Source: Rubrobacter aplysinae (GTDB lineage Bacteria > Actinomycetota > Rubrobacteria > Rubrobacterales > Rubrobacteraceae). From it: a stretch of DNA of 64,000 bases. The notes under the pieces are model-generated. The model saw nothing but the letters and a program-made list of their open reading frames with translations. It had not been told where the DNA came from and made no database searches. Position 1 is the stretch's first letter. Each line of letters starts with the position of its first letter. Of this stretch, positions 1-64,000 are shown in pieces. Position numbers and translations under genes: made by a program. The DNA is taken from NCBI RefSeq assembly GCF_001029505.1, contig NZ_LEKH01000002.1, positions 124,001-188,000 on the forward strand, given 5' to 3'.

Positions 1-904
1 CGTACTGGAGCTTGCCCGGATGGCGGTGTACGTGGCCGTAGAAGGACTCCTCGCGGTTGTAGACCAGCTTCACCGGCCGCTCGGTGTGCAGCGCCAGTAG
101 ACAGGCGTGGGCCTGCATCGAGAGGTCCTCGCGGCCGCCGAAGGCGCCGCCCACGCCGGAGAGCGTGAGCCGGACCTCATCCGGCGAGAGGCCGAGGCTC
201 TCGGCGAGCTGGTCTCGGTCTATGTGCAGCCACTGCGTCGAGATGTACAGGTCCACGCCCCCGGCTCCGTCCGGGACGGCCAGGCCGGACTCGGGTCCGA
301 GGAATGCCTGATCCTGCATCCCCACCTCGTACTCGCCGGTAACCACCACGTCGGCCTCAGCAGACTCCACGTCGCCGTGCACCTGGTGGATGTGACGCAG
401 CACGTTGCCCGAAGGATGCAGGCTCGGGGCAGCCTCCTGCATGGCCTCCTCTGCGTCGGCCAGGGGCTCCAGCACCTCGTAGTCCACCCGTATCTTGTCT
501 GCGGCGCGGCGGGCGGTCTCGGGGTGATCTGCGGCCACTATGGCGACCGCCTCGCCCTGATAACGGATCCTCTCCCACGCCAGGACCGGCTGGTCGGGCA
601 CCTCCATCCCGTATACCTTGCGGCCCGGCACGTCCTCGTGGGTGAGCACCGCGTACACCCCCGGCACCGACTCGGCCTCTGTGGTGTCGATGGACCAGAT
701 GTTTGCGTGCGGGTGCAGGCTGCGCAGCGTCGCGCCCCAGAGCATGCCGTCCATCCACAAATCCGAGGAGTACTCGAAGCTGCCCGTGACCTTCGGCGTC
801 CCATCCGGGCGGGTAGTGGACTCACCCACCCGGCCGGGCCTGGAGGTCGGAGAGCCGGGTAACTCCCGCGTCGGGGTCTGCGGCACGGTTTCCGACTGGA
901 TCAT
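1..904 (-). CDS. Xanthine dehydrogenase-type molybdopterin-binding subunit, 5' part only
   Basis: The reading frame stays open to the left edge, so only the N-terminal ~300 residues are present. The protein resembles the large molybdenum-cofactor subunit of xanthine dehydrogenase/aldehyde oxidase enzymes: an early VTGSFEYSSDL-type a/b hammerhead region, then QDQAFLGPES and GVGGAFGGRED, the family's Moco-pocket motifs. It would hydroxylate a purine or aldehyde together with FeS and FAD subunits, which would lie outside the window. Two ATGs follow an AGGAGG: one directly abuts it (910), the other is 6 nt away (904). The latter has normal spacing and is chosen. The exact substrate cannot be told from this fragment. 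MoeA at 28 kb would supply cofactor. Confidence 0.85.
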   Translation of the reverse strand, partial: MIQSETVPQTPTRELPGSPTSRPGRVGESTTRPDGTPKVTGSFEYSSDLWMDGMLWGATLRSLHPHANIWSIDTTEAESVPGVYAVLTHEDVPGRKVYGMEVPDQPVLAWERIRYQGEAVAIVAADHPETARRAADKIRVDYEVLEPLADAEEAMQEAAPSLHPSGNVLRHIHQVHGDVESAEADVVVTGEYEVGMQDQAFLGPESGLAVPDGAGGVDLYISTQWLHIDRDQLAESLGLSPDEVRLTLSGVGGAFGGREDLSMQAHACLLALHTERPVKLVYNREESFYGHVHRHPGKLQY

Positions 905-910
905 AGGCAT

Positions 911-1594
911 CCTCCTCTAATCCCTATGCGAACTCCGACTCCGGGGCGCGAAAAGCGTGGCGCTTTACGGGCTCGTAACCACCCCGGACGCGCTCCAAGA
1001 CACGAGACGACCGGATACATACCCGACCGCCTTATACCGGTCACGGGATACGGGTCTCCCACTACTTTTACCTCCCTCCGCGCCCCACGACGCCGTAACG
1101 GGAGATCAGGCTAGGTGTTCGCTGGCGACGCGCCTTTTCCCTCTCCCCAAACGGGAGAAACGGCTAGGTGATCATCCGCAACGCGCCTTTTCCCTCTCCC
1201 TACATTCCGCTTGACGGACCTGTAGTTTTGTAGCATGGAGTATATGTATCCGAAAGCCGGTGTCAAGCCGCCCGCGACTTCGCCTGGGTAAAATGGGCCG
1301 TACCGCGGGGCCCAAGGAAGACCGGGAGCCGCCGGTACACGTCACGCCAATCAGGCGGACGATACGGAGCCCCCGCTGGACTCGCCACTCTATCTCCCCA
1401 AGAAACGTCCGGACGCGTGGCGTCGGGTCCCCCACGGCTGGCATATTGCCGAGCCGCGCTTTTGCCCGCCTTTACCCCTGTAGGATGGAGCGCTAGCCGC
1501 TCTACCCGCTTTTCGGCGGCCGGCGGAGCACTCCTCCGCGCACGTTACACGTTATTATCACAATGAGTCATGCTGTATGGTGCTGGTTCCGGCG
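911..1594. other. Long stretch without a convincing gene
   Basis: Between the molybdenum hydroxylase start and the rhodanese stop I find no reading frame with a ribosome binding site or a recognisable protein. Several 60-90 codon open frames exist on both strands but have Arg/Pro-rich translations typical of GC-rich non-coding frames. The only structure seen is the 53-bp tandem repeat reported separately. Promoters for the leftward hydroxylase gene should lie in its left part, but I could not pick one out. Confidence 0.5.
1098..1203. repeat. Two-copy 53-bp tandem repeat
   Basis: Two adjoining units (1098-1150 and 1151-1203) begin ACGGGAGA, share GGCTAGGTG in the middle and end with a common 20-base block ACGCGCCTTTTCCCTCTCCC (GACGCG in copy one). 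About ten positions differ, mainly in the stretch after GGCTAGGTG. Each unit has GGGAG near its start and CTCCC near its end, so each could fold back on itself. It lies in the non-coding stretch upstream of the hydroxylase gene; function unknown. Confidence 0.8.
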
Positions 1595-1957
1595 CTAGCT
1601 CTCTACCTCGTATCCCTGCTCGCGCCAGCCGTTTATGCCGCCCTGCATGTTTGCGACGTTCGTGTAACCCATCTCCGTGAGGGTGCTGGCGGCCAGGGCT
1701 CCACGGCCTCCCAGGGCACAGTGGGTTACCATACGCCGGTTCTTGTCCGGGAGGTCTGTAGATGCCCGGTACTCCAGCAGGCCCCGCGGCACGTGGATCG
1801 CGCCCGGCAGATGCCCCTCGTCGTACTCGGCGGGCTCGCGCACGTCTACTATCGTGATCTCCTCGCCGGAGTCCAGGGCCCGCTTTACCTCGTCCACGTC
1901 GGTCTGACCGGCATTCTCGCGGGCTTCGGCCACCAGGTCCTCGTAGGTCTTCGCCAA
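1595..1957 (-). CDS. Single-domain rhodanese-like sulfurtransferase
   Basis: A 120-residue protein with one rhodanese domain. The persulfide-carrying loop is C80-A-L-G-G-R, matching the CxxGxR active-site pattern, preceded by the VDVREPAEYDEGHLPGA signature (about residues 38-53). It should move sulfane sulfur to cyanide or another acceptor in the cytoplasm. The start is a TTG six bases after AGGAGG; longer in-frame starts upstream lack a ribosome binding site. It is divergent from the flavin disulfide reductase gene, with about 130 bp between the two starts, so the two may share a promoter region. Confidence 0.88.
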   Translation of the reverse strand: MAKTYEDLVAEARENAGQTDVDEVKRALDSGEEITIVDVREPAEYDEGHLPGAIHVPRGLLEYRASTDLPDKNRRMVTHCALGGRGALAASTLTEMGYTNVANMQGGINGWREQGYEVES

Positions 1958-2066
1958 CTCTATCCTCCTGTATGGGTGCGTCGGTACCCGGACATGGTAG
2001 CACCGCGGGTAAACTGGACCTGGTAGAGATCTATCGGAGTAGTAGGAGCGATCGAGGAGGCGGCGG

Positions 2067-2093
2067 ATGCCGGAGCGGGTTGAAGATGAGTGA
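2067..2093 (+). promoter_or_regulatory. Possible 8-codon leader peptide overlapping the next start
   Basis: An AGGAGG at 2055-2060, six bases before ATG, opens an eight-codon frame (MPERVEDE) whose stop overlaps the start of the disulfide reductase (ATGAGTGA). The reductase start itself has no good ribosome binding site at normal distance. Translation of the short frame could therefore deliver ribosomes to the main gene by termination-reinitiation. An in-frame TTG at 2080 is another possible start for the main gene. Confidence 0.35.
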
Positions 2094-3531
2094 TTACGAT
2101 CTCCTGGTGGTAGGCGGCGGCACGGCGGGACTCGTGGCCGCAGCGGGCGGGGCCTCGCTGGGGGCCAGGGTCGCCCTCGTGGAGCGGGACAGGCTTGGCG
2201 GCGACTGCCTGTATCGCGGCTGCGTGCCGACAAAGGCACTGGTAAAGAGCGCGAAGGTCGCAAGCCTCGCCCGCCGGGCAGAGGAGTTCGGCCTGCGCCC
2301 GATGGACGTGGAGGTGGACTTTCCGGCGGTGATGCGCCGGATGCGCTCCGTTATACAGAAGGCTGGCGAGCCAGACGATCCGGAACGCTTCCGCGAGCTC
2401 GGCGTCGAGCTGTACCTCGGGGAAGAGGCGCGCTTCACCGGCCCCAAGGAGCTCGCGGTCGGCGGGCGGCGTCTTGGCGGGCGCGGCGTCGTGCTCGCTA
2501 CGGGCTCCCACGCAAAAGCCCCGCCCGTCGAGGGCCTCGCCGAGGCCGGATACCTGGACAACGAAAGGCTCCTCGCGCTGGAACGAATGCCCGGCTCGAT
2601 GGTGATTATAGGGTCCGGGCCGATAGGCTGCGAGTTCGCCCAGATGTTCGCCCGCTTCGGCTGCCGGGTCGAGCTCGTGTCATCTAGCCCCGAGCCGCTC
2701 CCGAAGGAGGAGCCCGAGGTCTCGGCGACGCTGCGGCGTTCGCTGGAGAAGGATGGCGTCCGCTTCCACGGCGGCTACCGCGCGGAGTCCGTGCGCGTGG
2801 AGGGGGGCGAGAAGGTCGTCACCGCCAGGGGTAAGGACGGGAGCACCGCAGGCAAAATCGAGGCGCGGGGAGAGGAGATCCTGGTCTCAGCCGGGCGCGC
2901 GCCCACGGTGGACGGCCTCGGCCTGGAGAACGCCGGGGTAGAGGTCGGAGAGCGGGGCGTCACGGTGGATGAGCACCTGATGACCACGGCGGAGGGCGTG
3001 TACGCGACCGGGGACGTAACCGGCAGGATGCTCTTTACCCACGCCGCCGAGCACCAGAGCCGGACCGTGATCTCCAACGCCCTGTTCCCCGTGAAGAGGA
3101 AGATAGACCACTCCGCCGTGCCCTGGACCACCTTCACCGACCCCGAGGTCGCCCGCGTCGGCCTGACAGAGAGCGAGGCCCGCGAGAAACACGGCCACGC
3201 CGAGTCCTTCCGCCACGACTTCGCTGAGCTCGACCGCGCCCTCTGCGACGGCGAGACAGAAGGGTTCGCCAAGCTCGTTACCGGGCGGGGCGGCAGGCTG
3301 CTCGGGGCGCACATTATCGGGCCGGACTCCGGTAACTACGTGGCCGAGTCCGTGCTCGCACTCCGCAAAGGGATGAAGATCGGAGATCTCTCCCAGACCG
3401 TACACGTGTACCCGACGCTGGCCGAGATCACCAAGAAGGCCGCGGATAACTACTACCGCGAGAAGTTCTTTACCAGACGCAACCAAAAAATACTGGGCGC
3501 ACTCTTCTCTCTGCGGCGCAGGCTCTTCTAG
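2086..3531 (+). CDS. FAD-dependent pyridine nucleotide-disulfide oxidoreductase (MerA/Lpd-like)
   Basis: A 481-residue class I flavoprotein disulfide reductase. Visible parts: N-terminal FAD-binding VVGGGTAG; redox disulfide GGDCLYRGCVPTK; second nucleotide-binding GSGPIGCEFA; YATGDVTG; and the C-terminal HVYPTLAE segment with the His-Glu pair that acts as base in this family. The CLYRGC loop and domain order match the mercuric reductase/dihydrolipoamide dehydrogenase branch. There is no N-terminal HMA domain and no C-terminal cysteine pair as in true MerA, and no mer or lipoyl genes nearby, so the substrate is unknown. The neighbouring rhodanese hints at a thiol or sulfur role. Confidence 0.85.
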   Translation: MSDYDLLVVGGGTAGLVAAAGGASLGARVALVERDRLGGDCLYRGCVPTKALVKSAKVASLARRAEEFGLRPMDVEVDFPAVMRRMRSVIQKAGEPDDPERFRELGVELYLGEEARFTGPKELAVGGRRLGGRGVVLATGSHAKAPPVEGLAEAGYLDNERLLALERMPGSMVIIGSGPIGCEFAQMFARFGCRVELVSSSPEPLPKEEPEVSATLRRSLEKDGVRFHGGYRAESVRVEGGEKVVTARGKDGSTAGKIEARGEEILVSAGRAPTVDGLGLENAGVEVGERGVTVDEHLMTTAEGVYATGDVTGRMLFTHAAEHQSRTVISNALFPVKRKIDHSAVPWTTFTDPEVARVGLTESEAREKHGHAESFRHDFAELDRALCDGETEGFAKLVTGRGGRLLGAHIIGPDSGNYVAESVLALRKGMKIGDLSQTVHVYPTLAEITKKAADNYYREKFFTRRNQKILGALFSLRRRLF

Positions 3532-3573
3532 CCGAGTACGAACGGATCTTACAAACGGAGCTGCCGGGAGAGC

Positions 3574-5562
3574 CTACGCCTTGCGGTGATCGGTCGTAAC
3601 GGTGTGGGTGCCGTCCGGTAGCTCTTCTACCCGGTAGTCGCCGAAGAGGATCGGATCGGCGGCGGCGAGGCAGGCGAACAGGCGTAAGGCCAGGGCCCGG
3701 ATCTCGCTCTCGGCGTGTGCGTCGGCCCGCATCTCGATTATGTGCCTTAGCGCCCGCGCGTTGCCGGTAAAGACCATCGGGGCCTCGGTCTCGTTCGGCA
3801 GCAGGGAGCGGGCGGTCTGTTGCACCTTCTTACGGGCGTCGGTGCGGTGCTCGGCCGAGAGCAGTCCCGCGCCCTGTTCCTGGCGTTCCAGCAGGCGCTC
3901 GGCCATCTCCTCGTAGCCCGCGGCGGCGGCGTCTATACGCTCCTCGAAGATCCGGTGCAGCTCCTCGTCCTCCCCGTACTCGGGCCGCTCCACGAAGCGC
4001 AGGACGCTGCCGCTAACGTAACGCTGGCTTATCTGGGAGAAACCGGTTCCGGCCCGGTGCCGGACCAGCTCGTGGGTGACGCTGCGGCTTATACCGTACA
4101 GGAGAAACGAGAAGTTCGCGTGCTCCAGCACCGAACCGTGGCCCGCGCTGGTGAGGCGCTCGAAGTAGGCGGCGGCGTTATCGTTGGTGGTGCGGCGCTC
4201 GCCGAACGAGGCGTAGCAGTTGCCTGAAAAGTGGGGTTTGCCATCCCGGCGGACGAACACGATCCCGTTCCCGGTCGTTACGCAGTAGACTTTGCCGCTG
4301 TAGTTCCTCTTTTCGATCCTGGCATTCTTGTTGGCCAGAGCCTCGGTACGGTTTCTCTTAGAGATCACGAAGACTTGAAGCCTGTCTTCGGGTGTCCTCT
4401 TACGCATCATGGACGAGCTGAAACCGAGCTTGCAGAGGATCTCTTGTGCCTGTCCAGCCATCTCCCAAGAGGTGGTAACGAGGTGCTCCCGCCCTTCCGC
4501 GCCCCGCTGGCCGTCTGTTTTGACCAGCGTGTCCCACACCTCCGCCAACAGGTTGGCGGGTAGGTTCAGAATCCACTGAGGCAAACGCTTCTGGGCGCAG
4601 CCCTTGCCGCATTCCCGCTCGAAAAAGGAGCGTAACGCGCGTCCGCCGCCGATCTGTGTGCGGAGCACACCGTTTCTGGGATCGCTCCAGGTACTCAACT
4701 TCAGATCTAGGGTTTCGGCCAGAGGAGATAGCTCGTCGTAATGATCTCCGTATATAACTATCCCTTCTCCACGGCCGCGCTTTAGGGAACCCTCGGTTGC
4801 GTAGTAGACACACAACAGGGCCAGAGCTCTAATCTCTTCAGCGGTTTCCAGCCGGCGCGTGGGGAGCACCGTACTGGTGTTTCCCCAGGAGCCGTACTGA
4901 TTGGAGACGCGCTGCTCGTACTCGAACCCTGGTATATCAACCTGTTCTGGTATTCGTCCTTCCCACCCGAGAGGGGCAGTACGAACGGCGAACTGCTCTT
5001 GCTCCACATGTTCGGTCTTGTAGAAGCGATACTCGTCGGAGTCTCCGAGACGTGCCCACTGACGATGATCCGGTGTGACCGCGAAGGATAGCGCCTTCCC
5101 CTCACAGTACATCAGAGGCCCATTATAGTCGTACACCTGATGAGCCGAAGGAAGTTGGAACTCCGCACTCCCTGTCTCAGGATTGAGGGTAAGCACTCTC
5201 TCTGTACGGTGCAGGTCCTGAAACTTCTTCCAACCCTCGTCCGTTAGGACCTCGGTCTCGTCGTCGAAGCAGAGCTGTCCGGCGGTCTTCGCGAGCTGGG
5301 AGGAGCCCGGCAGCTCCGTCGGGTCGTCTATATAAGCCGGGAACCCGAGGCCGGGGTCGAAGCCTTCCAGAAACCCGGCGAGCCCGGAGACGTTGGTCTG
5401 GGGCTTCGAGAGCGTCACCACACCGGGCGAGCGTAGATAGTAGGTGCCGGCGGGGGTGTGCCGGACGGGCGAGTGCACGGTCGGGAAACCGTCCACCGTC
5501 TCGCCGCCGAGCTCCGTAAATAGACCCTCCGGCGTCTTCTCCGCTCCCTGTGAACCCTGCAC
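3574..5562 (-). CDS. thyX: Flavin-dependent thymidylate synthase precursor with intein
   Basis: ThyX makes dTMP from dUMP using FAD, NADPH and methylene-tetrahydrofolate. The C-terminal part carries HELVRHRAGTGFSQISQRY, the ThyX signature with RHR and the distal serine, plus LRHIIEMRADAHAESEIR. The frame is interrupted by a 351-residue intein just before CYASFG. After splicing the enzyme would be about 311 residues (97 + 214). The earliest in-frame ATG (5625) lies inside the T-tract of an upstream terminator, so it cannot be the real start. I chose GTG 5562, five bases after GAGG; GTG 5568 is an alternative. No thyA was seen in the window. Confidence 0.9.
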   Translation of the reverse strand: MQGSQGAEKTPEGLFTELGGETVDGFPTVHSPVRHTPAGTYYLRSPGVVTLSKPQTNVSGLAGFLEGFDPGLGFPAYIDDPTELPGSSQLAKTAGQLCFDDETEVLTDEGWKKFQDLHRTERVLTLNPETGSAEFQLPSAHQVYDYNGPLMYCEGKALSFAVTPDHRQWARLGDSDEYRFYKTEHVEQEQFAVRTAPLGWEGRIPEQVDIPGFEYEQRVSNQYGSWGNTSTVLPTRRLETAEEIRALALLCVYYATEGSLKRGRGEGIVIYGDHYDELSPLAETLDLKLSTWSDPRNGVLRTQIGGGRALRSFFERECGKGCAQKRLPQWILNLPANLLAEVWDTLVKTDGQRGAEGREHLVTTSWEMAGQAQEILCKLGFSSSMMRKRTPEDRLQVFVISKRNRTEALANKNARIEKRNYSGKVYCVTTGNGIVFVRRDGKPHFSGNCYASFGERRTTNDNAAAYFERLTSAGHGSVLEHANFSFLLYGISRSVTHELVRHRAGTGFSQISQRYVSGSVLRFVERPEYGEDEELHRIFEERIDAAAAGYEEMAERLLERQEQGAGLLSAEHRTDARKKVQQTARSLLPNETEAPMVFTGNARALRHIIEMRADAHAESEIRALALRLFACLAAADPILFGDYRVEELPDGTHTVTTDHRKA
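4219..5271 (-). mobile_element. LAGLIDADG-type intein inserted in thyX
   Basis: The inserted segment starts with Cys1 in CFDDETEVLTDEGW (block A) and has the TPDH motif of block B in FAVTPDHRQW. It ends HFSGN followed by a +1 Cys (block G, with Gly instead of the usual penultimate His). The middle holds two LAGLIDADG-like helices, LALLCVYYATEG and LLAEVWDTLVKTDG, so a DOD homing endonuclease domain is present; the first helix has Glu and the second Asp at the acidic position. Removing the 1053 bases rejoins GQL to CYASFGERRT, the conserved ThyX core. Splicing competence is inferred from the terminal residues. Confidence 0.9.
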
Positions 5563-5616
5563 CGGCACCTCTTCTAGTAGACGACTGGCCGCCCGCGAAG
5601 GGGCATCTCGGGGAGA

Positions 5617-5647
5617 GCATAACAAAAGGGCCGGGGAATCCCCGGCC
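5617..5647 (-). terminator. Rho-independent terminator between the IscA-like gene and thyX
   Basis: On the minus strand GGGCCGGGGA-TTCCCCGGCCC forms a near-perfect hairpin followed by TTTTGTT. It lies just after the IscA-like gene and before thyX. Transcription arriving from the IscA-like gene should end here, so thyX needs its own promoter in the short space that follows. Confidence 0.85.
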
Positions 5648-5682
5648 CTCTCGTACCGCGCTGCTTCCGGGAGAAGCGTGGG

Positions 5683-5976
5683 CTAGACCTGCGGCTCCTC
5701 CTCGGGAGGATTGATGCTGAAGCCGACACCCTCGTCGGTCTCGACCTTCTCGATGGAGGCTCCGTCCAGGGCCTCGCTAACCGGAGCGGCTATGTGCAGA
5801 AGATCCTGGCCGTCGTGCTGGATGACCTGGTCGTCGCCCTGCGGCTCCCCGGCGACGAGGCCTATCTGGGTCTGCCCGTTCTCGTCCTGCTCTACGGGGT
5901 CGAGCCGGAGCACGGTGCCCTCGGGGCGCTCGACGCTCGTGAATAGTTCGCGGGCATCTTCGGTTACGTTGATCAC
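5683..5976 (-). CDS. HesB/IscA-fold protein lacking the cluster cysteines
   Basis: A 97-residue acidic protein that follows the A-type Fe-S carrier pattern: INVTEDARELF at the start, then a D-x-V-I-x-H-D-G-Q-D segment, SEALDGASIEKVE, and a GVGFSINPP end like the GFxFxNPN of IscA/ErpA. It contains no cysteine at all, so it cannot bind a cluster in the known way. The start is GTG six bases after AAGGAG; a GTG seven codons upstream overlaps that site and is less likely. The frame is followed by a strong terminator. The role is unknown: perhaps a structural relative rather than a cluster carrier. Confidence 0.7.
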   Translation of the reverse strand: MINVTEDARELFTSVERPEGTVLRLDPVEQDENGQTQIGLVAGEPQGDDQVIQHDGQDLLHIAAPVSEALDGASIEKVETDEGVGFSINPPEEEPQV

Positions 5977-6081
5977 GTCTTTCTCCTTCTTAACCACTCT
6001 GCCGAATTCCGTTTTATGTTCCGGTGAGTCGGCGCTGTGGAGCTTTCACTTCCATTCCACCTTACCACAGGGGCCAACCGG

Positions 6082-6975
6082 CTAAACCCTCCCGGGGTCT
6101 ACGAGGTCCTCGACGCGGGACCCGGCGGCCTCGTCCGCGGGCCGGGAAAGGTAGAAGTAGGCGTGGTAGCTGCCCTCGCTCTCCTTGCCCGCCGGGTCCA
6201 CGCCCATTCTCGAAAGCTCCTCGCACACGTACTCCTGCTCGTCGGTGTCGGCGAAGCGGCGCTGCTCGAAGGTGCGCCCCCCGAGTGGCTCGGTGACGTA
6301 GCCATAACGGGCGAAGAGCTCCGCGAGCGGGCCAAAGTCCACCCAGCGGAGGGCGAGGACAGCGATCCAGGGCTTCCTGCCTTCCGGCAGGCTATCCAGC
6401 AGACGCTCGAACGTCTTGCCGCCTATATATCCGACGCCACCCGTGACGGTTATGAGGTCCACCCCGGAGACGAGTCGTTGCAGCTCTCCGGAGGGCTCGT
6501 GGTCCTCCAGGTTCTCCGCGACGCCCGCGTCGAGCATACCGGCGCTGACCCCGTAGGCCACGGCGTTCTCCGCCACGTCCAGGCCGATCACCCGCGGCGC
6601 GCCCGGCCTGCGCCGCGCCGCGTAGAACTCGCGGTCATCCGCGGCGAGCCCGGCGCTCGTCTTCCGGGCCGCCTCCTCCGAGCCGTACCGGGCGTACAGG
6701 TCGTCGAGACCGATGTCGTACTTGAGGAGCGCGCCGTTGATGCCGTAAGAGCAGCACACGTCCAGGACGGTGAGACCCTCGCCCGCGGGCCGCATCTCCT
6801 CGATAGCCCCGATAAGCGCCGAGAAGATCTCATACCCGTGACGCGGCGCCTCATACCCCAGACCGCCGAGCGTGTTGAAGTACTCGCGCGGGTCCTCCAA
6901 ATCATATATATGCTCGAAACTGGCCTTGCCGGCCTTCTGATGGCCCTCGTGGTGCGCGCCGTCTCCGGTAGCCAC
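6082..6975 (-). CDS. SAM-dependent methyltransferase-like protein
   Basis: About 297 residues with a class I methyltransferase core: LTVLDVCCSYGINGALLKY as motif I (an unusual CCSYG in place of DLGCGTG), RVIGLDVAENAVAYG as motif II, then VDLITVTGGVGYIGGKTFERLL in the place of motif IV. GTG start with GGGAGG five bases upstream. The N-terminus contains EHIYDLEDPREYF, seen in methyltransferases that act on small molecules. The substrate cannot be predicted. It stands between the IscA-like gene and the sigma factor, with a terminator separating it from the latter. Confidence 0.7.
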   Translation of the reverse strand: MATGDGAHHEGHQKAGKASFEHIYDLEDPREYFNTLGGLGYEAPRHGYEIFSALIGAIEEMRPAGEGLTVLDVCCSYGINGALLKYDIGLDDLYARYGSEEAARKTSAGLAADDREFYAARRRPGAPRVIGLDVAENAVAYGVSAGMLDAGVAENLEDHEPSGELQRLVSGVDLITVTGGVGYIGGKTFERLLDSLPEGRKPWIAVLALRWVDFGPLAELFARYGYVTEPLGGRTFEQRRFADTDEQEYVCEELSRMGVDPAGKESEGSYHAYFYLSRPADEAAGSRVEDLVDPGRV

Positions 6976-7018
6976 CTCTACCTCCCGTCCGAAAATGCTG
7001 GTGAACTCGCGAAACTTA

Positions 7019-7050
7019 CGAAAAAAGAGACGGGCCTCATGCCCGCCTCC
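7019..7050 (-). terminator. Rho-independent terminator after the sigma factor gene
   Basis: On the minus strand GAGGCGGGC and GCCCGTCTC form a nine-base stem (one mismatch) with a short loop, followed by TTTTTTCG. It is about 85 bases downstream of the sigma factor stop codon. Confidence 0.75.
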
Positions 7051-7132
7051 GGTCCGATGCTTTTCTATGGCATGCGATTACTATATGCCAAAAGCACGCT
7101 TAGTGCAAGTCACTCAGATTTTTCCGCCACTC

Positions 7133-7981
7133 TCAGACGGCCTCGACGAGGGCGCGGCGCAGGAGGGTGGAGTGCCGACCGGTGCGGATGGTTCTCAGGG
7201 CTTTTATCTCGACCTGGCGGGTGCGCTCCTGAGAGATGCCCAGGGTTTCGGAGACCTCACGCAGGGTGTGGGTCCCGCCGCCGTCGAGGCCGTGGCGCAG
7301 GGTAAGGATGTGGGCCTCGCGCTCGGGGAGGGACTCCAGCGCGTTGCGCAGAGAGGGATGCCAGGGCTCCAGCTCGGCCTCCCGGTACTCCTCGCCGGAG
7401 AGACCGTCGGCTATCAGCTCGCCCCATTCCGAGGCCTCCTCGTCGCCGCCGAGCGGCGTGTTGAGGCTGCCGATGGGCTGGTGCAGCTCGCGCAGCCGGA
7501 GCACCTCGGAGGCACCCACCTCAAGCCTCTCGGCAACCTCCTCGACGGTGGCGTCGCGGCCAAGCTCGCCCGCGAGGGCGGATTCGGCGCGTCTGAGGCG
7601 GTGTACGGAGTCCACGACGTGGGCCGGGAGCCTAACGGAGCGGGCGTGGTCGGCGAGGGCGCGGGTCACGGCCTGGCGTATCCACCAGGTCGCGTAGGTC
7701 GAGAAGCGGTATCCCATTTCGGGGTCGAACTTCTCGACGGCCCGGATCAGGCCGGCGTTGCCTTCCTGGATCAGATCCTCGAAACCGACCCCTCGACCAC
7801 GGTACTTCTTCGCAACCGACACGACGAGTCTCAGGTTGGACTCGATCAAACGCCGCCGCGCCCGCTTGTCGCCCTCGTGGACGCGCCGGGCCAGGTCGCG
7901 CTCCTCCCACGCCTCTAGCAAACGGCCGCCGCCGACATCTCCCAGATGCCCCAGATAGTTTGTAAGGCTCTCCTGTATCAC
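7133..7981 (-). CDS. RNA polymerase sigma-70 family factor, group 2
   Basis: A 282-residue sigma factor with regions 1.2, 2, 3 and 4 but no long region 1.1. Region 2 shows [33 protein letters not shown] and [17 protein letters not shown] (2.3-2.4, -10 recognition). Region 4.2 shows [20 protein letters not shown] (-35 helix-turn-helix). Length and absence of 1.1 suggest an alternative, RpoS/HrdB-paralogue-like factor rather than the main RpoD. GTG start after AAGAGGAGG. It is transcribed alone and ended by its own terminator. Its regulon is unknown. Confidence 0.92.
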
Positions 7982-8038
7982 GATCCTCCTCTTATGAAAC
8001 TCGCCAAACCCTGCCCGCCCCGGTAGGTCACCAGGACA

Positions 8039-8347
8039 CTACGCGGCGGGCGGTGTGCCTCCGGCTCTGGGTCCGCCGTGGACGACGAAACGCTCCAGCA
8101 CCCGCCCGTCCAGGCTCGACGTGACCCGCCAGACCCTGCCACAGCCGCACTCGAACGAGAGCCTGCGGCGTTCCTGCTCCGCCGAGACCGCCGACTTGAA
8201 TGACCGCAGACAGCACGCCGGCAGCTCCCGCACGTAGGACTCTTCCACGGGGCTTTCGACCGGCGATAGCGTGGTGTCCGGTCTTAGCGACCTCCCGCCT
8301 CTGCCTCCGTCGCCTCTCACACCTCTTGCGTCTCTCACGTCTCTCAC
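8039..8347 (-). CDS. Small zinc-ribbon-like protein, last gene of the Rad52-like operon
   Basis: About 102 residues. The C-terminal half has LPACC followed some 23 residues later by FECGCGRVWRV, a likely four-cysteine metal site. The same CC...F-x-C-G layout occurs in the gene just upstream, so the two are probably divergent copies. The N-terminal ~30 residues are Arg/Gly/Asp-rich and encoded by a degenerate GTGAGAGAC repeat. The start GTG overlaps the previous stop (GTGA) after GAGGGGG, giving translational coupling. No family name can be given; a nucleic-acid-binding helper is my guess. Confidence 0.55.
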   Translation of the reverse strand: MRDVRDARGVRGDGGRGGRSLRPDTTLSPVESPVEESYVRELPACCLRSFKSAVSAEQERRRLSFECGCGRVWRVTSSLDGRVLERFVVHGGPRAGGTPPAA

Positions 8348-8625
8348 GCAGCCCCCTCGCTCTCCCCGGCGGCGCGGTATGTACGGTAGGTAAACGCGTC
8401 GAACTCGGGCTCCACGGGCAGCGGGCGCTGCCACCCGGCGCCGCACGCGCCACACTCGAAGTGCCCGGAGAAGTCTCCATCCGCCGCCACGTTCCGGGCA
8501 GCCTCTGTACGGCAACAGAGGGGGAGATCCTCCTCGTGGCGTGTCTCCCCGGAGGAGCCATCATCCAGGGAGGCCCCGAGCGTGGAGATCCAGAGCACGG
8601 GCTCCCTGTAACCTCTGTAGCTCAC
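8344..8625 (-). CDS. Small zinc-ribbon-like protein, middle gene of the Rad52-like operon
   Basis: A 93-residue protein with LPLCC and, 21 residues later, FECGACGAGW, consistent with one zinc ribbon. It starts at a GTG placed five bases after CGGGAGG and sharing GTGA with the stop codon of the Rad52-like gene. Its own stop overlaps the next start in the same way. An ATG 30 bases upstream would make a longer frame but ignores this ribosome binding site. Function unknown; constant co-translation with the Rad52-like protein suggests a shared role. Confidence 0.6.
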   Translation of the reverse strand: MSYRGYREPVLWISTLGASLDDGSSGETRHEEDLPLCCRTEAARNVAADGDFSGHFECGACGAGWQRPLPVEPEFDAFTYRTYRAAGESEGAA

Positions 8626-9251
8626 GCGGCCCTCCCGGAGAGGCGCCCGATCCACTCGCTGGCCTCCTCGCGGGAGAGCTCGGTGAGGGGCTTGCCGACC
8701 ATCTCCTCGAACTTGGCCACGCCGTCCTCGACCACGTCGGAGATCAAGACCTCCAGGTAGTTGAGCTGCTTGCGCGTCGCCGGCAGCCCGGCCCGGCCTT
8801 CGTCTGCGTGGGCAGCCGCTGGAGCCTGCTCCTCTTCCGGTTGATCCGGGGTCGCTACCGCGCTAGCCACTGCGGCTTGTGGACCGTACGACTCGCCGGA
8901 GGAGTCAGAGGAGCCGTTAGAGTCGCCGTCGAGCTCCTCGAGGGCGGTGACGCCGACGTTGATCGCATCCCTCAAAGCCCGGGCCTTTGCGCGGGTCTCG
9001 GCCATGCGTATGAGATGCGGCGCGATGTTACGCGAGACGTTCTCCGGGCTCGCGTCTCCGATGCCGGAGAACTTGCCGTCCTCCGTGCGCACAGCGGCCC
9101 TCACTATCGCCACCCCGCCGTTACCGGCGTTTGGCGTCTGTAGCAGCTCCGTCTCTATGCCCCGCAGGCCCCGCTCGTGGGCCTCATCCAGAAGCCCGGC
9201 GTACAGCACAAACCGCTTGCCCTGCCGCTGTATAAAGAACTCTTCGCGCAT
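8622..9251 (-). CDS. Rad52-like single-strand annealing family protein (putative)
   Basis: 209 residues. The N-terminal half has EDGKFSGIGDASPENV and then HLIRMAETRAKARALRDA, the (A/G)DAS...R-x-A-x-T-R-A-x-x-R-A-L pattern common in Rad52-superfamily annealing proteins of phages and bacteria. A low-complexity, acidic Ser/Glu/Ala linker follows. The C-terminal ~50 residues (ATRKQLNYLEVL ... LSREEASEWIGRL) resemble the tail found on several phage-type ssDNA annealing proteins. ATG start after GGAGGTATAG. An inverted repeat 40-60 bases upstream matches one at the neighbouring regulator gene. The family assignment is by eye and needs a profile search. Confidence 0.6.
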   Translation of the reverse strand: MREEFFIQRQGKRFVLYAGLLDEAHERGLRGIETELLQTPNAGNGGVAIVRAAVRTEDGKFSGIGDASPENVSRNIAPHLIRMAETRAKARALRDAINVGVTALEELDGDSNGSSDSSGESYGPQAAVASAVATPDQPEEEQAPAAAHADEGRAGLPATRKQLNYLEVLISDVVEDGVAKFEEMVGKPLTELSREEASEWIGRLSGRAA

Positions 9252-9292
9252 CTCTATACCTCCTCGTACCTCTCTACACCGTTGTCGGTGTC

Positions 9293-9310
9293 TTCACTGC
9301 ATCTAGTGAG
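9293..9310. promoter_or_regulatory. Inverted-repeat operator upstream of the Rad52-like operon
   Basis: TTCACTG-CATC-TAGTGAG has the same half-sites and 4-base spacer as the element at the start of the adjacent STAS-like/winged-helix gene. Five pairs (TCACT/AGTGA) are perfect. It lies 42 bases before the Rad52-like start codon, a good position for a repressor site. Confidence 0.5.
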
Positions 9311-9339
9311 GCTGTGGTGAAAATAAAGGTTCATGTGCC

Positions 9340-9954
9340 CTAGGGTGCGATCCGCTCGTAGGTGTACTGGCGCCCGCCGGGAGCCGCCGTCTGCATGCGG
9401 CGGTGTATGAGGCCGAGCTTTGCGAGCTTGGTGCCGCGGTTGTTGCAGGCGGTGTGGTTGAGGCCGAGCTTCTTGGCTAGGTCGGCGTTCGTGATCGAGC
9501 CGGCCTCCTGTATCGTCTGCAGGGTCTCCAGCAGGTGCTCTGGGACCTCGCCCACTATGCCCGGCGCCTCCAGGGTGTCGGGCGAGTCTACCCGGATCAC
9601 GGCCAGACCCCGCTGCCGCAGAGAAGCCTCGATGTTCTCCAGGAGATCGCGCACCCCCTCGACGAGGACCAGGTGCCGCTCGCCGTACTCTCCGCCGGAC
9701 ATCCTGGAGGCCAGGATACCGAGCGCCTCGTCGGCGAAGGAGTAGTCCATTAGGTCCACACCCCGGGTGTCCACGTACAGCGCGCCGCCCTTGGGCATCG
9801 CCTCCAGAAGCTCCGCGAGCGCCTCCCGAACCCGGCGTCCGGCCTGACGGGTGACCATCAGCTTGCCGCCAGCCTCTTCGGCGGCGACCTCGTACACCCT
9901 GCGGGAGCGTCCCTCGGAGGTCGAATCCATCTTCACTGTGCTCAGTGAAACCAT
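9340..9954 (-). CDS. STAS-like (DUF4325) domain protein with C-terminal winged helix
   Basis: About 204 residues. Residues ~30-125 contain VDTRGVDLMDYSFADEALG, the signature of STAS-like DUF4325 domains that usually accompany GHKL ATPases. Residues ~140-200 form a winged helix: ITNADLAKKLGLNHTACNNRGTKLAKLGLI. This looks like a DNA-binding switch controlled by the STAS-like part. A TTGATA/17/TACACT promoter places transcription start at the ATG, so the mRNA may be leaderless; ATG 9930 is the alternative start. A perfect inverted repeat just after the start suggests autoregulation. The STAS-GHKL ATPase gene lies directly upstream. Confidence 0.7.
   Translation of the reverse strand: MVSLSTVKMDSTSEGRSRRVYEVAAEEAGGKLMVTRQAGRRVREALAELLEAMPKGGALYVDTRGVDLMDYSFADEALGILASRMSGGEYGERHLVLVEGVRDLLENIEASLRQRGLAVIRVDSPDTLEAPGIVGEVPEHLLETLQTIQEAGSITNADLAKKLGLNHTACNNRGTKLAKLGLIHRRMQTAAPGGRQYTYERIAP
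9932..9949. promoter_or_regulatory. Perfect inverted-repeat operator at the STAS-like/winged-helix gene
   Basis: TTCACTG-TGCT-CAGTGAA, seven-base arms with a four-base spacer, sits 5-22 bases inside the frame that begins at 9954 and directly upstream of the alternative ATG at 9930. Position just downstream of the predicted transcription start fits a repressor roadblock. The same element in weaker form precedes the Rad52-like operon. Confidence 0.6.
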
Positions 9955-9960
9955 GTTGGT

Positions 9961-9989
9961 AGTGTAGCCGGACCCGGGGAGGTTATCAA
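9961..9989 (-). promoter_or_regulatory. Sigma-70-type promoter of the STAS-like/winged-helix gene
   Basis: On the minus strand TTGATA (9989-9984), a 17-base spacer and TACACT (9966-9961). The expected start point, about seven bases on, coincides with the ATG at 9954, predicting a leaderless transcript. Confidence 0.6.
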
Positions 9990-10018
9990 GGGTGTTTTTC
10001 CGGGTAGTGCCGGGATTT

Positions 10019-10960
10019 TCACGCCAGGCCCCGGGGGAGGGAGACGCGGACGAAGGTGCCGGGGAAGGCGGGGACGTTGCGGGAGTTCGTGCGGTCCTTG
10101 TAGGCGGTTACGCGGCCCGAACCGCTTCTTAGAGAGAGCGAGCCGCCGGCGCGGGCCGCTATCTGGGAGACCAGGGTGAGGCCGCCGCCGCGCCCGACCT
10201 CGCCGGAGGAGGAGACGCCCATCTCCAGGGCGTGGCGCAGGGCGTCGTTGTCGGAGGCGGTGAAGTCGGCGTTGGCCGGGTTGCGGGCCAGGGTCTCGCG
10301 GATGCCGGGGCCGCCGTCGGCGATCGCGACTATGACCTCCTCCCCGTCCCGACGGTCGCCGCGGGAGCCACCCGAGACCACGTGATTGTAGGCCTGCACG
10401 GCGGCGTAGGCCCCGAAGGCCGGCGCGCCGGACTCCTTGCCCGCGACACCGTGCTCGGCGGCGTTGGCGCAGATCTCGGACAGGGTGGAGCAGATGTCTA
10501 CCCGCTCGCGCATCTTGTAGCCCATTGTTTCCAGGATCTCGGCGATACGCTGCACGATGCCGGGTATCTCGCCCTCTGTCTGGAAGTTGACCAGCTCCTG
10601 CAGAGTGCCGGGGTTGTGACGCCGACGTTCTTCTAGCGAGGAGAGGTCTGTGTCGGTCGAGATACGGTCGCCGAAGAGCCGGAAAAAGTCCATCCGCTCC
10701 AGATAGGCCGCAACGTCGCGCCCGCTGCCACTATCCAGCGAGAGCTCGACGTTCTCGCTGCGCGGGATCAGGTACTCCAGGAGCGTCGCCAGCCCGCAGA
10801 TGCCCGCCGGCTCCACGAAGTCCACGCCGTCCAGGTCCAGCACCACCGGCTCCCCCTCCAGGCCGGATGCCGTGGTAAAGGCGGGGTCCAGGCTTCCGAG
10901 TGAGAGCACGCCGCTCATCGCGCCGCGGCTGTGTACGTCTATCTCCAGCCTGGTGACCAC
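10019..10960 (-). CDS. STAS domain-GHKL ATPase two-domain protein
   Basis: 313 residues. The N-terminal ~110 residues are STAS-like (LDLDGVDFVEPAGICGLATLLEYL). The C-terminal part is a GHKL ATPase of the anti-sigma/histidine-kinase type: STLSEICANAAEHG (N box), IADGGPGIRETL (G1), and EVGRGGGLTLVSQIA (G2). No kinase His box or membrane segment is seen, so it is a soluble switch ATPase. The pairing with the DUF4325 STAS-like/winged-helix gene 64 bases downstream on the same strand suggests the ATPase controls that regulator. GTG start after GAGAGG; upstream in-frame starts lie in the methyltransferase gene. Confidence 0.75.
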   Translation of the reverse strand: MVTRLEIDVHSRGAMSGVLSLGSLDPAFTTASGLEGEPVVLDLDGVDFVEPAGICGLATLLEYLIPRSENVELSLDSGSGRDVAAYLERMDFFRLFGDRISTDTDLSSLEERRRHNPGTLQELVNFQTEGEIPGIVQRIAEILETMGYKMRERVDICSTLSEICANAAEHGVAGKESGAPAFGAYAAVQAYNHVVSGGSRGDRRDGEEVIVAIADGGPGIRETLARNPANADFTASDNDALRHALEMGVSSSGEVGRGGGLTLVSQIAARAGGSLSLRSGSGRVTAYKDRTNSRNVPAFPGTFVRVSLPRGLA

Positions 10961-10982
10961 GTCCCGGCCCTCTCTATACTCT

Positions 10983-11750
10983 CTATACCTTGACCGCCGA
11001 CACCCGGAGCCGCCGGTAGTCCGCGAACAGACCGTCCTCGCCCGAAAGGCCGGGCCGCGCCTTCTCGACGACCCGCTCTGTGATCTCCCCACGCTCCTCC
11101 TCTGAGAGGCCCTCGAAGAAGCTGCCGGCGAACACCCGGAGCCAGCCCTCGATGCCCTCTTCCCCGAGCGGCGTCGGCCGGTCGAAGAGGACGGCGTACC
11201 GGACCTCGAAACCGGCCTCCTCCAGCAGCCCGGCATACTCCGCGAGACTCGGGAAGTACCAGGGGTTTCTATCAGCGGAGGAGATCACACGCTCCGCGAG
11301 AGCCTCCTCGATGGCCCGCTCGATGGTTCGCACGTTGCCCCGCCCACCGAGCTCGGCCACGAAGCGCCCGCCGGGACGCAGCACGCGGCGGACCGCCCGT
11401 ATCGCCTTCGAGGCCTCTTTTATCCAGTGCAGAGTGGCGTTCGAGAACACGGCGTCGAAGCTCTCCGGCCGGAGGCCGAGGCTGCGGGCGTCGCCGGCCT
11501 CGAAGCGCAGCGCGGGGTACTTCTCCGCCGAACGAGATACCATCTCCGGCGAGAGGTCCACGCCCAGCACCTCCGCGCCCCGGGAGGAGAGCTCCGCCGA
11601 GAGATCTCCGGTGCCGCAGCCGAGATCCAGCACCCGCTCTCCGAGCCGCGGATCGAGGAGGTCGACCACGTCCTCACCGAGCCGGGACACGTATCCGGCG
11701 CTCCGGTCGTACTCGGAGGCGGCCCAGTCTCCAGCCCCCACCATCGTCAA
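10983..11750 (-). CDS. Class I SAM-dependent methyltransferase, Tam-like
   Basis: 255 residues with a textbook core: VLDLGCGTGDLSAEL (motif I), VLGVDLSPEMVSRS (II), GDARSLGLRPESFDAVFSNATLHWIKE (III-IV) and VLRPGGRFVAELGG (post-IV). The LHWI segment and C-terminal layout resemble trans-aconitate 2-methyltransferase, but that activity is only a guess. The TTG start lies six bases after GGAG and overlaps the stop of the GNAT gene (TTGA), so the two are translated together. The STAS-GHKL gene follows after 22 bases. Confidence 0.85.
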   Translation of the reverse strand: MTMVGAGDWAASEYDRSAGYVSRLGEDVVDLLDPRLGERVLDLGCGTGDLSAELSSRGAEVLGVDLSPEMVSRSAEKYPALRFEAGDARSLGLRPESFDAVFSNATLHWIKEASKAIRAVRRVLRPGGRFVAELGGRGNVRTIERAIEEALAERVISSADRNPWYFPSLAEYAGLLEEAGFEVRYAVLFDRPTPLGEEGIEGWLRVFAGSFFEGLSEEERGEITERVVEKARPGLSGEDGLFADYRRLRVSAVKV

Positions 11751-12232
11751 TCACCGCTCCGAAACTCGTAGAAGAGCTCGGTGTAACGCCGGTCGTCGTA
11801 GCGGCTGAGCATTGCACCCTGCCCCGTTCTCCTGAAGCCGCACTTCTCGAAGACGCGCTGCATCCGGTGGTTGTGCTCCAGCGTGGAGCCTCGCACGGCG
11901 TCGAGCCCGAGCGTCCCGGTGGCGTACTCGACCAGGAGCCGCACCGTCTCACTCGCCAGCCCCCGGCCGCGCAGACCCTCGGGCCCGATCTTGATCCCCA
12001 GCTCGCAGCTACCCCGCCTGAAGTCGTACAGGGTCGCCATCCCGATGGCCCGCTCTCCGCTCTCGATGATAAAGGTCTTGATAGAGGAGTCCCGCCAGCG
12101 GGCGAGGTAGTCCCGGCGCGCCGCGTCCAGCGAGAGCGAGATCGGGGGCCGCCCGTTCCAGGCCGCGAGCTCCGGGTCGCGGTCCCAGTAGTACGCCGCC
12201 TCCACGTCCGTTTCCCGGGGCGGGCGCAGCAA
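11747..12232 (-). CDS. GNAT family N-acetyltransferase
   Basis: 161 residues of the RimJ/RimL-like GNAT type: RPPRETDVEAAYYW at the start, CELGIKIGPEGLRGRGLASETVRLLVEY as the acetyl-CoA-binding motif A (GxRGRG-like), and EHNHRMQRVFEKCGFRRTG at motif B. TTG start four bases after GGAGGG. First gene of a leftward run that continues through the methyltransferase and STAS-GHKL genes. Substrate unknown. Confidence 0.85.
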   Translation of the reverse strand: MLRPPRETDVEAAYYWDRDPELAAWNGRPPISLSLDAARRDYLARWRDSSIKTFIIESGERAIGMATLYDFRRGSCELGIKIGPEGLRGRGLASETVRLLVEYATGTLGLDAVRGSTLEHNHRMQRVFEKCGFRRTGQGAMLSRYDDRRYTELFYEFRSGD

Positions 12233-12439
12233 GACACCCTCCCCAGGCAGAAACTCTGTCTCTTCGGCGTGTATGAACTCTCCTCTCTAACCCGCCCCCG
12301 ACGGAACCGTATACCACAGCCCCACGGTCGCGCTCCACGAATCCAAGCTGAACCGGGGTTAAATACTACACCCGACCGCCGGCACCTAAAACCGCCCCCG
12401 GACGGGATACCCAGAACGCCGGACAGACCGGGCCGAAAG

Positions 12440-12494
12440 AAAAGAACGTAAAAAGGGCCGGTTTCGAAAGGGATGGCCCCTTTATCCGGCCCTT
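12440..12494 (-). terminator. Terminator-like nested hairpin
   Basis: AAGGGCCGG at 12453-12461 pairs with CCGGCCCTT at 12486-12494, with a smaller GGG/CCC hairpin inside. On the minus strand the stem is followed by TTTTTACGTTCTTTTC, so it would stop leftward transcription before the GNAT gene. Confidence 0.6.
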
Positions 12495-12608
12495 AGCGGC
12501 TCCGTGATAGAGTCCGCCGGAAAGATACAACTATTATAAACGCTCCCCGGTACCGGCGCAAGTCCCACCGGAAATCCAGGTAAGATCCGTGGATGTTCAT
12601 CAAGTGGC

Positions 12609-12637
12609 TTTTACTCGCGCTCCGGGGCATGTATAAT
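12609..12637 (+). promoter_or_regulatory. Promoter of the tRNA-Lys gene
   Basis: A perfect TATAAT at 12632-12637 with a weak -35 (TTTTAC, 17-base spacer) lies 13 bases before the tRNA, the usual distance. Confidence 0.6.
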
Positions 12638-12649
12638 CTCGCGGCGAGC

Positions 12650-12722
12650 GGGCCATTAGCTCAATTGGCAGAGCAACAGACTCTTAATCTGTGGGTTCCA
12701 GGTTCGAGTCCTGGATGGCTCA
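12650..12722 (+). tRNA. tRNA-Lys (anticodon CTT)
   Basis: A full cloverleaf: acceptor GGGCCAT/ATGGCTC, D stem GCTC/GAGC, anticodon stem CAGA/TCTG with loop CTCTTAA (anticodon CTT), and T arm CCAGG-TTCGAGT-CCTGG. Discriminator A. CCA is not fully encoded (ACC follows). Confidence 0.95.
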
Positions 12723-12729
12723 CCTCTCT

Positions 12730-12760
12730 GGAGAGTCCCGGTCAGAAACCGGGGCTCTCC
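12730..12760 (+). terminator. Hairpin terminator after tRNA-Lys
   Basis: GGAGAGTCCCGGT and ACCGGGGCTCTCC form a 13-pair stem (one G-T) with a five-base loop eight bases after the tRNA. A T-tract is lacking. Confidence 0.55.
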
Positions 12761-12802
12761 GCTATCCTGCGTCCTGTAATGGGCTGTAGCGGCTACCGCC
12801 CG

Positions 12803-13351
12803 CTAGCAGCCGTCGCCGCCTATGCCGTTGCCGCGATCCGCGAGCATGGACCGTCGCTCGGACGAGAGCCCCCAGATACCGATAGACTCCTCCCGCGCCA
12901 GTCTCTGGGCCTCGCGGAAGTCCTCCTCGTACCTTACGTTCGGCGGGAAGGTGGCCACCTGGGCCAGACCCCGGCGCACTAGCCTCTCGTTCAGCATATC
13001 GCCGTCCGGTAGGCGCACGTAGGCGAGAAGCCTCCCGTACCGGTCGGTCCTCTCCTCGCCGAGATCCAGGGAGACACGCACCCCGGCGTGGCGCATGGTG
13101 TAGTCCTCTGCCTCTCGCGCGAGAGGTTCAGCGCCGCATTCGCCCGAGACCTCCGGCGTGTCCATCCTGATAAGCCGCACGTCCTCTATACCTTCTATGG
13201 TAGGTGAGATCTCCACGGTATCCCCGTCTACCACCCGGGTGATCTCGACCTCCCTGCTGTCCGGGCGACCGGCGGACTCCGGGTCGGGGCCGCAGGAGAC
13301 GCCGCCCAGGGCCAAGACCGCCGTGAGCAGGCAGACACGGAACAGCGGCAT
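12803..13351 (-). CDS. Secreted thermonuclease-like lipoprotein (SNase fold)
   Basis: About 182 residues. A signal peptide with lipobox-like LALGGVSC at residues ~13-20 is followed by a staphylococcal-nuclease domain: VVDGDTVEI, VRLIRMDTPE, ERTDRYGRLLAYVRLPDG, NERLVRRGLAQV. The catalytic Asp of VDGDT, Arg of VRLIRMD and Asp/Arg of ERTDRYGR are all there. It should cut DNA and RNA outside the membrane with calcium. ATG 13351 begins a proper signal peptide; an ATG 30 codons upstream would bury it and is less likely. The first Cys after LGGVS would carry the lipid. Confidence 0.82.
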   Translation of the reverse strand: MPLFRVCLLTAVLALGGVSCGPDPESAGRPDSREVEITRVVDGDTVEISPTIEGIEDVRLIRMDTPEVSGECGAEPLAREAEDYTMRHAGVRVSLDLGEERTDRYGRLLAYVRLPDGDMLNERLVRRGLAQVATFPPNVRYEEDFREAQRLAREESIGIWGLSSERRSMLADRGNGIGGDGC

Positions 13352-13546
13352 ACCACCGGGTTTGCCGCCGGAGGGCACCGCTTTTCCCCGCTTGAACGGC
13401 GCGAAGAGCCCGGCAACGAGAAAATCCTCCACAGACTCCAATCCCGCCCTCGATCTAACCGGAATAAAGTGCCCGCAAAGAGTAAGAGCCGCCTGGTTGC
13501 AGACGGCCCTTACTCGCGTTAGACGCTAATGAAAATCGGAGCAGGA

Positions 13547-13587
13547 GCAAAAAAGAGGTAGAAGGGTGCAGGCTCCCCTCTACCTCT
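13547..13587 (-). terminator. Terminator of the Met-rich surface peptide gene
   Basis: On the minus strand AGAGGTAGA-GGG and CCC-TTCTACCTCT form a long stem followed by TTTTTTGC, a strong intrinsic terminator about 55 bases after the stop codon. A second GC-rich hairpin lies between (CCCGGC/GCCGGG at 13594-13619). Confidence 0.8.
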
Positions 13588-13640
13588 CGGCTATCCCGGC
13601 AGGCCCTGTGGCCCGCCGGGAACGCAATTTATCCTCGACC

Positions 13641-13940
13641 CTACGCGCGGCGCCGGACGACGGCGAAGGTCAGGATGCCGGCGCCGAGCAGCAGAGCCGC
13701 GGCGGGCAGAAGGATCGCCGGGCCACCGCTCTCGGGCAGGTCGCCCTCGGCACCCATGCCGGCGGTGGTCTCCATCATGGTGCCGCCCTGCATCATGGTG
13801 TCTTCCATCATGGTGCTACCCATCATGGACTGCTCCATCATGGAGCCCTCCATCATGGTCGAGTCCTGCGCCATCGCGGTGGGCGCCATTATAAGCAGGG
13901 CCAGCATGCTGACCGTTGCCAGATAGATAAGCCTCTTCAT
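13641..13940 (-). CDS. Small Met-rich cell-surface protein with LPxTG-like tail
   Basis: 99 residues. A signal peptide (MKRLIYLATVSMLALLIMAPTAMAQ) is followed by about 30 residues made of MM-containing units (STMMEG, SMMEQ, SMMG, STMMED, TMMQGG). Then come LPESG, a 22-residue hydrophobic helix and RRRA. The LPESG-helix-RRR end is a sorting signal variant, so the peptide is likely anchored by sortase or kept in the membrane. Paired methionines with acidic neighbours resemble copper/silver-binding stretches, but that is inference. ATG start after GGAGGAGG. It stands alone with its own terminator. At DNA level the repeat is CATCATGG. Confidence 0.75.
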   Translation of the reverse strand: MKRLIYLATVSMLALLIMAPTAMAQDSTMMEGSMMEQSMMGSTMMEDTMMQGGTMMETTAGMGAEGDLPESGGPAILLPAAALLLGAGILTFAVVRRRA

Positions 13941-14105
13941 AAAGAGCCTCCTCCTTGTCTACGCTAAGTTTCACTGCTCCTGCACCACTCCTCTCCACGG
14001 AGGAGCCAACGCACAGTGTACAAAATCTAGACGCAAAAGTCTCTATTTACTTAATTTTTTTTAACAAAGTTGGCCGTGTGGCTGGCGCACCGGCCGGAAC
14101 CACGG

Positions 14106-14190
14106 CGGGGGCAGTAGGATTCGAACCTACGGATGTTTTACCATCTCCGGTTTTCAAGACCGGCGCATTCGTCCACTCTGCCATACCCCC
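14106..14190 (-). tRNA. tRNA-Ser (anticodon TGA)
   Basis: Read on the minus strand: acceptor GGGGGTA/TGCCCCC, anticodon stem CCGGT/ACCGG with loop CTTGAAA (anticodon TGA), a long type II variable arm (GATG-GTAAAA-CATC) and T arm GTAGG-TTCGAAT-CCTAC. CCA is not encoded. Confidence 0.95.
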
Positions 14191-14272
14191 TCGAAGGGCC
14201 ACACCCCTATATTTCTCCATCAGGGGCGGCTCGTTGTCAAGTTCGGGACCGGGCGGAACCCGCCGGGGACTT

Positions 14273-15790
14273 CTACGAGGAGCCGCGCCGGGAGTGCCCG
14301 CGCAGGGCGGCGATATCCGTCATCTGCGCCTCTACCCAGTCGTCCACGGTGTTGCGCTCGACGGAGGCCCGCAGGGATTGGGCGCGGCTGCGGCGTTCGA
14401 CCGGGTCCATGATGAGCGCGCGGTGGAGGGCGTCGGCCTGCTCGTCGAGGTCGAAAGGGTTGACGGTCAGGGCGTGCTCGCCGAGCTCTTCGTGGGCCCC
14501 GGCGGTCTCGGAGAGAACGAGCACCCCGTCGCGGCGGTTGACCACGGCGGCCTCCTTGGCGACGAGGTTCATGCCGTCCCGGACGGCGTTCACGAGCAGG
14601 GCGTCGTAGTTCTTGTAGGCGGCGACCGAGCGGAGGAAGTTGTCTTCCAGGGAGAGGATCACCGGCTCCCACGAGGGGGTGCGGTGTGCGCCGTTGATCT
14701 CCTCGACCGCCTGCCGCACGGCGTCGGAGTAGCGGGCGTACTCGGTGATGGAGCCGCGAGAGGGCTGTAGCTGGGCCAGGAAGGTTACGCGCTCTCTCAT
14801 GTGCGGGTACCGCTCCAGCATGCGGCCGTAGGCAAGAAAGCCCCGCAGGACGTTCTTGGAAAGGTCGAGCCGGTCTACGCGCAAGAGGAGGCTGCCCGGC
14901 AGATTTTGCACGTACTCCTCCTCAGCGAGCACGGCCTCGCTCTCGGCCAGCCCGGAGAACTCCGCGGGGTCTATGGAGATCGGGTACGCCCGCACCCGGG
15001 TCTCGCGTCCCCGGTACTGTATTCCGCGCCCTTCGAGATCCACCTCCGCGCCGAGAACCTCGGAGACGGTGTCCAGAAAGCAGCGGGCGTAGCCCTCGGT
15101 GTGGAAGGCGAGAACGTCGCACTGCAGGAGGCTCTCCAGGATGCCCTCGCGCATCCCCTGCGGCAGGATGCGCCAGTAGCCGGGGTCGGGCCAGGGTATG
15201 TGCACGAACAGGGAGACGAACGCGCCCTCGGCGGCCGTGCCACGCAGGCCCTCACGCAAGGAGCCGGGTACCATGTAGAGCTGGTAGTCGTGGAGCAGAA
15301 CCACGGGCTCCTCGCCACTCTCAGCAGCCCGCACGGCGGCATCGGCGGCGGCGCGGGCGAAGTTCCGGTTGACCTCCTCGTAGCCCTCCCACGCCCGGCG
15401 CGTGTCGTCGCCGAGCCGCGGGGAGTACGGCAGATCGTAGATGCCGTGCTGCACGAACCACAGTAGGGGGTTCGCGACGTGGTTGTACATTAGCTCGTAT
15501 GCCTCGGGGTCGTGCTCGACGAGGTCGACCGTCAGATCCCCGATCTCCACCGGTTCCTCTTCGCGGGCCACAACGACGTCCTCGCCGCTGGTGGCCGAGG
15601 CGATCCAGACCGCATCCCGGTTGCGGGCCATGGCGTTCAGCGCGGTCACGAGACCGCCCGCGCCCCGGGAGTACGTGCGCCCGCCTCCCTCCTCGCGCGA
15701 GAAGGTCACTGGCCCCCGGTTGGAGACGATGATGAAGCGGTCCTGCGGCCCCCGCGCCGGGTCGCCGCGTGCGGTCCCTGTCTCGGGCAT
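14273..15790 (-). CDS. otsA: Trehalose-6-phosphate synthase (GT20)
   Basis: 505 residues of the GT20 family, joining UDP- or GDP-glucose to glucose 6-phosphate to give trehalose 6-phosphate. Seen: IIVSNRGPV near the N-terminus, the acceptor-site WFVQHGIYDLPY, HDYQLYMVPGSLR, LFVHIPWPDPGYWRILP, VDRLDLSKNV (sugar-nucleotide site) and VRDGMNLVAKE with LSETAGA. ATG start after GGAGACGTC. It lies 104 bases downstream of treT on the same strand, so this cell could make trehalose by two routes from one locus. No OtsB phosphatase is visible here. Confidence 0.93.
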   Translation of the reverse strand: MPETGTARGDPARGPQDRFIIVSNRGPVTFSREEGGGRTYSRGAGGLVTALNAMARNRDAVWIASATSGEDVVVAREEEPVEIGDLTVDLVEHDPEAYELMYNHVANPLLWFVQHGIYDLPYSPRLGDDTRRAWEGYEEVNRNFARAAADAAVRAAESGEEPVVLLHDYQLYMVPGSLREGLRGTAAEGAFVSLFVHIPWPDPGYWRILPQGMREGILESLLQCDVLAFHTEGYARCFLDTVSEVLGAEVDLEGRGIQYRGRETRVRAYPISIDPAEFSGLAESEAVLAEEEYVQNLPGSLLLRVDRLDLSKNVLRGFLAYGRMLERYPHMRERVTFLAQLQPSRGSITEYARYSDAVRQAVEEINGAHRTPSWEPVILSLEDNFLRSVAAYKNYDALLVNAVRDGMNLVAKEAAVVNRRDGVLVLSETAGAHEELGEHALTVNPFDLDEQADALHRALIMDPVERRSRAQSLRASVERNTVDDWVEAQMTDIAALRGHSRRGSS

Positions 15791-15893
15791 GACGTCTCCT
15801 CCCCCCGTGGCGCGGCAGCGGTGGTCATACGGTGGACGTCCCGCCGCGGGCCGCCGGTTACACGCGTTACCTGAATTACGTACTCTACGTACG

Positions 15894-17171
15894 TTACACG
15901 CCGAGCAGTTTAGCGAAAAGTTGCAGCTCGTCGCGCACGAGGCGAGGCGTGAGGTAGTTCCCCCGCACGTGCTCCTTGCCCGTAAGGCCCATCTCTCGGG
16001 CGAAATCGTCGTCGGCGAGTATCTTGGTGCAGGCGGCGGCCGCCTCGGGCGCGCCGTCAACGAGTATGCCGCCACCCTGCGTAACCTGCATCGGGATGCC
16101 GCCCACCCGCCCGGCGACCAGCGGCCGGGCCTTCCACAGCGCCTCGGTAACCACGAGCCCGAACCCCTCGCGGATGGACTTCTGGATCACGACGTCCGCC
16201 ATGGACTGGAAGGCGTTGACCTCTATGGCGCCGACGCCCGTGAGATTGGTAAAGAGGTGGATGTCGGGGTCGTCTCCGGCGTACTCGACGGTCCGGTACC
16301 AGTAGTCCCAGCCCTCGGGGTCGTCGTTTGCCATGCTGCCGATGAGCACCAGCTGCACGCCGGGCACGCTCTGCTTTGTCTGGCGGTACAGGTCTATGAC
16401 GCCGAGGGGGTCCTTCCAGGGGTCGAAGCGGGAGACCTGCAGGAGCATCGGCCTCGAGACGTCCACCCCGAACTGCCCCACGACGTACTCCGCGTCGACG
16501 CCCGAGAGCGCCATGTTCTTCGGGGCAAGCGGGTCTATGGCCGGGGGTATGATCGCCAGGGCGTCCTCGTCCACGCCCGGCGGGGTGTAGTCACGCATGG
16601 TGTAGACCTGGGCGTCGTGGTCGTTTATGTGCGGTGCGAGATAGTCGAAGAGCGGCTCGTTTGGCGTGGAAGTATCTATGTGACAGCGCCAGATCCACTT
16701 CGAGCGGCTTGCCAGCGCGCTCTCCGGTTCGAGCTTGCGCGCGAAGTGCCTTAAAAGGGCCGGCTGCGGGTCGTGGACGAAGACTATGTCCCACTCCTCG
16801 CCGGCCCCTTCGGAGTCGAGCATCGCCTGGGCGGACTGGCGATTGTACTCCTCGTAGATCGCCCGTGCCTGGGGGGTCAGGTCGTACTCCGCCCCCTGCA
16901 GGGCGTTATGGAAGTTCTTGGTAACGTTGAAGAACGGCTCTTCGCCGAGCATCACGTCCCATTCGGTGCGCAGACCCGCGTCGCGCATCAACGGAACCAC
17001 CGTGTACAAAAGCTCCGCCACCCCGCCGCCGAAGCTGGTGGCGTTGATGTTCAGGACCCGCGCGCCTTCGAGACGGGCCGCGAGGGATTTGATCTCCTCG
17101 TACAGATCCCCCCGGATTATGCTCCGGTAATCGTTTAGATACTTGGCCCCAAGATTCACGCGATGCAGCAC
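15894..17171 (-). CDS. treT: Trehalose glycosyltransferring synthase (GT4)
   Basis: About 425 residues. TreT makes trehalose directly from NDP-glucose and glucose. The frame shows LNINATSFGGGVAELLYTVVPLMRD at the N-terminal domain, EWDIVFVHDPQPALL, WRCHIDTSTPN, then LLQVSRFDPWKDPLGVI and the GT4 donor motif KSIREGFGLVVTEALWKARPLVAG. I place the start at GTG 17171, four bases after GGGGG; GTG 17216 in the same frame has no binding site. With otsA downstream it forms a trehalose operon, consistent with desiccation or heat tolerance. Confidence 0.9.
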   Translation of the reverse strand: MLHRVNLGAKYLNDYRSIIRGDLYEEIKSLAARLEGARVLNINATSFGGGVAELLYTVVPLMRDAGLRTEWDVMLGEEPFFNVTKNFHNALQGAEYDLTPQARAIYEEYNRQSAQAMLDSEGAGEEWDIVFVHDPQPALLRHFARKLEPESALASRSKWIWRCHIDTSTPNEPLFDYLAPHINDHDAQVYTMRDYTPPGVDEDALAIIPPAIDPLAPKNMALSGVDAEYVVGQFGVDVSRPMLLQVSRFDPWKDPLGVIDLYRQTKQSVPGVQLVLIGSMANDDPEGWDYWYRTVEYAGDDPDIHLFTNLTGVGAIEVNAFQSMADVVIQKSIREGFGLVVTEALWKARPLVAGRVGGIPMQVTQGGGILVDGAPEAAAACTKILADDDFAREMGLTGKEHVRGNYLTPRLVRDELQLFAKLLGV

Positions 17172-17318
17172 GGCGCCCCCATAAAGTTCTCTACTACCGT
17201 GTATACGAGACACCACATACTAGCGGATGCGCGTTGCGACGGTGTACCCGGGCGGATATGGAGATTTCAGCAGAGTGTTAGCCCGACTGGGGGAGCCGGG
17301 GAAATCCCTAAAACCTTG

Positions 17319-17774
17319 TTACGAGCCTCCGGGACCGGCGGCGTAGCGGGTGATCCTTACCGTGGTCCCCTTCTCGGAGGAATCCAGAACCATCTCGTCC
17401 ACGAGGCTGCGGATCACGGCGATCCCGAAGCCTCCGCTCTCGTCGCCGCTCTCACCGATATCGCCACCGGTCCCCGTGGCGTCGAAGCCGCCGCCGGTGT
17501 CCGCGACCGTGACCTCCACCACCCCGGCCAGAGCCCGGTACTCCACCAGCATGCTCTCGACCCGGGCGTGCCGGATCACGTTGGTTACCGCCTCCGTTAC
17601 GGCGAGCTTCAGGTCATAGACGTCCCTGGAGTCAAATCCCGCGGTCTCGCCGACGCTGGAGACGACCAGGCGTGGCAACAGGACGTACTCCGGGCTGCTC
17701 GGCACCCTCAGCGAGACGGGCTCCTGGGACCCGACCTCCGTCCCGCTCTCCTGCTGTACCGGCCCGTATCTCAA
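17319..17774 (-). CDS. RsbW-like anti-sigma serine kinase (GHKL ATPase)
   Basis: 151 residues. A GHKL ATPase domain with LKLAVTEAVTNVIRHA (N box), VADTGGGFD (G1) and SGGFGIAVIRSLVDEM (G2), the layout of RsbW/SpoIIAB switch kinases. It would bind a sigma factor or phosphorylate an anti-sigma antagonist. No STAS-only antagonist or SigB gene is adjacent. The TTG start lies five bases after GAGG. It is separated from the trehalose genes by about 150 bases on the same strand. Confidence 0.85.
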   Translation of the reverse strand: MRYGPVQQESGTEVGSQEPVSLRVPSSPEYVLLPRLVVSSVGETAGFDSRDVYDLKLAVTEAVTNVIRHARVESMLVEYRALAGVVEVTVADTGGGFDATGTGGDIGESGDESGGFGIAVIRSLVDEMVLDSSEKGTTVRITRYAAGPGGS

Positions 17775-17975
17775 CTAGTCCTCATACCCTATAGTGAAAC
17801 CTCCGGCGGATAAGCGCAACCTCCTCATGGTACGCCCGTCTACGTCCGCACGCCCTCTCTTACCCCGGGAGAGCGGATTGCAATCCTACTAGGCACGAGG
17901 CGAGTGTATAAATACTACTAAAGTACCATACGGTAGACCGGATTTGCCGTGGACCGACAGACTACGGCAGACTAA

Positions 17976-19010
17976 CTAGCGTCCGTCGGGCTTGTCGGAG
18001 CCGTTAGAGCCGTCGGAAGCCTCGGAGGAGCCGGCATCATCCGGACCGGCCTCCGGCAGGCTCGACTCTCCCGTGGACTCCGGGACGGCCTCTCCCACCT
18101 CGGTATCGTCGGACTTCTTACCGCCCGAAACCTTCTCGTACAGCTTCTCGGCCTCCGCCTCCTCCTGGCGCTTCTGTTCGCGGCTGCGGGCCTCGCTGCC
18201 CCCGTTGGCGCCGTTGGTGCTCTGGCTCTCGATAAACGGGCTGAGGAGGTCTATCGGCACGGGGAGTATGATGGTGGAGTTCTGCTGGTTGGCGACCTCG
18301 TTGAGGGTCTGGAAGAGCCGGATCTGTAGCGCCTGCGGGCTTTCGAGGCGGTCGGCGGCCTGTGAGAGGCGCTTGGAGGCCTCGAACTCGCCCTCGGCGG
18401 AGATGATCTTGGCCCGCCGCTCGCGCTCGCTCTCGGCCTGCCGGGCCATCGCCCGCTGCATCTGCTGCGGGATCTCGACGTCCTTTACCTCGACGACGCT
18501 GGCCTTCACGCCCCAGGGATCGGTCTGCTCGTCGATGATCGCCTGCAGCTCCTGATTTATCTGCTCGCGGTTGGTGAGTAGGTCGTCGAGGTCCTTCTGA
18601 CCGAGGACGCTGCGCAGCGTGGTCTGGCTGATCTGGCTCGTCGCCAGCACGTGGTTCTCCACCTCGACCACGCTCTTGTTCGGGTCCAAAACCCGGAAGT
18701 AGAGCACCGCGTTCACCCGGGCCGGGACGTTGTCGCGAGTAATAACGTCCTGGGGCGGTACGTCCATCGTCACCGTCCTGAGGTCTATCTTGACCATCCG
18801 GTCTATGACCGGCAGAAGTAGGAATAGCCCCGGTCCCTTCGGGCCGCCCTGTATGCGTCCCAGCCGGAAGATGACGCCGCGCTCGTACTCGTTCACCACC
18901 TTGATCGCGCTGAACACGATGCTGAGCGCGATCACGATCAACAGGGCAACGATGATTACCGTGATCCCGATACCAGCCGCCTGGAGTAACCCTAGACTCA
19001 CATGACTCAT
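17976..19010 (-). CDS. SPFH/stomatin-like membrane protein
   Basis: 344 residues: an N-terminal membrane helix ([17 protein letters not shown]), then the SPFH/band-7 domain ([52 protein letters not shown]), a charged coiled coil ([20 protein letters not shown]) and a Ser/Asp/Gly-rich tail of about 80 residues. Family members form ring-like membrane scaffolds and often regulate FtsH or NfeD-type proteins; no NfeD gene is beside it. ATG 19010 is preceded by GGAGG at seven bases and is preferred to an ATG 29 codons earlier. Confidence 0.9.
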
Positions 19011-19145
19011 ATGCACGCCTCCTCTGATCCCGGCCCCGTAAATTTGACTAAACACCCGACTAGACTCTGCAAATTCATTTGTTATTGATACTAACATCTC
19101 GAATATACGCGTGACTGTGCGCTTATCCTCACTTCCGGCGCGTCT

Positions 19146-19640
19146 CTAGCCACCGGGCTCTAGCGCCCGGAGCGTTAGAAAAGCGCGCCAGAACCCCCGC
19201 TTGGCCTCCTCATCCTCCAGCGCCGGGGCGAGCGCGGGCAGCGAAAGGCCCCGGACGCCCTTGCTCCACACGAACCACTCCCCCTCCCGCTGCTCGGAGA
19301 ACCGGGCGTGCGCCAGAGGGTACTCAAGGTCGTCGAGCGCCCGGGCGGCGCGGGGACCGATGGCGGCTATGACTGACGGCCCGCCGGAGAGGATCTCCTC
19401 CCCAAGCCTCTCGTCCGCCGGGACCACGCGGGCCCGCGAGTGGCCCACGGACTCCAGGCTACGGTGCAGCGCGTCGAGCACGGCCGGGATCTCGGGCGGC
19501 TCCAGGACCACCAGCACGCCGGTACCAGGCTCCCCCGCCGGGACACCCTCTCCGCCGCCTGATTCTCGCGGGTCCAGCTCGCGGGAGACCTTGGCGCGGT
19601 GATCCTCCAGCGCCCTGCGGGCCTCCTCCGAACCGGGCAC
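19146..19640 (-). CDS. Hypothetical protein translationally coupled to the CDP-alcohol transferase
   Basis: 164 residues, cytoplasmic, rich in Glu, Ala and Gly. Residues ~45-120 alternate strands and helices (TGVLVVLEPPEIPAVLDALH, PSVIAAIGPRAARALDDLEY). The GPRAARAL and LSLPALAPALEDEEAKRGFW pieces do not match a family I can name. The GTG start shares one base with the stop of the upstream phosphatidyltransferase gene (TAGTG), so the two are co-translated and may share a lipid or envelope role. Confidence 0.55.
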   Translation of the reverse strand: MPGSEEARRALEDHRAKVSRELDPRESGGGEGVPAGEPGTGVLVVLEPPEIPAVLDALHRSLESVGHSRARVVPADERLGEEILSGGPSVIAAIGPRAARALDDLEYPLAHARFSEQREGEWFVWSKGVRGLSLPALAPALEDEEAKRGFWRAFLTLRALEPGG

Positions 19641-20260
19641 TAGGAGTCCTCGGCCCGCCCGCGGGAAAGGTACAGCCGCCGGACGTGCAGCACGCGTTGC
19701 AGGGTCGTCACCGCCCCCCCGGCGGCGACCACGGCGGCCCCGGCCAGCGGGACACCGAGCAGCGCGAGGACGCCCAGGATCACGACCCTCCCCGCCCGTC
19801 CCAGCAGACCGACCCTGCACTCGTAACCCAGGCTCTCGGCCCGGGAGCGGGTGTAGGAGGTCGTCATGGAAAAGGCCATCGCCGCCCCGGCGACGAGCGC
19901 CGCGGAGGGTCTGCCGGAGGCCGCGAACGCGAAGATGAGACCGGCCAGTATCGCCGACTCCGAGAGCCTGTCCAGCGTGGAGTCGAGGAACGCGCCGAAG
20001 TCGCTCGCGCGGCCGAGCGCCCGGGCCACGGCGCCGTCCAACGCGTCGAATACACCGCCGAGGAGCATCATCACGCCGGCGACCTTGAATCCACCCACTG
20101 CGAAGAGGGCGGCGGCGAATAGCGAGAGCGCGAACCCGAGCGCCGTGATCGCGTTCGGACCGGCGCCCAGGGCCGCCAGGGCCCTTACCAGAGGCCGCAG
20201 CAGGACCCGTAACGGCTCCAGGGAGAGCCACCCGAGACGCCTTCCGTACCGCTCTGCCAC
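19640..20260 (-). CDS. CDP-alcohol phosphatidyltransferase
   Basis: 206 residues with several membrane helices. The full catalytic motif DGAVARALGRASDFGAFLDSTLDR fits D-G-x2-A-R-x8-G-x3-D-x3-D. It transfers a phosphatidyl group from CDP-diacylglycerol to an alcohol. Length and the ASDFGAFLDS form resemble the phosphatidylinositol-phosphate synthase branch of actinobacteria, but the acceptor (inositol phosphate or glycerol phosphate) is not certain. GTG start five bases after the AI-2E-type permease stop codon, so the three leftward genes form an operon. Confidence 0.88.
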   Translation of the reverse strand: MAERYGRRLGWLSLEPLRVLLRPLVRALAALGAGPNAITALGFALSLFAAALFAVGGFKVAGVMMLLGGVFDALDGAVARALGRASDFGAFLDSTLDRLSESAILAGLIFAFAASGRPSAALVAGAAMAFSMTTSYTRSRAESLGYECRVGLLGRAGRVVILGVLALLGVPLAGAAVVAAGGAVTTLQRVLHVRRLYLSRGRAEDS

Positions 20261-20265
20261 CGGCG

Positions 20266-21453
20266 CTAGTCCTCTTTGCCGTCGGAGCCGGAGGCCACGG
20301 CGGCGCTCTCGGTCCGCGGAGACTCGGAGCTATCGGCGGGGCTCACCAGCGCCTTGCCCCAGTTCTCGAAGATCAGGGTACCCCGCAGGTAGCGGATCGT
20401 GGCGGAGATAATGGCGACCACCGGCAGGGCGAAGATCGCGCCGACGATGCCGTAGAGCGCCGAGCCCGCGAGCACCGCGAACAGTACCCATAGCGGGTGG
20501 ACCCCGACCGAGCCGCCCATGACCTTCGGCACCAGGATGTTGCCCTCTATCTGCTGCGCCACCAAGAAGAGCAGGGCGACGATCAGGGCCTGCGTGGGAC
20601 TGGAGATCAGGGCTATTACCACAGCCGGTATCGCGCCCAGGAACGCCCCGAGCACCGGGATAAGCTCCATGACCCCGACCCAGAGCCCGATCAGGAGCGC
20701 GTAGCTGGTCCCGGTGAAGAAGGCTATCGCCCAGCCGACCACCCCCATGATGCCGCACAGCAGGAGTTGTCCCCTGACGAGCTTCACCACCGCGGTCTCC
20801 ACAGACTCCAGAAGCTCGACGACCTGGGTCCGCACGGTGTCCGGGATCATGCCGAGCGCCGCGCCCGTGATCCGCTCCTTGTCTATGAGCAGGTAGATGG
20901 AGACGATCACCAGTAAGAACAGGTTGAAGATAGCCCCGAACACCCCGAAAACCCCGCCGACGAACCCGAGCGCCGTATTGACGAAAGCCTGGGCCGAGGG
21001 AGCATTCTGCCGGAGGATTCTGGTCAAAGCGTCGCCGTCCGTCGCCGCCACCCTCTCCCCGATGTACGGGATCTGCCGCGCCCGGTCGAGCAGCTCGGTG
21101 GCGGCGTTGATGATTATCTCCGGGTTCGACGCGAGGAACCTGGCCTGCTGGATGGCGGGCACGATCAGGAGCAGGAGCGCCGTCGTAACTACCGTACCCA
21201 GCACCAGAAATAGCCCGATAACAGAGATCACCCGCGGTATCCGCAGACCTTCCAGCCTGCGTACCACCGGGTTCAGGATGTACGCCAGTATCACGGCCAG
21301 GAAGAAAGTCAGTAGCACGCCCCCGACCTGGCGCACGAAAAAGATGAGCAGCAGTATCCCGACGGCGAGGGCTATGTACTGCACGTAGTTCGATACTATT
21401 AGCTTCTTGGTGCCGTTGTCGTTTTCGGCGTCTCTGGAGTTTCTAGAGGGCAT
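20266..21453 (-). CDS. AI-2E family (PerM-like) membrane transporter
   Basis: 395 residues with about eight membrane helices. Typical landmarks: IPRVISVIGLFLVLGTVV, the amphipathic soluble middle region, GVMELIPVLGAFLGAIPAVVIAL (the family's E-x-I-P-x-x-G signature) and QQIEGNILVPKVMGGSVGVHPLWVL. Members transport small molecules or Na+/H+; the name does not prove autoinducer export. First gene of the operon with the phosphatidyltransferase. Divergent from the site-2 protease. Confidence 0.9.
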   Translation of the reverse strand: MPSRNSRDAENDNGTKKLIVSNYVQYIALAVGILLLIFFVRQVGGVLLTFFLAVILAYILNPVVRRLEGLRIPRVISVIGLFLVLGTVVTTALLLLIVPAIQQARFLASNPEIIINAATELLDRARQIPYIGERVAATDGDALTRILRQNAPSAQAFVNTALGFVGGVFGVFGAIFNLFLLVIVSIYLLIDKERITGAALGMIPDTVRTQVVELLESVETAVVKLVRGQLLLCGIMGVVGWAIAFFTGTSYALLIGLWVGVMELIPVLGAFLGAIPAVVIALISSPTQALIVALLFLVAQQIEGNILVPKVMGGSVGVHPLWVLFAVLAGSALYGIVGAIFALPVVAIISATIRYLRGTLIFENWGKALVSPADSSESPRTESAAVASGSDGKED

Positions 21454-21713
21454 CCCATCTCCGGCGTCGGCGGATCGCTGCGCTGGCTGCGCTAATCACC
21501 GCACCAATATACCAGAGTAACCTCCAACCTCGGCCGTTACGCCACGATACCGCCCCGGAGCCGTTTTACACCCTACCGACGGGCCGATATAATCCTGCTT
21601 CGCCCCGCGGGGCCTCCGGCTGGCACCTGATCCGCTACCGGCGAGCCCGTCCCGGATGGAGAGGAAGCGGCATCCTACTCGTACAGCTACTCCAGACGCT
21701 CCCGGCGCTCGCG

Positions 21714-22322
21714 GTGGCGATAGTGCTCGGCTTCGTGGTCGGCATCACCCTGCACGAGGCAGCCCACGCTTACTCGGCGTATCTGCTCGGCGACGATATG
21801 GCGTACCGTCAGGGCCGGGTGACGCTGAACCCTCTGAAGCACCTGGACCCGTTCGGGAGCATCATGCTCCTGCTCGCGGGCTTCGGCTGGGGCAGACCGA
21901 CGCCGGTGGCCCCGGCGCGGCTGAAGGGCGGGATACTCGGGCCGGTCTCGGTGGCGCTCGCGGGTCCGGCGTCGAACCTGCTAATTCTGCTGGTCTGCGC
22001 CGCGCTGATCAGGCTCCCCACCTTCCAGCAGCAGGGGAGCGCTCTCTTCTGGGGCGTGGTCGGGGTGGCGTTCGTGAACGCGCTGCTTCTGGTGCTGAAC
22101 CTCATACCGATCCCGCCACTGGACGGGGCGAAGGTGATCTTCCCCTTCCTCCCCCGCGCCCTGAACGGCTTCGTCAAGTTCATGAACCAGTACGGTCCCT
22201 ACATCCTGCTCGGCCTCGTCGCCCTGACGTTTTTCACGGACACGCTCTCGCCCCTGGGCTTTATCCTGAGCCTCGCGGGCCCGCTGCTACAGGCCCTCGG
22301 GATACCCTCGATCTTCGGCTGA
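21714..22322 (+). CDS. Site-2 protease family membrane metalloprotease (M50)
   Basis: About 202 residues from GTG 21714. The zinc motif HEAAH (in GITLHEAAHAYSAYLLGD) and the distal NLIPIPPLDGAKV with the third zinc ligand Asp are present, with 5-6 membrane helices. This is the short, PDZ-less S2P form that cuts membrane proteins within the bilayer. The hydrophobic first helix extends 14 codons upstream, and AGAGG stands seven bases before an ATC codon (21672) in that extension, where no ATG, GTG or TTG exists. The true start may therefore be a rare ATC. Confidence 0.88.
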   Translation: MAIVLGFVVGITLHEAAHAYSAYLLGDDMAYRQGRVTLNPLKHLDPFGSIMLLLAGFGWGRPTPVAPARLKGGILGPVSVALAGPASNLLILLVCAALIRLPTFQQQGSALFWGVVGVAFVNALLLVLNLIPIPPLDGAKVIFPFLPRALNGFVKFMNQYGPYILLGLVALTFFTDTLSPLGFILSLAGPLLQALGIPSIFG

Positions 22323-22354
22323 CGAGCGGGTAGAGAAACGGGAGGAAAACGATG

Positions 22355-22404
22355 GCAACGCCCGACCCGTGGGGAGGGGGGAGATCCACGCGTCGAGCGT
22401 TGCC
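22355..22404 (+). terminator. Long imperfect hairpin after the site-2 protease gene
   Basis: GGCAACGC-C-CGAC-C-CGTGG pairs with CCACG-C-GTCG-A-GCGTTGCC: 17 pairs with two mismatches and a loop of about 13 bases. It is followed by TTGAGATTATTCT. It probably ends the protease transcript; the T-tract is weak. Confidence 0.55.
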
Positions 22405-22550
22405 TTGAGATTATTCTATCCCCGCCGGGCCCCGCATAAACCTGCTTCCCGCTAAGATTCGGTAACGCTTCGCTAACTTTTGTTAAGAACTTATCAAGAG
22501 CCCTGTCGAGAGGAGCCCGGAGGGAGAAGCTTCCGGCCGTCCCAGGAGCC

Positions 22551-24440
22551 CTAGGAGCCCTGACGGCTCTCGTGATACACGCCGGGACGTCCGGCGTCCT
22601 CCGCGTCTTTGCCGGGCAGCGGCAGGCTCACGGAGAAGGTGCTGCCCTCGTCGGGCCGGCTCTCGACGCCGAGCTCGCCGCCGAGGTGGTCCGTGATCTC
22701 GTTCGCCAGCGCGAGGCCGAGGCCGGTGCCGTCGGCGCGGGATGAGCCCTGCGCGCGGTAGAAACGGTCGAAGATGTACGGGAGGTCCTCCTCGGGTATG
22801 CCGCAGCCCCGGTCGCGGACGGTGACGACGGCGTGTCCATCTCCGGGGTGTAGGCCGAGCTCCACGGGCTCGTCTCCGGGGGAGTACTTGAGCGCGTTGT
22901 CCACCAGGATGGCGAGCATCCGGTGTAGCTGGTTCGGGTCGGTCTCGACCGGCGGCGTGCGTTCGGCGTCTATGCGAATCTCACGTCCCGTGTAGCCGAA
23001 GTCCCTTTTGAGCTCGTGCAGGAGGTCTTCCAGGTACACCTCTTCCCGCTGGAAGGCGATGGCCCCGGCGTCCAGACGGGAGAGGTCGAGCAGGGTGCGG
23101 GCGAGGCTGTTGAGGCGCTCGGTCTGGGCGCGCATGTCGTTCAGGAAGGCGGATCTCACCTCCTCGTCCTCCTCGTCTTCGAGCATCTCCAGGTAGCCGG
23201 AGAGCGCGAAGAGCGGGGTCTTTAGCTCGTGCGAGGCGTTTGCGATGAACTCGGCCTTGGCGCGCTGGATGCGGCGCTCCTGGGTAACGTCCCGGATGAT
23301 GGCGAGGGCACCATCCTCGAGGGGGGCGGCCCGGATCTCCAGTATCTGGTTCGGGGAGTCCTGATAGCCCTCGGAGCGGGCCTCGGAGTTGGTCTCGATT
23401 TCGGGCTCTGTTATGGGGCCCTCGGTCCAGGTGCGGGCCAGCGTCTCGTGCAGGCGGTTGTGGAAGGTGAGGTCGGAGAGACCCAGGATTTCCCGCGCCT
23501 TGGGGTTGAGGAAGATGGCGTTGAGTTCCGAGTCCACCCCGATCACGGCGTCGGTCATGCCGTCGAGGATGGCCTGACCGCGCTCTTTCTCCTGTTCGAC
23601 CTGCCGGAACGCGCCCTTCAGCGAGACGGCCATGGAGTTGAAGGTGTCGCCCAGAGCCCCGACCTCGTCCTGGATCGGGCTCTCTATATGCTCGTCGAAG
23701 TTCCCGGCGGCGAGCCGGTCGGCGGCCAGCCCGAGACGGCTGACGCGGCGCGAGATCAGGTCCGCCACCACGTATCCGGAGACGCCCGCGATCAGGAGCG
23801 CCATCCCCCCGGCGAGGAACAGGATGCGCTCTATCTTGTTCATGGCGGCGTCCACGTTGCCGATGTCGCTCTCGGGGAAAAGCTTGACGAAGACTATGGC
23901 GGTACGCTGCCCGGCGGCCCCCTGCGAGGAGGCGTTTATCGGGGCGGCGTAGGTGGAGAGCATCTGGCCGTCGCGGGGCCCGGAGGTCAGCGTCTCGCGG
24001 TTTATGTCCGGCTCCCTGGTATTGACGGCGGTGTTCACCGCGCTGGCGCTCCAAGCCTCGAGGTCGCCTTTTAGCTGCTCGCCGTCGGAGGCCCGCACGA
24101 GGCCCCACTGTAGCCCGCGGCCGGTGGCGAAGTCCTCGACCTCCTCGACGGAGACGTCCCCGCTGTTCCCCCGAATCAGATTCTCGTACTGCTCGCCGAC
24201 CTGCTCGAAGCTCTGCTCGCTGGCCTGATTCAGGTTGTTGTACAGCATCGGGCGCACGATGTCGTAGGTCAGCCCCCCGGCGAAGGAGGTTACCAGCAGG
24301 AACAGGGCCGTGAGCCACACGCGAATCCCGATCCGGGGCCGGAGATCCCTCCTCTTACGCCCAACCGCGCGGCGTCCGGGCAGGAATCCTCTTAGCTTCC
24401 CTAGCCTCCCGGATTTCTTGAGCCTGCTACCGGAAGACAT
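22551..24440 (-). CDS. Membrane sensor histidine kinase (HAMP-PAS-HisKA-HATPase)
   Basis: 629 residues. Two membrane helices flank a ~150-residue extracellular sensor. Then come HAMP (SRRVSRLGLAADRLAAGNFDEHI), a PAS domain (ILDGMTDAVIGVDSELNAIFLN), the phospho-acceptor box IANASHELKTPLFALSGYL and an ATPase with DNALKYS, DRGCGIPEEDLPYIFDRFY and GTGLGLALANEI. This is the WalK/ResE/PhoR layout. The ATG start lies inside the end of the response regulator gene (14-base overlap), so both are translated together. The signal is unknown. Confidence 0.93.
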   Translation of the reverse strand: MSSGSRLKKSGRLGKLRGFLPGRRAVGRKRRDLRPRIGIRVWLTALFLLVTSFAGGLTYDIVRPMLYNNLNQASEQSFEQVGEQYENLIRGNSGDVSVEEVEDFATGRGLQWGLVRASDGEQLKGDLEAWSASAVNTAVNTREPDINRETLTSGPRDGQMLSTYAAPINASSQGAAGQRTAIVFVKLFPESDIGNVDAAMNKIERILFLAGGMALLIAGVSGYVVADLISRRVSRLGLAADRLAAGNFDEHIESPIQDEVGALGDTFNSMAVSLKGAFRQVEQEKERGQAILDGMTDAVIGVDSELNAIFLNPKAREILGLSDLTFHNRLHETLARTWTEGPITEPEIETNSEARSEGYQDSPNQILEIRAAPLEDGALAIIRDVTQERRIQRAKAEFIANASHELKTPLFALSGYLEMLEDEEDEEVRSAFLNDMRAQTERLNSLARTLLDLSRLDAGAIAFQREEVYLEDLLHELKRDFGYTGREIRIDAERTPPVETDPNQLHRMLAILVDNALKYSPGDEPVELGLHPGDGHAVVTVRDRGCGIPEEDLPYIFDRFYRAQGSSRADGTGLGLALANEITDHLGGELGVESRPDEGSTFSVSLPLPGKDAEDAGRPGVYHESRQGS

Positions 24441-25125
24441 ACCCCACGCCCCGGGCGGTGTGGATAAACTCCGGGTTCCGGGGGTCGCGTTCGATCTTCT
24501 CCCGGAGGTGGCGGATGTGGACGTCCACGGTCCGCTCGTCGCGGTACTCGTCGCCCCACACCCGGGCGAGGAGCGTGCCCCGGGCAAACACCCTTCCGGG
24601 GTTGGTCGCAAGGGTGATGAGAAGCTCGAACTCGGTGTAGGTCAGGTCCACCTCCCTATCGTCGAGCAACACCCGGCGGGTCGGGAGGTTGATCTTCATC
24701 CCGTCGTAGCTCAGGTCGTCCTGGCGCTGCCCGGCGGGCACCGAGACCCGGCGCATGATCGCCCGCACCCTCGCGACCAGCTCGCGCACGGCGAACGGCT
24801 TTGTAACGTAGTCGTCCGCGCCGAGCTCTAGTCCGACCACCCGGTCGATCTCGTCGTCCTTCGCGGTAAGCATGATAATCGGGACGTCGGAGGTGGTGCG
24901 TATCCTCCGGCACACCTCGGTACCGTCCATCTTCGGCAGCATGATGTCCAGGATGATCATGTGCGGCTCGAACGTGGTAAAGGCCTCTAGCGCCTCCTCG
25001 CCGTCGCCCACGGCCCGTACCTCGAAGCCCTCGCGCTCCAGCGCGTGCACCAGCATCTTCTGTATGGAGGGCTCGTCGTCTACCAGCAGCACCTTGCGGG
25101 CCGCCCCCTGCGTACCCTGCACCAT
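24427..25125 (-). CDS. OmpR-family response regulator
   Basis: 232 residues: receiver domain with acidic DD pair in VLLVDDEP, phospho-acceptor Asp in MIILDIMLPKMDG, Thr in IIMLTAK and Lys in YVTKPF; then a winged-helix DNA-binding domain ending RTVDVHIRHLREKIERDP ... ARGVGYVFR. It forms a two-component system with the kinase whose start it overlaps. The start is GTG/ATG near GAGGCG; no other start is better placed. Confidence 0.93.
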   Translation of the reverse strand: MVQGTQGAARKVLLVDDEPSIQKMLVHALEREGFEVRAVGDGEEALEAFTTFEPHMIILDIMLPKMDGTEVCRRIRTTSDVPIIMLTAKDDEIDRVVGLELGADDYVTKPFAVRELVARVRAIMRRVSVPAGQRQDDLSYDGMKINLPTRRVLLDDREVDLTYTEFELLITLATNPGRVFARGTLLARVWGDEYRDERTVDVHIRHLREKIERDPRNPEFIHTARGVGYVFR

Positions 25126-25276
25126 CGCCTCTAGCCTCTTCTCTACTCGGGCGGGACGCCCCCGCGCTCCGGTCCTTTACCGCCGCGTGAGGGCTCCCTA
25201 TGCGGGCGCGATCTAGCCCAGATTCTACCATGCTAGAGTAGTTGCCAGATAGTTGCCAGTGCCCCGGAAACCCCGG

Positions 25277-27148
25277 CTATATCGCCTCCGCGGGCTCCCC
25301 CCGGCTCTCCTGTAGCTCCTGTATTTCCTGTAGCGTCTGCCGCACCCGGCGCACGGCGGGCACCAGATCCCCCGGAGACTCCAAGTCCACGGCCTCGACG
25401 ACGGTCGCGCTGCGCGAGCGCCTCAGGTACGAAGACACCACCCGCGCCTCGTCCGCCCCCGCGGACTCGCCGGGCAGCCCGCCCCTGCCCGCGAGCGCCT
25501 CCGACGCGAAATCCGAGAGCCCGGCCTCATCACCCTCCTCGAACCCCCGGTGGGCGACCAGCCGCCCGCCCCGGAGCACGAACACCTCCATCACCCCGGG
25601 CTCGGTGGAGGGCGCGACGACAGCCTGCGGGCCGCCGGAGCTCACGGAGCCCACTATCGCCCGCGCCAGCCGGGCGCGCTCTATCCCCGAGATGAGGTCC
25701 CGCAGGCGGGCCGCCGCCTCGAACTCCAGCTCCCCGGCCAGCCGCGCGCGCTCGGCGACGAGCGCCCGCAGGTGCTCCTCCCCGCCCTCGCCGCGCAGCA
25801 ACGCCGCCATACCGTCCACGACCGTGCGGCGGTACTCCTCCTCATCCATCCCGATGCACGGCGCGCAGCGGCCCATCTGCCCGTAGAAGCACGGCCCGCG
25901 CTCCGCCACGCCCTCGCCGGAGCACCTTCTCAGAGGAAAGATGCGGCCGAGCGCCTCTGTACAGGAGCCCAGCATCCCGGCGCTGCGGTACGGACCGAGG
26001 AAGATCGCCTCCCCCGGCGTCTCCTCGTCGGCCGGGACCCTCTCCGGCACAGGATAAGTCTCCTCCAGAGAGAGCCTTATGAACCAGCTCTTGCCTTCGC
26101 CGCGCCCGACGGTGTTGTAGCGGGGCAGCAGGCGCCGGATCTCCCGCGCCTCCAATATAAGCGCGTACAGCTCGCTGCCGGTCTCCTCGTAGCGGACCTC
26201 CGCCGTCTCCTCGACGAGCCGCCCGATCTTGCGCCGCCCGTCACCGCTACCGAAGTAAGTCCTGACGCGGGCCCTGAGGTTCTTGGCCTTGCCCACGTAT
26301 AGCGCGGTACCATCTTTGTCCACGAAATAGTAGACGCCGGGCGTATCCGGCACGCCTTCCGCGAGGTGCTGCTTCTGGGGCTTCGGGCGTTTTTTGGAAG
26401 AACGCCGCAGCGTCGCCGCCTCTCCCGCGCTCTTCACCCCGGCCGAGTCGAGCAGCTTCAAAAGCCTCGCCAGAACCCCGGAGGTAGCCGCCGCGTCCGC
26501 CAGCGCCCGGTGGTTCGGAGAAGCCTGTATCCCGAAGTGCTCCACGAGCGCCGAGAGCTTGTAGCGCCCCAGCCCCGGCACGAGGGTACGGGCCAGCTTC
26601 AGGGTGTCGAGGCCGGGGTTGGAGAGCGGCTCCAGGCCGCAGGACTCTCGCGCGGCGTCCACGAAGGCGCGGTCGAATGACACGTTGTGCCCGACCAGCA
26701 CGCACCCTTCGGCGAACTCCTCGAAGCGCGGCATGACCTCCGCGGGCGGCGGGGCCCCGGCGACCATCTCGTCCGTGATGCCGGTCAGCTTTACCACGAA
26801 GGGTTGTATCGGTACGCTGGGATTGACCAGCGTGGAGAACTCCTCCACCACCTCTCCGCGCCACAGCTTTACCGCCCCGATCTCCGTGATGCCGCCCTCC
26901 TTTGAGGAGGAGCCGGTGGTCTCCACGTCGAAGACTACGTATGGCGTGTCGCCGAGCGGGAGCGCGGCCGGGTCCACGGTCCGCAGGCAGTCTCCCTCCC
27001 ACACCAACCTGGGATCGTCCGGGACGGCGCGCTCCACCAGCCTGCGGGCGTCACCGTTGGCCGCCGCGAGGGCCAGGTAGTCTCTCGCCACCTCCCCGGC
27101 GCTTACCGGCTCCCGGCTTTTCACGAAGCCGTAGAGGCTACGGGACAC
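25277..27148 (-). CDS. DEDDh exonuclease fused to GIY-YIG endonuclease (UvrC-like N-part)
   Basis: 623 residues in three parts. A ~60-residue N-terminal extension precedes a DnaQ-type 3'-5' exonuclease (YVVFDVETTG, LVGHNVSFDRAF, HRALADAAAT: all DEDDh residues). This is followed by a GIY-YIG nuclease (TPGVYYFVDKDGTALYVGKAKNLRARV), a UvrC-like Cys segment (GPCFYGQMGRCAPCIG) and a UVR-like helix pair (EFEAAARLRDLISGIERA). It lacks the RNase H and HhH half of UvrC. Similar fusions occur in mycobacteria and are thought to act in repair. It overlaps the stop of the helix-hairpin-helix gene by 11 bases, with GGAGG before the GTG start. Confidence 0.88.
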   Translation of the reverse strand: MSRSLYGFVKSREPVSAGEVARDYLALAAANGDARRLVERAVPDDPRLVWEGDCLRTVDPAALPLGDTPYVVFDVETTGSSSKEGGITEIGAVKLWRGEVVEEFSTLVNPSVPIQPFVVKLTGITDEMVAGAPPPAEVMPRFEEFAEGCVLVGHNVSFDRAFVDAARESCGLEPLSNPGLDTLKLARTLVPGLGRYKLSALVEHFGIQASPNHRALADAAATSGVLARLLKLLDSAGVKSAGEAATLRRSSKKRPKPQKQHLAEGVPDTPGVYYFVDKDGTALYVGKAKNLRARVRTYFGSGDGRRKIGRLVEETAEVRYEETGSELYALILEAREIRRLLPRYNTVGRGEGKSWFIRLSLEETYPVPERVPADEETPGEAIFLGPYRSAGMLGSCTEALGRIFPLRRCSGEGVAERGPCFYGQMGRCAPCIGMDEEEYRRTVVDGMAALLRGEGGEEHLRALVAERARLAGELEFEAAARLRDLISGIERARLARAIVGSVSSGGPQAVVAPSTEPGVMEVFVLRGGRLVAHRGFEEGDEAGLSDFASEALAGRGGLPGESAGADEARVVSSYLRRSRSATVVEAVDLESPGDLVPAVRRVRQTLQEIQELQESRGEPAEAI

Positions 27149-28193
27149 GGACCTCCGCCCCGCTCTCCCCCGCTTCCTTGACTTCCTCTGTCACCTCGCG
27201 CGCGGCCTCGGCGATGGTCCGGGCCTGCGCATCGGTAACCCCCTCGATGCGGGAGAGGTTCTCGTAGGTGTACTCGTGGTCCAGCAGCCCGCTCGCCAGT
27301 ACCCGGGAGCGGGTCTTCATCCCGACGCCGGGCAGCTTCTCGGTGTGGAACACCTTGCCGCGCTGTATCCGCAGGTTCTCGACCCCGGCGATCCTCTCCC
27401 CGTCCACCAGCACCCGGCGCAGCACGTCGGCGAACTCCTCGACCTGCTCGGGGTAGTAGACGCCGCGACCCATTAGGGAGGGCGTCATCGGCAAGGGGTG
27501 TATGAGGTTCGCGTTGCGCACCGTGGTGTGGCCCGGCGGCTCCTCGTCGCCCAGCGGGTCGGCGCCGCCGAGGGCCTGGGCGCGGAAGGCGTGCTCGGCA
27601 ACCTGCGGCTCTATATCAGAGGAGAGATCCAGCTCGGTCACGACCGGCGCGCCCCGGAAACGGTCGTTGCGGTTCGCGGCGTACAGAAAGCGCCGTCCGT
27701 CGGCCTCGTTGCGGTAGAACTCCACGACGGCATCCGCCCGCTTGGCGCCGATGCCCGGCAGCCGCGAGAGCGCCTTGGCGTCGCCGGCGGAGATCATGGC
27801 CCGCAGCTCATCCTCGTCCACGGCCTCGGCGGCCTTGGCGGCGGCCCGCTTGTCCACGCCGCTCACCAGCTCCAGGATGCCCTGCACGCTATCCGGGCAC
27901 ACGCCGCGGCGGAGGTGGTTGATCCTGCGCACCGCCGTCCACTCGTTGTTCTCCTCCCAGTGCCAGACGTACTCGCGCACCCGCTCGACCGCCGCCGCGT
28001 CCTCCGGCACGAACTCGATGGTCACCGCGTTTCCGACATAGCGGCCGTTGGTGTGGGGCAGGTTCTCGGCGTGCTCCATTACCTGCACCTTTACCGACGG
28101 CGAGTAGAAAGAGAGGTGTACCGGAACCTTCTTGGCGACCTCCTTCATCAGCCGCCGCCGGAACGTATTTTCTTCTGCACTAGGATCGAACAT
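27138..28193 (-). CDS. Helix-hairpin-helix protein, putative DNA repair partner
   Basis: 351 residues. Two HhH-like segments are clear: ALSRLPGIGAKRADAVVEFY (about residues 161-180) and KLPGVGMKTRSRVLASGLL (about 288-306), the latter followed by a helical NLSRIEGVTDAQARTIAEAA. The N-terminal ~120 residues have no family I recognise. HhH pairs bind DNA backbone without sequence preference. It is translationally coupled to the exonuclease/GIY-YIG gene that follows, which suggests they act together on DNA. No catalytic motif seen. Confidence 0.65.
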   Translation of the reverse strand: MFDPSAEENTFRRRLMKEVAKKVPVHLSFYSPSVKVQVMEHAENLPHTNGRYVGNAVTIEFVPEDAAAVERVREYVWHWEENNEWTAVRRINHLRRGVCPDSVQGILELVSGVDKRAAAKAAEAVDEDELRAMISAGDAKALSRLPGIGAKRADAVVEFYRNEADGRRFLYAANRNDRFRGAPVVTELDLSSDIEPQVAEHAFRAQALGGADPLGDEEPPGHTTVRNANLIHPLPMTPSLMGRGVYYPEQVEEFADVLRRVLVDGERIAGVENLRIQRGKVFHTEKLPGVGMKTRSRVLASGLLDHEYTYENLSRIEGVTDAQARTIAEAAREVTEEVKEAGESGAEVRVP

Positions 28194-28226
28194 AGAACGT
28201 ATATTCTACCATCGGCTCTGTATCCC

Positions 28227-29489
28227 CTAGCCGCCAGCGGGGGTCTCGGGGCTCGTGAGCACCCCCGGCCGCAGCACTATCGCCTCGACCGGCTCCCCGG
28301 CTGCCACCCCCTCGCACTCGGGGCCTATCATCGCCAGGGCGTCGGCCTTCGTGAGCGAGCTTATGAGGCCGGAGCCCTGCGCTCCCACCGACTCCGCCCG
28401 CCATCCTCTATCGGTGCGGGTGAGGCTGACGCGCATGGCGTGGGTGCGGCCGAACTTGTTCTCCACGGCCTCGTCGAAGTATACCTCCGTGCGGGGCCTG
28501 CCGGGGTCCTCGCGCTCGCGACGGCCCATCATGCGGGAGATCGCGGGCCGCACGAAGAGCTCGAAGCAGACCATCGCACTGACCGGATTTCCCGGCAGGC
28601 CGAAGAAGCGCACGTCCTCGCGGGTGCCGTAGAAGACCGGCTTTCCGGGCTTTAGCTTGATGCCCCAGAAACGCTGCTCGACGCCGAGTTCCAGGAGCAT
28701 CTCCTTGACGAGATCCCGCTCCCCCATCGAGACGCCGCCGCTGGTCACGACTATATCCGCCGACTCCAGGGCCTGGCTCATTGCCGAGCGGATGGCCCCC
28801 GGGTCGTCGGTGGCGCTGGCCATGCGGCTGACCCCGGCCCCGGCCTCGCGGGCCTGGGCGAGCAGGGCGTAGGAGTTGGAGTCGTAGACCTCGCCCGGGG
28901 ATAGCTCCCGACTGCCGGGCTCGACCAGCTCCGTGCCCGTGGAGAACACGACGACCCGCGGGCGGCGGCGCACCGGGAGCGAGCCGTAGCCCTGGCTTGC
29001 GGCCAGTGCGATCTCGGAGGGGCCGATCTCCGCGCCGTCCGAGAGCATCAGCTCTCCCTCACGCACGTCCTCGCCGCTGCCACGCACGTTGGCACCGGAA
29101 CGCACGGGACTCTTCAGCTCGAACTCCGCACCGTAGCCGGAGGTGTTCTCCACCGGCACCACGGCGTCCGCGCCCTCGGGGATTACGCCGCCGGTGAAGA
29201 CCTTGACGGCCTCGCCCTCGCCGACGCCTTTCGTGGCCGGGCTCCCCGCCGGGGCCTCGTCCACCACCGGGAACACGCGGCCGACCTCGGCGTCGGCGCT
29301 ACGCAGGGCGAACCCGTCCATCGCGGAGTTCTCGTGCATGGGGGAGTCGAAGCGGGCGTACAGATCGCCTTCGAGCACTAGGCCCTGGGCCTCGGATAGG
29401 GGGGGCTCGACGGCCTCCAGCACCGGGGTGCTCTGGAGCACCTGCCCCAGCGCGTCGCCGTGGTCTATAAGCTCACCGAAAGTCTGCAT
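28227..29489 (-). CDS. moeA: Molybdopterin molybdenumtransferase
   Basis: 420 residues. MoeA inserts molybdate into adenylylated molybdopterin. Landmarks: NSAMDGFALRSAD near the N-terminus, VFTGGVIPEGADAVVPVE, VFSTGTEL, GEVYDSNSYAL, TSGGVSMGERDLVKE and KPGKPVFYG, FFGLPGNPVSAMV. The four-domain MoeA layout is complete. ATG start after GAGGG. It would serve the molybdenum hydroxylase at the left edge of the window. It lies between the HhH gene and cyanase on the same strand. Confidence 0.95.
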   Translation of the reverse strand: MQTFGELIDHGDALGQVLQSTPVLEAVEPPLSEAQGLVLEGDLYARFDSPMHENSAMDGFALRSADAEVGRVFPVVDEAPAGSPATKGVGEGEAVKVFTGGVIPEGADAVVPVENTSGYGAEFELKSPVRSGANVRGSGEDVREGELMLSDGAEIGPSEIALAASQGYGSLPVRRRPRVVVFSTGTELVEPGSRELSPGEVYDSNSYALLAQAREAGAGVSRMASATDDPGAIRSAMSQALESADIVVTSGGVSMGERDLVKEMLLELGVEQRFWGIKLKPGKPVFYGTREDVRFFGLPGNPVSAMVCFELFVRPAISRMMGRREREDPGRPRTEVYFDEAVENKFGRTHAMRVSLTRTDRGWRAESVGAQGSGLISSLTKADALAMIGPECEGVAAGEPVEAIVLRPGVLTSPETPAGG

Positions 29490-29525
29490 TAACCCTCCTC
29501 TGCCGTCCCACCCGTCCCGGGCAGG

Positions 29526-29966
29526 CTACCACTGGTACGGGAGGAACTTGCCGGAGTAGGTGATCCTGACCCGGTCGCCCTCGGGGTCCCCCTCGCGCTC
29601 GACATCCATCCTGAAGTTTATGGCGCTCATTATCCCGTCGCCGAACTCCTCGTGTATGAGGGCCTTTATGGTAGGTCCGTACACTTGGGTAACCTCGTGT
29701 ATGCGGTAGATCGTGGGGTCGGAGGGGACCTCGTGTCCCAGCGCCCCTCGCGTGGGGATCTGCTGCAGGGAGCGGGCCACCTCCTCGTCGAGCCCCAGCG
29801 CCCCGGTCGCGGCCGCAGCCTCCTCGGCGCTCATCGGGTGCTGGCCCATCAGCGCCGCCGTGGTCCATACCTTGTGACGGCCTATCCGCCGCGAGAGCTC
29901 CTCGAAAGTGAGATCCCGCGCACCCTTGGCCTCCAGGATCCTGCGCGTCGCCTCTTCCCGGTCCAT
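29526..29966 (-). CDS. cynS: Cyanate hydratase
   Basis: 146 residues. Cyanase decomposes cyanate with bicarbonate to ammonia and carbon dioxide as a decamer. The N-terminal helix-turn-helix-like domain (LTFEELSRRIGRHKVWTTAALMG) and C-terminal catalytic domain are intact. IYRIHEVTQVYG contains the catalytic Arg and Glu, and GDGIMSAINF contains the catalytic Ser. ATG start directly after GGAGGAGC. The adjacent MetX-like hydrolase and formamidase genes suggest a local set for scavenging one-carbon nitrogen compounds. Confidence 0.95.
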   Translation of the reverse strand: MDREEATRRILEAKGARDLTFEELSRRIGRHKVWTTAALMGQHPMSAEEAAAATGALGLDEEVARSLQQIPTRGALGHEVPSDPTIYRIHEVTQVYGPTIKALIHEEFGDGIMSAINFRMDVEREGDPEGDRVRITYSGKFLPYQW

Positions 29967-30053
29967 GCTCCTCCGATCCAACGTAAGACTGTGGTTCCTG
30001 TGACTTCCAGCCTTACAGGATATACCCGCCACCGGAGGATGCCCGTCTACGGG

Positions 30054-31076
30054 TTAACTGGCGAGCAGCTCCTTGAGGGCGTCGTCTATGAACTTCACGT
30101 CGTCGGGGTTGAGGCCGCCGCCGGCGAAGTGGCCCCACACACCGGGGATCACCCGCAGCTCGGCGCGCTCCGCGTCCTCCATGCGGCCGACGGCGTACTC
30201 CTCGTCCTCGGGCGGGAAGTACAGGTCCTTCTCGGCGGGCATCACGATGGCCTTGGCCCGGATCGAGGCCAGCGCCCGCTCGTAGTCGCCCTCGAATCCC
30301 GGCGTCCGGCCGACGTCTCCGTTCTGCCAGGTCCACAGCATACAGAGAAGGTTGTTCGCGTCCCGGTCGTCGAGGAAGAAGCCCTCCCAGAAGCCGACCA
30401 GGAAGTCCTCCAGTGAGGAGAAGCCCATCTCTCGGTACACCTCGTCCCAGTAGAAGGCCTGCGAGAACCCCCAGCCGGCGTAGACCCGGGCCAGAGCCCT
30501 GATACCCCGGGTGGGCTGCTCCGTATACCAGCCGCCGTCGAAGTCGGCGTCGGCGGTTAGCGCCGCCTTCACGCCCTCCAGGAAGACGATGTTGTGGCGG
30601 CTGGTCTTCGGCGAGCCGCAGAACGGCAGCATGCGCTCGACCATCTCGGGGTGGCTGACGGCCCACTGGTAAGTCTGGCCCGCGCCCATTGACCAGCCGG
30701 TGACGAGCACCAGCTTCTCTATGCCGAAGTGCTCGGTGACGAGCCGGTGCTGCACGGCGATGTTGTCCTGGAAGGTCACGTGCGGAAAGCGCGCCCGGTC
30801 GTAGGGCGGCGGCGTATTGGACGGCGAAGATGAGACACCGTTGCCGAGCATGTTGGGCACGATAATGAAGTACCGCTCGGGGTCGAGGGCCATGCCGGGG
30901 CCGATCAGCCACTCGTTTTCCCAGTGCCGCCCGGAGTACCACGTCGGATAAACGATGGCGTTGCTCTTGTCCTCGTTTAGGGCACCATAGGTCTTGTAGG
31001 CGAGCTTCGCGTCCCGCAGCGTCGCACCCTCCGTTAGCGCTACGTCGCCGAGGTCGAAGGTCTCGTGATCGCTCAT
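30054..31076 (-). CDS. Alpha/beta hydrolase of the homoserine O-acetyltransferase (MetX) superfamily
   Basis: 340 residues. Nucleophile elbow GWSMGAGQTYQWA, oxyanion-region PTWYSGRHWENEWLIG and PNMLGNGVSSSPSNTP, and a late Asp/His pair (MPAEKDLYFPPEDE ... PGVWGHFAGGGLNPDD). The elbow is G-W-S-M-G as in MetX-like proteins, but the rest departs from true homoserine or serine acetyltransferases. Such divergent members are often found with nitrogen metabolism genes, and here cyanase follows and FmdB/formamidase precede. Substrate unknown. ATG start after AGGAGAGGCGAA. Confidence 0.75.
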   Translation of the reverse strand: MSDHETFDLGDVALTEGATLRDAKLAYKTYGALNEDKSNAIVYPTWYSGRHWENEWLIGPGMALDPERYFIIVPNMLGNGVSSSPSNTPPPYDRARFPHVTFQDNIAVQHRLVTEHFGIEKLVLVTGWSMGAGQTYQWAVSHPEMVERMLPFCGSPKTSRHNIVFLEGVKAALTADADFDGGWYTEQPTRGIRALARVYAGWGFSQAFYWDEVYREMGFSSLEDFLVGFWEGFFLDDRDANNLLCMLWTWQNGDVGRTPGFEGDYERALASIRAKAIVMPAEKDLYFPPEDEEYAVGRMEDAERAELRVIPGVWGHFAGGGLNPDDVKFIDDALKELLAS

Positions 31077-31175
31077 TTCGCCTCTCCTTTCCCACCGATT
31101 TCGTCCTGTACCTGGAACTATACGCCCCTCGTGTGCGTCTCGTGCGCACCTCGTCGTGGCGCTAGATTAGGGCGG

Positions 31176-31451
31176 CTAGTGCCCGATCTGCCACGGACGG
31201 CCGCCGCCTTTTCGCGGCCTCGGAGACGGGTCTCCGGGCAAGGACCTGCGTCCGATCCCGGGCTCGGGGCCGCGCTCCATCCTGCGCTTCGCCTCTCCCC
31301 TCGTCCCCGTGCGGTCGCTGACAGCGGGCGCGGAGTACACCCGCCGCGCCTCCCCGCCGCACCCGGGACACACAGGCTCCCCGCCCTCCCGGTGATCGCG
31401 CCACACCTCGAAAGGGCCGCACTCCGGACAGCGGTACTCGTAAACTGGCAT
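31176..31451 (-). CDS. FmdB-family zinc-ribbon protein (copy A)
   Basis: 91 residues. N-terminal FmdB/CxxC_CxxC ribbon: MPVYEYRCPECGPFEV ... PVCPGCGGEARRVYSAPAV, with four zinc-binding cysteines, followed by a basic, Arg/Gly/Pro-rich tail. FmdB was first described as a putative regulator of formamidase. Here it is divergent from a formamidase gene (126 bases between starts), and a second FmdB-formamidase pair lies at 56-57.6 kb. Start ATG with GGAG upstream. Confidence 0.85.
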   Translation of the reverse strand: MPVYEYRCPECGPFEVWRDHREGGEPVCPGCGGEARRVYSAPAVSDRTGTRGEAKRRMERGPEPGIGRRSLPGDPSPRPRKGGGRPWQIGH

Positions 31452-31576
31452 CTAGATCTCCATTTGACAAACTCCATGAAGCGGTGCAGTCTTCAAGATA
31501 TACGTTTCGTTGGAGGCGTTGCAAGGGGTTGCAGGGTTTTTGCGGACGCGTCGCAGAGGGCGCAAAGGAGGAGATC

Positions 31577-32821
31577 GTGGCCGAGAACGTCTTCCCGATA
31601 GACCAGAGCAAGAGCATGTACGAGCAGGACGTACCGGGACACAACCGCTGGCACCCCGAGATACCGGCGGCCGCGACGGTGGAGCCCGGCTCCGAGTTCC
31701 GCATGGACTGCCGGGAGTGGACGGACGGCCAGATCAAAAACACCGACGACGCCAACGACATACGCGACGTGGACCTCTCCCGCAACCATGTGCTCTCAGG
31801 TCCCATCGCGGTGAGCGGCGCAGAGCCCGGCGACGTGCTCGTGGTGGACATCCTCGATCTCGGGCCGCACCTGCCCGACTCCGTGCCCGAGGGCCTTGCC
31901 GGAGCCGGGTGGGGATACACGGGGATATTCGACCGCCACAATGGCGGCGGCTTCCTGACCGACTACTTCCCCGACGCCCACAAGGCTATCTGGGACTTCT
32001 CCGGCATCTACGCCACGAGCCGCCACGTGCCGGGCGTGCGCTTCGCCGGCCTCTCCCATCCGGGGCTCATAGGCTGCGCGCCGTCGAACGAGCTTCTGGC
32101 GGAGTGGAACCGCCGCGAGCGCGACCTGATCCAGACAGAGCCCGACCGCAGCCCGCCGCTCGCCCTGCCGCCCGAGCCCCACAACGCGCTGCTCGGCACG
32201 CTGGACGATTCGCGCAAGGACCGGGTCGCCGGAGAGGCGTGCCGCACCGTCCCGCCCCGGGAGCACGGCGGCAACGTGGACATAAAGAACCTCTCGCGGG
32301 GGACCAGGATCTACTTCCCCGTGTACGTGGAGGGCGCAAATCTCTCCTTGGGCGACCTGCACTTCTCGCAGGGGGACGGTGAGATCACCTTCTGCGGCGC
32401 AATCGAGATGGGCGGCTGGATCGAGCTCGGCGTGGACCTCATAAAGGGCGGCGTCGGGAAGTACGGCATGACGAACCCGATCTTCAAGCCCGGACCCGTA
32501 GAGCCTAGCTACTCTGAGTACCTGACGTTCCAGGGCATCTCGGTGGAGAGCGGGAACAACTACTACCTCGACGCCACCGTCGCCTACCGCCGGGCCTGCA
32601 TGAACGCCATCGAGTACCTGAAGAAGTTCGGCTACACCGGCGAGCAGGCGTATCTGCTGCTAGGGGCCGCCCCGATAGAGGGCCGCATCGGCGGCATCGT
32701 GGACGTCCCCAACTGCTGCGCCACGGTCGGGATACCGACCGAGATCTTCGACTTCGACGTGTACCCCTCGGACGAAGACCTCGTCACCCACGACCTCGGG
32801 AGCCAGGCCGACACCACCTAA
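31577..32821 (+). CDS. fmdA: Formamidase/acetamidase family protein (copy A)
   Basis: 414 residues of the FmdA/AmdA family, which hydrolyses formamide or acetamide to ammonia and acid. Conserved stretches: HNRWHPEIP, GDVLVVDILDLGP, GWGYTGIFDRHNGGGFLTDYFP, HPGLIGCAPS, EHGGNVDIKNLSRGTRIYFPVYVEGA and SQGDGEITFCGAIEMGG. GTG start five bases after AAAGGAGG; earlier in-frame starts have no such site. It is followed by crcB. A ~60-70% similar-looking copy lies at 56046-57284. Confidence 0.93.
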   Translation: MAENVFPIDQSKSMYEQDVPGHNRWHPEIPAAATVEPGSEFRMDCREWTDGQIKNTDDANDIRDVDLSRNHVLSGPIAVSGAEPGDVLVVDILDLGPHLPDSVPEGLAGAGWGYTGIFDRHNGGGFLTDYFPDAHKAIWDFSGIYATSRHVPGVRFAGLSHPGLIGCAPSNELLAEWNRRERDLIQTEPDRSPPLALPPEPHNALLGTLDDSRKDRVAGEACRTVPPREHGGNVDIKNLSRGTRIYFPVYVEGANLSLGDLHFSQGDGEITFCGAIEMGGWIELGVDLIKGGVGKYGMTNPIFKPGPVEPSYSEYLTFQGISVESGNNYYLDATVAYRRACMNAIEYLKKFGYTGEQAYLLLGAAPIEGRIGGIVDVPNCCATVGIPTEIFDFDVYPSDEDLVTHDLGSQADTT

Positions 32822-32903
32822 CATGCTCTAACACCACCTAACGCCACCTGGACCGGACGGGTAGACTCGGGGCGTCCGTAGAGGAGACCCCGGGAGGTGG
32901 GGC

Positions 32904-33281
32904 TTGAACACGCTGCTGGTCGCTGGAGGCGGGGCCGTAGGAGCCGCGCTGCGATACCTGATCGGCGGCTGGGTAGTCTCCCGCCTCGGCCCGGACTTCC
33001 CGTGGGGCACGTTTATCGTGAACGTCTCGGGGTGTCTGCTGATAGGTGCCGTGCTCGGCCTCGTCGAGCACGGCGCTCTGCCGGGCGGGGCGCGGCTTTT
33101 CCTGGCGGTCGGGGTGCTCGGCGGCTACACCACGTTCTCCACCTTCGGCTACGAGACGCTGCGGCTGCTCGAAGGCGGCGAGCTGCTGGCGGCGGCGTCC
33201 AACGCCTTCGGGCAGCTCGCACTCGGGCTCGTGGCCGTGTATCTCGGGCTGGTGGCGGCGCGCATCCTGGCGGGCGCGTAA
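32904..33281 (+). CDS. crcB: CrcB/Fluc fluoride ion channel
   Basis: 125 residues, four membrane helices. GTFIVNVSGCLLIG carries the pore Asn, and GGYTTFSTFGYET carries the phenylalanine and threonine track residues of Fluc channels. It exports fluoride passively as an antiparallel dimer. TTG start six bases after GGGAGG. It lies 82 bases after the formamidase. The DUF190 partner often found with crcB follows only as a broken remnant. No fluoride riboswitch was recognised upstream. Confidence 0.93.
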   Translation: MNTLLVAGGGAVGAALRYLIGGWVVSRLGPDFPWGTFIVNVSGCLLIGAVLGLVEHGALPGGARLFLAVGVLGGYTTFSTFGYETLRLLEGGELLAAASNAFGQLALGLVAVYLGLVAARILAGA

Positions 33282-33307
33282 CGTGTAAGGGAGTCGAGTG
33301 GCCTCGG

Positions 33308-33478
33308 GTGGAGCAGAAAAGACCCGTCGTCGAGCAGCCGCACGCCGAGAAGGTAGCGGGCGCGACCGTGCTGACCGGCATCGTAGGACCGCGGCGGTGG
33401 GAGCACACCTCGCGTATTCTGGGCTTCCCGGACGCCCTGCCGGCGATCGTGGCCGCCATAGACCATCCCGAAAAGTAG
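33308..33478 (+). pseudogene. Truncated DUF190 gene after crcB
   Basis: The frame encodes VEQPHAEKVAGATVLTGIVG followed by an ILGFPDALPAIVAAIDHPEK stop. This matches the middle of DUF190 proteins (…A-x-x-x-x-V/L-A-G-A-T-V-x-x-G-I-x-G … LP-x-x-x-x-x-x-D). The usual N-terminal ~35 residues are missing or replaced and the last ~25 are cut off by a stop. No ribosome binding site is near the GTG. DUF190 genes commonly sit beside crcB, so this is most likely a decayed partner. Confidence 0.6.
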
Positions 33479-33808
33479 AGGCCATGTATAGAGGCCGCGC
33501 TTCCCAACGCTCTCCAAATTGGACGAGAGGATTGACAGGGCCTCGTAATCACGCAGCCGGTGCGCGTGCTCCTCTCCTGCCCGGCGGAGATAGCCGCCCG
33601 GCTCGTCTCTACCACCAGCGTCCGTCCGGTAAGCGGCGCTCGTAGGCCAAGCCGTGGGCGACCTTGCTGGTATCCAAAGCCTGCGAGATCCCCGTAAACC
33701 TCTGTAGACCACACCGATGCTCGCTGGCGAGCGGGCCTCTCCACGGCTCCACGTGGAGCCCACAAAGCCCACAGAGCCCACAGAGCCCACAGAGTCTCCA
33801 GGGTTATC
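33479..33808. other. Non-coding stretch after the DUF190 remnant
   Basis: No gene is supported. Minus-strand frames across it give fragments without a recognisable family. The only clear structure is a 9-bp tandem repeat near its right end. The stretch looks like decaying DNA between crcB and the coiled-coil gene. Confidence 0.4.
33757..33792. repeat. Four-copy 9-bp tandem repeat
   Basis: Four direct units of AGCCCACAG (first unit AGCCCACAA) run without gaps just beyond the stop of the coiled-coil gene. Such a short repeat is prone to slippage and could serve as a strain marker; no function is evident. Confidence 0.8.
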
Positions 33809-34399
33809 TTAGAGAGATCCTCTACCCTGGGCGAGCCAGCCGTCCTGGCGCTTCTTTAGCCAAGTCGTGCGCAGCCTCTCGGCGGCGAGGCGGGCCGGCA
33901 TGTCCTCCGGCGAGAGCTGGGAGAGGGGCTTGTAGCGGGTCTCTCCGCCGCTCATCAGCGCCACGAGCCCCTGCTGGGCCTGCCTCTTGTCCTCTTCGGC
34001 CAGCCGCCGTAACGCCGCCGCGGGCTCGCCCGGATGCGGCTCTCCGAGCAGGCGGGCCAGCTGTCCCTCCTTGCGTAGCTCTAGCTCCCGGCTCTCTCTG
34101 AGCATGAATCGCTCCCACTCGGCCTCGCGCTGCTCCCGGTTACGCTCCTCCTGCTGGGACCGGCGCCGCTCCTTGTCGAGCTCCTGTTCGCGTAGCTGCT
34201 CCCGTCTCTTCTCGCGCTCGACGTCGAGCAGCTCCTCGAGCCGCCGGCCGTGTCTCGCGTCGAGGGCGGCTCTGAGCGCCGGGTCTACTCCGACCCCGGG
34301 CCGTCCGCCGCCGGCTTCCACGCGCAACCCGGCACGAGGGGAGGCTCCCTCGTGGTCCGCGCTAGAAGTTTCAGAGGCCCTTTGTCTCTCGTGCATCAC
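33809..34399 (-). CDS. Charged coiled-coil hypothetical protein
   Basis: About 196 residues. Residues ~50-115 are almost wholly Arg, Glu, Gln and Leu (REKRREQLREQELDKERR, then ESRELELRKEGQLARLL) and should form a long helix or coiled coil. The C-terminal ~60 residues (QQGLVALMSGGETRYKPLSQL, TTWLKKRQDGWLAQG) look more globular. No signal peptide, membrane helix or known domain. It resembles charged low-complexity frames, but the tail and consistent composition support a real gene. Function unknown. Confidence 0.5.
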   Translation of the reverse strand: MMHERQRASETSSADHEGASPRAGLRVEAGGGRPGVGVDPALRAALDARHGRRLEELLDVEREKRREQLREQELDKERRRSQQEERNREQREAEWERFMLRESRELELRKEGQLARLLGEPHPGEPAAALRRLAEEDKRQAQQGLVALMSGGETRYKPLSQLSPEDMPARLAAERLRTTWLKKRQDGWLAQGRGSL

Positions 34400-34538
34400 G
34401 CTGCTCTTTCCCGGGGGAATTTACCCGTTTCGCCCTGATGATACTACCTTTCGCGACGCCGCCTCCGCCGCCGCTCGTATACACTCCGGGTCTCCCCTTA
34501 CAGGCGGGGCGCAGGGAACGGTCTTGGAGGAGTGCATC

Positions 34539-35252
34539 TTGAGCCAGAAGGTTGCGGCTATCGTGGGAGTGGGTCCGGGGCTCGGCGCGGCGGTGGCCCG
34601 CCGGTTCGCCCGGGAAGGGTATGCGGCGGCGCTTATAGCCCGCCGCGAGGAGAGCCTCTCCGGGACGAGGGAGGAGATCGAGCGCGAAGGCGGCACCGCG
34701 CTCCCCGTCACCGCCGACGCCACGGACGCGGGCTCTGTAGCGGAGGCTTTCGGGCGGGTGCGCTCGGAGCTCGGCGACCCGGAGGTGCTCGTGTACAACG
34801 CCGGGGCGTTCCAGATGGGCGGGATACTGGAGATCACACCCGAGCAGTTCGACGACTGCCTGCGGGCCAACTGCTCGGGGGCGCTGTACGCGGCGCAGCA
34901 GGTGCTCCCCGCGATGGTCGAGGCCGGCCGGGGGACCGTGATCCTGACCGGCGCCACCGCCGCGCTGCGCGGCTCGGCCCGCTTCGCGGCGCTCGCGACG
35001 GGCAAGTTTGCCCTGCGCGCCCTGGCCCAGTCCATGGCCCGCGAGTTCGGCCCGCAGGGCGTACACGTGGCGCACACGATAATAGACGGCCAGATCGAGA
35101 CTCCCCGGCTGCGCGAGAGCGCGCCCGGCAGGGACGAGGCGACCACCCTCTCGCCGGACGCCATAGCCGAGACCTACTGGCGGCTCCACGTCCAGGACCC
35201 GCGCACCTGGACGCTGGAGCTGGACCTGCGTCCCGCGGGCGAGAGCTTCTAG
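34539..35252 (+). CDS. Short-chain dehydrogenase/reductase lacking the catalytic tyrosine
   Basis: 237 residues. Rossmann cofactor motif VGVGPGLGAAVARRFAREG, then VYNAGAF (NAG motif), TGATAALRG with the region of the active-site Ser, and FAALATGKFALRALAQS. In canonical SDRs the last segment reads Y-x-x-x-K; here the Tyr position is Leu (ALATGK) while Lys remains. HIID-type VAHTIIDGQIETPR follows. Similar tyrosine-less SDRs are known but their substrates are not. TTG start seven bases after GGAGGA. Confidence 0.85.
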   Translation: MSQKVAAIVGVGPGLGAAVARRFAREGYAAALIARREESLSGTREEIEREGGTALPVTADATDAGSVAEAFGRVRSELGDPEVLVYNAGAFQMGGILEITPEQFDDCLRANCSGALYAAQQVLPAMVEAGRGTVILTGATAALRGSARFAALATGKFALRALAQSMAREFGPQGVHVAHTIIDGQIETPRLRESAPGRDEATTLSPDAIAETYWRLHVQDPRTWTLELDLRPAGESF

Positions 35253-35283
35253 CTCATTTCGTAGGGTTACCGCGAGCCCCCGC

Positions 35284-35721
35284 TCAAACCTCCGAATCAT
35301 CCGGGACGCCACCGGCGGTGGATGAGACCGTACCCTGCGCGGTTGCGCAGAGCCTCTCCTCCCCGCTCTCGCCCACCGAGAGGACGTCGCAGCGGCATAC
35401 GGCCTGCCGCCTGCCGGAGTACACGACCGCAGCTCGGGCCACGAGCTTTTTGCCGGCCGCCGGACGGAGGTAGTTGATCTTGTACTCCGAGGTGAGCACC
35501 GCCGGTCCCAGCGCCGACCCGCCGGCGAACGTCAGGGCGTTGTCGGCAGCGTAGCCCAGCACCCCGCCGTGCACGAACCCGTTCTGCTGTAGAAGCTCCT
35601 CCCGGATCGGTGTCTCCAGTACGGCCTCTCCCTCCGAGAAGGAGACGAGCCTCGTCCCGAGCATGACGCTAAAAGGCTGGGCCTCCAGTATCCGCCGGCC
35701 AGTATCGAAGAGTTCCTCCAC
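35284..35721 (-). CDS. PaaI-type hotdog thioesterase
   Basis: 145 residues of the hotdog fold: QNGFVHGGVLGYAADNALTFAGGSAL carries the HGG-x6-D signature, with the Asp on the central helix as catalytic acid, followed by TSEYKINYLRPAAGKKLVARA. It would cleave an acyl-CoA thioester in the cytoplasm; the acyl group is unknown. GTG start seven bases after GGGAGG. Convergent with the SDR gene. Confidence 0.88.
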   Translation of the reverse strand: MEELFDTGRRILEAQPFSVMLGTRLVSFSEGEAVLETPIREELLQQNGFVHGGVLGYAADNALTFAGGSALGPAVLTSEYKINYLRPAAGKKLVARAAVVYSGRRQAVCRCDVLSVGESGEERLCATAQGTVSSTAGGVPDDSEV

Positions 35722-35819
35722 GCGCCAACCTCCCGACCCCGATTCTTTTTCACCGATCTTACAAACCTTTACAGACCTCCGCCGACATCGGAGCGCGACG
35801 GACGGGAACTTCTAGCCAG

Positions 35820-37052
35820 CTAGCTACAGGCCTTCCCGAAGAAGATGCGGGCGCTCGGCAGGGCTCCGCCGGGCCGGGTGGAGCCGTCGTTGCGCCGGAT
35901 GCCGGTGGACTGCAGCCCGAAGCGTATCTCTTGCTCGCCGGAGACGGTCGTGGCGCCCTCGGTGCCTCTCACCCGGATCTTCGTAACCCGCCCGGAGGGC
36001 GAGCGGTCGAGCACCCGGATGCGTTGTATGGAGCCCACCCCGAACCGCGGCGAGCCGTCGGCGTCTATCCTGCCGCTCCACCCGAGCCAGGGGCTATCCG
36101 CGTGGGCCCGGCCCACGTAGGCCCGTCCTCTGCGGTCCACGTCTCTGCGGGATTTCAGATAGGGCACCCGGTTACCGAAAACGTACGCGGAGTCCTCAGT
36201 CTTGACGCTGCCGGAGGAGTGGAAGAAGGCGGTTATGGGGCTGCCGTTGTAGACGGCGTGGAGGCGGGCGGTGCCCCTGACGGCCCGATTCGTGCGGCGT
36301 GTCTCGGCGCTCGCCCCGCCGTAGGCCTGATCCCGGTAGTCGTCGAAGAAGTCGAAGGCCCCCCGGCGCTGGGTGGCGGTGGCGAAGGAGCGGGCGGCGA
36401 CGGCCTGGCTCTTCAGGGCGTCCATCTCCCAGGAGGCGGGCATCTCGGCGGGCACCACGCCCCGCAGGTACAGCTCCTTGCGCAGGGCGTTTATGAGAAA
36501 GAGCCTCTTGCCCGTGGCCCGGACGAGGATCGCACCCCGGTAACCCGTGTTCCTGAAGACCAGCGGGCCGCCGGACGAGGGCCGGTACACGATGGGACCG
36601 GTGTACAGCCCGACGGAGCGCCCCCGGGAGATGTCCGTCACCCGGTAGGCGTCTCTGCGGGGAACGTATTTCGTCCTGTACCTGCCGGGCCCGAGATCCA
36701 CGGTGCCGCCGGTCTTAACGTTTCTCAGCTTAGCGGTCCGGCCGGATCGGACCACCACGTCGAAGGCCCCACGGCGCGCCTTGTTGCCGAGCAGGACGCG
36801 TACGGGATCGTTCGGGAGCCTCTTGAATCCCACGCCCCGGTAGTAGGTGCGGATGATCCTGCCGAAACTCTGTCCGGCTTCCGCCCGGCCCTTGGCCCCG
36901 TACTGCGAGAGCCCCACGCCGTGCCCGTAGCCCGAGCCGCACACCCTGGGCCCGGTGGCCCCCTCCGCCGGCGGGGCCGCCCCGAAAGCGAGGATCACCG
37001 CCACGAGTGAGGCGAAAACGCCCGCGAGCATCCCTCCGAGTAGCCGATCCAT
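35820..37052 (-). CDS. SpoIID/LytB domain secreted protein
   Basis: 410 residues with a signal peptide (LAGVFASLVAVILAFGAAPPAEGA). The SpoIID domain covers most of the protein: GYGHGVGLSQYGAKGRAEAG, LYLRGVVPAEMPASWEMDALKSQAVAARSFA (catalytic Glu in PAEMPASW) and FHSSGSVKTEDSAYVFG. SpoIID strips denuded glycan during sporulation; relatives in non-sporulating actinobacteria remodel peptidoglycan. GatD just downstream also acts on the cell wall. The order of the GYGHGVG segment, near the N-terminus rather than later, is unusual. Confidence 0.88.
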   Translation of the reverse strand: MDRLLGGMLAGVFASLVAVILAFGAAPPAEGATGPRVCGSGYGHGVGLSQYGAKGRAEAGQSFGRIIRTYYRGVGFKRLPNDPVRVLLGNKARRGAFDVVVRSGRTAKLRNVKTGGTVDLGPGRYRTKYVPRRDAYRVTDISRGRSVGLYTGPIVYRPSSGGPLVFRNTGYRGAILVRATGKRLFLINALRKELYLRGVVPAEMPASWEMDALKSQAVAARSFATATQRRGAFDFFDDYRDQAYGGASAETRRTNRAVRGTARLHAVYNGSPITAFFHSSGSVKTEDSAYVFGNRVPYLKSRRDVDRRGRAYVGRAHADSPWLGWSGRIDADGSPRFGVGSIQRIRVLDRSPSGRVTKIRVRGTEGATTVSGEQEIRFGLQSTGIRRNDGSTRPGGALPSARIFFGKACS

Positions 37053-37164
37053 CTCCCCCCCAGAGACCCCGTTAGCTTGACAGGTCGAGCTATGCTACCG
37101 GGTTATCGTCCGCTCTGCGGCGCCGCTTTAACCAGCCCGAGCTCCCAGACCTCGCAGACCCTCG

Positions 37165-37923
37165 CTAGCCCCGGGACCGCACCCTGCCCGCCACCGAGGA
37201 GAAGGCGGCGGCCTCCAGCCCGTCGTCGAGCGGTTCGATCTCACCGTCGTACCCGGCGTGACGCAGGGCCTCCTGTATGAGCCGGTCGGTCAGCCAAGGG
37301 TTCTTCGGGAGCAGCGAGCCGTGCATGTAGGTGCCGTAGGCGTTGTTGCGCCGCGCCCCCTCGGTGCCGTCCTGCCCGTTGTTTCCATGTCCCGCGACGA
37401 CGCGCCCCAGCGGCTCCGCGCCGTCCAGGATAGTGCGACCGCCGTGGTTCTCGAAGCCGACAACCTCCTGTTCCGGCCCTCCCTCCGGGTCCGGGACGCG
37501 CATCAGCACGTTGCCTATGAGACGCTCCTCGCCGTCGGCGGCGGGCTCGGTGTGGAGGTCCATGATCCCGAGCCCCGGCAGCTTCTCACCGCCGGCGGTC
37601 TCGTAATAGTGCCCCATGAGCTGGTAGCCGCCACACACACCGAGCACCACCCCGCCGTCGTCTGCGATGGCCCGCAGGTCCGCGCCCTTCGTGCCCGAGA
37701 GGTCGTCGGCCAGCAGCGCCTGTTCCCGGTCCTGGCCACCGCCGAACAGGAAGATGTCGCAGCCGGTGGGGCGAATGGATTCCCCGATGTTCACGTCCAC
37801 CACATCAACATCCATACCGCGCCACTCGCAGCGTTTTCTGAGTGAGATCACATTCCCCCGGTCCCCGTACATGTTCATCATGTCCGCGTACAGGTGGTGG
37901 ATGGTGAGCTTGTCTGGCTGCAA
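37165..37923 (-). CDS. gatD: Lipid II isoglutaminyl synthase, glutaminase subunit
   Basis: 252 residues. GatD supplies ammonia to MurT for amidation of D-Glu in lipid II. Nucleophile Cys97 lies in LGVCGGYQLMG; GFENHGGRT and NAYGTYMHGSLLPKNP supply the His. TTG start seven bases after GAAGGGAG. Its normal partner murT is 5 kb away (43077-44516) on the same strand. Between them are phoD, a gatD/murT scar and a foreign gene, so the pair are no longer one transcription unit. Confidence 0.93.
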   Translation of the reverse strand: MQPDKLTIHHLYADMMNMYGDRGNVISLRKRCEWRGMDVDVVDVNIGESIRPTGCDIFLFGGGQDREQALLADDLSGTKGADLRAIADDGGVVLGVCGGYQLMGHYYETAGGEKLPGLGIMDLHTEPAADGEERLIGNVLMRVPDPEGGPEQEVVGFENHGGRTILDGAEPLGRVVAGHGNNGQDGTEGARRNNAYGTYMHGSLLPKNPWLTDRLIQEALRHAGYDGEIEPLDDGLEAAAFSSVAGRVRSRG

Positions 37924-38202
37924 GTCGTGACTCCCTTCGTACCGGCGGCCCCGGACGCGATCTCATACGTAACACGATCTCCAAGGCGTCACGCGGCCGG
38001 AGCGCGAGCTGGAAGTCGAGCATAGCATAGAGCCCTGGAAGTCTCGTGTCTCCGAAGGCCCCGGTCAGTGGCGACGCGCCGCCGGAGGCACGATACGCCC
38101 GATCCTGCTGGAGTGCTACGACGTGGTACGTTATTAGCCCGTAAGCTCCGGTTCTATGAGGGGGCGCTTGTCCCGGGTGTTGGCTGCGGCTGGTATTGAC
38201 GC

Positions 38203-39792
38203 TTGAGTTATAGACGTTACAGACGTTTCACCGCGAGGGGTGGCGCGGCTGCGCCCGTCTCCGGCGGACCGCTTGCCGGGGAAGCGGGAGAGACTGCTTC
38301 CCGGCCCCGATTCTCCGGATATCCGTTCAGCCTGGGGGTCGCCTCCGGGGACCCGGCGCCGGACGGCGTGGTGATCTGGACCAGGCTCGCCCCGGACCCG
38401 CTCGCGGCGGATGGGCGCGGCGGGATGCAGAGCGAGAGGGACAAGAACGTGCCGGTGCGGTGGCAGGTCGCCGAGGATGCGGGCTTCCGCCGCGTGGTCG
38501 GTCACGGCACGGAGCCCGCCCGGCCCGGGCTCGCCCACTCCGTACACGTCGAGGTGGAGGGCCTGAGACCCGGCAGAGAGTACTTCTACAGGTTCAAGGT
38601 CGGCTCCGAGACGAGCCCGGTCGGCAGGACAAAGACGGCCCCCGCGCCCGGGACCGCTCTAAACGAGATGTCTTTCGCGCTGTGTAGCTGCGCCAACTAC
38701 CCTAGCGGCTACTTCACCGCCTACCGTTACATGGCGGAGGAGGACCTGGATCTCGTATTCGGGGTCGGAGACTATATCTACGAGGGCAAGGGCCCCCGCA
38801 ACCCGATCCGGGGCCGGGAGCACCTCCCGCACAAGGAGGCCGTCTCGCTCGACGAGTACCGGCTGCGCTACGCACAGTACAAGTCCGACGAGGACCTCAA
38901 GGCCGCACACGCCGCCCACCCCTGGGCGCTGGTCCTCGACGACCACGAGCTGGACAACAACTGGGCCGGAGACGTACCCGTGGAGAGGTCCGGTATCCGG
39001 GGAGCAGCATTCATGGAGCGGCGCGCCGCCGCCTTCCAGGCCTACTACGAGCACACGCCCCTGCGGAGCACCTCGATGCCCCGGGGCTCGGACATGCGGC
39101 TCTATCGGCGGTTTACGTACGGGGACCTCGCCGAGTTCAACGTCCTCGACACCCGCCAGTACCGCTCGGATCAGGCCGCTGGAGACTTCGCGAAGCCGCC
39201 TCATCCGGCCCAGTCCGACCCGGAGCGCACCATCACCGGCGACGAGCAGGAGCGGTGGCTGCTGGATGGCCTGTCGCGCTCGCGGACGCGCTGGAACGCC
39301 CTGGTCCAGCAGGTCTTCTTTGCAAAGAGGGATATGGCCCCCGACGCCGGAGAGCTCTACAGCATGGACGCCTGGGACGGCTACCTGGCCTCCAGGGACC
39401 GGATCCTGCGCTTCCTCGAGGAGAGAGAGGTCCCGAACCCGGTGGTCCTGAGCGGCGACGTACACGACAACTGGGCGAACGACCTGCTCTCCGACTTCGA
39501 CGACCCCGGCTCGCGCATCGTCGGCTCCGAGTTCGTCGGGACCTCCATAACCAGCTTCGGAGACGGCTCCGAGCACCGCAAGAACACCGGTAAGATCCTG
39601 GCGAAGAACCCGCACCTGAAGTTCTACAACAACCGGCGCGGCTACCTCCGCTGCCGGCTAACGCCCGATGAGTGGCGCACGGACTTCCGGGTGCTGCAGT
39701 ACGTCACACGGCCCGGGTCCCCGATCTCGACCCGGGCAACGTTCGTAACCCGAAATGGTAGCCCGGGCGTGCATAGGACCACCGAGCAGTGA
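38203..39792 (+). CDS. phoD: PhoD-like alkaline phosphatase/phosphodiesterase
   Basis: About 529 residues. PhoD N-terminal domain (FSGYPFSLGVASGDPAPDGVVIWTRLAP) and metallophosphatase core: LCSCANYPSGYF, FGVGDYIYEG, LDDHELDNNWAGD and VLSGDVHDNW. It releases phosphate from phosphodiesters outside the cell using Ca/Fe. The N-terminus RRYRRFTARGGAAAP hints at a Tat signal but the hydrophobic core is poor. The TTG start has no binding site, and a short out-of-frame MRGRLSRVLAAAG lies just upstream, so a frameshift in the signal region is possible. It lies between gatD and the gatD/murT scar on the opposite strand. Confidence 0.85.
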   Translation: MSYRRYRRFTARGGAAAPVSGGPLAGEAGETASRPRFSGYPFSLGVASGDPAPDGVVIWTRLAPDPLAADGRGGMQSERDKNVPVRWQVAEDAGFRRVVGHGTEPARPGLAHSVHVEVEGLRPGREYFYRFKVGSETSPVGRTKTAPAPGTALNEMSFALCSCANYPSGYFTAYRYMAEEDLDLVFGVGDYIYEGKGPRNPIRGREHLPHKEAVSLDEYRLRYAQYKSDEDLKAAHAAHPWALVLDDHELDNNWAGDVPVERSGIRGAAFMERRAAAFQAYYEHTPLRSTSMPRGSDMRLYRRFTYGDLAEFNVLDTRQYRSDQAAGDFAKPPHPAQSDPERTITGDEQERWLLDGLSRSRTRWNALVQQVFFAKRDMAPDAGELYSMDAWDGYLASRDRILRFLEEREVPNPVVLSGDVHDNWANDLLSDFDDPGSRIVGSEFVGTSITSFGDGSEHRKNTGKILAKNPHLKFYNNRRGYLRCRLTPDEWRTDFRVLQYVTRPGSPISTRATFVTRNGSPGVHRTTEQ

Positions 39793-39800
39793 GTGGTAAG

Positions 39801-39849
39801 CATCGCCGTGTAGCCGTGTAGGTCGGCAGGACGCACAGAGTCTCGCCGA
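39801..39849 (-). pseudogene. murT 3'-end fragment
   Basis: On the minus strand this encodes GETLCVLPTYTA, matching GETLYVLPTYTAML of the intact MurT about 30 codons from its end. About 38 of 42 aligned bases agree with 43138-43180, apart from a tandem 8-base duplication (CTACACGG) that shifts the frame. It immediately follows the gatD fragment. Confidence 0.7.
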
Positions 39850-39851
39850 GT

Positions 39852-40007
39852 CTAACGGATAAACTCCCCGATATTCACGTCCCCCACATCCACACCTATC
39901 CCGCGCCACTCGCAGCGTTTTTTCAAAGAGATCACGTTCCTACGATCCCCGTACATGTTCGCCATGTCCGCGTACAGGTGGTGGATGGTGAGTTTGTTGG
40001 ACTGCAC
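39852..40007 (-). pseudogene. gatD 5'-end fragment
   Basis: 51 codons beginning MQSNKLTIHHLYADMANMYG and ending GVDVGDVNIGEFIR, then a stop made at the junction with the murT fragment. It aligns with residues 1-51 of the intact GatD with about ten differences, and the leader (CGAAGGGAG before the start) is conserved too. The differences show the duplication is old or came from a related strain. It lacks the catalytic Cys. Confidence 0.8.
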
Positions 40008-40135
40008 GGTATGGCTCCCTTCGTGCCGCGCTCCCCACCGTGAACTGTAGTGCTCCAAGTAAGCTCCTCAGAGCGACTATAATACCTATGATAGGGAGTG
40101 TATGACACTAAGGTCAAAACATTTTAAGGTGTTAC
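40008..40135. other. Junction between the gatD fragment and the AT-rich gene
   Basis: Base composition drops from GC-rich to AT-rich here. It holds a TATAAT (40078-40083) that could be the -10 of the rightward gene, with no good -35, and CCACCGTGAACT (40035-40046), which has an imperfect inverted counterpart at 43050-43069. The insertion end is likely within 40030-40070. Confidence 0.4.
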
Positions 40136-42804
40136 GTGACAAATTTTACAAAGACAAGCGTCTACAGTAATGCACTTGTCAACAGAAGTCACGGCGTGGA
40201 CAAAGGTCAGCAAGCTGTGCTACAAGAAGCCTTGAACAAGTTTAGAGAAAGAGCGCAAACTGTAGCAGGTGATATCAACAGAAGTCTTCCAGAGTTCACA
40301 GTCCACGATATTAGTCACCTGGATGCTCTTTGGGAGATGGCAGACCTCGTAGTAGGCGATAGTCAAGACTTGACTCCTGTCGAGGCCTTTGTACTTGGCG
40401 GCGCTTTTTTGATACATGACCTTGGTATGGGTCTGGCTGCGTACCCCGGTGGTCTCGAAGAACTTCGAACAGATTATAGATGGTCAGATGCTATAGCCGC
40501 AGCTTGGCATAGTGAAAGAGGGAAACGTCCTAGTAGGAAAGAAATAGAGGAGCCCCCAGCTCAGATATTAGATAAAGCCACCGCTGAAATTTTAAGATTA
40601 CGACATGCTGAGCAAGCAGAGCACCTGGCTTTAACGTCGTGGGAAAGCGGCGGTACTGACTATCATTTGATCGAAGATCCGGAGTTAAGAGCAGAGCTAG
40701 GCCCAATTATAGGTAGAATTGCGCATAGTCATTGGTGGTCCGTCGAGGAATTAGGAAGAGAGTTTCAGACTAACCTGGGAGCTCCACCGAGATTCCCGAG
40801 AAGCTGGACAACAGACCCATTAAAGATAGCTTGTATTTTGAGAGTATCGGATGCCAGCCATATTGATGCCCGAAGGGCACCTCCTTTCTTGCGTGCTGTA
40901 CGCCAATCAGAAGGGTTTTCTGAGGAGCATTGGCATTTTCAAAGTCGTCTACATAAACCCCAATTACGAGATGATCGGTTACTTTATACAGCTAATCGTT
41001 CTTTCTCTGTACAAGAAGCAAATGCGTGGTGGTTGTGCCACGACACTCTGAGCATGGTGGATCGTGAATTGCGTCAAGTGGATGCCTTACTCGGGGATAC
41101 CAATAGACAAAGGTTACAAGCTCGTGGGATAGTTGGTATTGAGGAACCATCTCGTCTTGCTCAGCACATCCGCACTGAGCAGTGGAGCCCCGTAGATGCT
41201 CGTGTGAGAGTTGGGGATGTAGCGAGGTTAGTAACTCGTCTTGGCGGCGAAGAATTGTACGGAAACGACCGCACAGTACCGCTAAGGGAGTTAATACAAA
41301 ACGCTTGTGACGCAGTGCGGGCTCGCCGGGTACTTGAAGATAGAGCAGCAACATGGGGCGAAGTCACGGTTACATTAGAGGAAGATTCCGAAGGTACTCG
41401 TATAGACGTAGAAGACACAGGTGTCGGAATGTCCACGTCCATGCTGACAGATGCACTCCTCAATTTCGGCACAAGTTTCTGGGACTCCGAATCTATGAGG
41501 CTAGAGTTTCCCGGTCTTCTAGCGAGCGGTTTTAAGCCTACTGGTAAATATGGAATCGGCTTTTTCTCTGTCTTTATGTGGGGCCAGAGGGTGCAGGTCA
41601 TAACTAGACAACCCGAACTGGCTCAAAGCGACACTTTGGTACTTGAGTTTCAAAACGGTCTAGATACTAGGCCAATAGTGCGCCGAGCGTCGCCAAGAGA
41701 AGTATTGCGAGATGGGGGAACCTGCGTACGCGTTTGGCTACATGAAAGTCCACAGGAGCCGAGAGGCCTCTTATACAGCGAACCAGAAGAAGGTACCCTT
41801 ACATTGGAGCAAGTGTGCACTTCACTATGTCCATCGATTGATGTCGACCTCTACACTAGCGAATCTGGGGGGCTCGTAAGGTGGCAGTCCGCGCACAAGA
41901 CTGGAAGACTATGGAGGGCGAAGACCTTCTTCGGCGCCTCGGCGGACCTCAGGCTGAAGACACCCGTGCTGCAACCGATCACGAAGGCGGGTTGCATTTG
42001 TCTTCGTTAGGACAGCACATACGTCCTCTAGAGGATGAGGAGGGAAACCTAGTGGGACGCATGTGCATAGCTCTTCCTCGGACTTCCTTTCACGAAAGAA
42101 GAGGCGGCAATTTTCAAGAACTCAGCGCTATCACGATAGGTGGGTTCAAAACTTCTAGTATCGGAGGCACTGGAGGTATAATCACAGGGGAATCTAAGAG
42201 AGCGTCACGGGACGTTGCTACTCCCAGTGTACGAAGCAAGGCATTGCAAGGATGGGCTTCTGAACAGGCTCAGTTACTAAGTCTGCTCTCTATAGATAAA
42301 GCGCTACAGGTAGATCTCGCGCAGATGGTTGCCCTATTTGGCGGTGATACAGGAAACCTGGCTGTAGCGAGGACCTCAACTGGATGGAAGACCTACAGTG
42401 AGTTATACGAGTGGAGTGGCAAATTTAGCTCTGTAATACTCGTGGACAGCATCTGGCTTAGGAAAAGGCAAGGCACTGAGTTGTTAAGCAATGTAATAGA
42501 AGTAGAAAGTGGTATACCTGGACTGACAGGATCCGTCGTTAGTGGAGCTTCCAGAGACACTTTAGAGTGGTTATCAGACGATGAGAATGTTGTTACTGGA
42601 TATCCGTTACGGGAGAAGTCGCTACAGGACTTAGCTATTAAAGCCGTTGCCTCATCTTGGGGAGTCGACACAACAAGCTTGATGCAGAAACCTGAAGAAG
42701 GCGCGCAACCCACACCAAGAACAAAAGATGTAACAGTAGCCTATAAAAACTCAGAGCCTATTGTAGAAGATGCGGTGATGTTAAATAAACCGCAGCAGTC
42801 GTGA
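40136..42804 (+). pseudogene. HD domain-Hsp90-type ATPase fusion, interrupted by a -1 frameshift
   Basis: The first frame (to 42010, 624 codons) has an HD hydrolase-like domain: HDISHLDALWEMAD, GGAFLIHDLGM, IAHSHWW and LRVSDASHID. It then has an Hsp90-type GHKL ATPase: LRELIQNACDAVRAR (Glu and Asn), VEDTGVGMS, LNFGTSFW and GKYGIGFFSVFM. Around a GGGGGG run (41867-41872) meaningful coding moves to the -1 frame, which continues AVRAQDWKTMEGEDLLRRLGG to 42804. The joined product would be about 889 residues. GTG start after AAGGTG. Codons such as TTA and AGA are frequent, unlike all neighbours: a transferred gene. It could be a defence or chaperone-like factor; it may be broken, or translated by frameshifting. 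Confidence 0.75.
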
Positions 42805-43076
42805 GGAGGGATTTGGTCTAGCAGGTTTATAAAAGTCCCTGGGAACACCAGGCTTCCCCTCAGCTCTAGTTTTGCTTTTGAACCATTTAGGTTGCAGTTG
42901 CTTAGCGGTTTTTGCAGTCGCTGGTGCGACAGAAGCGGTAGCTGTCGATCAGCTCAGAATTGAGGGTGCGTTATCTTTCCCACACCCTAGACGAAATTGA
43001 GCGTGACTGTATCCTCAGTCTGCTCAAGGTTCTGCAAGAACCCGGACTGAGTTCACTGAACGCCGGTGGCTGAAAG
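42805..43076. other. AT-rich tail of the inserted segment, no clear gene
   Basis: A small plus-strand frame near its right end reads RYLSHTLDEIERDCILSLLKVL before a stop, about 43 codons without a convincing start; I do not call it. A short hairpin (CCTGG/CCAGG) follows the ATPase gene. GTTCACTGAAC and CGGTGG at 43051-43069 lie just before the murT stop and may mark the insertion end. Confidence 0.35.
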
Positions 43077-44516
43077 CTAATCCTCCCAGAACGGGTGGGT
43101 GTAGCCGAGCTCGCTCAATGTCTGCCGGATCTCCAGCATCGCCGTGTAGGTCGGCAGCACGTATAGTGTCTCGCCGGGCGGGGTAGCCTGTATCGCCTGC
43201 TTTATGGCCTGCTTGCGGTCCTCGATCACCTCTCCGACCGGCAAGTCCGCGTACTTGAGGCGTACGGCCATGTCTCCGGCGCGGATGCCGCTGACGCTGA
43301 ACGGCCTGCCGTCTTCGGGGCGGGCCTCGGATAGCATCTCGAAGTCCACGTCCCACAGCCAGGAGACGTCGCGGCCGTCGGCGTCGCGGTCGTTTATGGC
43401 GATCAGGACGTTCTCTGCTCCGGCCGTCTCGGAGGTCGCGGCGACGAAGGTACGCAGGATCTCGTTGAAGCCGACCGGGTTCTTTATCAAGAGTAGAAAC
43501 ACCTCCCGGTCTCCGGCCTGTATCCGCTCGACCCTGCCGAATGCGCCGCCGAAGCCCTCTATACCCCGCGCTATCTCCTCTACTCCGACGCCCGACTCTC
43601 CGGCGACGGCGGCGGCCGCCAGCGCGTTGTACACGTTGTACAGTCCCGGCAGATCCAGGCGAATATCGCGGCTGCCGGCCGGGGTCTCTAGCAGGAAGTC
43701 CGTGCCGCGCGGGCCGTCCATCTTTACTTTCGAGGCGCGGTACGAGAGGCCGGGGCGGTCGAAGTCGCAGTTCTGGCAGCGGTACGTCCCTACGTGGCCC
43801 ATGTACACGAGTTCGTAGTCGAGCGGCGTGCCGCACACGGGACAGTCCTTTGAGTCGGCGACGTGCTGGAGCTCTCCGGTGTCCAGCGCGGGCTCGTCCA
43901 CCCCGAAGTACACCGGCCGCGCCCGGCCCGACCGGCGGCCGAGGCTGGCGACGAGCGGGTCGTCGGCGTTCAGGACCACCGAGCCGCCCTCGGGCAGATC
44001 GTCGAAGGCGGAGGCTATTATCTTTCCGGTATAGGCCAGCTCACCGTAACGGTCGAGCTGGTCGCGGAAGAGGTTCAGGACCGCGAGGGTGGAGAGCCTG
44101 GCCTCGGCGGCGACGCGGGGGACGTTTGCCTCGTCTACCTCGAAGAGCCCGATCCCGGCCCGCGGACGACCCGAAATCTCCGCGTCGGCGACGACGGCGG
44201 CGGTGACGCCGGTGACGAGGTTCGCCCCGGTCGAGTTATTGACGGCCCGCAGCCCGGCGGCGTCGAAGATTCGCCCGACCATCCTGGTGGTCGTGGTCTT
44301 GCCGTTGGTGCCCGTGAGCGCGACCGCGCCGCGCGGCAGGCGCGCCGAGACTTTGGCGAGCGCCTCCGGGTCCACCCGGCGGGCTATCACACCCGGCACA
44401 GTCGAGCCGCCGCCGCGACCAGTGAGGCGGCTCGCGTACTGCGCAGCGCGGGCGGCGAGTATCGCGGCCGAGAGCCGGGCGTTTCCGAGAACTTCGAGGA
44501 GCTTGGGAGGCTTCAT
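43077..44516 (-). CDS. murT: Lipid II isoglutaminyl synthase, Mur ligase-like subunit
   Basis: 479 residues. MurT activates the D-Glu carboxyl of lipid II with ATP for amidation by ammonia from GatD. Mur ligase P-loop ALTGTNGKTTTTR, FEVDEANVPR, LNLFRDQLDRYGE, the four-Cys ribbon CPVCG...YRCQNC typical of MurT, and the C-terminal DUF1727 domain with INDRDADGRDVSWLWDVDFE. Normally followed at once by gatD; here an AT-rich insertion begins right after the stop. ATG start after GAAGCCTCC... is weakly supported, but the family length fits. Confidence 0.95.
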   Translation of the reverse strand: MKPPKLLEVLGNARLSAAILAARAAQYASRLTGRGGGSTVPGVIARRVDPEALAKVSARLPRGAVALTGTNGKTTTTRMVGRIFDAAGLRAVNNSTGANLVTGVTAAVVADAEISGRPRAGIGLFEVDEANVPRVAAEARLSTLAVLNLFRDQLDRYGELAYTGKIIASAFDDLPEGGSVVLNADDPLVASLGRRSGRARPVYFGVDEPALDTGELQHVADSKDCPVCGTPLDYELVYMGHVGTYRCQNCDFDRPGLSYRASKVKMDGPRGTDFLLETPAGSRDIRLDLPGLYNVYNALAAAAVAGESGVGVEEIARGIEGFGGAFGRVERIQAGDREVFLLLIKNPVGFNEILRTFVAATSETAGAENVLIAINDRDADGRDVSWLWDVDFEMLSEARPEDGRPFSVSGIRAGDMAVRLKYADLPVGEVIEDRKQAIKQAIQATPPGETLYVLPTYTAMLEIRQTLSELGYTHPFWED

Positions 44517-44614
44517 GGCCGGGGATTATAGACGCTGGGTAAGGATGGTTTCGACGCCGCTCTCTGATCGGTATACTCTGTAACCAATCGTCCAATCTTC
44601 CCCGGGGAGTAGCG

Positions 44615-45751
44615 GTGCGCGCTCAAAGCCCGAAGGTGCCGGTCCTGCTTGCGGTGGCAGCATTCGTTCTGGTCGTTTTGGCGCTCGTCCTGACGGGCTG
44701 TAGCGTCTCTGACGCCCCGGGCTCGCCCTTCGCCAGTCCGTTCGATGAGGCGGTCGAGCGCGGCGTAATCCGCGACTCCGAGGAGGTTTCGGCGGAGACG
44801 GAGGGCGCCTTGGTGGCGGCGGAGTCCGGCTCCGTGTGGACGATGGATCACGGGGACTACGAGTGCGGCTGCGGCGACGTCGCATCCGCGGCTTCTGCGG
44901 CCGCGGATGCTGCTGGTCCCGTACGGCTGGTATGCTCCTGCGCCGCGCCGCGCTACACGTTCGTGAACCGGATAGACCCGGAGTCCGGGGAGAGAACCGG
45001 GAGGCTCAGGCTGGAGGGCTCGGACATTCTGGACCTGGAGCGCGTCGGAGGCTCCCCGTGGATAGTCTCCGAGGCCGAGATCGCCGCGCTCGGCCAAAAT
45101 GGTGAGGATGACGCGGCGGAGCGCAGCGTCCAGATAGGCCGGCTGTCCGGCGGCGAGTATGTAAACGCCGCGGACTATGGCGGCGGCCACGTGTGGCTTG
45201 CGGGCCATCGTGGAACGGTTTCCCGTCTATCTCCTGGAGACGATACGCCGTCCCCTGTGGCCCGCCTCGGGGTTGGGGTGAGCGATATCGCCGTGGACGA
45301 GAGTGCGGTCTGGGTCGCCAGCGGGAGGGGATTCGAGAAGGGGAGAAAAGCGATAAACGGCCTCACGCGCCTGGACCCGGAGAGCGGCGAGGTGGTTTCC
45401 GAAGTACGGATCGAGGCCGGAAAGCCCGCGGGCGGCCCCGGGGACGTCGCGGTGGACGAGGATACGGGCAGCGTCTGGACGGCCTCGAACAACGGCAAGC
45501 TGCTCCAGATAGACCCCGGTACGAACGAGGTCATGAGCCAAAAGAAGCTCGGCGATTACGCGCGGATAGAGGCGGCGCGGGAGGGCTCCGTCTGGGTCAA
45601 CGTCCTGGAGCCGGACGGTAAGCTCGTCCGGGTAGACGGCGAGACGGGTGAGGTCGTGGGCTCGATCCGAACCTCCGTCAGCGGGGCCGCCGCCAGCGGG
45701 GACCACCTCTGGGTAATGCGAGACGACAGGCTCTTCAGGCTCACGGTCTAG
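44615..45751 (+). CDS. Beta-propeller lipoprotein
   Basis: 378 residues. Signal peptide with lipobox LVLTGC (Cys ~29). The rest is a repeated pattern of W/V-rich blades: GSVWTMDHGDY, GGHVWLAGHRGTVSRL, ESAVWVASGRG, TGSVWTASNNGKLLQIDPGTNEV, EGSVWVNVLEPDGKLVRVDGETGEVV, DHLWVMRDDRLFRL. This suggests a Vgb/SMP-30-like propeller on the outer membrane face of the cell. An early Cys-rich segment (ECGCGD ... LVCSCAAP) is unusual and could bind metal or form disulfides. GTG start five bases after GGGGAG. Function unknown. Divergent from murT. Confidence 0.75.
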   Translation: MRAQSPKVPVLLAVAAFVLVVLALVLTGCSVSDAPGSPFASPFDEAVERGVIRDSEEVSAETEGALVAAESGSVWTMDHGDYECGCGDVASAASAAADAAGPVRLVCSCAAPRYTFVNRIDPESGERTGRLRLEGSDILDLERVGGSPWIVSEAEIAALGQNGEDDAAERSVQIGRLSGGEYVNAADYGGGHVWLAGHRGTVSRLSPGDDTPSPVARLGVGVSDIAVDESAVWVASGRGFEKGRKAINGLTRLDPESGEVVSEVRIEAGKPAGGPGDVAVDEDTGSVWTASNNGKLLQIDPGTNEVMSQKKLGDYARIEAAREGSVWVNVLEPDGKLVRVDGETGEVVGSIRTSVSGAAASGDHLWVMRDDRLFRLTV

Positions 45752-45830
45752 TCGGCGCGAGCGCGGTAAGAAAGTGCGGTAAAAATAGCGGATACAGGTC
45801 TCCAGGAGTTAATAAGGAAAAAGGAGTGGA

Positions 45831-46076
45831 ATGCCGGACGTGACCCTCAGCCTAAAGCAGGCGCCCGATACGGGAGACGCGGAGCGGCTCGAACGGGCGC
45901 TAAAGAGGCTGGACTACGTGAGCCTGGCGAGCGTGGACGCCGAGAAGGAGCTGGTCGCCGTCTCCTACACCGGCGGGGCGGACGAGCTCGCGGAGATCGG
46001 ACGCGCCCTCCGGGAGGCGGGCTTCGAGTACGAGCCCACGCCCGGCGCGGACCACGTCGAGGACCCCGGAAACTAG
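45831..46076 (+). CDS. Small ferredoxin-fold (HMA-like) protein without CxxC
   Basis: 81 residues with a b-a-b-b-a-b pattern: VTLSLKQAPDTGDAERLERALKRL, VSLASVDAEKELVAVSY, ADELAEIGRALREAGFEYE. It matches heavy-metal-associated domains in order and length but lacks both metal-binding cysteines. ATG start four bases after AAGGAG. It is 13 bases before larB on the same strand, so it may serve the nickel cofactor pathway or be a structural relative only. Confidence 0.65.
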   Translation: MPDVTLSLKQAPDTGDAERLERALKRLDYVSLASVDAEKELVAVSYTGGADELAEIGRALREAGFEYEPTPGADHVEDPGN

Positions 46077-46089
46077 CCGCGGGCGGAAG

Positions 46090-46902
46090 ATGAGAAGCCT
46101 GGACGATCTCCTGCGCCGCGTCGCCGAAGGCGGGCTCTCCCCCGCCGACGCGGCGGCGCGTCTGGAGAGCAGCGAGGTGCGATACCTGGACGATTTCGCC
46201 GCGCTCGACCGGGGCCGGGCGGCGCGCAAGGGAGTCCCCGAGGTCGTGTACGCCCCGGGCAAGACGCCGGAGCAGGTAGCCGCTATCTGCTCGGCCCTGA
46301 TCCAACCGGGCCCAGAAAACGCGGGAGACGCTGGGGACGCTGGGTACGCCGGAGACCGGCGCGTGATCGTGAGCGGCGCCAAAAAAGATCACCTCCTGGA
46401 GCTCGAACGCTCGCTGCCGGATACGCCGGCAGAATGGTCCGGGCGTGCGCTCGTGATCGGTAGCGGCGAGCCGGCGGGGACCGGGGCCCGGGTAGGTGCG
46501 CTGTGCGCCGGGACCTCCGACCTGCCGGCGCTCGGGGAGGCGCTCGCCGTTGCGCGGGAGATGGGCGCCGCCGTCGAGAGCTTCCACGACGTGGGCGTCG
46601 CGGGTCTGCACCGGCTGGTCGCGCCCCTGGAGCGACTCGAAGAGTTCGACCCGGACTGCCTGATAGTCGCCGCCGGGATGGAGGGGGCGCTGCCGAGCGT
46701 GATCTCCGGTCTTGTCGGCGTGCCCGTGGTGGGCCTCCCGACCTCCACCGGCTACGGTCTCGGCGGCGACGGAACCGCCGCCATAATGGGGATGCTCCAG
46801 AGCTGCTCTCCGGGACTCTCCGTGGTCAACGTGGACAACGGGGTCGGCGCGGGCGCGACGGCGGCTCTCATGGCCAACCGCGCCGCCGGTCGTACCCGGT
46901 AG
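46090..46902 (+). CDS. larB: Nickel pincer cofactor biosynthesis protein LarB
   Basis: 270 residues. LarB carboxylates nicotinic acid adenine dinucleotide in the first step of the nickel-pincer cofactor of lactate racemase-type enzymes. The N-terminal LDDLLRRVAEGGLSPADAAARL is typical, followed by VVYAPGKTPEQV and the AIR carboxylase-like domain (SDLPALGEALAVAREMGA, HDVGVAGLHRL, VAAGMEGALPSVISGLVGVPVVGLPTSTGYG). An Ala/Gly/Asp stretch (GDAGDAGYAGD) interrupts the middle. larC, larE and larA are not in the window. Confidence 0.92.
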   Translation: MRSLDDLLRRVAEGGLSPADAAARLESSEVRYLDDFAALDRGRAARKGVPEVVYAPGKTPEQVAAICSALIQPGPENAGDAGDAGYAGDRRVIVSGAKKDHLLELERSLPDTPAEWSGRALVIGSGEPAGTGARVGALCAGTSDLPALGEALAVAREMGAAVESFHDVGVAGLHRLVAPLERLEEFDPDCLIVAAGMEGALPSVISGLVGVPVVGLPTSTGYGLGGDGTAAIMGMLQSCSPGLSVVNVDNGVGAGATAALMANRAAGRTR

Positions 46903-46923
46903 CCCCCGGTAGCGTGACGTAGC

Positions 46924-47484
46924 GTGGCGCGGCTCTTCGTCGCCGTCGTGCCGCCGCCGGACATCCAGCGGGAAGCGTTGCGCCAGGCGAGGTCCCTGTC
47001 GTGGAGCGGGGCGGTGCGGTGGCTACCGCCGGAGAACGTACACCTGACCCTCAAGTTCCTCGGCGAGGTGCCGGAGACACCGGACTCGAAGCTCCCCGAG
47101 CTGCACGAGACGATAACGGCACTGTGTAGCGGACACGGGGCGTTCGACCTGTCGCTCCGCGGCGCCGGTGCGTTTCCCTCCGTGCGGCGGGCGTGCGTCC
47201 TGTGGGTCGGCGCCAGTGAGGGCTCGGGGCCTCTCGGAGCCCTCGCGCGGGATCTGGAGGATGGTCTGGAGAAGCTGGGGTTCGGACGTGAGACCCGCCC
47301 GTTCCGGCCCCACGCCACGGTGGCCCGGGCGAAAGGCGGCGGGGCCCGATTGGAGGACCCGGCAGCGGCAGATACCGTAGGCCCGCTGGACTTCAGGGCC
47401 GGGAGCATCGAGCTGATGCGGAGCCGGCTCTCGCAGGAGGGCGCGGCCTACTCAAACGTGGCCTCTTACCCGCTGAGGTCCTAG
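46924..47484 (+). CDS. thpR: RNA 2',3'-cyclic phosphodiesterase
   Basis: 186 residues of the LigT/2H family: the two catalytic H-x-T-x motifs are HLTLKF and HATVAR. It opens 2',3'-cyclic phosphates at RNA ends. MARLFVAVVPPPD is the usual N-terminus; GTG start, weak binding site. It follows larB by 21 bases, so may be co-transcribed with it. Confidence 0.9.
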   Translation: MARLFVAVVPPPDIQREALRQARSLSWSGAVRWLPPENVHLTLKFLGEVPETPDSKLPELHETITALCSGHGAFDLSLRGAGAFPSVRRACVLWVGASEGSGPLGALARDLEDGLEKLGFGRETRPFRPHATVARAKGGGARLEDPAAADTVGPLDFRAGSIELMRSRLSQEGAAYSNVASYPLRS

Positions 47485-47494
47485 GCTCCGGCGG

Positions 47495-47587
47495 CTATAT
47501 GACGGAGAACAGGGGCCCGATAGACATCAGGATAAACAGGAGTATCAGGATCATGGCGACCAACATTATGAAATTTTGCCCGCTCAT
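47495..47587 (-). CDS. Putative 30-residue membrane microprotein
   Basis: A short minus-strand frame, MSGQNFIMLVAMILILLFIL followed by MSIGPLFSVI, is one membrane helix with a polar seven-residue N-terminus. The stop lies 10 bases from the convergent thpR stop. AAAGG stands eight bases before the ATG. Such strong hydrophobicity is unusual for a chance frame in this GC-rich DNA, and the other strand offers no better gene. It was found by reading the gap after thpR. Confidence 0.45.
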   Translation of the reverse strand: MSGQNFIMLVAMILILLFILMSIGPLFSVI

Positions 47588-47702
47588 CCACCACGCCTTT
47601 CACTCATCTCAGGCATCTTGGGCCTCCTTCTCTCACACCATTCTATCTTTTCGGCGGTTTCCCGTCCGGCGGCGATATGGGGCGGCTGCTATTCTCTCCG
47701 GC

Positions 47703-48656
47703 ATGTTTGGCACGTCTTTTGGTACGTTTGCGGGCCGGGAGAGCATAGAGCGCGTACACCTCGTCTTCAACCCCGCGGCGGGTCGGAGGCGATCCGGCAG
47801 GCGTCAGGGTGAGATCTCGGCCTTCCTCAGAGACCGGGGCGTGGAGGCGGTCTGGCACGTCACCGGGGGCCGGGGACACGCCACGGAGATAGTCCACGGC
47901 CTGCCCGATGACGCTCTGGTGGCCTCGGTCGGGGGCGACGGCACGGCGCACGAGGTTGCCGCCGCCTGCTCGGGCACCTCCCGCACGATGGCCGTCCTGC
48001 CGGTCGGCAGCGGCAACGACTACGTCAAGGCGCTCGGCGTCGGCACGGATCTCGGCGGCGCGCTGCGGATGCTGGCCGACGGGGAACCAAAGCTCGTGGA
48101 CACGGGCGTGGTGAGCACAGAAAACCAGTCCGGCATACCGTTCAACAACGGCCTCGGCATCGGCTTCGACGCCCAGGTCGCGGAGGGTGTGGCCTCGGCC
48201 CCGCGCGGCCTGGGGGGCCCGGGCGGTTACCTGTACTCCGTCGGGCGGCTGCTCCGGGGCTTCGAGTGCAAGGACGTCGGCGTGAGGCTGGACGGCGAGG
48301 AGCCCTCGGCCTCGGAGACGATCCTGGTCGCCGTCGCGCTCGGCACCACCTACGGGGCGATCTTCCGCTTCACCCCCGACGCCCGGCTGGATGACGGCCG
48401 CTTCGACGTGGTGTGGACCACGAAGGTCTCCATCGCCGACGTGCTGCGGCTCCTGCCCCGCGTGCTGCGCGGCACGCACGTAGGACACCCCCGGATACGC
48501 ACCGCCCGCGCCACAGAGGTCGAGATAGAGCTGTCCGAGCCGCTACCGGCCCACGTGGACGGCGAGCTCTTAAAGCCCGCCAGAAGGTTCGAGATCCGCC
48601 TCCTCCCGAATAACCTGCGCATCGTCGCGCCCCGAAGCTCCGAACCCTCCTATTAA
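47703..48656 (+). CDS. Diacylglycerol kinase-like lipid kinase
   Basis: About 317 residues from ATG 47703. The DAGK catalytic domain has VHLVFNPAAGRRRSG and SVGGDGTAHEVAAAC (GGDGT), then PVGSGNDYVKALG, GLGIGFDAQVA and the C-terminal PAHVDGELL. The family (YegS/DgkB) phosphorylates diacylglycerol or related lipids at the membrane. The start has no strong binding site; the first ~15 residues are uncertain. Confidence 0.9.
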   Translation: MFGTSFGTFAGRESIERVHLVFNPAAGRRRSGRRQGEISAFLRDRGVEAVWHVTGGRGHATEIVHGLPDDALVASVGGDGTAHEVAAACSGTSRTMAVLPVGSGNDYVKALGVGTDLGGALRMLADGEPKLVDTGVVSTENQSGIPFNNGLGIGFDAQVAEGVASAPRGLGGPGGYLYSVGRLLRGFECKDVGVRLDGEEPSASETILVAVALGTTYGAIFRFTPDARLDDGRFDVVWTTKVSIADVLRLLPRVLRGTHVGHPRIRTARATEVEIELSEPLPAHVDGELLKPARRFEIRLLPNNLRIVAPRSSEPSY

Positions 48657-48776
48657 AACGCGCCTTTTTGTGATAGAAAACGCATTCAGCACATACCAGA
48701 AGCTGGTATCCGCCGTACGGGAGATCCGCGACGGATAGAAAGCCGGAACTCCAGAGAGCTATAGAGGTTGGGAACG

Positions 48777-49685
48777 TTGAGAGCATTCGTATTTCCAGGA
48801 CAGGGCAGCGGCGTGACCGAACCGGATGATGGCCGTCTGGCCGCGATCCGGGGCGTTATCGGGGAGTGGGTCCCGGATCAGGTCAAGCTCTTCTCCCGGG
48901 CCGCCGGGGATACGGACGAGAGCTTGGCCCTGGGCGTACGCCCTGACGTCGTAGCCGGACACTCGCTCGGGGAGTACGGCGCGGCCTATGCCGCCGGCTG
49001 CTTCGACTTCGAGACGGGCCTCAGGCTCGTGGCCCGCCGGGACCACCTCCTGGCCGAGGCCGCCGAGCACACCCCGGGGGGCATGGTCGCGGTGCTCAAG
49101 TCCAGCCCCGAGGAGGTCGAGCGGGCGCTGGAAGACACCGAAGGCTCCTTTATCGCCAACTACAACTCGCCGCGGCAGACCGTGATCTCGGGCCTCAAGG
49201 ACGCCCTGAACGACGCGGTCGAGAAGATCCGGGGCCGCACCATCATGCTGAACGTCTCCTTCGCCGCCCACTCGCCGTACGTGTCGGCCGCCGCAGACCG
49301 GATGCGGGAGTCGCTGGAGTCCGCCGAGTTCCGCGCGCCCGAGGTGCCTTTCGTAAGCGCGATGGACGGCAGCGTCCTGCACCGCGCGGAGGAGGTAAAA
49401 GATGCGCTCAAGGGCCAGATGGTCGCCCCCGTGCGCTGGGTGCGGGTCGTGGACACGCTGGCCCGGCTCCGGGTCGAGGAGTGGGTCGAGCTCGGCGGCG
49501 GCGGGGTGCTCACCCGGATGCTCCGCGACTTCGAATCGCCCCTCAAGGGAGTAACGTTCGAGGACCTGCGCAGCCGCGTGGCGGATCTACCCGCCCAGGC
49601 GCGCAACCTCCTCCCCGGCTCCCACGACACCCCTGAAACTCCTGAAACGCCGGACCCCGCGGCAGACGGAGGAGCCGACCGCTAG
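48777..49685 (+). CDS. fabD: Malonyl-CoA:ACP transacylase-like protein
   Basis: About 302 residues. Motifs FPGQGSG, AGHSLGEYGAAYAAG (active Ser), LVARRDHLLAE (Arg) and AAHSPYVSAAADRMRE (catalytic His). FabD loads malonyl groups on acyl carrier protein. The tail (~35 residues) is Pro/Thr/Glu-rich (DTPETPETPDPA). I prefer TTG 48777 because GAGG overlaps the TTG three codons earlier. It stands outside any fatty-acid gene cluster, and the segment after GQGS is shorter than usual, so it might serve another acyl pathway. Confidence 0.85.
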   Translation: MRAFVFPGQGSGVTEPDDGRLAAIRGVIGEWVPDQVKLFSRAAGDTDESLALGVRPDVVAGHSLGEYGAAYAAGCFDFETGLRLVARRDHLLAEAAEHTPGGMVAVLKSSPEEVERALEDTEGSFIANYNSPRQTVISGLKDALNDAVEKIRGRTIMLNVSFAAHSPYVSAAADRMRESLESAEFRAPEVPFVSAMDGSVLHRAEEVKDALKGQMVAPVRWVRVVDTLARLRVEEWVELGGGGVLTRMLRDFESPLKGVTFEDLRSRVADLPAQARNLLPGSHDTPETPETPDPAADGGADR

Positions 49686-49757
49686 AACTCGCCGGAGCAA
49701 ACTTCCGGGGCACTTTCCGGCTTCCCGCGAAACGCCGCGACGAACGATTGCAACACG

Positions 49758-49789
49758 ACGAGGGCCGGGGTATATGCCCCGGCCCTCGT
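49758..49789. terminator. Bidirectional terminator hairpin
   Basis: ACGAGGGCCGGGG-tatatg-CCCCGGCCCTCGT, a perfect 13-pair stem between the convergent fabD and RnfC-like genes. No T-tract of note on either side. Confidence 0.75.
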
Positions 49790-49820
49790 TACGCCGCGCC
49801 GCCGGTTTGCCCTCCAGAGG

Positions 49821-50933
49821 CTAGCGGGCGGCCTCTGCGCGTTCCTCGGACTTGGCCTGCTCCTCGGGGATCGCTCCGCTTGAGATGGCGATCATGTCCT
49901 CATCCCGCATGGAGACCGTGCCGGACGAGCTGGCCCACACGCCGATGGAGAAGCCCTCGTCCACCGGCTCGCCGAGCTTCTGCTCGTAGGAGACCTCCTC
50001 GCCGTCGGAGACGAGCGGGGTCGCCGGCTTAAGGAAGCGCCCGCCGAGCGGCAGGTTCACCCCGGAGACCTTGTCCACCAGCGACTCGAACTCCGCCGCG
50101 GGCTGGCGAGTCTTGATGTCGCCGTACTCCTTGCTCGCCACGCCCTTCGGGATCACGAGGTAGCCGTTGGTGGTGCGGCGCACGAAGGCGTCGCCCTCCC
50201 CGAGGGACTCGATGCCCATCTCGTTCAGGTACGGGCCGCCGTCTATGACGGAGAGGCTGCCTTCCTGATCCTCGACGTCCACCCCGGAGAGCCGCAGGAG
50301 CTCGGTGGCCGACGCGCCCAACGGAGCCTCGTACAGGCTTATGTCCAGCTCCGGGCCGAACACCTGCATGTGCTTGGTGGTGACGGGCTTGCCCCGGAAG
50401 AGGGCGTTGTAGATGTTCAGCAAGGACTCGGAGTTGTTCACGATGTGCCCGGCGTCCGGCGGGATGCCCGGGCGCTTTGAGCCATCCGGGTTCTCTATGC
50501 GGCGCGGGACCCACAGGTCCTTGTCGAAGACGTTCTTTATGAGGGTCTTCTCCTCGCCGAGGGCGTACTTGTCCGGCACGTGGGAGACCTCGTACAGGCC
50601 GTTGGCGTTCTCGTCGTACGCCGAGAACCAGTCCTCGTCCTTGTAGTGGACGCCCATCACGATCTTCTCGAAGCCGAAGATCGTCTTCATCGCCTCGTAC
50701 AGCTCCAGGAACTCCTCGAAGTAGACCCGGTGGATCATCTTGTCCGCCCAGTAACCGGGCTCGGACTCGGTGCAGTTGACGATGAGGCGCGCCTGCGGCT
50801 TCTTGTACTTGAAATACGTCGGGAAGCCGCCGCCCCCGGCCCCTACCACGCCGGCCTGGCGGATGATCTCGACCGCCTCGTCCCTGCCGAGCGCCTTTAC
50901 CTCTTCCAGCGTCCGCTGCTTCATCTCGACCAC
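49821..50933 (-). CDS. RnfC/NuoF-like SLBB-domain protein without Fe-S motif
   Basis: 370 residues. The N-terminal part resembles the FMN/NAD-binding domain of RnfC, PduS and PrdC (GVVGAGGGGFPTYFKYKKP, LIVNCTESEPGYWADKM). NNSESLLNIYNAL and an SLBB-like region (ELLRLSGVDVEDQEGSLSVIDGGPYL) follow. It has a single cysteine and no CxxCxxC cluster, so it cannot relay electrons through Fe-S like RnfC. A cobalamin- or flavin-linked reductase subunit is possible. It is transcribed alone. Start GTG; ATG three codons on is an alternative. Confidence 0.7.
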   Translation of the reverse strand: MVEMKQRTLEEVKALGRDEAVEIIRQAGVVGAGGGGFPTYFKYKKPQARLIVNCTESEPGYWADKMIHRVYFEEFLELYEAMKTIFGFEKIVMGVHYKDEDWFSAYDENANGLYEVSHVPDKYALGEEKTLIKNVFDKDLWVPRRIENPDGSKRPGIPPDAGHIVNNSESLLNIYNALFRGKPVTTKHMQVFGPELDISLYEAPLGASATELLRLSGVDVEDQEGSLSVIDGGPYLNEMGIESLGEGDAFVRRTTNGYLVIPKGVASKEYGDIKTRQPAAEFESLVDKVSGVNLPLGGRFLKPATPLVSDGEEVSYEQKLGEPVDEGFSIGVWASSSGTVSMRDEDMIAISSGAIPEEQAKSEERAEAAR

Positions 50934-51121
50934 TTCAGGCCCTCTTCCTCTCGTTACCTTTAGGTACTTTTAGTTACAAAGCACCCTCACCTCATTACAA
51001 CCAGTATAGACTACGCATCTTTGTGTTGCTAGTTGCCAGTATCTTTTCATTCCCTTGCGGAGCCGGCTGTCGGTCCGCACACACCCCGTTCGCGGGCGGC
51101 TCTGGTAGACTCGGTTTCGTT

Positions 51122-51355
51122 ATGGGACTTGGAAAGCGCACGGCCAACATACTGCTCGGGATTGCGATCTTCCTGTTCCTCGTCTGGGGTACGCGGCTCT
51201 TCGTGTTCTTCGGCGAGCTACAGGCCGGGACGCTGCCAGCGCCGGCGGTTCACCTGGCGATGGTGATCATAAACCTGGCTATAGGGGCGTATCTCGCGTA
51301 CCTCGGCATTAGTGGACGACGCTCGTCCGGGGCGATGACCCAGCGGGTGGAGTAG
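51122..51355 (+). CDS. Small two-helix membrane protein
   Basis: 77 residues: MGLGKRTANILLGIAIFLFLVWGTRLFVFF as first membrane segment, HLAMVIINLAIGAYLAYLGI as second, and a short polar tail. The layout resembles small uncharacterised membrane proteins of actinobacteria. The ATG has no strong binding site. Convergent with the CapD-like gene, 18 bases apart. Confidence 0.65.
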   Translation: MGLGKRTANILLGIAIFLFLVWGTRLFVFFGELQAGTLPAPAVHLAMVIINLAIGAYLAYLGISGRRSSGAMTQRVE

Positions 51356-51373
51356 CCCGGGTAGATTAGACCG

Positions 51374-53317
51374 TTAGGACGACCTTCCCCGACGGACGTT
51401 GCCGGAGAGGTCGGCGCTGGTGTAGTTCGGGGTGATGGAGCGTAGGAGCTCGGCGGTGCCTTCGGAGTCGTGGCAGCGGGCGCGGGCGACCATCTCGTTC
51501 ACCAGTTGCAGGAACCTGTCGCCGCCGTCGCCGTTGTGGCCATCTCCGTCCGGACCCTTGCCGGGGCTTACGCGCAGCACCATCGGGTGGTCCGTATCGT
51601 TCTGGTGCTCGCTCTGCTCCAGGAGCTCTTCCCGGAGCTTCTCTCCGGGCCGGAGTCCGGTGTACTTTATCTGTACTCCGCTGGCGCCCATTATCTCGAT
51701 CATCTTTCTGGCGAGGTCCGTTATGGAGACGGGACGGCCCATCTCGAGGACGTAGGTGCCGTAGGAGTCGGCCATCGCGCTCGCCTGCAGGATGAGGGAA
51801 ACCGCCTCGGGGATGGTCATGAAGTACCGGATCATCTCGGGGTGGGTTACCGTTACCGGGCCGCCGGCCTCTATCTGCTGGCGGAAGGTCGGTACGACCG
51901 ATCCCCGGCTGCCGAGCACGTTTCCGAAGCGGACCGAGGCGTAGATCGTGGCCGGGTACAGGCGCGAGAGGCTCTGGACCAGCATCTCGGAGAGCCGTTT
52001 GGTCGCGCCCATAACGTTGGCCGGGTTTACCGCCTTGTCGGTCGAGACGTTGACGAACTTCTCGGCCCCATGCTCCCCGGCCATCCGGGCGACGTTCAGG
52101 GTGCCGAAGACGTTGTTGAGTACGGCCTCGGCGACTCGCTCCTCCATGAGCGGGACGTGCTTGTAGGCGGCGGCGTGGAAGACCACCTGGGGGGCAGATC
52201 CTTCGAAGGTATCCTCCATCCCCTCCGGCGAGGTCACGTCACCCACCTGATACTCGGCCTCGGAGAAGCCCTCGCGGGCGAGGTCCTGGCTGAGGTAGTA
52301 GAGGCCGCTCTCGTCGCGGTCCATGAGCGTGAGATGCTCCGGGGCGAGGCGCGAGATCTGGCGTGAAAGCTCCCGCCCGATGCTGCCGCCCGCGCCCGTT
52401 ACGAGCACCCGCTTGCCGCTTATGTGCTCGGAGAGGGCGGCGAGGTCTATGTTGACCGGCTCCCGGCCGAGGAGGTCCTCGATCTGGAGCTCGCGCAGCC
52501 TGAAGGCGTTTTCGGAGAGCACCTCGTCCAGGTCGGGCATGATCTTGACCTCGACCGAAGCCTCGGTGCAGACCCGCCAGATGGCGTTCATCTGGTCCCA
52601 GTCCGCGTAGGGGGTGGCGATGATGACCTGCTGCACGTCATGTTCGGGGACGATGGAGCCCAGGTCCTCGAGGCCGCCGAGCACCGGCGCGCCCTCTATG
52701 CGGCGGCCCTTCTCGGCGGGCGACTCGCTCACGAAGCCGACCACCTGCAGGTTCAGCGCCGTCGAGCGCCAGATGTGGCTGGCGAGGGCGACGCCGGGCT
52801 CCTCGGTACCCACGATGACCGTGCGGGTGCGGGTGCCGATCTCGCGCAAGGAGAGCTCGTAGAAAAAGCGCGGGTACAGCCTGACGGCGACGAGCTGTAA
52901 GTAGGCCAGCAGCGCCCCCACGATCACCACGCTGAGCGGGAACGGGCGCAGGTCGAAGATCACACCCAATATCACGTCCACGATAAAGATGATCCCGGCG
53001 GCTATGGAGGTCGCGCTCGCCACGCGCACGCCCTGGTAGATCCCGGTGTAGCGCAGCACGCTCTGGTACACGCCGCTCTCGTACAACAGCGCGACGAAGA
53101 TGGCGGCGCTCAGAAAGGCGAAGGGCCAGAACGAGGCCCAGAAATCCGGCGGCACGTCGCCGTTGAAGCGGAAGAGCAACGCGATGGCGAATGACTCCAC
53201 CACTATGGCGACGTCCACCAGCATCGCCGCCCCGCGCCGCATGCCGGGAGGCGACCGCTGGAACACGCGCTGCAGACGCTCGGTCACCTGGAGAAACGCT
53301 CTCTGCAATCTCATCAT
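51374..53317 (-). CDS. CapD/PglF-like membrane nucleotide-sugar dehydratase
   Basis: 647 residues. Four N-terminal membrane helices, a CoA-binding-like Rossmann region (RTVIVGTEEPGVAL), then an extended SDR: LVTGAGGSIGRELSRQI, FHAAAYKHVPLME, NVSTDKAVNPANVMGATKR, FGNVLGSRGSVVP. Members convert UDP-GlcNAc to a 4-keto-6-deoxy sugar for surface polysaccharide or glycoprotein. A Gly/Asp-rich insert lies near residue 600. It leads into the WecA-like and epimerase genes on the same strand as part of the envelope sugar locus. Confidence 0.92.
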   Translation of the reverse strand: MMRLQRAFLQVTERLQRVFQRSPPGMRRGAAMLVDVAIVVESFAIALLFRFNGDVPPDFWASFWPFAFLSAAIFVALLYESGVYQSVLRYTGIYQGVRVASATSIAAGIIFIVDVILGVIFDLRPFPLSVVIVGALLAYLQLVAVRLYPRFFYELSLREIGTRTRTVIVGTEEPGVALASHIWRSTALNLQVVGFVSESPAEKGRRIEGAPVLGGLEDLGSIVPEHDVQQVIIATPYADWDQMNAIWRVCTEASVEVKIMPDLDEVLSENAFRLRELQIEDLLGREPVNIDLAALSEHISGKRVLVTGAGGSIGRELSRQISRLAPEHLTLMDRDESGLYYLSQDLAREGFSEAEYQVGDVTSPEGMEDTFEGSAPQVVFHAAAYKHVPLMEERVAEAVLNNVFGTLNVARMAGEHGAEKFVNVSTDKAVNPANVMGATKRLSEMLVQSLSRLYPATIYASVRFGNVLGSRGSVVPTFRQQIEAGGPVTVTHPEMIRYFMTIPEAVSLILQASAMADSYGTYVLEMGRPVSITDLARKMIEIMGASGVQIKYTGLRPGEKLREELLEQSEHQNDTDHPMVLRVSPGKGPDGDGHNGDGGDRFLQLVNEMVARARCHDSEGTAELLRSITPNYTSADLSGNVRRGRSS

Positions 53318-53387
53318 AGGCTCACAGTGTCACCCGTCTGCCCCTTTCCGGCAAGTTTTGCGACAAGTTCCATCTCCAACACCATCT

Positions 53388-54383
53388 CTAGCTCCGAGCC
53401 GCTCCGAAGGCCCGGGGCAGGCTCAGGAGCCCCGCGCAGACCAGTGAGATCACGGCCAGGCCGAGGACTACCTGCCCGCCGAGCATCAGCAGCGCGGCCA
53501 GCCCGGACGCCACGCTCGCCCCGTAGTACAGGGCGCTCGTGCGCCGGTGCATCGCGCCCGTGGGGGTTATCCGCTGGTAGATGTGTTCGCGGTGGGCGGA
53601 GAGGACGTTCTTGCCGGCCCTTGCGCGTGAGATCAGGGTATAAGCCGTGTCCAGCAAGAACGGCGCGAACACCGCCGCGCACACCACGACGCCGAGAGGG
53701 GCACCCGCCTCCGGCGCCGGCAGATACAGCACCCCCGCCGCCAGCGCGAAGCCCACGAAGTAGCTCCCCACGTCCCCCAGAAAGATGGAAGCCGGGCTCG
53801 TGTTCCACAGCAGGAACCCCGCCACGCCGCCCGCCAGCGCGAAGAACACGCCGGAGCCGCCGACGATCACGATCAGAAATGCCAGGTTCACGAGCGCCAC
53901 CCCGCTGACGATCCCGTCTATCCCGTCCATGAAGTTGAAGGCGTTGACGAGCCCCACCACCCAGAAAACGGCTAGCGCCAGCAAGGCGTACCGCGCGATA
54001 CCGGCCGACTGCGCCAGTATCGGCGGCGGGAGGTACACGAGAAGCGAGAGCGCGGCCAGCGTCTGCACCCCGGCGCGGGGACCGAGACCGAGTCCCGCGA
54101 GGTCGTCGGCGAGCCCGGCCAGCCCGACCACAGTCGCGGCAACCAAGAGCGGCCACAGCGCCGGCGGGTGGGCGGCGCCGTGGACGGCGGCACCGGCCAC
54201 CATACCGAGCCAGGCTCCGCAGACGATGGCGATGCCGCCGAGCCGGGGCGTGGGCACCTCGTGGGAGCTCCGCAGGTTCGGCATGTCGAGCATCTGCCTC
54301 CCGACCGCGAACCGCACCACGAGCGGCACCAGCGCCGCCGAGACGAGGAATGCGACACCCGCTATGGTCAGAGCCCCGTCCAA
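53388..54383 (-). CDS. WecA/TagO-like polyprenyl-phosphate sugar-1-phosphate transferase
   Basis: 331 residues, about ten membrane helices. Family motifs PTPRLGGIAI, GLADDLAGL, NAFNFMDGIDGIVSG, IFLGDVGSYFVGF and AHREHIYQRI (cytoplasmic loop) are present. It starts a surface glycan by moving GlcNAc-1-P or a related sugar to undecaprenyl phosphate. TTG start seven bases after the epimerase stop. The CapD-like gene follows. Confidence 0.92.
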   Translation of the reverse strand: MDGALTIAGVAFLVSAALVPLVVRFAVGRQMLDMPNLRSSHEVPTPRLGGIAIVCGAWLGMVAGAAVHGAAHPPALWPLLVAATVVGLAGLADDLAGLGLGPRAGVQTLAALSLLVYLPPPILAQSAGIARYALLALAVFWVVGLVNAFNFMDGIDGIVSGVALVNLAFLIVIVGGSGVFFALAGGVAGFLLWNTSPASIFLGDVGSYFVGFALAAGVLYLPAPEAGAPLGVVVCAAVFAPFLLDTAYTLISRARAGKNVLSAHREHIYQRITPTGAMHRRTSALYYGASVASGLAALLMLGGQVVLGLAVISLVCAGLLSLPRAFGAARS

Positions 54384-54390
54384 CCGGCGC

Positions 54391-55272
54391 TCAGCCCCTC
54401 AGCATCCCGAGCATCCGCAACCGCTCCACCTCAAGCTGTATCCCCTCCTCGAAGGTGCGGGGGGCGTAGCCGAGCTCCCTCCGGGCCTTCTCGTAAGGAT
54501 ACGCCTTGTCCTCCCGCAGGCGCTGGACCTGATCGGAGCCAACCGGCAGCCGCAGCCCGGCGCGCTCGGCCAGCCGTGAGGCCCGGTACACCGGCTGCAG
54601 CGGGATGCTCAACAACCGCACCTCGCGTTCCAGCGCACGGGCCGCGGTCCGCACGAGCTCCCCGTAGCCCAGGGAAGCCGCGCCGGGCAGGTCGTAGGTC
54701 TCCCCCACGGCGGCGGGGTTTTCGAGGGCGGCCAGAATGCCCTGGGCGAGGTCCTCGTGGTACACCGGCTGCCACAGGTTGTCTCCGGACCCGAAGACCG
54801 GGAACACCAAGGAGCGGTCCAGAAAGCGCAGCAGGCGGCGCATGTTCTTGTCCCGCTCGGAGCCGTAGATCATGGTCGGACGAACCACGGTCCAAGAGAG
54901 CCCGCTCTTCCGCACGACGGCCTCCATAGAGAGCTTGGGCCCGGAGCGAGTCTCGTAGGCCGAGTGGGCACTGGTGCTGCTCACCGCTACGAGCCGTCCC
55001 GCCCCGGCGCGCCGCATCCCCTCCACCAGCGGCGGCGCGTACTCGATACCGGCGGCGTGGATTACGGCGTCCACGCCGGATGCCGCGCGAGAGACGGCCT
55101 CCGCGTCGTCCGCGTCTCCGATTGCTATCTCTACCTCCGCCGGGTCCAGCCGGTGGCTGTTCGGGCTACCGTTGCGCAGCAGGCAGCGGACCTCGTGACC
55201 TGCCGGGATCAAGGCCTCGATGAGCGCCCCTCCGAGCAGCCCGGTCGCCCCGGTGAGGAGTATTCGGCTCAT
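54391..55272 (-). CDS. NAD-dependent sugar epimerase/dehydratase
   Basis: 293 residues, atypical/extended SDR: ILLTGATGLLGGALIEAL (cofactor), VIHAAGIEY, LVAVSSTSAHS, then WTVVRPTMIYGSERDKNMRRL and QPVYHEDLAQGIL. The canonical YxxxK is not obvious: after SSTSAHSAYETRSGPK the Tyr-Lys spacing is longer. It may act on a lipid- or nucleotide-linked sugar beside the WecA-like transferase. ATG start overlaps the HepT-like stop by four bases. Confidence 0.82.
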   Translation of the reverse strand: MSRILLTGATGLLGGALIEALIPAGHEVRCLLRNGSPNSHRLDPAEVEIAIGDADDAEAVSRAASGVDAVIHAAGIEYAPPLVEGMRRAGAGRLVAVSSTSAHSAYETRSGPKLSMEAVVRKSGLSWTVVRPTMIYGSERDKNMRRLLRFLDRSLVFPVFGSGDNLWQPVYHEDLAQGILAALENPAAVGETYDLPGAASLGYGELVRTAARALEREVRLLSIPLQPVYRASRLAERAGLRLPVGSDQVQRLREDKAYPYEKARRELGYAPRTFEEGIQLEVERLRMLGMLRG

Positions 55273-55736
55273 CGTCGAGGAGGCGCAGGCTCGCCTGACG
55301 CGGGCACCGGTCTCATCCCCCGGCCTCCGCGCTCGATCATCACCGAAGAGAACTTTCGGGAGTCATCCAGATGTCTCTCCAGAACACTCCTTACGTTTTC
55401 GAGGCGGAAGCGCTGGTAGCCGTATAAGTCGCCTAAGTCATGTAAGGCTACATTGCAGAATCCCACCACGGACCGCATACAGCAGGAGAGGTCCAGGGGG
55501 AGCCACGCCCCCGCCATATCTGGAGCCAGCTCAGAGGTGAGACCCTGCGCCGCATGCCAGGTTTCAGACACCGGAAGGGCCCCCGCGTACACGGCGAGGT
55601 CGAGATCGCCCGCCGCCCGCTCGCACTCCGTCCAGAGGCTCCCGCGGTAGACGGCGGCCGTCTCCGATAATGCCTCTCTGGGCCGCTCCGGCAAAGACTC
55701 CGGGCCACCTCCATCGTCCCACGACACGCGCGTCAT
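55269..55736 (-). CDS. Degenerate HepT-like (HEPN) protein
   Basis: 155 residues. The C-terminal half (VGFCNVALHDLGDLYGYQRF, VRSVLERHLDDSRKFSSVM) aligns with HepT toxins, whose motif reads VGFRN-x-x-VHDY. Here the catalytic Arg is Cys and the Tyr is Leu, while Asn and His remain. So the RNase (or AMPylation target) motif is lost. The usual MntA nucleotidyltransferase antitoxin is not adjacent. It is translationally coupled to the sugar epimerase (ATGA overlap), suggesting it was recruited to another job. Confidence 0.6.
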   Translation of the reverse strand: MTRVSWDDGGGPESLPERPREALSETAAVYRGSLWTECERAAGDLDLAVYAGALPVSETWHAAQGLTSELAPDMAGAWLPLDLSCCMRSVVGFCNVALHDLGDLYGYQRFRLENVRSVLERHLDDSRKFSSVMIERGGRGMRPVPASGEPAPPRR

Positions 55737-56045
55737 GGTCCAACTCTACTAGCTCTGGAGGCGGTGCGCCGCGCGGGATAGGAAAGGCTCACGCCCACCC
55801 GGCGCCGGTCTCATCCGGCGTCTACGCGCCGTCCCTGCGCTCCACAGGGCCCGTGAACCGGCCAAGCGCCCGCTAATCGAGCCTCTCGCGGCTCCCGCCG
55901 GTCCGGGCGGCGTCAGAGTAGCCATGTTTTATACGCCGCCACCAGGGCCAAGGCGGATGGGCCCGCGACGGGCCGGAGACCGTTGGGGCCTCCGCCTCTC
56001 GGCACGACGCCGCTTGGTTGCCGCTTCACCGGCGGTTTCGGGCTC
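55737..56045. other. Gap with no recognised gene
   Basis: About 310 bases between the HepT-like gene start and the formamidase stop. I looked for a MntA-type nucleotidyltransferase on either strand and saw none. No repeat or terminator stands out. Confidence 0.45.
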
Positions 56046-57284
56046 TCAGCTCGCGGCGCTCCCCCGCTCGGCCCGCTGCGGCCCGCCCGCCGAGGGGCGG
56101 ATGTCGAAGTCGAAGATCTCGGTGGGCAGGTAGAGCGTGGCGCAGGAGTTCGGCACGTCCACGACGCCGCTGAAGCGGCCCTCGATGGGCGCGGCGCCCA
56201 GCAGCAGGTAGGCCTGCTCGGGCGAGTAGCCGAACTTGGTCAGGTACTCGATGGCGTTCAGGCAGGCGCGCTTGTAGGCGAGCTGCGAGTCGAGGTGGCG
56301 CTGCTGGCCCTCCTCGGTAACCGAGATGCCGACGAAGGTCAGGAACTCGCTGTAGCGCGGCTCGACGTTGCCCGGGAAGAACACGGGGTTGTTCGTCACG
56401 CCGTAGGCTTCCATCCCGCCCTTGATCAAATCCACGCCCAGGTCCAGGTAGCCGCCCATCTCGATGGCTCCGCAGAACGTGATCTCACCGTCCCCCTGCG
56501 AGAAGTGCAGATCTCCGGCGGAGAGCTTTCCGCCCTCGACGAAGACCGGCATGAAGATCCTGGCCCCGCGTGTGAGGTTCTTGATGTCCTGGTTGCCGCC
56601 GTTCTCGCGCGGCGGGGCGGTGCGTGCGGCCTCCCGGGCCGCCTGCTCGGCCTGCTCCTCTTCCATGTGGCCGAGCAGGGCGTTATTTGGCTCTGGTGGC
56701 AGCGCGAGCGGGGGCACCGCGTCCGGGTCGGTGGCTATGAGCTCGGCCTCGCGCCGGTTCCAGTTACCGAGCAGGTCGTGAGAGGGCGCGGTCCCGATCA
56801 GGCCGGGGTGCGTAATACCGGTAAAGCCCACGCCGGGCAAATGACGCGAGGTGGCCTTCTGGCCGTGGAAGTCCCACACCGCCTTGTGGGCGTCCGGGAA
56901 GTGGTCGGTCAGGAACCCGCCGCCGTTGTCCCTGGCGAAGACGCCCGTGTATCCCCAGCCCTGGCCCGCCACCGGCCCGCTCTCCTGCGGCACCGGCCCG
57001 AGGTCCAGGATGTCCACCACGAGCAGGTCGCCGGGCTCCGCGCCCTCCACGGAGATAGGACCGCTGAGCGGGTGGACGATGGAGAGATCGAGGTTGCGGA
57101 TGTCGTCGGCCGAGTCGTCGTTGTGTACCAGCCCGTCGAACCACTCGCGGCACTCCAGCCTGAACTCCGAGCCCGGCGATACGGTGGCAACGGGCGGAAC
57201 GTCCGGATGCCAGCGGTTGTGGGGAGCCACCCGCTGCTCGAAGAACGACTTCGACTGGTCGAAACTAAACAGAACCTCGGGCAT
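56046..57284 (-). CDS. fmdA: Formamidase/acetamidase family protein (copy B)
   Basis: 412 residues, closely similar along its length to the copy at 31577-32821: HNRWHPDVPP, GDLLVVDILDLGP, GWGYTGVFARDNGGGFLTDHFP, HPGLIGTAPS, ENGGNQDIKNLTRGARIFMPVFVEGG, SQGDGEITFCGAIEMGG. It should release ammonia from formamide or a related amide. ATG start after GAGGAGATACGA. The FmdB gene is 21 bases upstream on the same strand (in copy A it is divergent). It interrupts the polysaccharide locus. Confidence 0.93.
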   Translation of the reverse strand: MPEVLFSFDQSKSFFEQRVAPHNRWHPDVPPVATVSPGSEFRLECREWFDGLVHNDDSADDIRNLDLSIVHPLSGPISVEGAEPGDLLVVDILDLGPVPQESGPVAGQGWGYTGVFARDNGGGFLTDHFPDAHKAVWDFHGQKATSRHLPGVGFTGITHPGLIGTAPSHDLLGNWNRREAELIATDPDAVPPLALPPEPNNALLGHMEEEQAEQAAREAARTAPPRENGGNQDIKNLTRGARIFMPVFVEGGKLSAGDLHFSQGDGEITFCGAIEMGGYLDLGVDLIKGGMEAYGVTNNPVFFPGNVEPRYSEFLTFVGISVTEEGQQRHLDSQLAYKRACLNAIEYLTKFGYSPEQAYLLLGAAPIEGRFSGVVDVPNSCATLYLPTEIFDFDIRPSAGGPQRAERGSAAS

Positions 57285-57305
57285 TCGTATCTCCTCCTCG
57301 GTGGT

Positions 57306-57587
57306 TCAGGGTCTGGGCAACCTGCCGTGCAGCGGGTTGGTAGAGCGCGGACGCCCCACGCCGCGTGGTGGAGCCCCGTTGAGTACGCGCGGCTCGTGCG
57401 CGCTGCGGTCGGCGGCCTCTCTGGCACGGTTCACGTCCGACCTGGGCGAGGTCACGGCGGGGGGACTATATACGCGCTCCGCGAGGCTCCCGCAGGACGG
57501 ACAGCTCTCATGCGGGCCCGCACTCCCGATGGGCCGGCGAAGCTCAAAAGCCCCGCAATCCTCGCAATAATAATCGTACAGCGCCAC
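57306..57587 (-). CDS. FmdB-family zinc-ribbon protein (copy B)
   Basis: 93 residues. MALYDYYCEDCGAFELRR ... SCPSCGSLAERVYSPPAV gives the same four-cysteine ribbon and VYSxPAV end as copy A, followed by a basic, disordered tail. It is directly upstream of the formamidase it presumably serves; the mechanism by which FmdB acts is not established. Confidence 0.85.
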   Translation of the reverse strand: MALYDYYCEDCGAFELRRPIGSAGPHESCPSCGSLAERVYSPPAVTSPRSDVNRAREAADRSAHEPRVLNGAPPRGVGRPRSTNPLHGRLPRP

Positions 57588-58086
57588 TAGTATCCGCCAA
57601 ACAGCTTTTGGTAGAGCATCCTCATTACCCCAACACCGTCAGCCACCGTACATCCTACTTTGGACGTTTCAAACATCATAAACGTAACCAGAAGACGGGG
57701 TCAAATATCGCAGACTACGTCTACACCTTATATTTGCACCTTACGTAAGACGCTCTGTGGCATACCCCAGAAGCCACCTACAACACCCACAATAGGCTAC
57801 GCTCATCATCTCCGGGAATAAGTCCGCACTGCCCCCACAACTCTGGTTCGCTCCCTGATCGGGCGCTAGCGAGACGGCCACGGTTCCACTCTATGCGTGG
57901 CGGTAACCCGTGGAAACCGATGCGCTTTTTGCAGCGGAAGGGCCGATCCGGCGTGTGAGAAGGCGCAGCGCGCTCCGAGTAAGCTCCGCGAGAGACGGAA
58001 CAGAAAGCGAGTCCGGCTGCGATCCGGTCCGCAGACCCTCTGGCCGGCGCTGCCCTCGGTTCGCTTTCTAGCTGCGGCGCCGCACC
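57588..58086. other. About 500-bp gap with no recognised gene
   Basis: No frame with a binding site or family resemblance on either strand. The left part is less GC-rich than its surroundings and must hold the promoter of the fmdB-fmdA unit. The right part is ordinary GC-rich DNA next to the rfbB stop codon. No repeat seen. Confidence 0.45.
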
Positions 58087-59079
58087 TCAGCCGGCCGCTT
58101 CGGACATCACCCGCGAGGCCCAGTCCAGGTTCTCCGTGTACCAGTCAATGGTCTGGCGGATACCCGTCTCGAAGGTGTGCTCGGGCCGCCAGCCGAGCTC
58201 GGTCTGTATGCGCGCCGAGTCTATGGCGTAGCGCCGGTCGTGGCCTAGACGGTCGGTGACGAAGGAGATGAGATCCCAAGATTTGCCGAGATGCTCCAGG
58301 ATGAGCTCCGTTATCTCCAGGTTGGTCCGCTCGTTGTCGCCGCCGACGTTGTAGATGCGACCGGGCTCGCCCCGATCCAGCACCAGCGCGATGGCGCGGC
58401 AGTGATCCTCGACGTGCAGCCAGTCCCGCACGTTCATCCCGTCGCCGTACAGCGGCACGGGCCTATCGGCCAGCGCGTGCCGGATAAACGAGGGTATTAG
58501 CTTCTCCGGGTACTGGTAGGGACCGTAGTTGTTGGAGCAGCGGGTGACCGTGATCGGCATCCCGTAGGTCTCGTGGTAGGCGCGGCACAGGAGATCCGCC
58601 GAGGCCTTGGAGGCCGAGTACGGCGAGTTCGGCTCTATGCGACTTTCCTCGGTGAAAGCCGGCTCCTCCGGAGCTAGCGAACCGTACACCTCGTCGGTGG
58701 AGACCTGCACGAAGCTCTCCACCCCGTGCCGCCGGGCAGCCTCCAGCAAGTTCTGAGTACCCATCACGTTGGTCGCGGTAAAGACCTCGGGACCGGCGAT
58801 GCTGCGGTCCACGTGGCTCTCGGCGGCGAAGTTCACCATCGCGTCCACCCCTTCGGAGACCAGCCCGTCCACGAGCTCTTTATCCTGTATCGCACCGTGG
58901 ACGAATCTGTAGTTCTCCGCGCCGGCGAAGTCCTCGGTGTTCTCCAGACGGCCCGCGTAGGTCAGGGCGTCCAGGTTTATCCACTCGGTCTCGGGACGAC
59001 CGGGTACCACCTGCCGCAGGAAGTTGCACCCTATAAACCCGCACCCACCCGTAACCAGAACCCGCCTCAACCGACTCAA
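58087..59079 (-). CDS. rfbB: dTDP-glucose 4,6-dehydratase
   Basis: About 330 residues, extended SDR. LVTGGCGFIGCNFLRQV (NAD), LDALTYAGRLEN, NFAAESHVDRSI, QVSTDEVYGSL (Thr-Asp-Glu catalytic triad), YSASKASADLL (Tyr/Lys) and TRCSNNYGPYQYPEKLIP are all typical of RfbB. It makes dTDP-4-keto-6-deoxyglucose, the precursor of rhamnose and other deoxysugars. I chose TTG 59079, four bases after GGAGG; ATG 59103 is possible. RfbA, C and D are not in the window. Confidence 0.92.
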   Translation of the reverse strand: MSRLRRVLVTGGCGFIGCNFLRQVVPGRPETEWINLDALTYAGRLENTEDFAGAENYRFVHGAIQDKELVDGLVSEGVDAMVNFAAESHVDRSIAGPEVFTATNVMGTQNLLEAARRHGVESFVQVSTDEVYGSLAPEEPAFTEESRIEPNSPYSASKASADLLCRAYHETYGMPITVTRCSNNYGPYQYPEKLIPSFIRHALADRPVPLYGDGMNVRDWLHVEDHCRAIALVLDRGEPGRIYNVGGDNERTNLEITELILEHLGKSWDLISFVTDRLGHDRRYAIDSARIQTELGWRPEHTFETGIRQTIDWYTENLDWASRVMSEAAG

Positions 59080-59301
59080 AGAGCCTCCATCCGTAGCATC
59101 CACGAAATCCGCAAGGTATACGAACGGTATTCAAGCATCGGAGCAATACGGACTCAACACCCGTATTCCGGCGGCCTCTGTGAAACATGGAATGGTTACA
59201 CAGAAAACTTTTCCCGGAGGCTAAAGTTCCCCCGGAGGATGCACGACAACAGCAATACGAATAACATGTGCTAGCGGAAGACACTCCTCGGAGGGGGAAA
59301 G

Positions 59302-60036
59302 ATGCAACCAGAGACATACGACGACGCGTCTCGGACATCCCAGAGTATCGCCGGTCGGGACTTCGCGCGGCGGCACTTTCTAAAGATAGGCGCCACCGGC
59401 GTGTTTAGTGCCCTCACTCTCGGGGCGCTCGGACAATCCACCGCCTTCGCCCAGGGCCCAAAGGAACCGGACTCGGAGCTAAAGCAGGAGTTCGAGGACG
59501 CGGCGGAGGAGTTCGGCGTGCCGGTCGGGGTCCTAAGCGCAATGGGCTACGTCAACACCCGCTGGGAAATGCCGCCGCCGGACGCCAGCGACTACGAGGA
59601 TGGTGAGACCGGCCGCTGGGGCGGGTACGGGATCATGGCCCTGGTAAGGAACCCCTCCACGGACACCCTTTCCGAGGCCGCACAGCTCACCGGCATCTCC
59701 GAGGAAAAGCTGAAGACCGACCGGAAGTCGAATATCCGGGGCGGCGCGGCGCTTCTGGCGGAATCCCAGAAGAAGCAAGGTCGGCCCACTATCGAGCGCC
59801 GGGAGCCGGAGAAGGCCCGCAAGCAGGGAAAACTGGGCCGCGAGGAGCTGAAAGGCTGGGTACAGGCGACCTCCGGACGCGGAGCCTTCAGAGCACTCGG
59901 AGTCGAAGAAGAGGCCCCGGCGCCAGCAGGGGTTGGCGGAGGCAACATTTACGAGGAACAAGTCTCGGAGACCCTGAAGACCGGAGCCTCCGGCAAGACA
60001 GAGTTCGGGGAGCAAATACGGCTCCAGCCCGAATAG
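59302..60036 (+). CDS. Tat-exported N-terminal module of a cell-wall amidase
   Basis: 244 residues. Tat signal ARRHFLKIGATG followed by a hydrophobic stretch ending AFAQG. Residues ~60-150 (FEDAAEEFGVPVGVLSAMGYVNTRWE, GGYGIMALV, LTGISEEKLKTDRKSNIRGGAALLA) resemble the lytic-transglycosylase-like module that precedes the amidase domain in many actinobacterial N-acetylmuramoyl-L-alanine amidases. The protein ends GEQIRLQPE, where those enzymes run on into the amidase. ATG start after GGAGGGGG. The missing half is the next gene, 50 bases on. Confidence 0.75.
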   Translation: MQPETYDDASRTSQSIAGRDFARRHFLKIGATGVFSALTLGALGQSTAFAQGPKEPDSELKQEFEDAAEEFGVPVGVLSAMGYVNTRWEMPPPDASDYEDGETGRWGGYGIMALVRNPSTDTLSEAAQLTGISEEKLKTDRKSNIRGGAALLAESQKKQGRPTIERREPEKARKQGKLGREELKGWVQATSGRGAFRALGVEEEAPAPAGVGGGNIYEEQVSETLKTGASGKTEFGEQIRLQPE

Positions 60037-60086
60037 ACGACCAGCGGGAACTTGAACGACGGCTCAAAACGCTTGGGGGTTAGGTA

Positions 60087-61007
60087 ATGGCGAGACCAGA
60101 TTACGGTAGGGCAAGGTGGTACGGTGCACACGGCAACAACTACTCTAACGCGCGCCGGGGCCGCTCACAGATAAGCAGGGTCGTTATACACGTAACCCAG
60201 GGCTCCTGGTCGAGCGCGATAAACTGGTTCAGGGATGGACGAGCCGGGGTCTCGGCACACTATACCGTCCGATCCAACGACGGCTTTATCGGACAATCCG
60301 TACAGGAAAATGATATCGCCTACCACGCCGGTAACTGGACCTATAACAAGACCAGCATCGGCATCGAGCATGAAGGGTACGTGAGCAACCCGGCCTGGTT
60401 CACCGGCGCAATGTACCGCTCTTCTGCCAGGCTAACCGCGCACCTGTGCGACAAGTACAACATCCCGATAGACCGCAACCACATAGTCGGCCACAACGAG
60501 GTCCCCGGCGCAAGCCACACTGACCCCGGCCGCCACTGGGACTGGGGCCGGTACATGAGTCTCGTGAGGAAGTACGCTGGTAGCAGAAGCAATACCTATC
60601 GCCAAATCGTGGATAACCGTTCCCAACGTTTCAGAGCATCCAGGAATTGGCGTGGCAGTCACTATAGCTCACAGAGGCGAGGTCGTGACTATAGGTTCGC
60701 GAAACCCGTACGGAGCTGGAACGCTGATAGAGCAATGTTCAAGATAAAAATACCAAGTACAGGAGTGTACAAAATTTGGGCGTGGTGGCCAGCTGACAGC
60801 GGGTACAATGGGCGCACGAGATTTCTAGTCCGGACCTCCAACGGCTGGGTACCTAGGCTGCGCAGTCAACGCAGAAACGGCGGAAGATGGGTGGGGCTCG
60901 GCAAATTTCACATGCGGGCAGGAGACGGTTGGTGGGTAAGGATAGACAGGAGAAGCAAGTCATCAGGCTATATTATAGCGGACGCGGTTATGGTAAAGAA
61001 AGCATAG
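60087..61007 (+). CDS. N-acetylmuramoyl-L-alanine amidase (Amidase_2) without signal peptide
   Basis: 306 residues. Amidase_2/PGRP domain: VVIHVTQGSWSSAINWF (zinc His), SAHYTVRSNDGFIGQSV, IAYHAGNWTYNKTSIGIEHEG, NHIVGHNEVPGASHTDPG (second and third zinc ligands). From ~residue 170 a golvesin-C-like b-sandwich (RGRDYRFAKPV, YKIWAWWPADSGYNGRTRFLV, SSGYIIADAVMVKK). It cuts the glycan-peptide bond of peptidoglycan but has no signal peptide. The Tat-exported gene upstream carries the missing front, so this looks like a split enzyme. The 3' half is less GC-rich than its surroundings. Confidence 0.85.
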   Translation: MARPDYGRARWYGAHGNNYSNARRGRSQISRVVIHVTQGSWSSAINWFRDGRAGVSAHYTVRSNDGFIGQSVQENDIAYHAGNWTYNKTSIGIEHEGYVSNPAWFTGAMYRSSARLTAHLCDKYNIPIDRNHIVGHNEVPGASHTDPGRHWDWGRYMSLVRKYAGSRSNTYRQIVDNRSQRFRASRNWRGSHYSSQRRGRDYRFAKPVRSWNADRAMFKIKIPSTGVYKIWAWWPADSGYNGRTRFLVRTSNGWVPRLRSQRRNGGRWVGLGKFHMRAGDGWWVRIDRRSKSSGYIIADAVMVKKA

Positions 61008-61094
61008 ACTTACCTGCACCCTTGACGGACAAGCTAAAGATAGGTGTTGTAGACTAGACGTGCCATATCGACATCGTCTGCGTAAGGAACCTTC

Positions 61095-61946
61095 TTGGCC
61101 GTCACTAATGCCCCTGAAGCTAAACGGAGACCGCTCAGAGCTGTCCCAGAGGCGCTTACAAGGCTCTACGACAATCGTTGGCTGATCTTCTACTTTATTC
61201 AGCGCGACCTGTCGAGTACCTATAGGAAGAGCTTCCTGGGCTTTCTGTGGATAGTGCTCACGCCGCTGTTGATGATCGCGCTGTACTCGCTGGTCTTCTC
61301 CGAGATCGTCGGGATAAGGTTCAGGGAGGTCGAGGGCCAAGGGGTCGCGAACTTCGGGCTGTACCTGTACTGTGGGCTCATCCCGTTCCTGGCGTTCGCC
61401 GGTTCGATCAACCAGTCGGTGAAGACCATAAAGAGCAACTCGAATTTGGTGCAGAGGGTCGTCTTTCCGGTAGAGATATTGCCTCTGAGCACAGTCCTGA
61501 CGAACTTCATAACCCAGAGCTCGGGGTTGATCGTGCTGGTCTCCGTGGTCTTCGCGCTCGAAAGAGAGCTACACTGGACGCTCGTGCTGTTGCCCGCGAT
61601 CATGGCGCTCCAGCTCGTGTTTACCCTGGGTCTCGGCTACCTGATTTCGGTGCTCGGCGCGTACCTGCCGGACCTCGGACAGGTAACCAATGCCACGACG
61701 CGGGCGATGTTCTTCTTGACCCCGATCATCTGGCCCGCCTCGCTCGCCTACGATAGAGGCTACGGCTTCGTAGTAGATTACAACCCGATAGCCTTCGTGG
61801 TGATGTCGTACCGGGACCTGGTGCTAACCGGCGAGCTGCCGGCGCTCGCGCCCGCCCTGTGGTGGTCGGGGGTCGCGGTAGTGCTCCTGGTGGTCGGGTT
61901 CTGGCTGTTCGTCCGCTCCAAGAAGCGGTTTGCGGACCTGATCTGA
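61095..61946 (+). CDS. ABC-2 type polysaccharide exporter permease (Wzm/TagG-like)
   Basis: 283 residues, six membrane helices. FIQRDLSSTYRKSFLGFLWIVLTPLLMI is the amphipathic coupling region and first helix typical of Wzm/TagG; NLVQRVVFPVEILPL and FFLTPIIWPASL follow. It forms the channel for an undecaprenyl-linked polysaccharide. TTG start six bases after AAGGA. The stop overlaps the ATPase start (TGATG). Confidence 0.93.
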   Translation: MAVTNAPEAKRRPLRAVPEALTRLYDNRWLIFYFIQRDLSSTYRKSFLGFLWIVLTPLLMIALYSLVFSEIVGIRFREVEGQGVANFGLYLYCGLIPFLAFAGSINQSVKTIKSNSNLVQRVVFPVEILPLSTVLTNFITQSSGLIVLVSVVFALERELHWTLVLLPAIMALQLVFTLGLGYLISVLGAYLPDLGQVTNATTRAMFFLTPIIWPASLAYDRGYGFVVDYNPIAFVVMSYRDLVLTGELPALAPALWWSGVAVVLLVVGFWLFVRSKKRFADLI

Positions 61947-63310
61947 TGTCCGCGATCTCTCTCAAAGGCGTCTCCAAGCGGTACCGGATCTACTCTAGCC
62001 CCCAGGCCCGGGTAAAAGAGATTCTGACCCTGGGCCGTAAGAGCTACGGCGACGAGTTCGTGGCTCTAAAGGACATTGATCTGGAGATAGAGCCGGGGAC
62101 CACGCTGGGCATCCTGGGCCGCAATGGGGCCGGAAAGAGCACGCTGCTAAAGATAGTCTCCGGTGTCCTGACCCCGACCGAGGGCAGCGTCGAGGTAAAC
62201 GGGCGGCTGGTGCTGTTACAGCTCGGGGCCGGGTTCAACAACGAGTTCACGGGCCGGGAGAACGTGCTGCTCAATGGCCTGATCCTGGGCATAGGGCGGG
62301 AAGAGATGCTCCGGCGCTTCGACGAGATCGAGGAGTTCGCAGACCTCGGGAAGTTCATGGACCGTCCGGTAAAGACGTACTCCAGCGGGATGCGCGCCCG
62401 GCTCGGGTTCGCCGTGGCGGTAAACGTCGAGCCGGACATACTGATCCTGGACGAGACTCTTTCCGTCGGGGATGCGATCTTCAAGCAGGTCGGCCTGCAG
62501 AAGATGCGGAACCTCAGAGACCGGGGCACGACCATCCTCTTCGTCTCCCACAGCATGGGCATGGTTAGGAACTTCTGCACCGAGGCCGTCCTGCTGCACC
62601 AGGGCGAGATCGTGGCCCGGGGCGGCACCAGCGAGACCGCCGACCGCTACCAGGCCCTACTCTCCGGCAGGGAGGCGGGTAACCGGGCCAAGAAGGAGGG
62701 CTCCGGCTGGGACTATGGCGTCGAGCTGGACGAGGAGTCCGAGGTACTCGGCGAAGAGGAACCGGACTTCAAGGAGGACCCAGAGCTTTCCCGAGGGGCG
62801 AGGGCCAGCCTGCGACACGGCACGGGCGAGGGACGCATCGCTGGGGTGGAGGTGCTGGACCGGGAAGGGGAACCCGTAGACGAGATCCGGGCCGGGGAGA
62901 GCGTTACCGTCCGGGCGCACCTGCAGTACGAGGAGACGTTCAGCGGCAGCGTGTTCGGCATCACGCTCAGGAACAGGACCGGGCTCGACATCTTCACCAC
63001 GAACACGAAGCAGGAAGGGGTCCCGCTGCGCAAGCGGGAGCGGGGCGAGCGGGTGATCGTTGACTTCGTCTTCGAGGTTCCCCTGCAACCCGGCCCGTAC
63101 AGTGTAACCGCCTCCCTATCCCCATCCGGCGGCGACAACGTGTATCTGGACTGGGTAGACGTGGCGGCGGCGTTCAAGATCTCCCGCCCCGAAAGGGGGA
63201 CTATAAAGGGCCTGGTACATCTGGCGACACAGGCCAGGCTCCACAGCCCGGACAGTGAAGAGGAGCCCGGGAACGTGGAGCACTCCAGCCGGTCGGCCCA
63301 GAGCACCTAG
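61946..63310 (+). CDS. ABC exporter ATPase with Wzt-type C-terminal domain
   Basis: 454 residues. ATPase: Walker A GRNGAGKST, VLLQLGAGFNNEFTGRENV (lid specific to Wzt/TagH), signature YSSGMRARLGF, Walker B ILILDETLSVGD and VSHSMG. From residue ~270 an acidic linker leads to a Wzt_C-like b-sandwich (AGESVTVRAHLQYEE, GSVFGITLRNRTGLDIFTTNT, PGPYSVTASLSP) that in known systems recognises the glycan end. It powers the permease with which it is translationally coupled. Confidence 0.93.
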   Translation: MSAISLKGVSKRYRIYSSPQARVKEILTLGRKSYGDEFVALKDIDLEIEPGTTLGILGRNGAGKSTLLKIVSGVLTPTEGSVEVNGRLVLLQLGAGFNNEFTGRENVLLNGLILGIGREEMLRRFDEIEEFADLGKFMDRPVKTYSSGMRARLGFAVAVNVEPDILILDETLSVGDAIFKQVGLQKMRNLRDRGTTILFVSHSMGMVRNFCTEAVLLHQGEIVARGGTSETADRYQALLSGREAGNRAKKEGSGWDYGVELDEESEVLGEEEPDFKEDPELSRGARASLRHGTGEGRIAGVEVLDREGEPVDEIRAGESVTVRAHLQYEETFSGSVFGITLRNRTGLDIFTTNTKQEGVPLRKRERGERVIVDFVFEVPLQPGPYSVTASLSPSGGDNVYLDWVDVAAAFKISRPERGTIKGLVHLATQARLHSPDSEEEPGNVEHSSRSAQST

Positions 63311-63315
63311 AATAC

Positions 63316-64000
63316 CTAGAGTATCTCCACATTCTCAAGGTCCTCCAGGGAATGCGCGCCGAGCCGATTACGCACGGCGTTCCGCAGGTCTACGATCTTG
63401 CTCGCCCGGGCGACCACGGGCTCCAGATCCACCACCTTGTGGTCCGTGGCTATCACCACGCAGTCAGCCTCCTCTATCTGGCCCTCGGTTAGCTCGACGG
63501 ACTCCAGGCCGTTATCCGGGAGCTCTGGTACGTACGGGTCGTGGTAGGCGACGTCCGCGCCGTCCCTGGCGAGCAGTTCGAGTATTTTTAGAGACGGGCT
63601 CTCTCTGAGGTCCCCGACGTTCGGCTTGTAGCTGACCCCGAGCATCAATATCCGGCTGCCGTTCACGGGCTTCTTCTCGGCGTTCAGGGCCGACGTGACG
63701 CGGCTCTCGGCGTAGTAGGGCATGTTCACGTTGGTCCGGCCGGCGAGCTCTATGAACTCGGTGCTCATGTCGAAGGCGCGGGCGCGCCAGGAAAGATAGA
63801 AAGGGTCTACCGGGATGCAGTGCCCGCCGAGCCCGGGGCCGGGATAGAAGGGCATGAACCCGAACGGCTTGGTCTTGGCCGCGTCCACGACCTCCCACAC
63901 GTCTATGCCCATCCTGTGGCAGAGGATGGCGAGCTCGTTTACCAGGGCTATGTTCACCCCCCTGAACACGTTCTCGAGCAGCTTGGACATCTCCGCACTC
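63316..64000 (-). CDS. UDP-sugar 6-dehydrogenase (WecC/Ugd family), C-terminal part
   Basis: The frame is open to the right edge, so the NAD-binding N-terminal domain is outside. Visible: AEMSKLLENVFRGVNIALVNELA (central helix), GFMPFYPGPGLGGHCIPVDPFYLSWRA with the catalytic Cys in GGHCIP, and the UDP-binding domain (ILMLGVSYKPNVGDLRESPSLKILELL, YHDPYVPEL, DCVVIATDH). The LGVSYKPNVGDLRESP form fits UDP-ManNAc/GlcNAc dehydrogenases. It provides an acidic sugar for the surface glycan; convergent with the Wzt gene. Confidence 0.92.
   Translation of the reverse strand, partial: SAEMSKLLENVFRGVNIALVNELAILCHRMGIDVWEVVDAAKTKPFGFMPFYPGPGLGGHCIPVDPFYLSWRARAFDMSTEFIELAGRTNVNMPYYAESRVTSALNAEKKPVNGSRILMLGVSYKPNVGDLRESPSLKILELLARDGADVAYHDPYVPELPDNGLESVELTEGQIEEADCVVIATDHKVVDLEPVVARASKIVDLRNAVRNRLGAHSLEDLENVEIL

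Follow-up and report, generated by a model that had tools for sequence, protein, structure and literature searches.

The window, the whole 64,000-nucleotide stretch of DNA that was analysed, contains a gatD–murT operon that has been split, with 5153 bp now separating the two genes. In 11 of 15 related genomes the same genes lie close together, and in a genome of the same genus 5 bases separate them. From one flank to the other, the elements run in the order gatD, phoD-like gene, murT remnant, gatD remnant, HD–Hsp90 gene and murT (Table 1). The phoD-like gene, which has native GC content, matches PF09423 (E 2.4e-113, Pfam) and AlkPhosPhoDBac (E 7.8e-211, NCBIfam), and a diverged paralogue, 66–69% identical to it, is located elsewhere in the genome, on contig C18. 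The gatD remnant shows 25 coding differences from the intact gatD, 14 of them at third positions. The earlier note had described the HD–Hsp90 gene as a one-gene cargo; because the phoD-like gene and both remnants lie within the same insert, this description was abandoned. The element order, combined with the reversed order of the two remnants (39799-40028) relative to the operon, makes the locus look like the product of recombination between two alleles of the gatD–murT junction, each of which carried an insert of its own.

Table 1 Features of the split operon and its insert, and genes for a small membrane protein beside relatives. Coordinates refer to the window unless another locus is named.
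Feature	Locus	Coordinates	Strand	Evidence
gatD, left flank of the insertion	window	37165..37923	-	NCBIfam GatD
phoD-like alkaline phosphatase	window	38203..39792	+	PF09423, AlkPhosPhoDBac
Decayed murT 3' end	window	39799..39848
Decayed gatD 5' start, 83–84% identical to intact gatD	window	39856..40028
First frame: HD-CE domain, linker, Hsp90-type ATP-binding domain	window	40136..42010	+	ORF list, Pfam
HD-CE domain, residues 51-314	window	40286..41077	+	PF24391 E 1.6e-58, conservation, AlphaFold model
Hsp90/GHKL ATPase domain, residues 383-504	window	41282..41647	+	HATPase_c_3, HtpG partial match, invariant columns
Second frame: rest of Hsp90-like middle region, C-terminal domain, invariant R692	window	41860..42804	+
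G6 run at the frame switch, either a disruption or an error in the sequence	window	41867..41872	+
murT, right flank of the insertion	window	43077..44516	-	NCBIfam MurT
Small three-TM protein	L010	11008-11508	-
Small three-TM protein	L022	11227-11751	+
Small three-TM protein	L031	about 14748-15242	+
Small three-TM protein	L063	7182-7667	-
Small three-TM protein	L075	10676-11191	-

The murT–gatD junction also holds 6–9 kb of unrelated genes in two further genomes of the family (L048, 5.5-11.1 kb; L049, 3.4-12.6 kb), so the operon is easily split within the family. The junction was also considered as a defence hotspot; this was rejected, the inserts in other related genomes being unrelated and none of them obviously defensive.

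The HD–Hsp90 gene occupies 40136-42804 on the plus strand, as previously located, and its AT-rich composition and codon usage are likewise as described. Its GC content is 49% (GC3 46%) compared with 67% (GC3 83%) for the 27 other genes of the window, and per 1000 codons it contains 22.5 TTA and 29.3 AGA, against 1.1 and 4.9, respectively, in those 27 genes. By this composition, it appears to be a foreign, horizontally acquired gene. No second copy was found within its own genome, and none of 35 further genomes from the same family carries the gene. At the window locus itself, the AT-rich insert is the sole sign of mobility or defence context.

In intact relatives this is indeed a single large gene, as the earlier note had proposed, with both parts in one frame of approximately 840–925 codons that reads through the position of the G6 run; the window copy, by contrast, is split over two frames at that run. 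Homology in the first frame extends to about residue 577, matches to relatives ending at 574–582, and the remainder is an out-of-frame read. The second frame matches 21 relatives (tblastn), and where these are intact it continues the frame of the first part. Nearly all relatives are unbroken, so either the window copy became a pseudogene recently or its sequence is in error at the G6 run; full-length protein is probably no longer made from it. Among the 28 cellular relatives, five (L011, L014, L022, L026 and L029) are broken or truncated as well. Since the breaks in the other split copies (L011, L014 and L022) fall, where visible, away from the G6 position, independent decay or assembly error seems likelier than a programmed shift. 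A programmed or phase-variable frameshift, in which the G6 run would toggle between a short HD–ATPase form and the full protein, was rejected as extremely improbable: the frame change does lie inside a homopolymer, but the relatives are in one frame at this position, the other breaks lie elsewhere, and there is one genome to judge from.

The HD-CE domain matches PF24391 with 198.9 bits against a cut-off of 27, covering profile positions 1-263 of 263 (Pfam), and the same profile is matched by 22 of 22 aligned relatives. All putative HD metal ligands, namely H57, H61, H94-D95, H157, H199 and D239, are present in the window copy, and H57, D58, H61, H94, D95, H157, H199 and D239 are invariant or nearly so in the relatives, with the exception of a myxococcal pair. 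AlphaFold modelled residues 1-345 of the window copy with a pLDDT of 93. A Foldseek search of the PDB with this HD part returned no significant solved relative (best E 0.12); the top non-significant matches were cyclic-nucleotide phosphodiesterases at E 0.12, and GppA appeared lower down. In the exceptional myxococcal relatives (L021, 7974-10496; L028, 7995-10493), H57, H61 and H94 are lost and the ATPase is kept. The two share chromosomal neighbours, that is, one fixed chromosomal place, and perhaps represent a domesticated or inactive-effector version.

The ATPase domain is matched by HATPase_c_3 above its cut-off (E 2.7e-10, Pfam). With HD-CE also above cut-off, the fusion of an HD domain with an Hsp90-type ATPase holds, and neither match was lost in the profile search. 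The ATP site, previously read as complete, comprises E385, N389, DTGVGM (427-432) and GKYGIGFF (470-477) in the window copy, and the motifs LRELIQNACDAV, DTGVGM and GKYGIGFFSVFM are present there and near-invariant across 25 full-length sequences. Alignment columns E385, N389, D427, G429, G431 and the G470-F477 segment are invariant or nearly so, and R692, C-terminal of the ATPase domain, is invariant. Pfam identified no P-loop family or STAND NTPase domain in the window copy or its relatives; the ATPase is of the GHKL type.

The protein resembles Hsp90, HtpG and TRAP1 in its GHKL N-domain, which has the catalytic Glu and Asn as well as the DxGxG and lid motifs, and in its best PDB fold. Profile matches of the ATPase part in the PDB were HtpG, TRAP1 and Grp94. 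For an intact Methylobacter relative (L024 7998-10658, m22171aebe445), AlphaFold gave a model with a pLDDT of 86, whose best PDB match was to the N-plus-middle domains of TRAP1/Hsp90 (E 5e-12), with modest TM values of 0.31 for the query and 0.53 for the target. Unlike Hsp90 and HtpG, however, it carries an N-terminal HD-CE domain and a variable C-terminus, belongs to a mobile rather than a core gene, and scores far below the HtpG cut-off (57.6 bits against 455, NCBIfam), with only the N-domain aligned. The sequence likeness ends soon after the N-domain; the hhalign comparison with Hsp90 stops near residue 581, and the Hsp90 catalytic Arg is not reached by profile comparison. Among viral proteins (BFVD), the Methylobacter model matched an Hsp90 homologue, along with numerous RIIA proteins of phages. 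T4 RIIA counteracts prophage exclusion, so both sides of the phage–host conflict may, as far as the model indicates, share an Hsp90-like/RIIA fold.

Scanning bacterial and archaeal genomes identified relatives at 28 loci, with 33–55% identity and in at least nine phyla. The host groups were Chloroflexota, Acidobacteriota, Pseudomonadota, Bacillota, Bacteroidota, Fibrobacterota, Myxococcota, Armatimonadota, Actinomycetota and methanogenic archaea, and identity to the relatives in Chloroflexota, Acidobacteriota, Pseudomonadota and archaea is approximately 45–55%. A plasmid scan added one Zymomonas plasmid and one large Nonomuraea replicon. In the tree of relatives, the window copy groups with an acidobacterial and myxococcal pair with moderate support (87/80), and several phyla do not form single groups, a pattern that fits horizontal spread of these sequences without proving it. 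A DNA search of complete E. coli genomes with a provirus copy as query found no copy, and closely related phage records gave weak matches, to the ATPase part only.

A survey of neighbourhoods placed these homologues on viral contigs, in prophage slots adjacent to CI repressor genes and beside defence genes, not consistently in housekeeping operons; among the relatives surveyed, a fixed chromosomal place is limited to a single branch, in Myxococcota, whose HD site is degenerate. Relatives occur on 13 IMG/VR contigs, which are viral by selection. In four P2-like proviruses, and in two or three others, the HD-CE/Hsp90 gene lies behind the CI repressor gene. It starts 34–77 bp behind CI in L064, L066 and L067 and 924 bp behind it in L065, and CII lies on the far side of the gene in all four; P2-type replication protein A (gene A) is present in L064 and L067. 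The distance is 61–69 bp behind a CI-like repressor in the near-identical L069/L070 and in L075, and an integrase follows close downstream, within about 1 kb, in L065, L073 and L075. In a P2-related phage, the gap between cI and the integrase has been reported as a hotspot for defence genes (Rousset et al., PMC9122126).

Defence genes adjoin the gene in some loci only. Among neighbours hand-picked by eye, AbiLi/AbiLii lies directly upstream in L013, LmuA/LmuB (Lamassu) lies downstream in L012, a TIR-NLR gene is found near the relative on the Zymomonas plasmid (L030), and a neighbour in L003 matches TIR and HerA models. An unpicked tally at E 1e-15 or better yielded 111 PADLOC families among 125 neighbours compared with 6 among 53 window proteins, which is a rough sign only because the models overlap. 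PADLOC-DB 2.0.0 contains no system model that matches the gene (best TmtA, E 0.039), and a catalogued PADLOC system was ruled out for lack of such a match. A two-gene system with a constant partner was rejected as well: the gene stands alone, and its recurring neighbours are prophage genes and, in 5 of 43 loci, a small membrane protein.

The HD-CE domain is also joined to other modules. Within the phylum of the window, it scored above cut-off in 7 of 396 genomes, including a second HD-CE–ATPase fusion (L054) and a protein in which HD-CE is joined to NACHT/nSTAND3 (L058). In L057 (801-3098, minus strand), HD-CE is fused to a CARF-type domain (Cas_APE2256), and the protein is likely, judging by its domains, a ligand-controlled HD effector. 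In L055, also of this phylum, a minus-strand frame over 1-3201 joins a caspase-like peptidase to iHD-CE, a further domain arrangement of immune type. Because HD-CE is found joined to Hsp90, NACHT, CARF and caspase modules, it has the appearance of a swappable effector, and module swapping of this type is typical of immune effectors.

This class of protein had been anticipated. Nicastro, Burroughs, Iyer and Aravind, writing in NAR in 2023, reportedly named HD-CE and regarded it as a nucleotide-targeting conflict effector; they are also said to have treated HD-CE and iHD-CE as conflict effectors coupled to Hsp90-like modules, and to have described Hsp90 and Hsp70 modules as STAND analogues. The earlier suggestion that the fusion has no characterised function is therefore accurate in one respect and too broad in another: our literature search turned up no experimental study of the HD-CE/Hsp90 fusion kind itself, but the class is known, and HD-CE and iHD-CE are families in Pfam. 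The one-protein system kind is already predicted, and the window copy is a new, disrupted member of it. It agrees with the HD-CE family in its full-domain profile, HD ligands, Hsp90-like coupling and the defence or mobile context of its relatives, and differs in being disrupted. The CI-adjacent slot of P2-like prophages and the recurrent three-TM neighbour were found in this analysis.

Known defence systems offer partial parallels. Like STAND/NLR proteins (NACHT, TIR-NLR and Avs), the fusion combines an NTP-driven switch with a variable effector, likely following the same logic; unlike them, it relies on a GHKL/Hsp90 switch where they have a P-loop STAND NTPase, and sensor repeats were not found in it. 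VcSduA, a Shedu protein with a GHKL ATPase, is a single phage-tested defence protein in which the GHKL ATPase and a middle domain are thought to control the fused effector, although that effector is a PD-(D/E)xK nuclease and the domain order is reversed (PMC12137116). In Clover (CloAB), a dGTPase defence, an HD-fold nucleotide hydrolase serves as the anti-phage effector; this dNTPase–NTase pair was predicted by the 2023 paper (Nicastro et al.) and later confirmed as defence, and it differs in that CloA, a canonical dGTPase, is regulated by dTTP and p3diT and has no Hsp90 module (PMC12265719).

Considering these observations, we regard the window gene as a disrupted copy of a mobile, single-protein and probably abortive anti-phage system that couples an HD-CE effector, a putative phosphohydrolase, to an Hsp90-like clamp. 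We hold this reading to be likely, since intact copies are located in prophages and in defence islands. The defence reading rests on context and is supported by it, and the earlier proposal of a single-protein defence or stress system is likewise supported by the placement of the homologues. In the intact relatives, the Hsp90-like part would most likely act as STAND NTPases do elsewhere. A phage product or a folding disturbance, together with ATP binding, would cause the clamp to close or assemble; the closed clamp would release or activate the HD site, which would hydrolyse a pool of nucleotides or a nucleotide signal, and growth arrest or death of the infected cell would follow.

What the HD site acts upon bears on the first alternative, in which the target of HD-CE is a nucleotide used in signalling, either cyclic or an oligonucleotide, and not the bulk nucleotides, so that the protein would serve as a regulator in an immune network. 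This possibility, which overlaps with the preferred explanation, draws on the weak Foldseek likeness of the HD part to cyclic-nucleotide phosphodiesterases and GppA and on the fusion of HD-CE with a CARF-type domain in another member of the phylum; we consider it unlikely, given that the Foldseek scores are not significant and that no cyclase or partner signalling enzyme recurs beside the gene. The same likeness to phosphodiesterases, the complete Hsp90-type ATP site and the fixed chromosomal place of the myxococcal branch could point to a specialised Hsp90-type chaperone or stress enzyme whose HD domain tunes a host second messenger without any role in defence. Against this, the gene is sporadically distributed and absent from close relatives, occupies cI-adjacent prophage slots, has defence neighbours and falls far under the HtpG family cut-off, making such an enzyme distinctly unlikely; a housekeeping chaperone was rejected on spread, context and the low HtpG score. 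A selfish, addiction-type gene, a toxin carrying its own control, whose role would be to stabilise prophages and plasmids and not to oppose phage, would account for a standalone gene on a plasmid and prophages and for the several broken copies, which suggest a cost, but it is highly improbable with a large ATP-driven switch, co-location with several defence types and no recurring antitoxin-like partner, the only non-phage recurrence being the small membrane protein.

The preferred reading, that of a single-protein abortive anti-phage system, can be extended. Hsp90 is a housekeeping chaperone that helps immune receptors to fold in plants and animals. We tentatively raise the less probable idea that, in bacteria and archaea, an Hsp90-type ATP clamp is itself an innate immune switch, forming a one-protein abortive system in the prophage cI–integrase slot: a phage product might be handled as a chaperone client, closing of the clamp might fire a nucleotide-destroying HD domain, and a small membrane partner might take part in some lineages. 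If the Hsp90 engine itself is the immune switch driving the fused hydrolase, infection sensing by a GHKL clamp would become testable in one protein, for which the prophage copies are natural, compact constructs; the window copy is a disrupted example, new to its family.

The small membrane protein mentioned above has no confident Pfam match, and a scan of viral contigs with it returned just two loci, both already known. It is approximately 165–185 aa long with three predicted TM segments, contains ERYK near its N-terminus and FSWxDYRKEE in the middle of the protein, and is encoded next to the HD-CE/Hsp90 gene in unrelated hosts as well as in prophages (Table 1).
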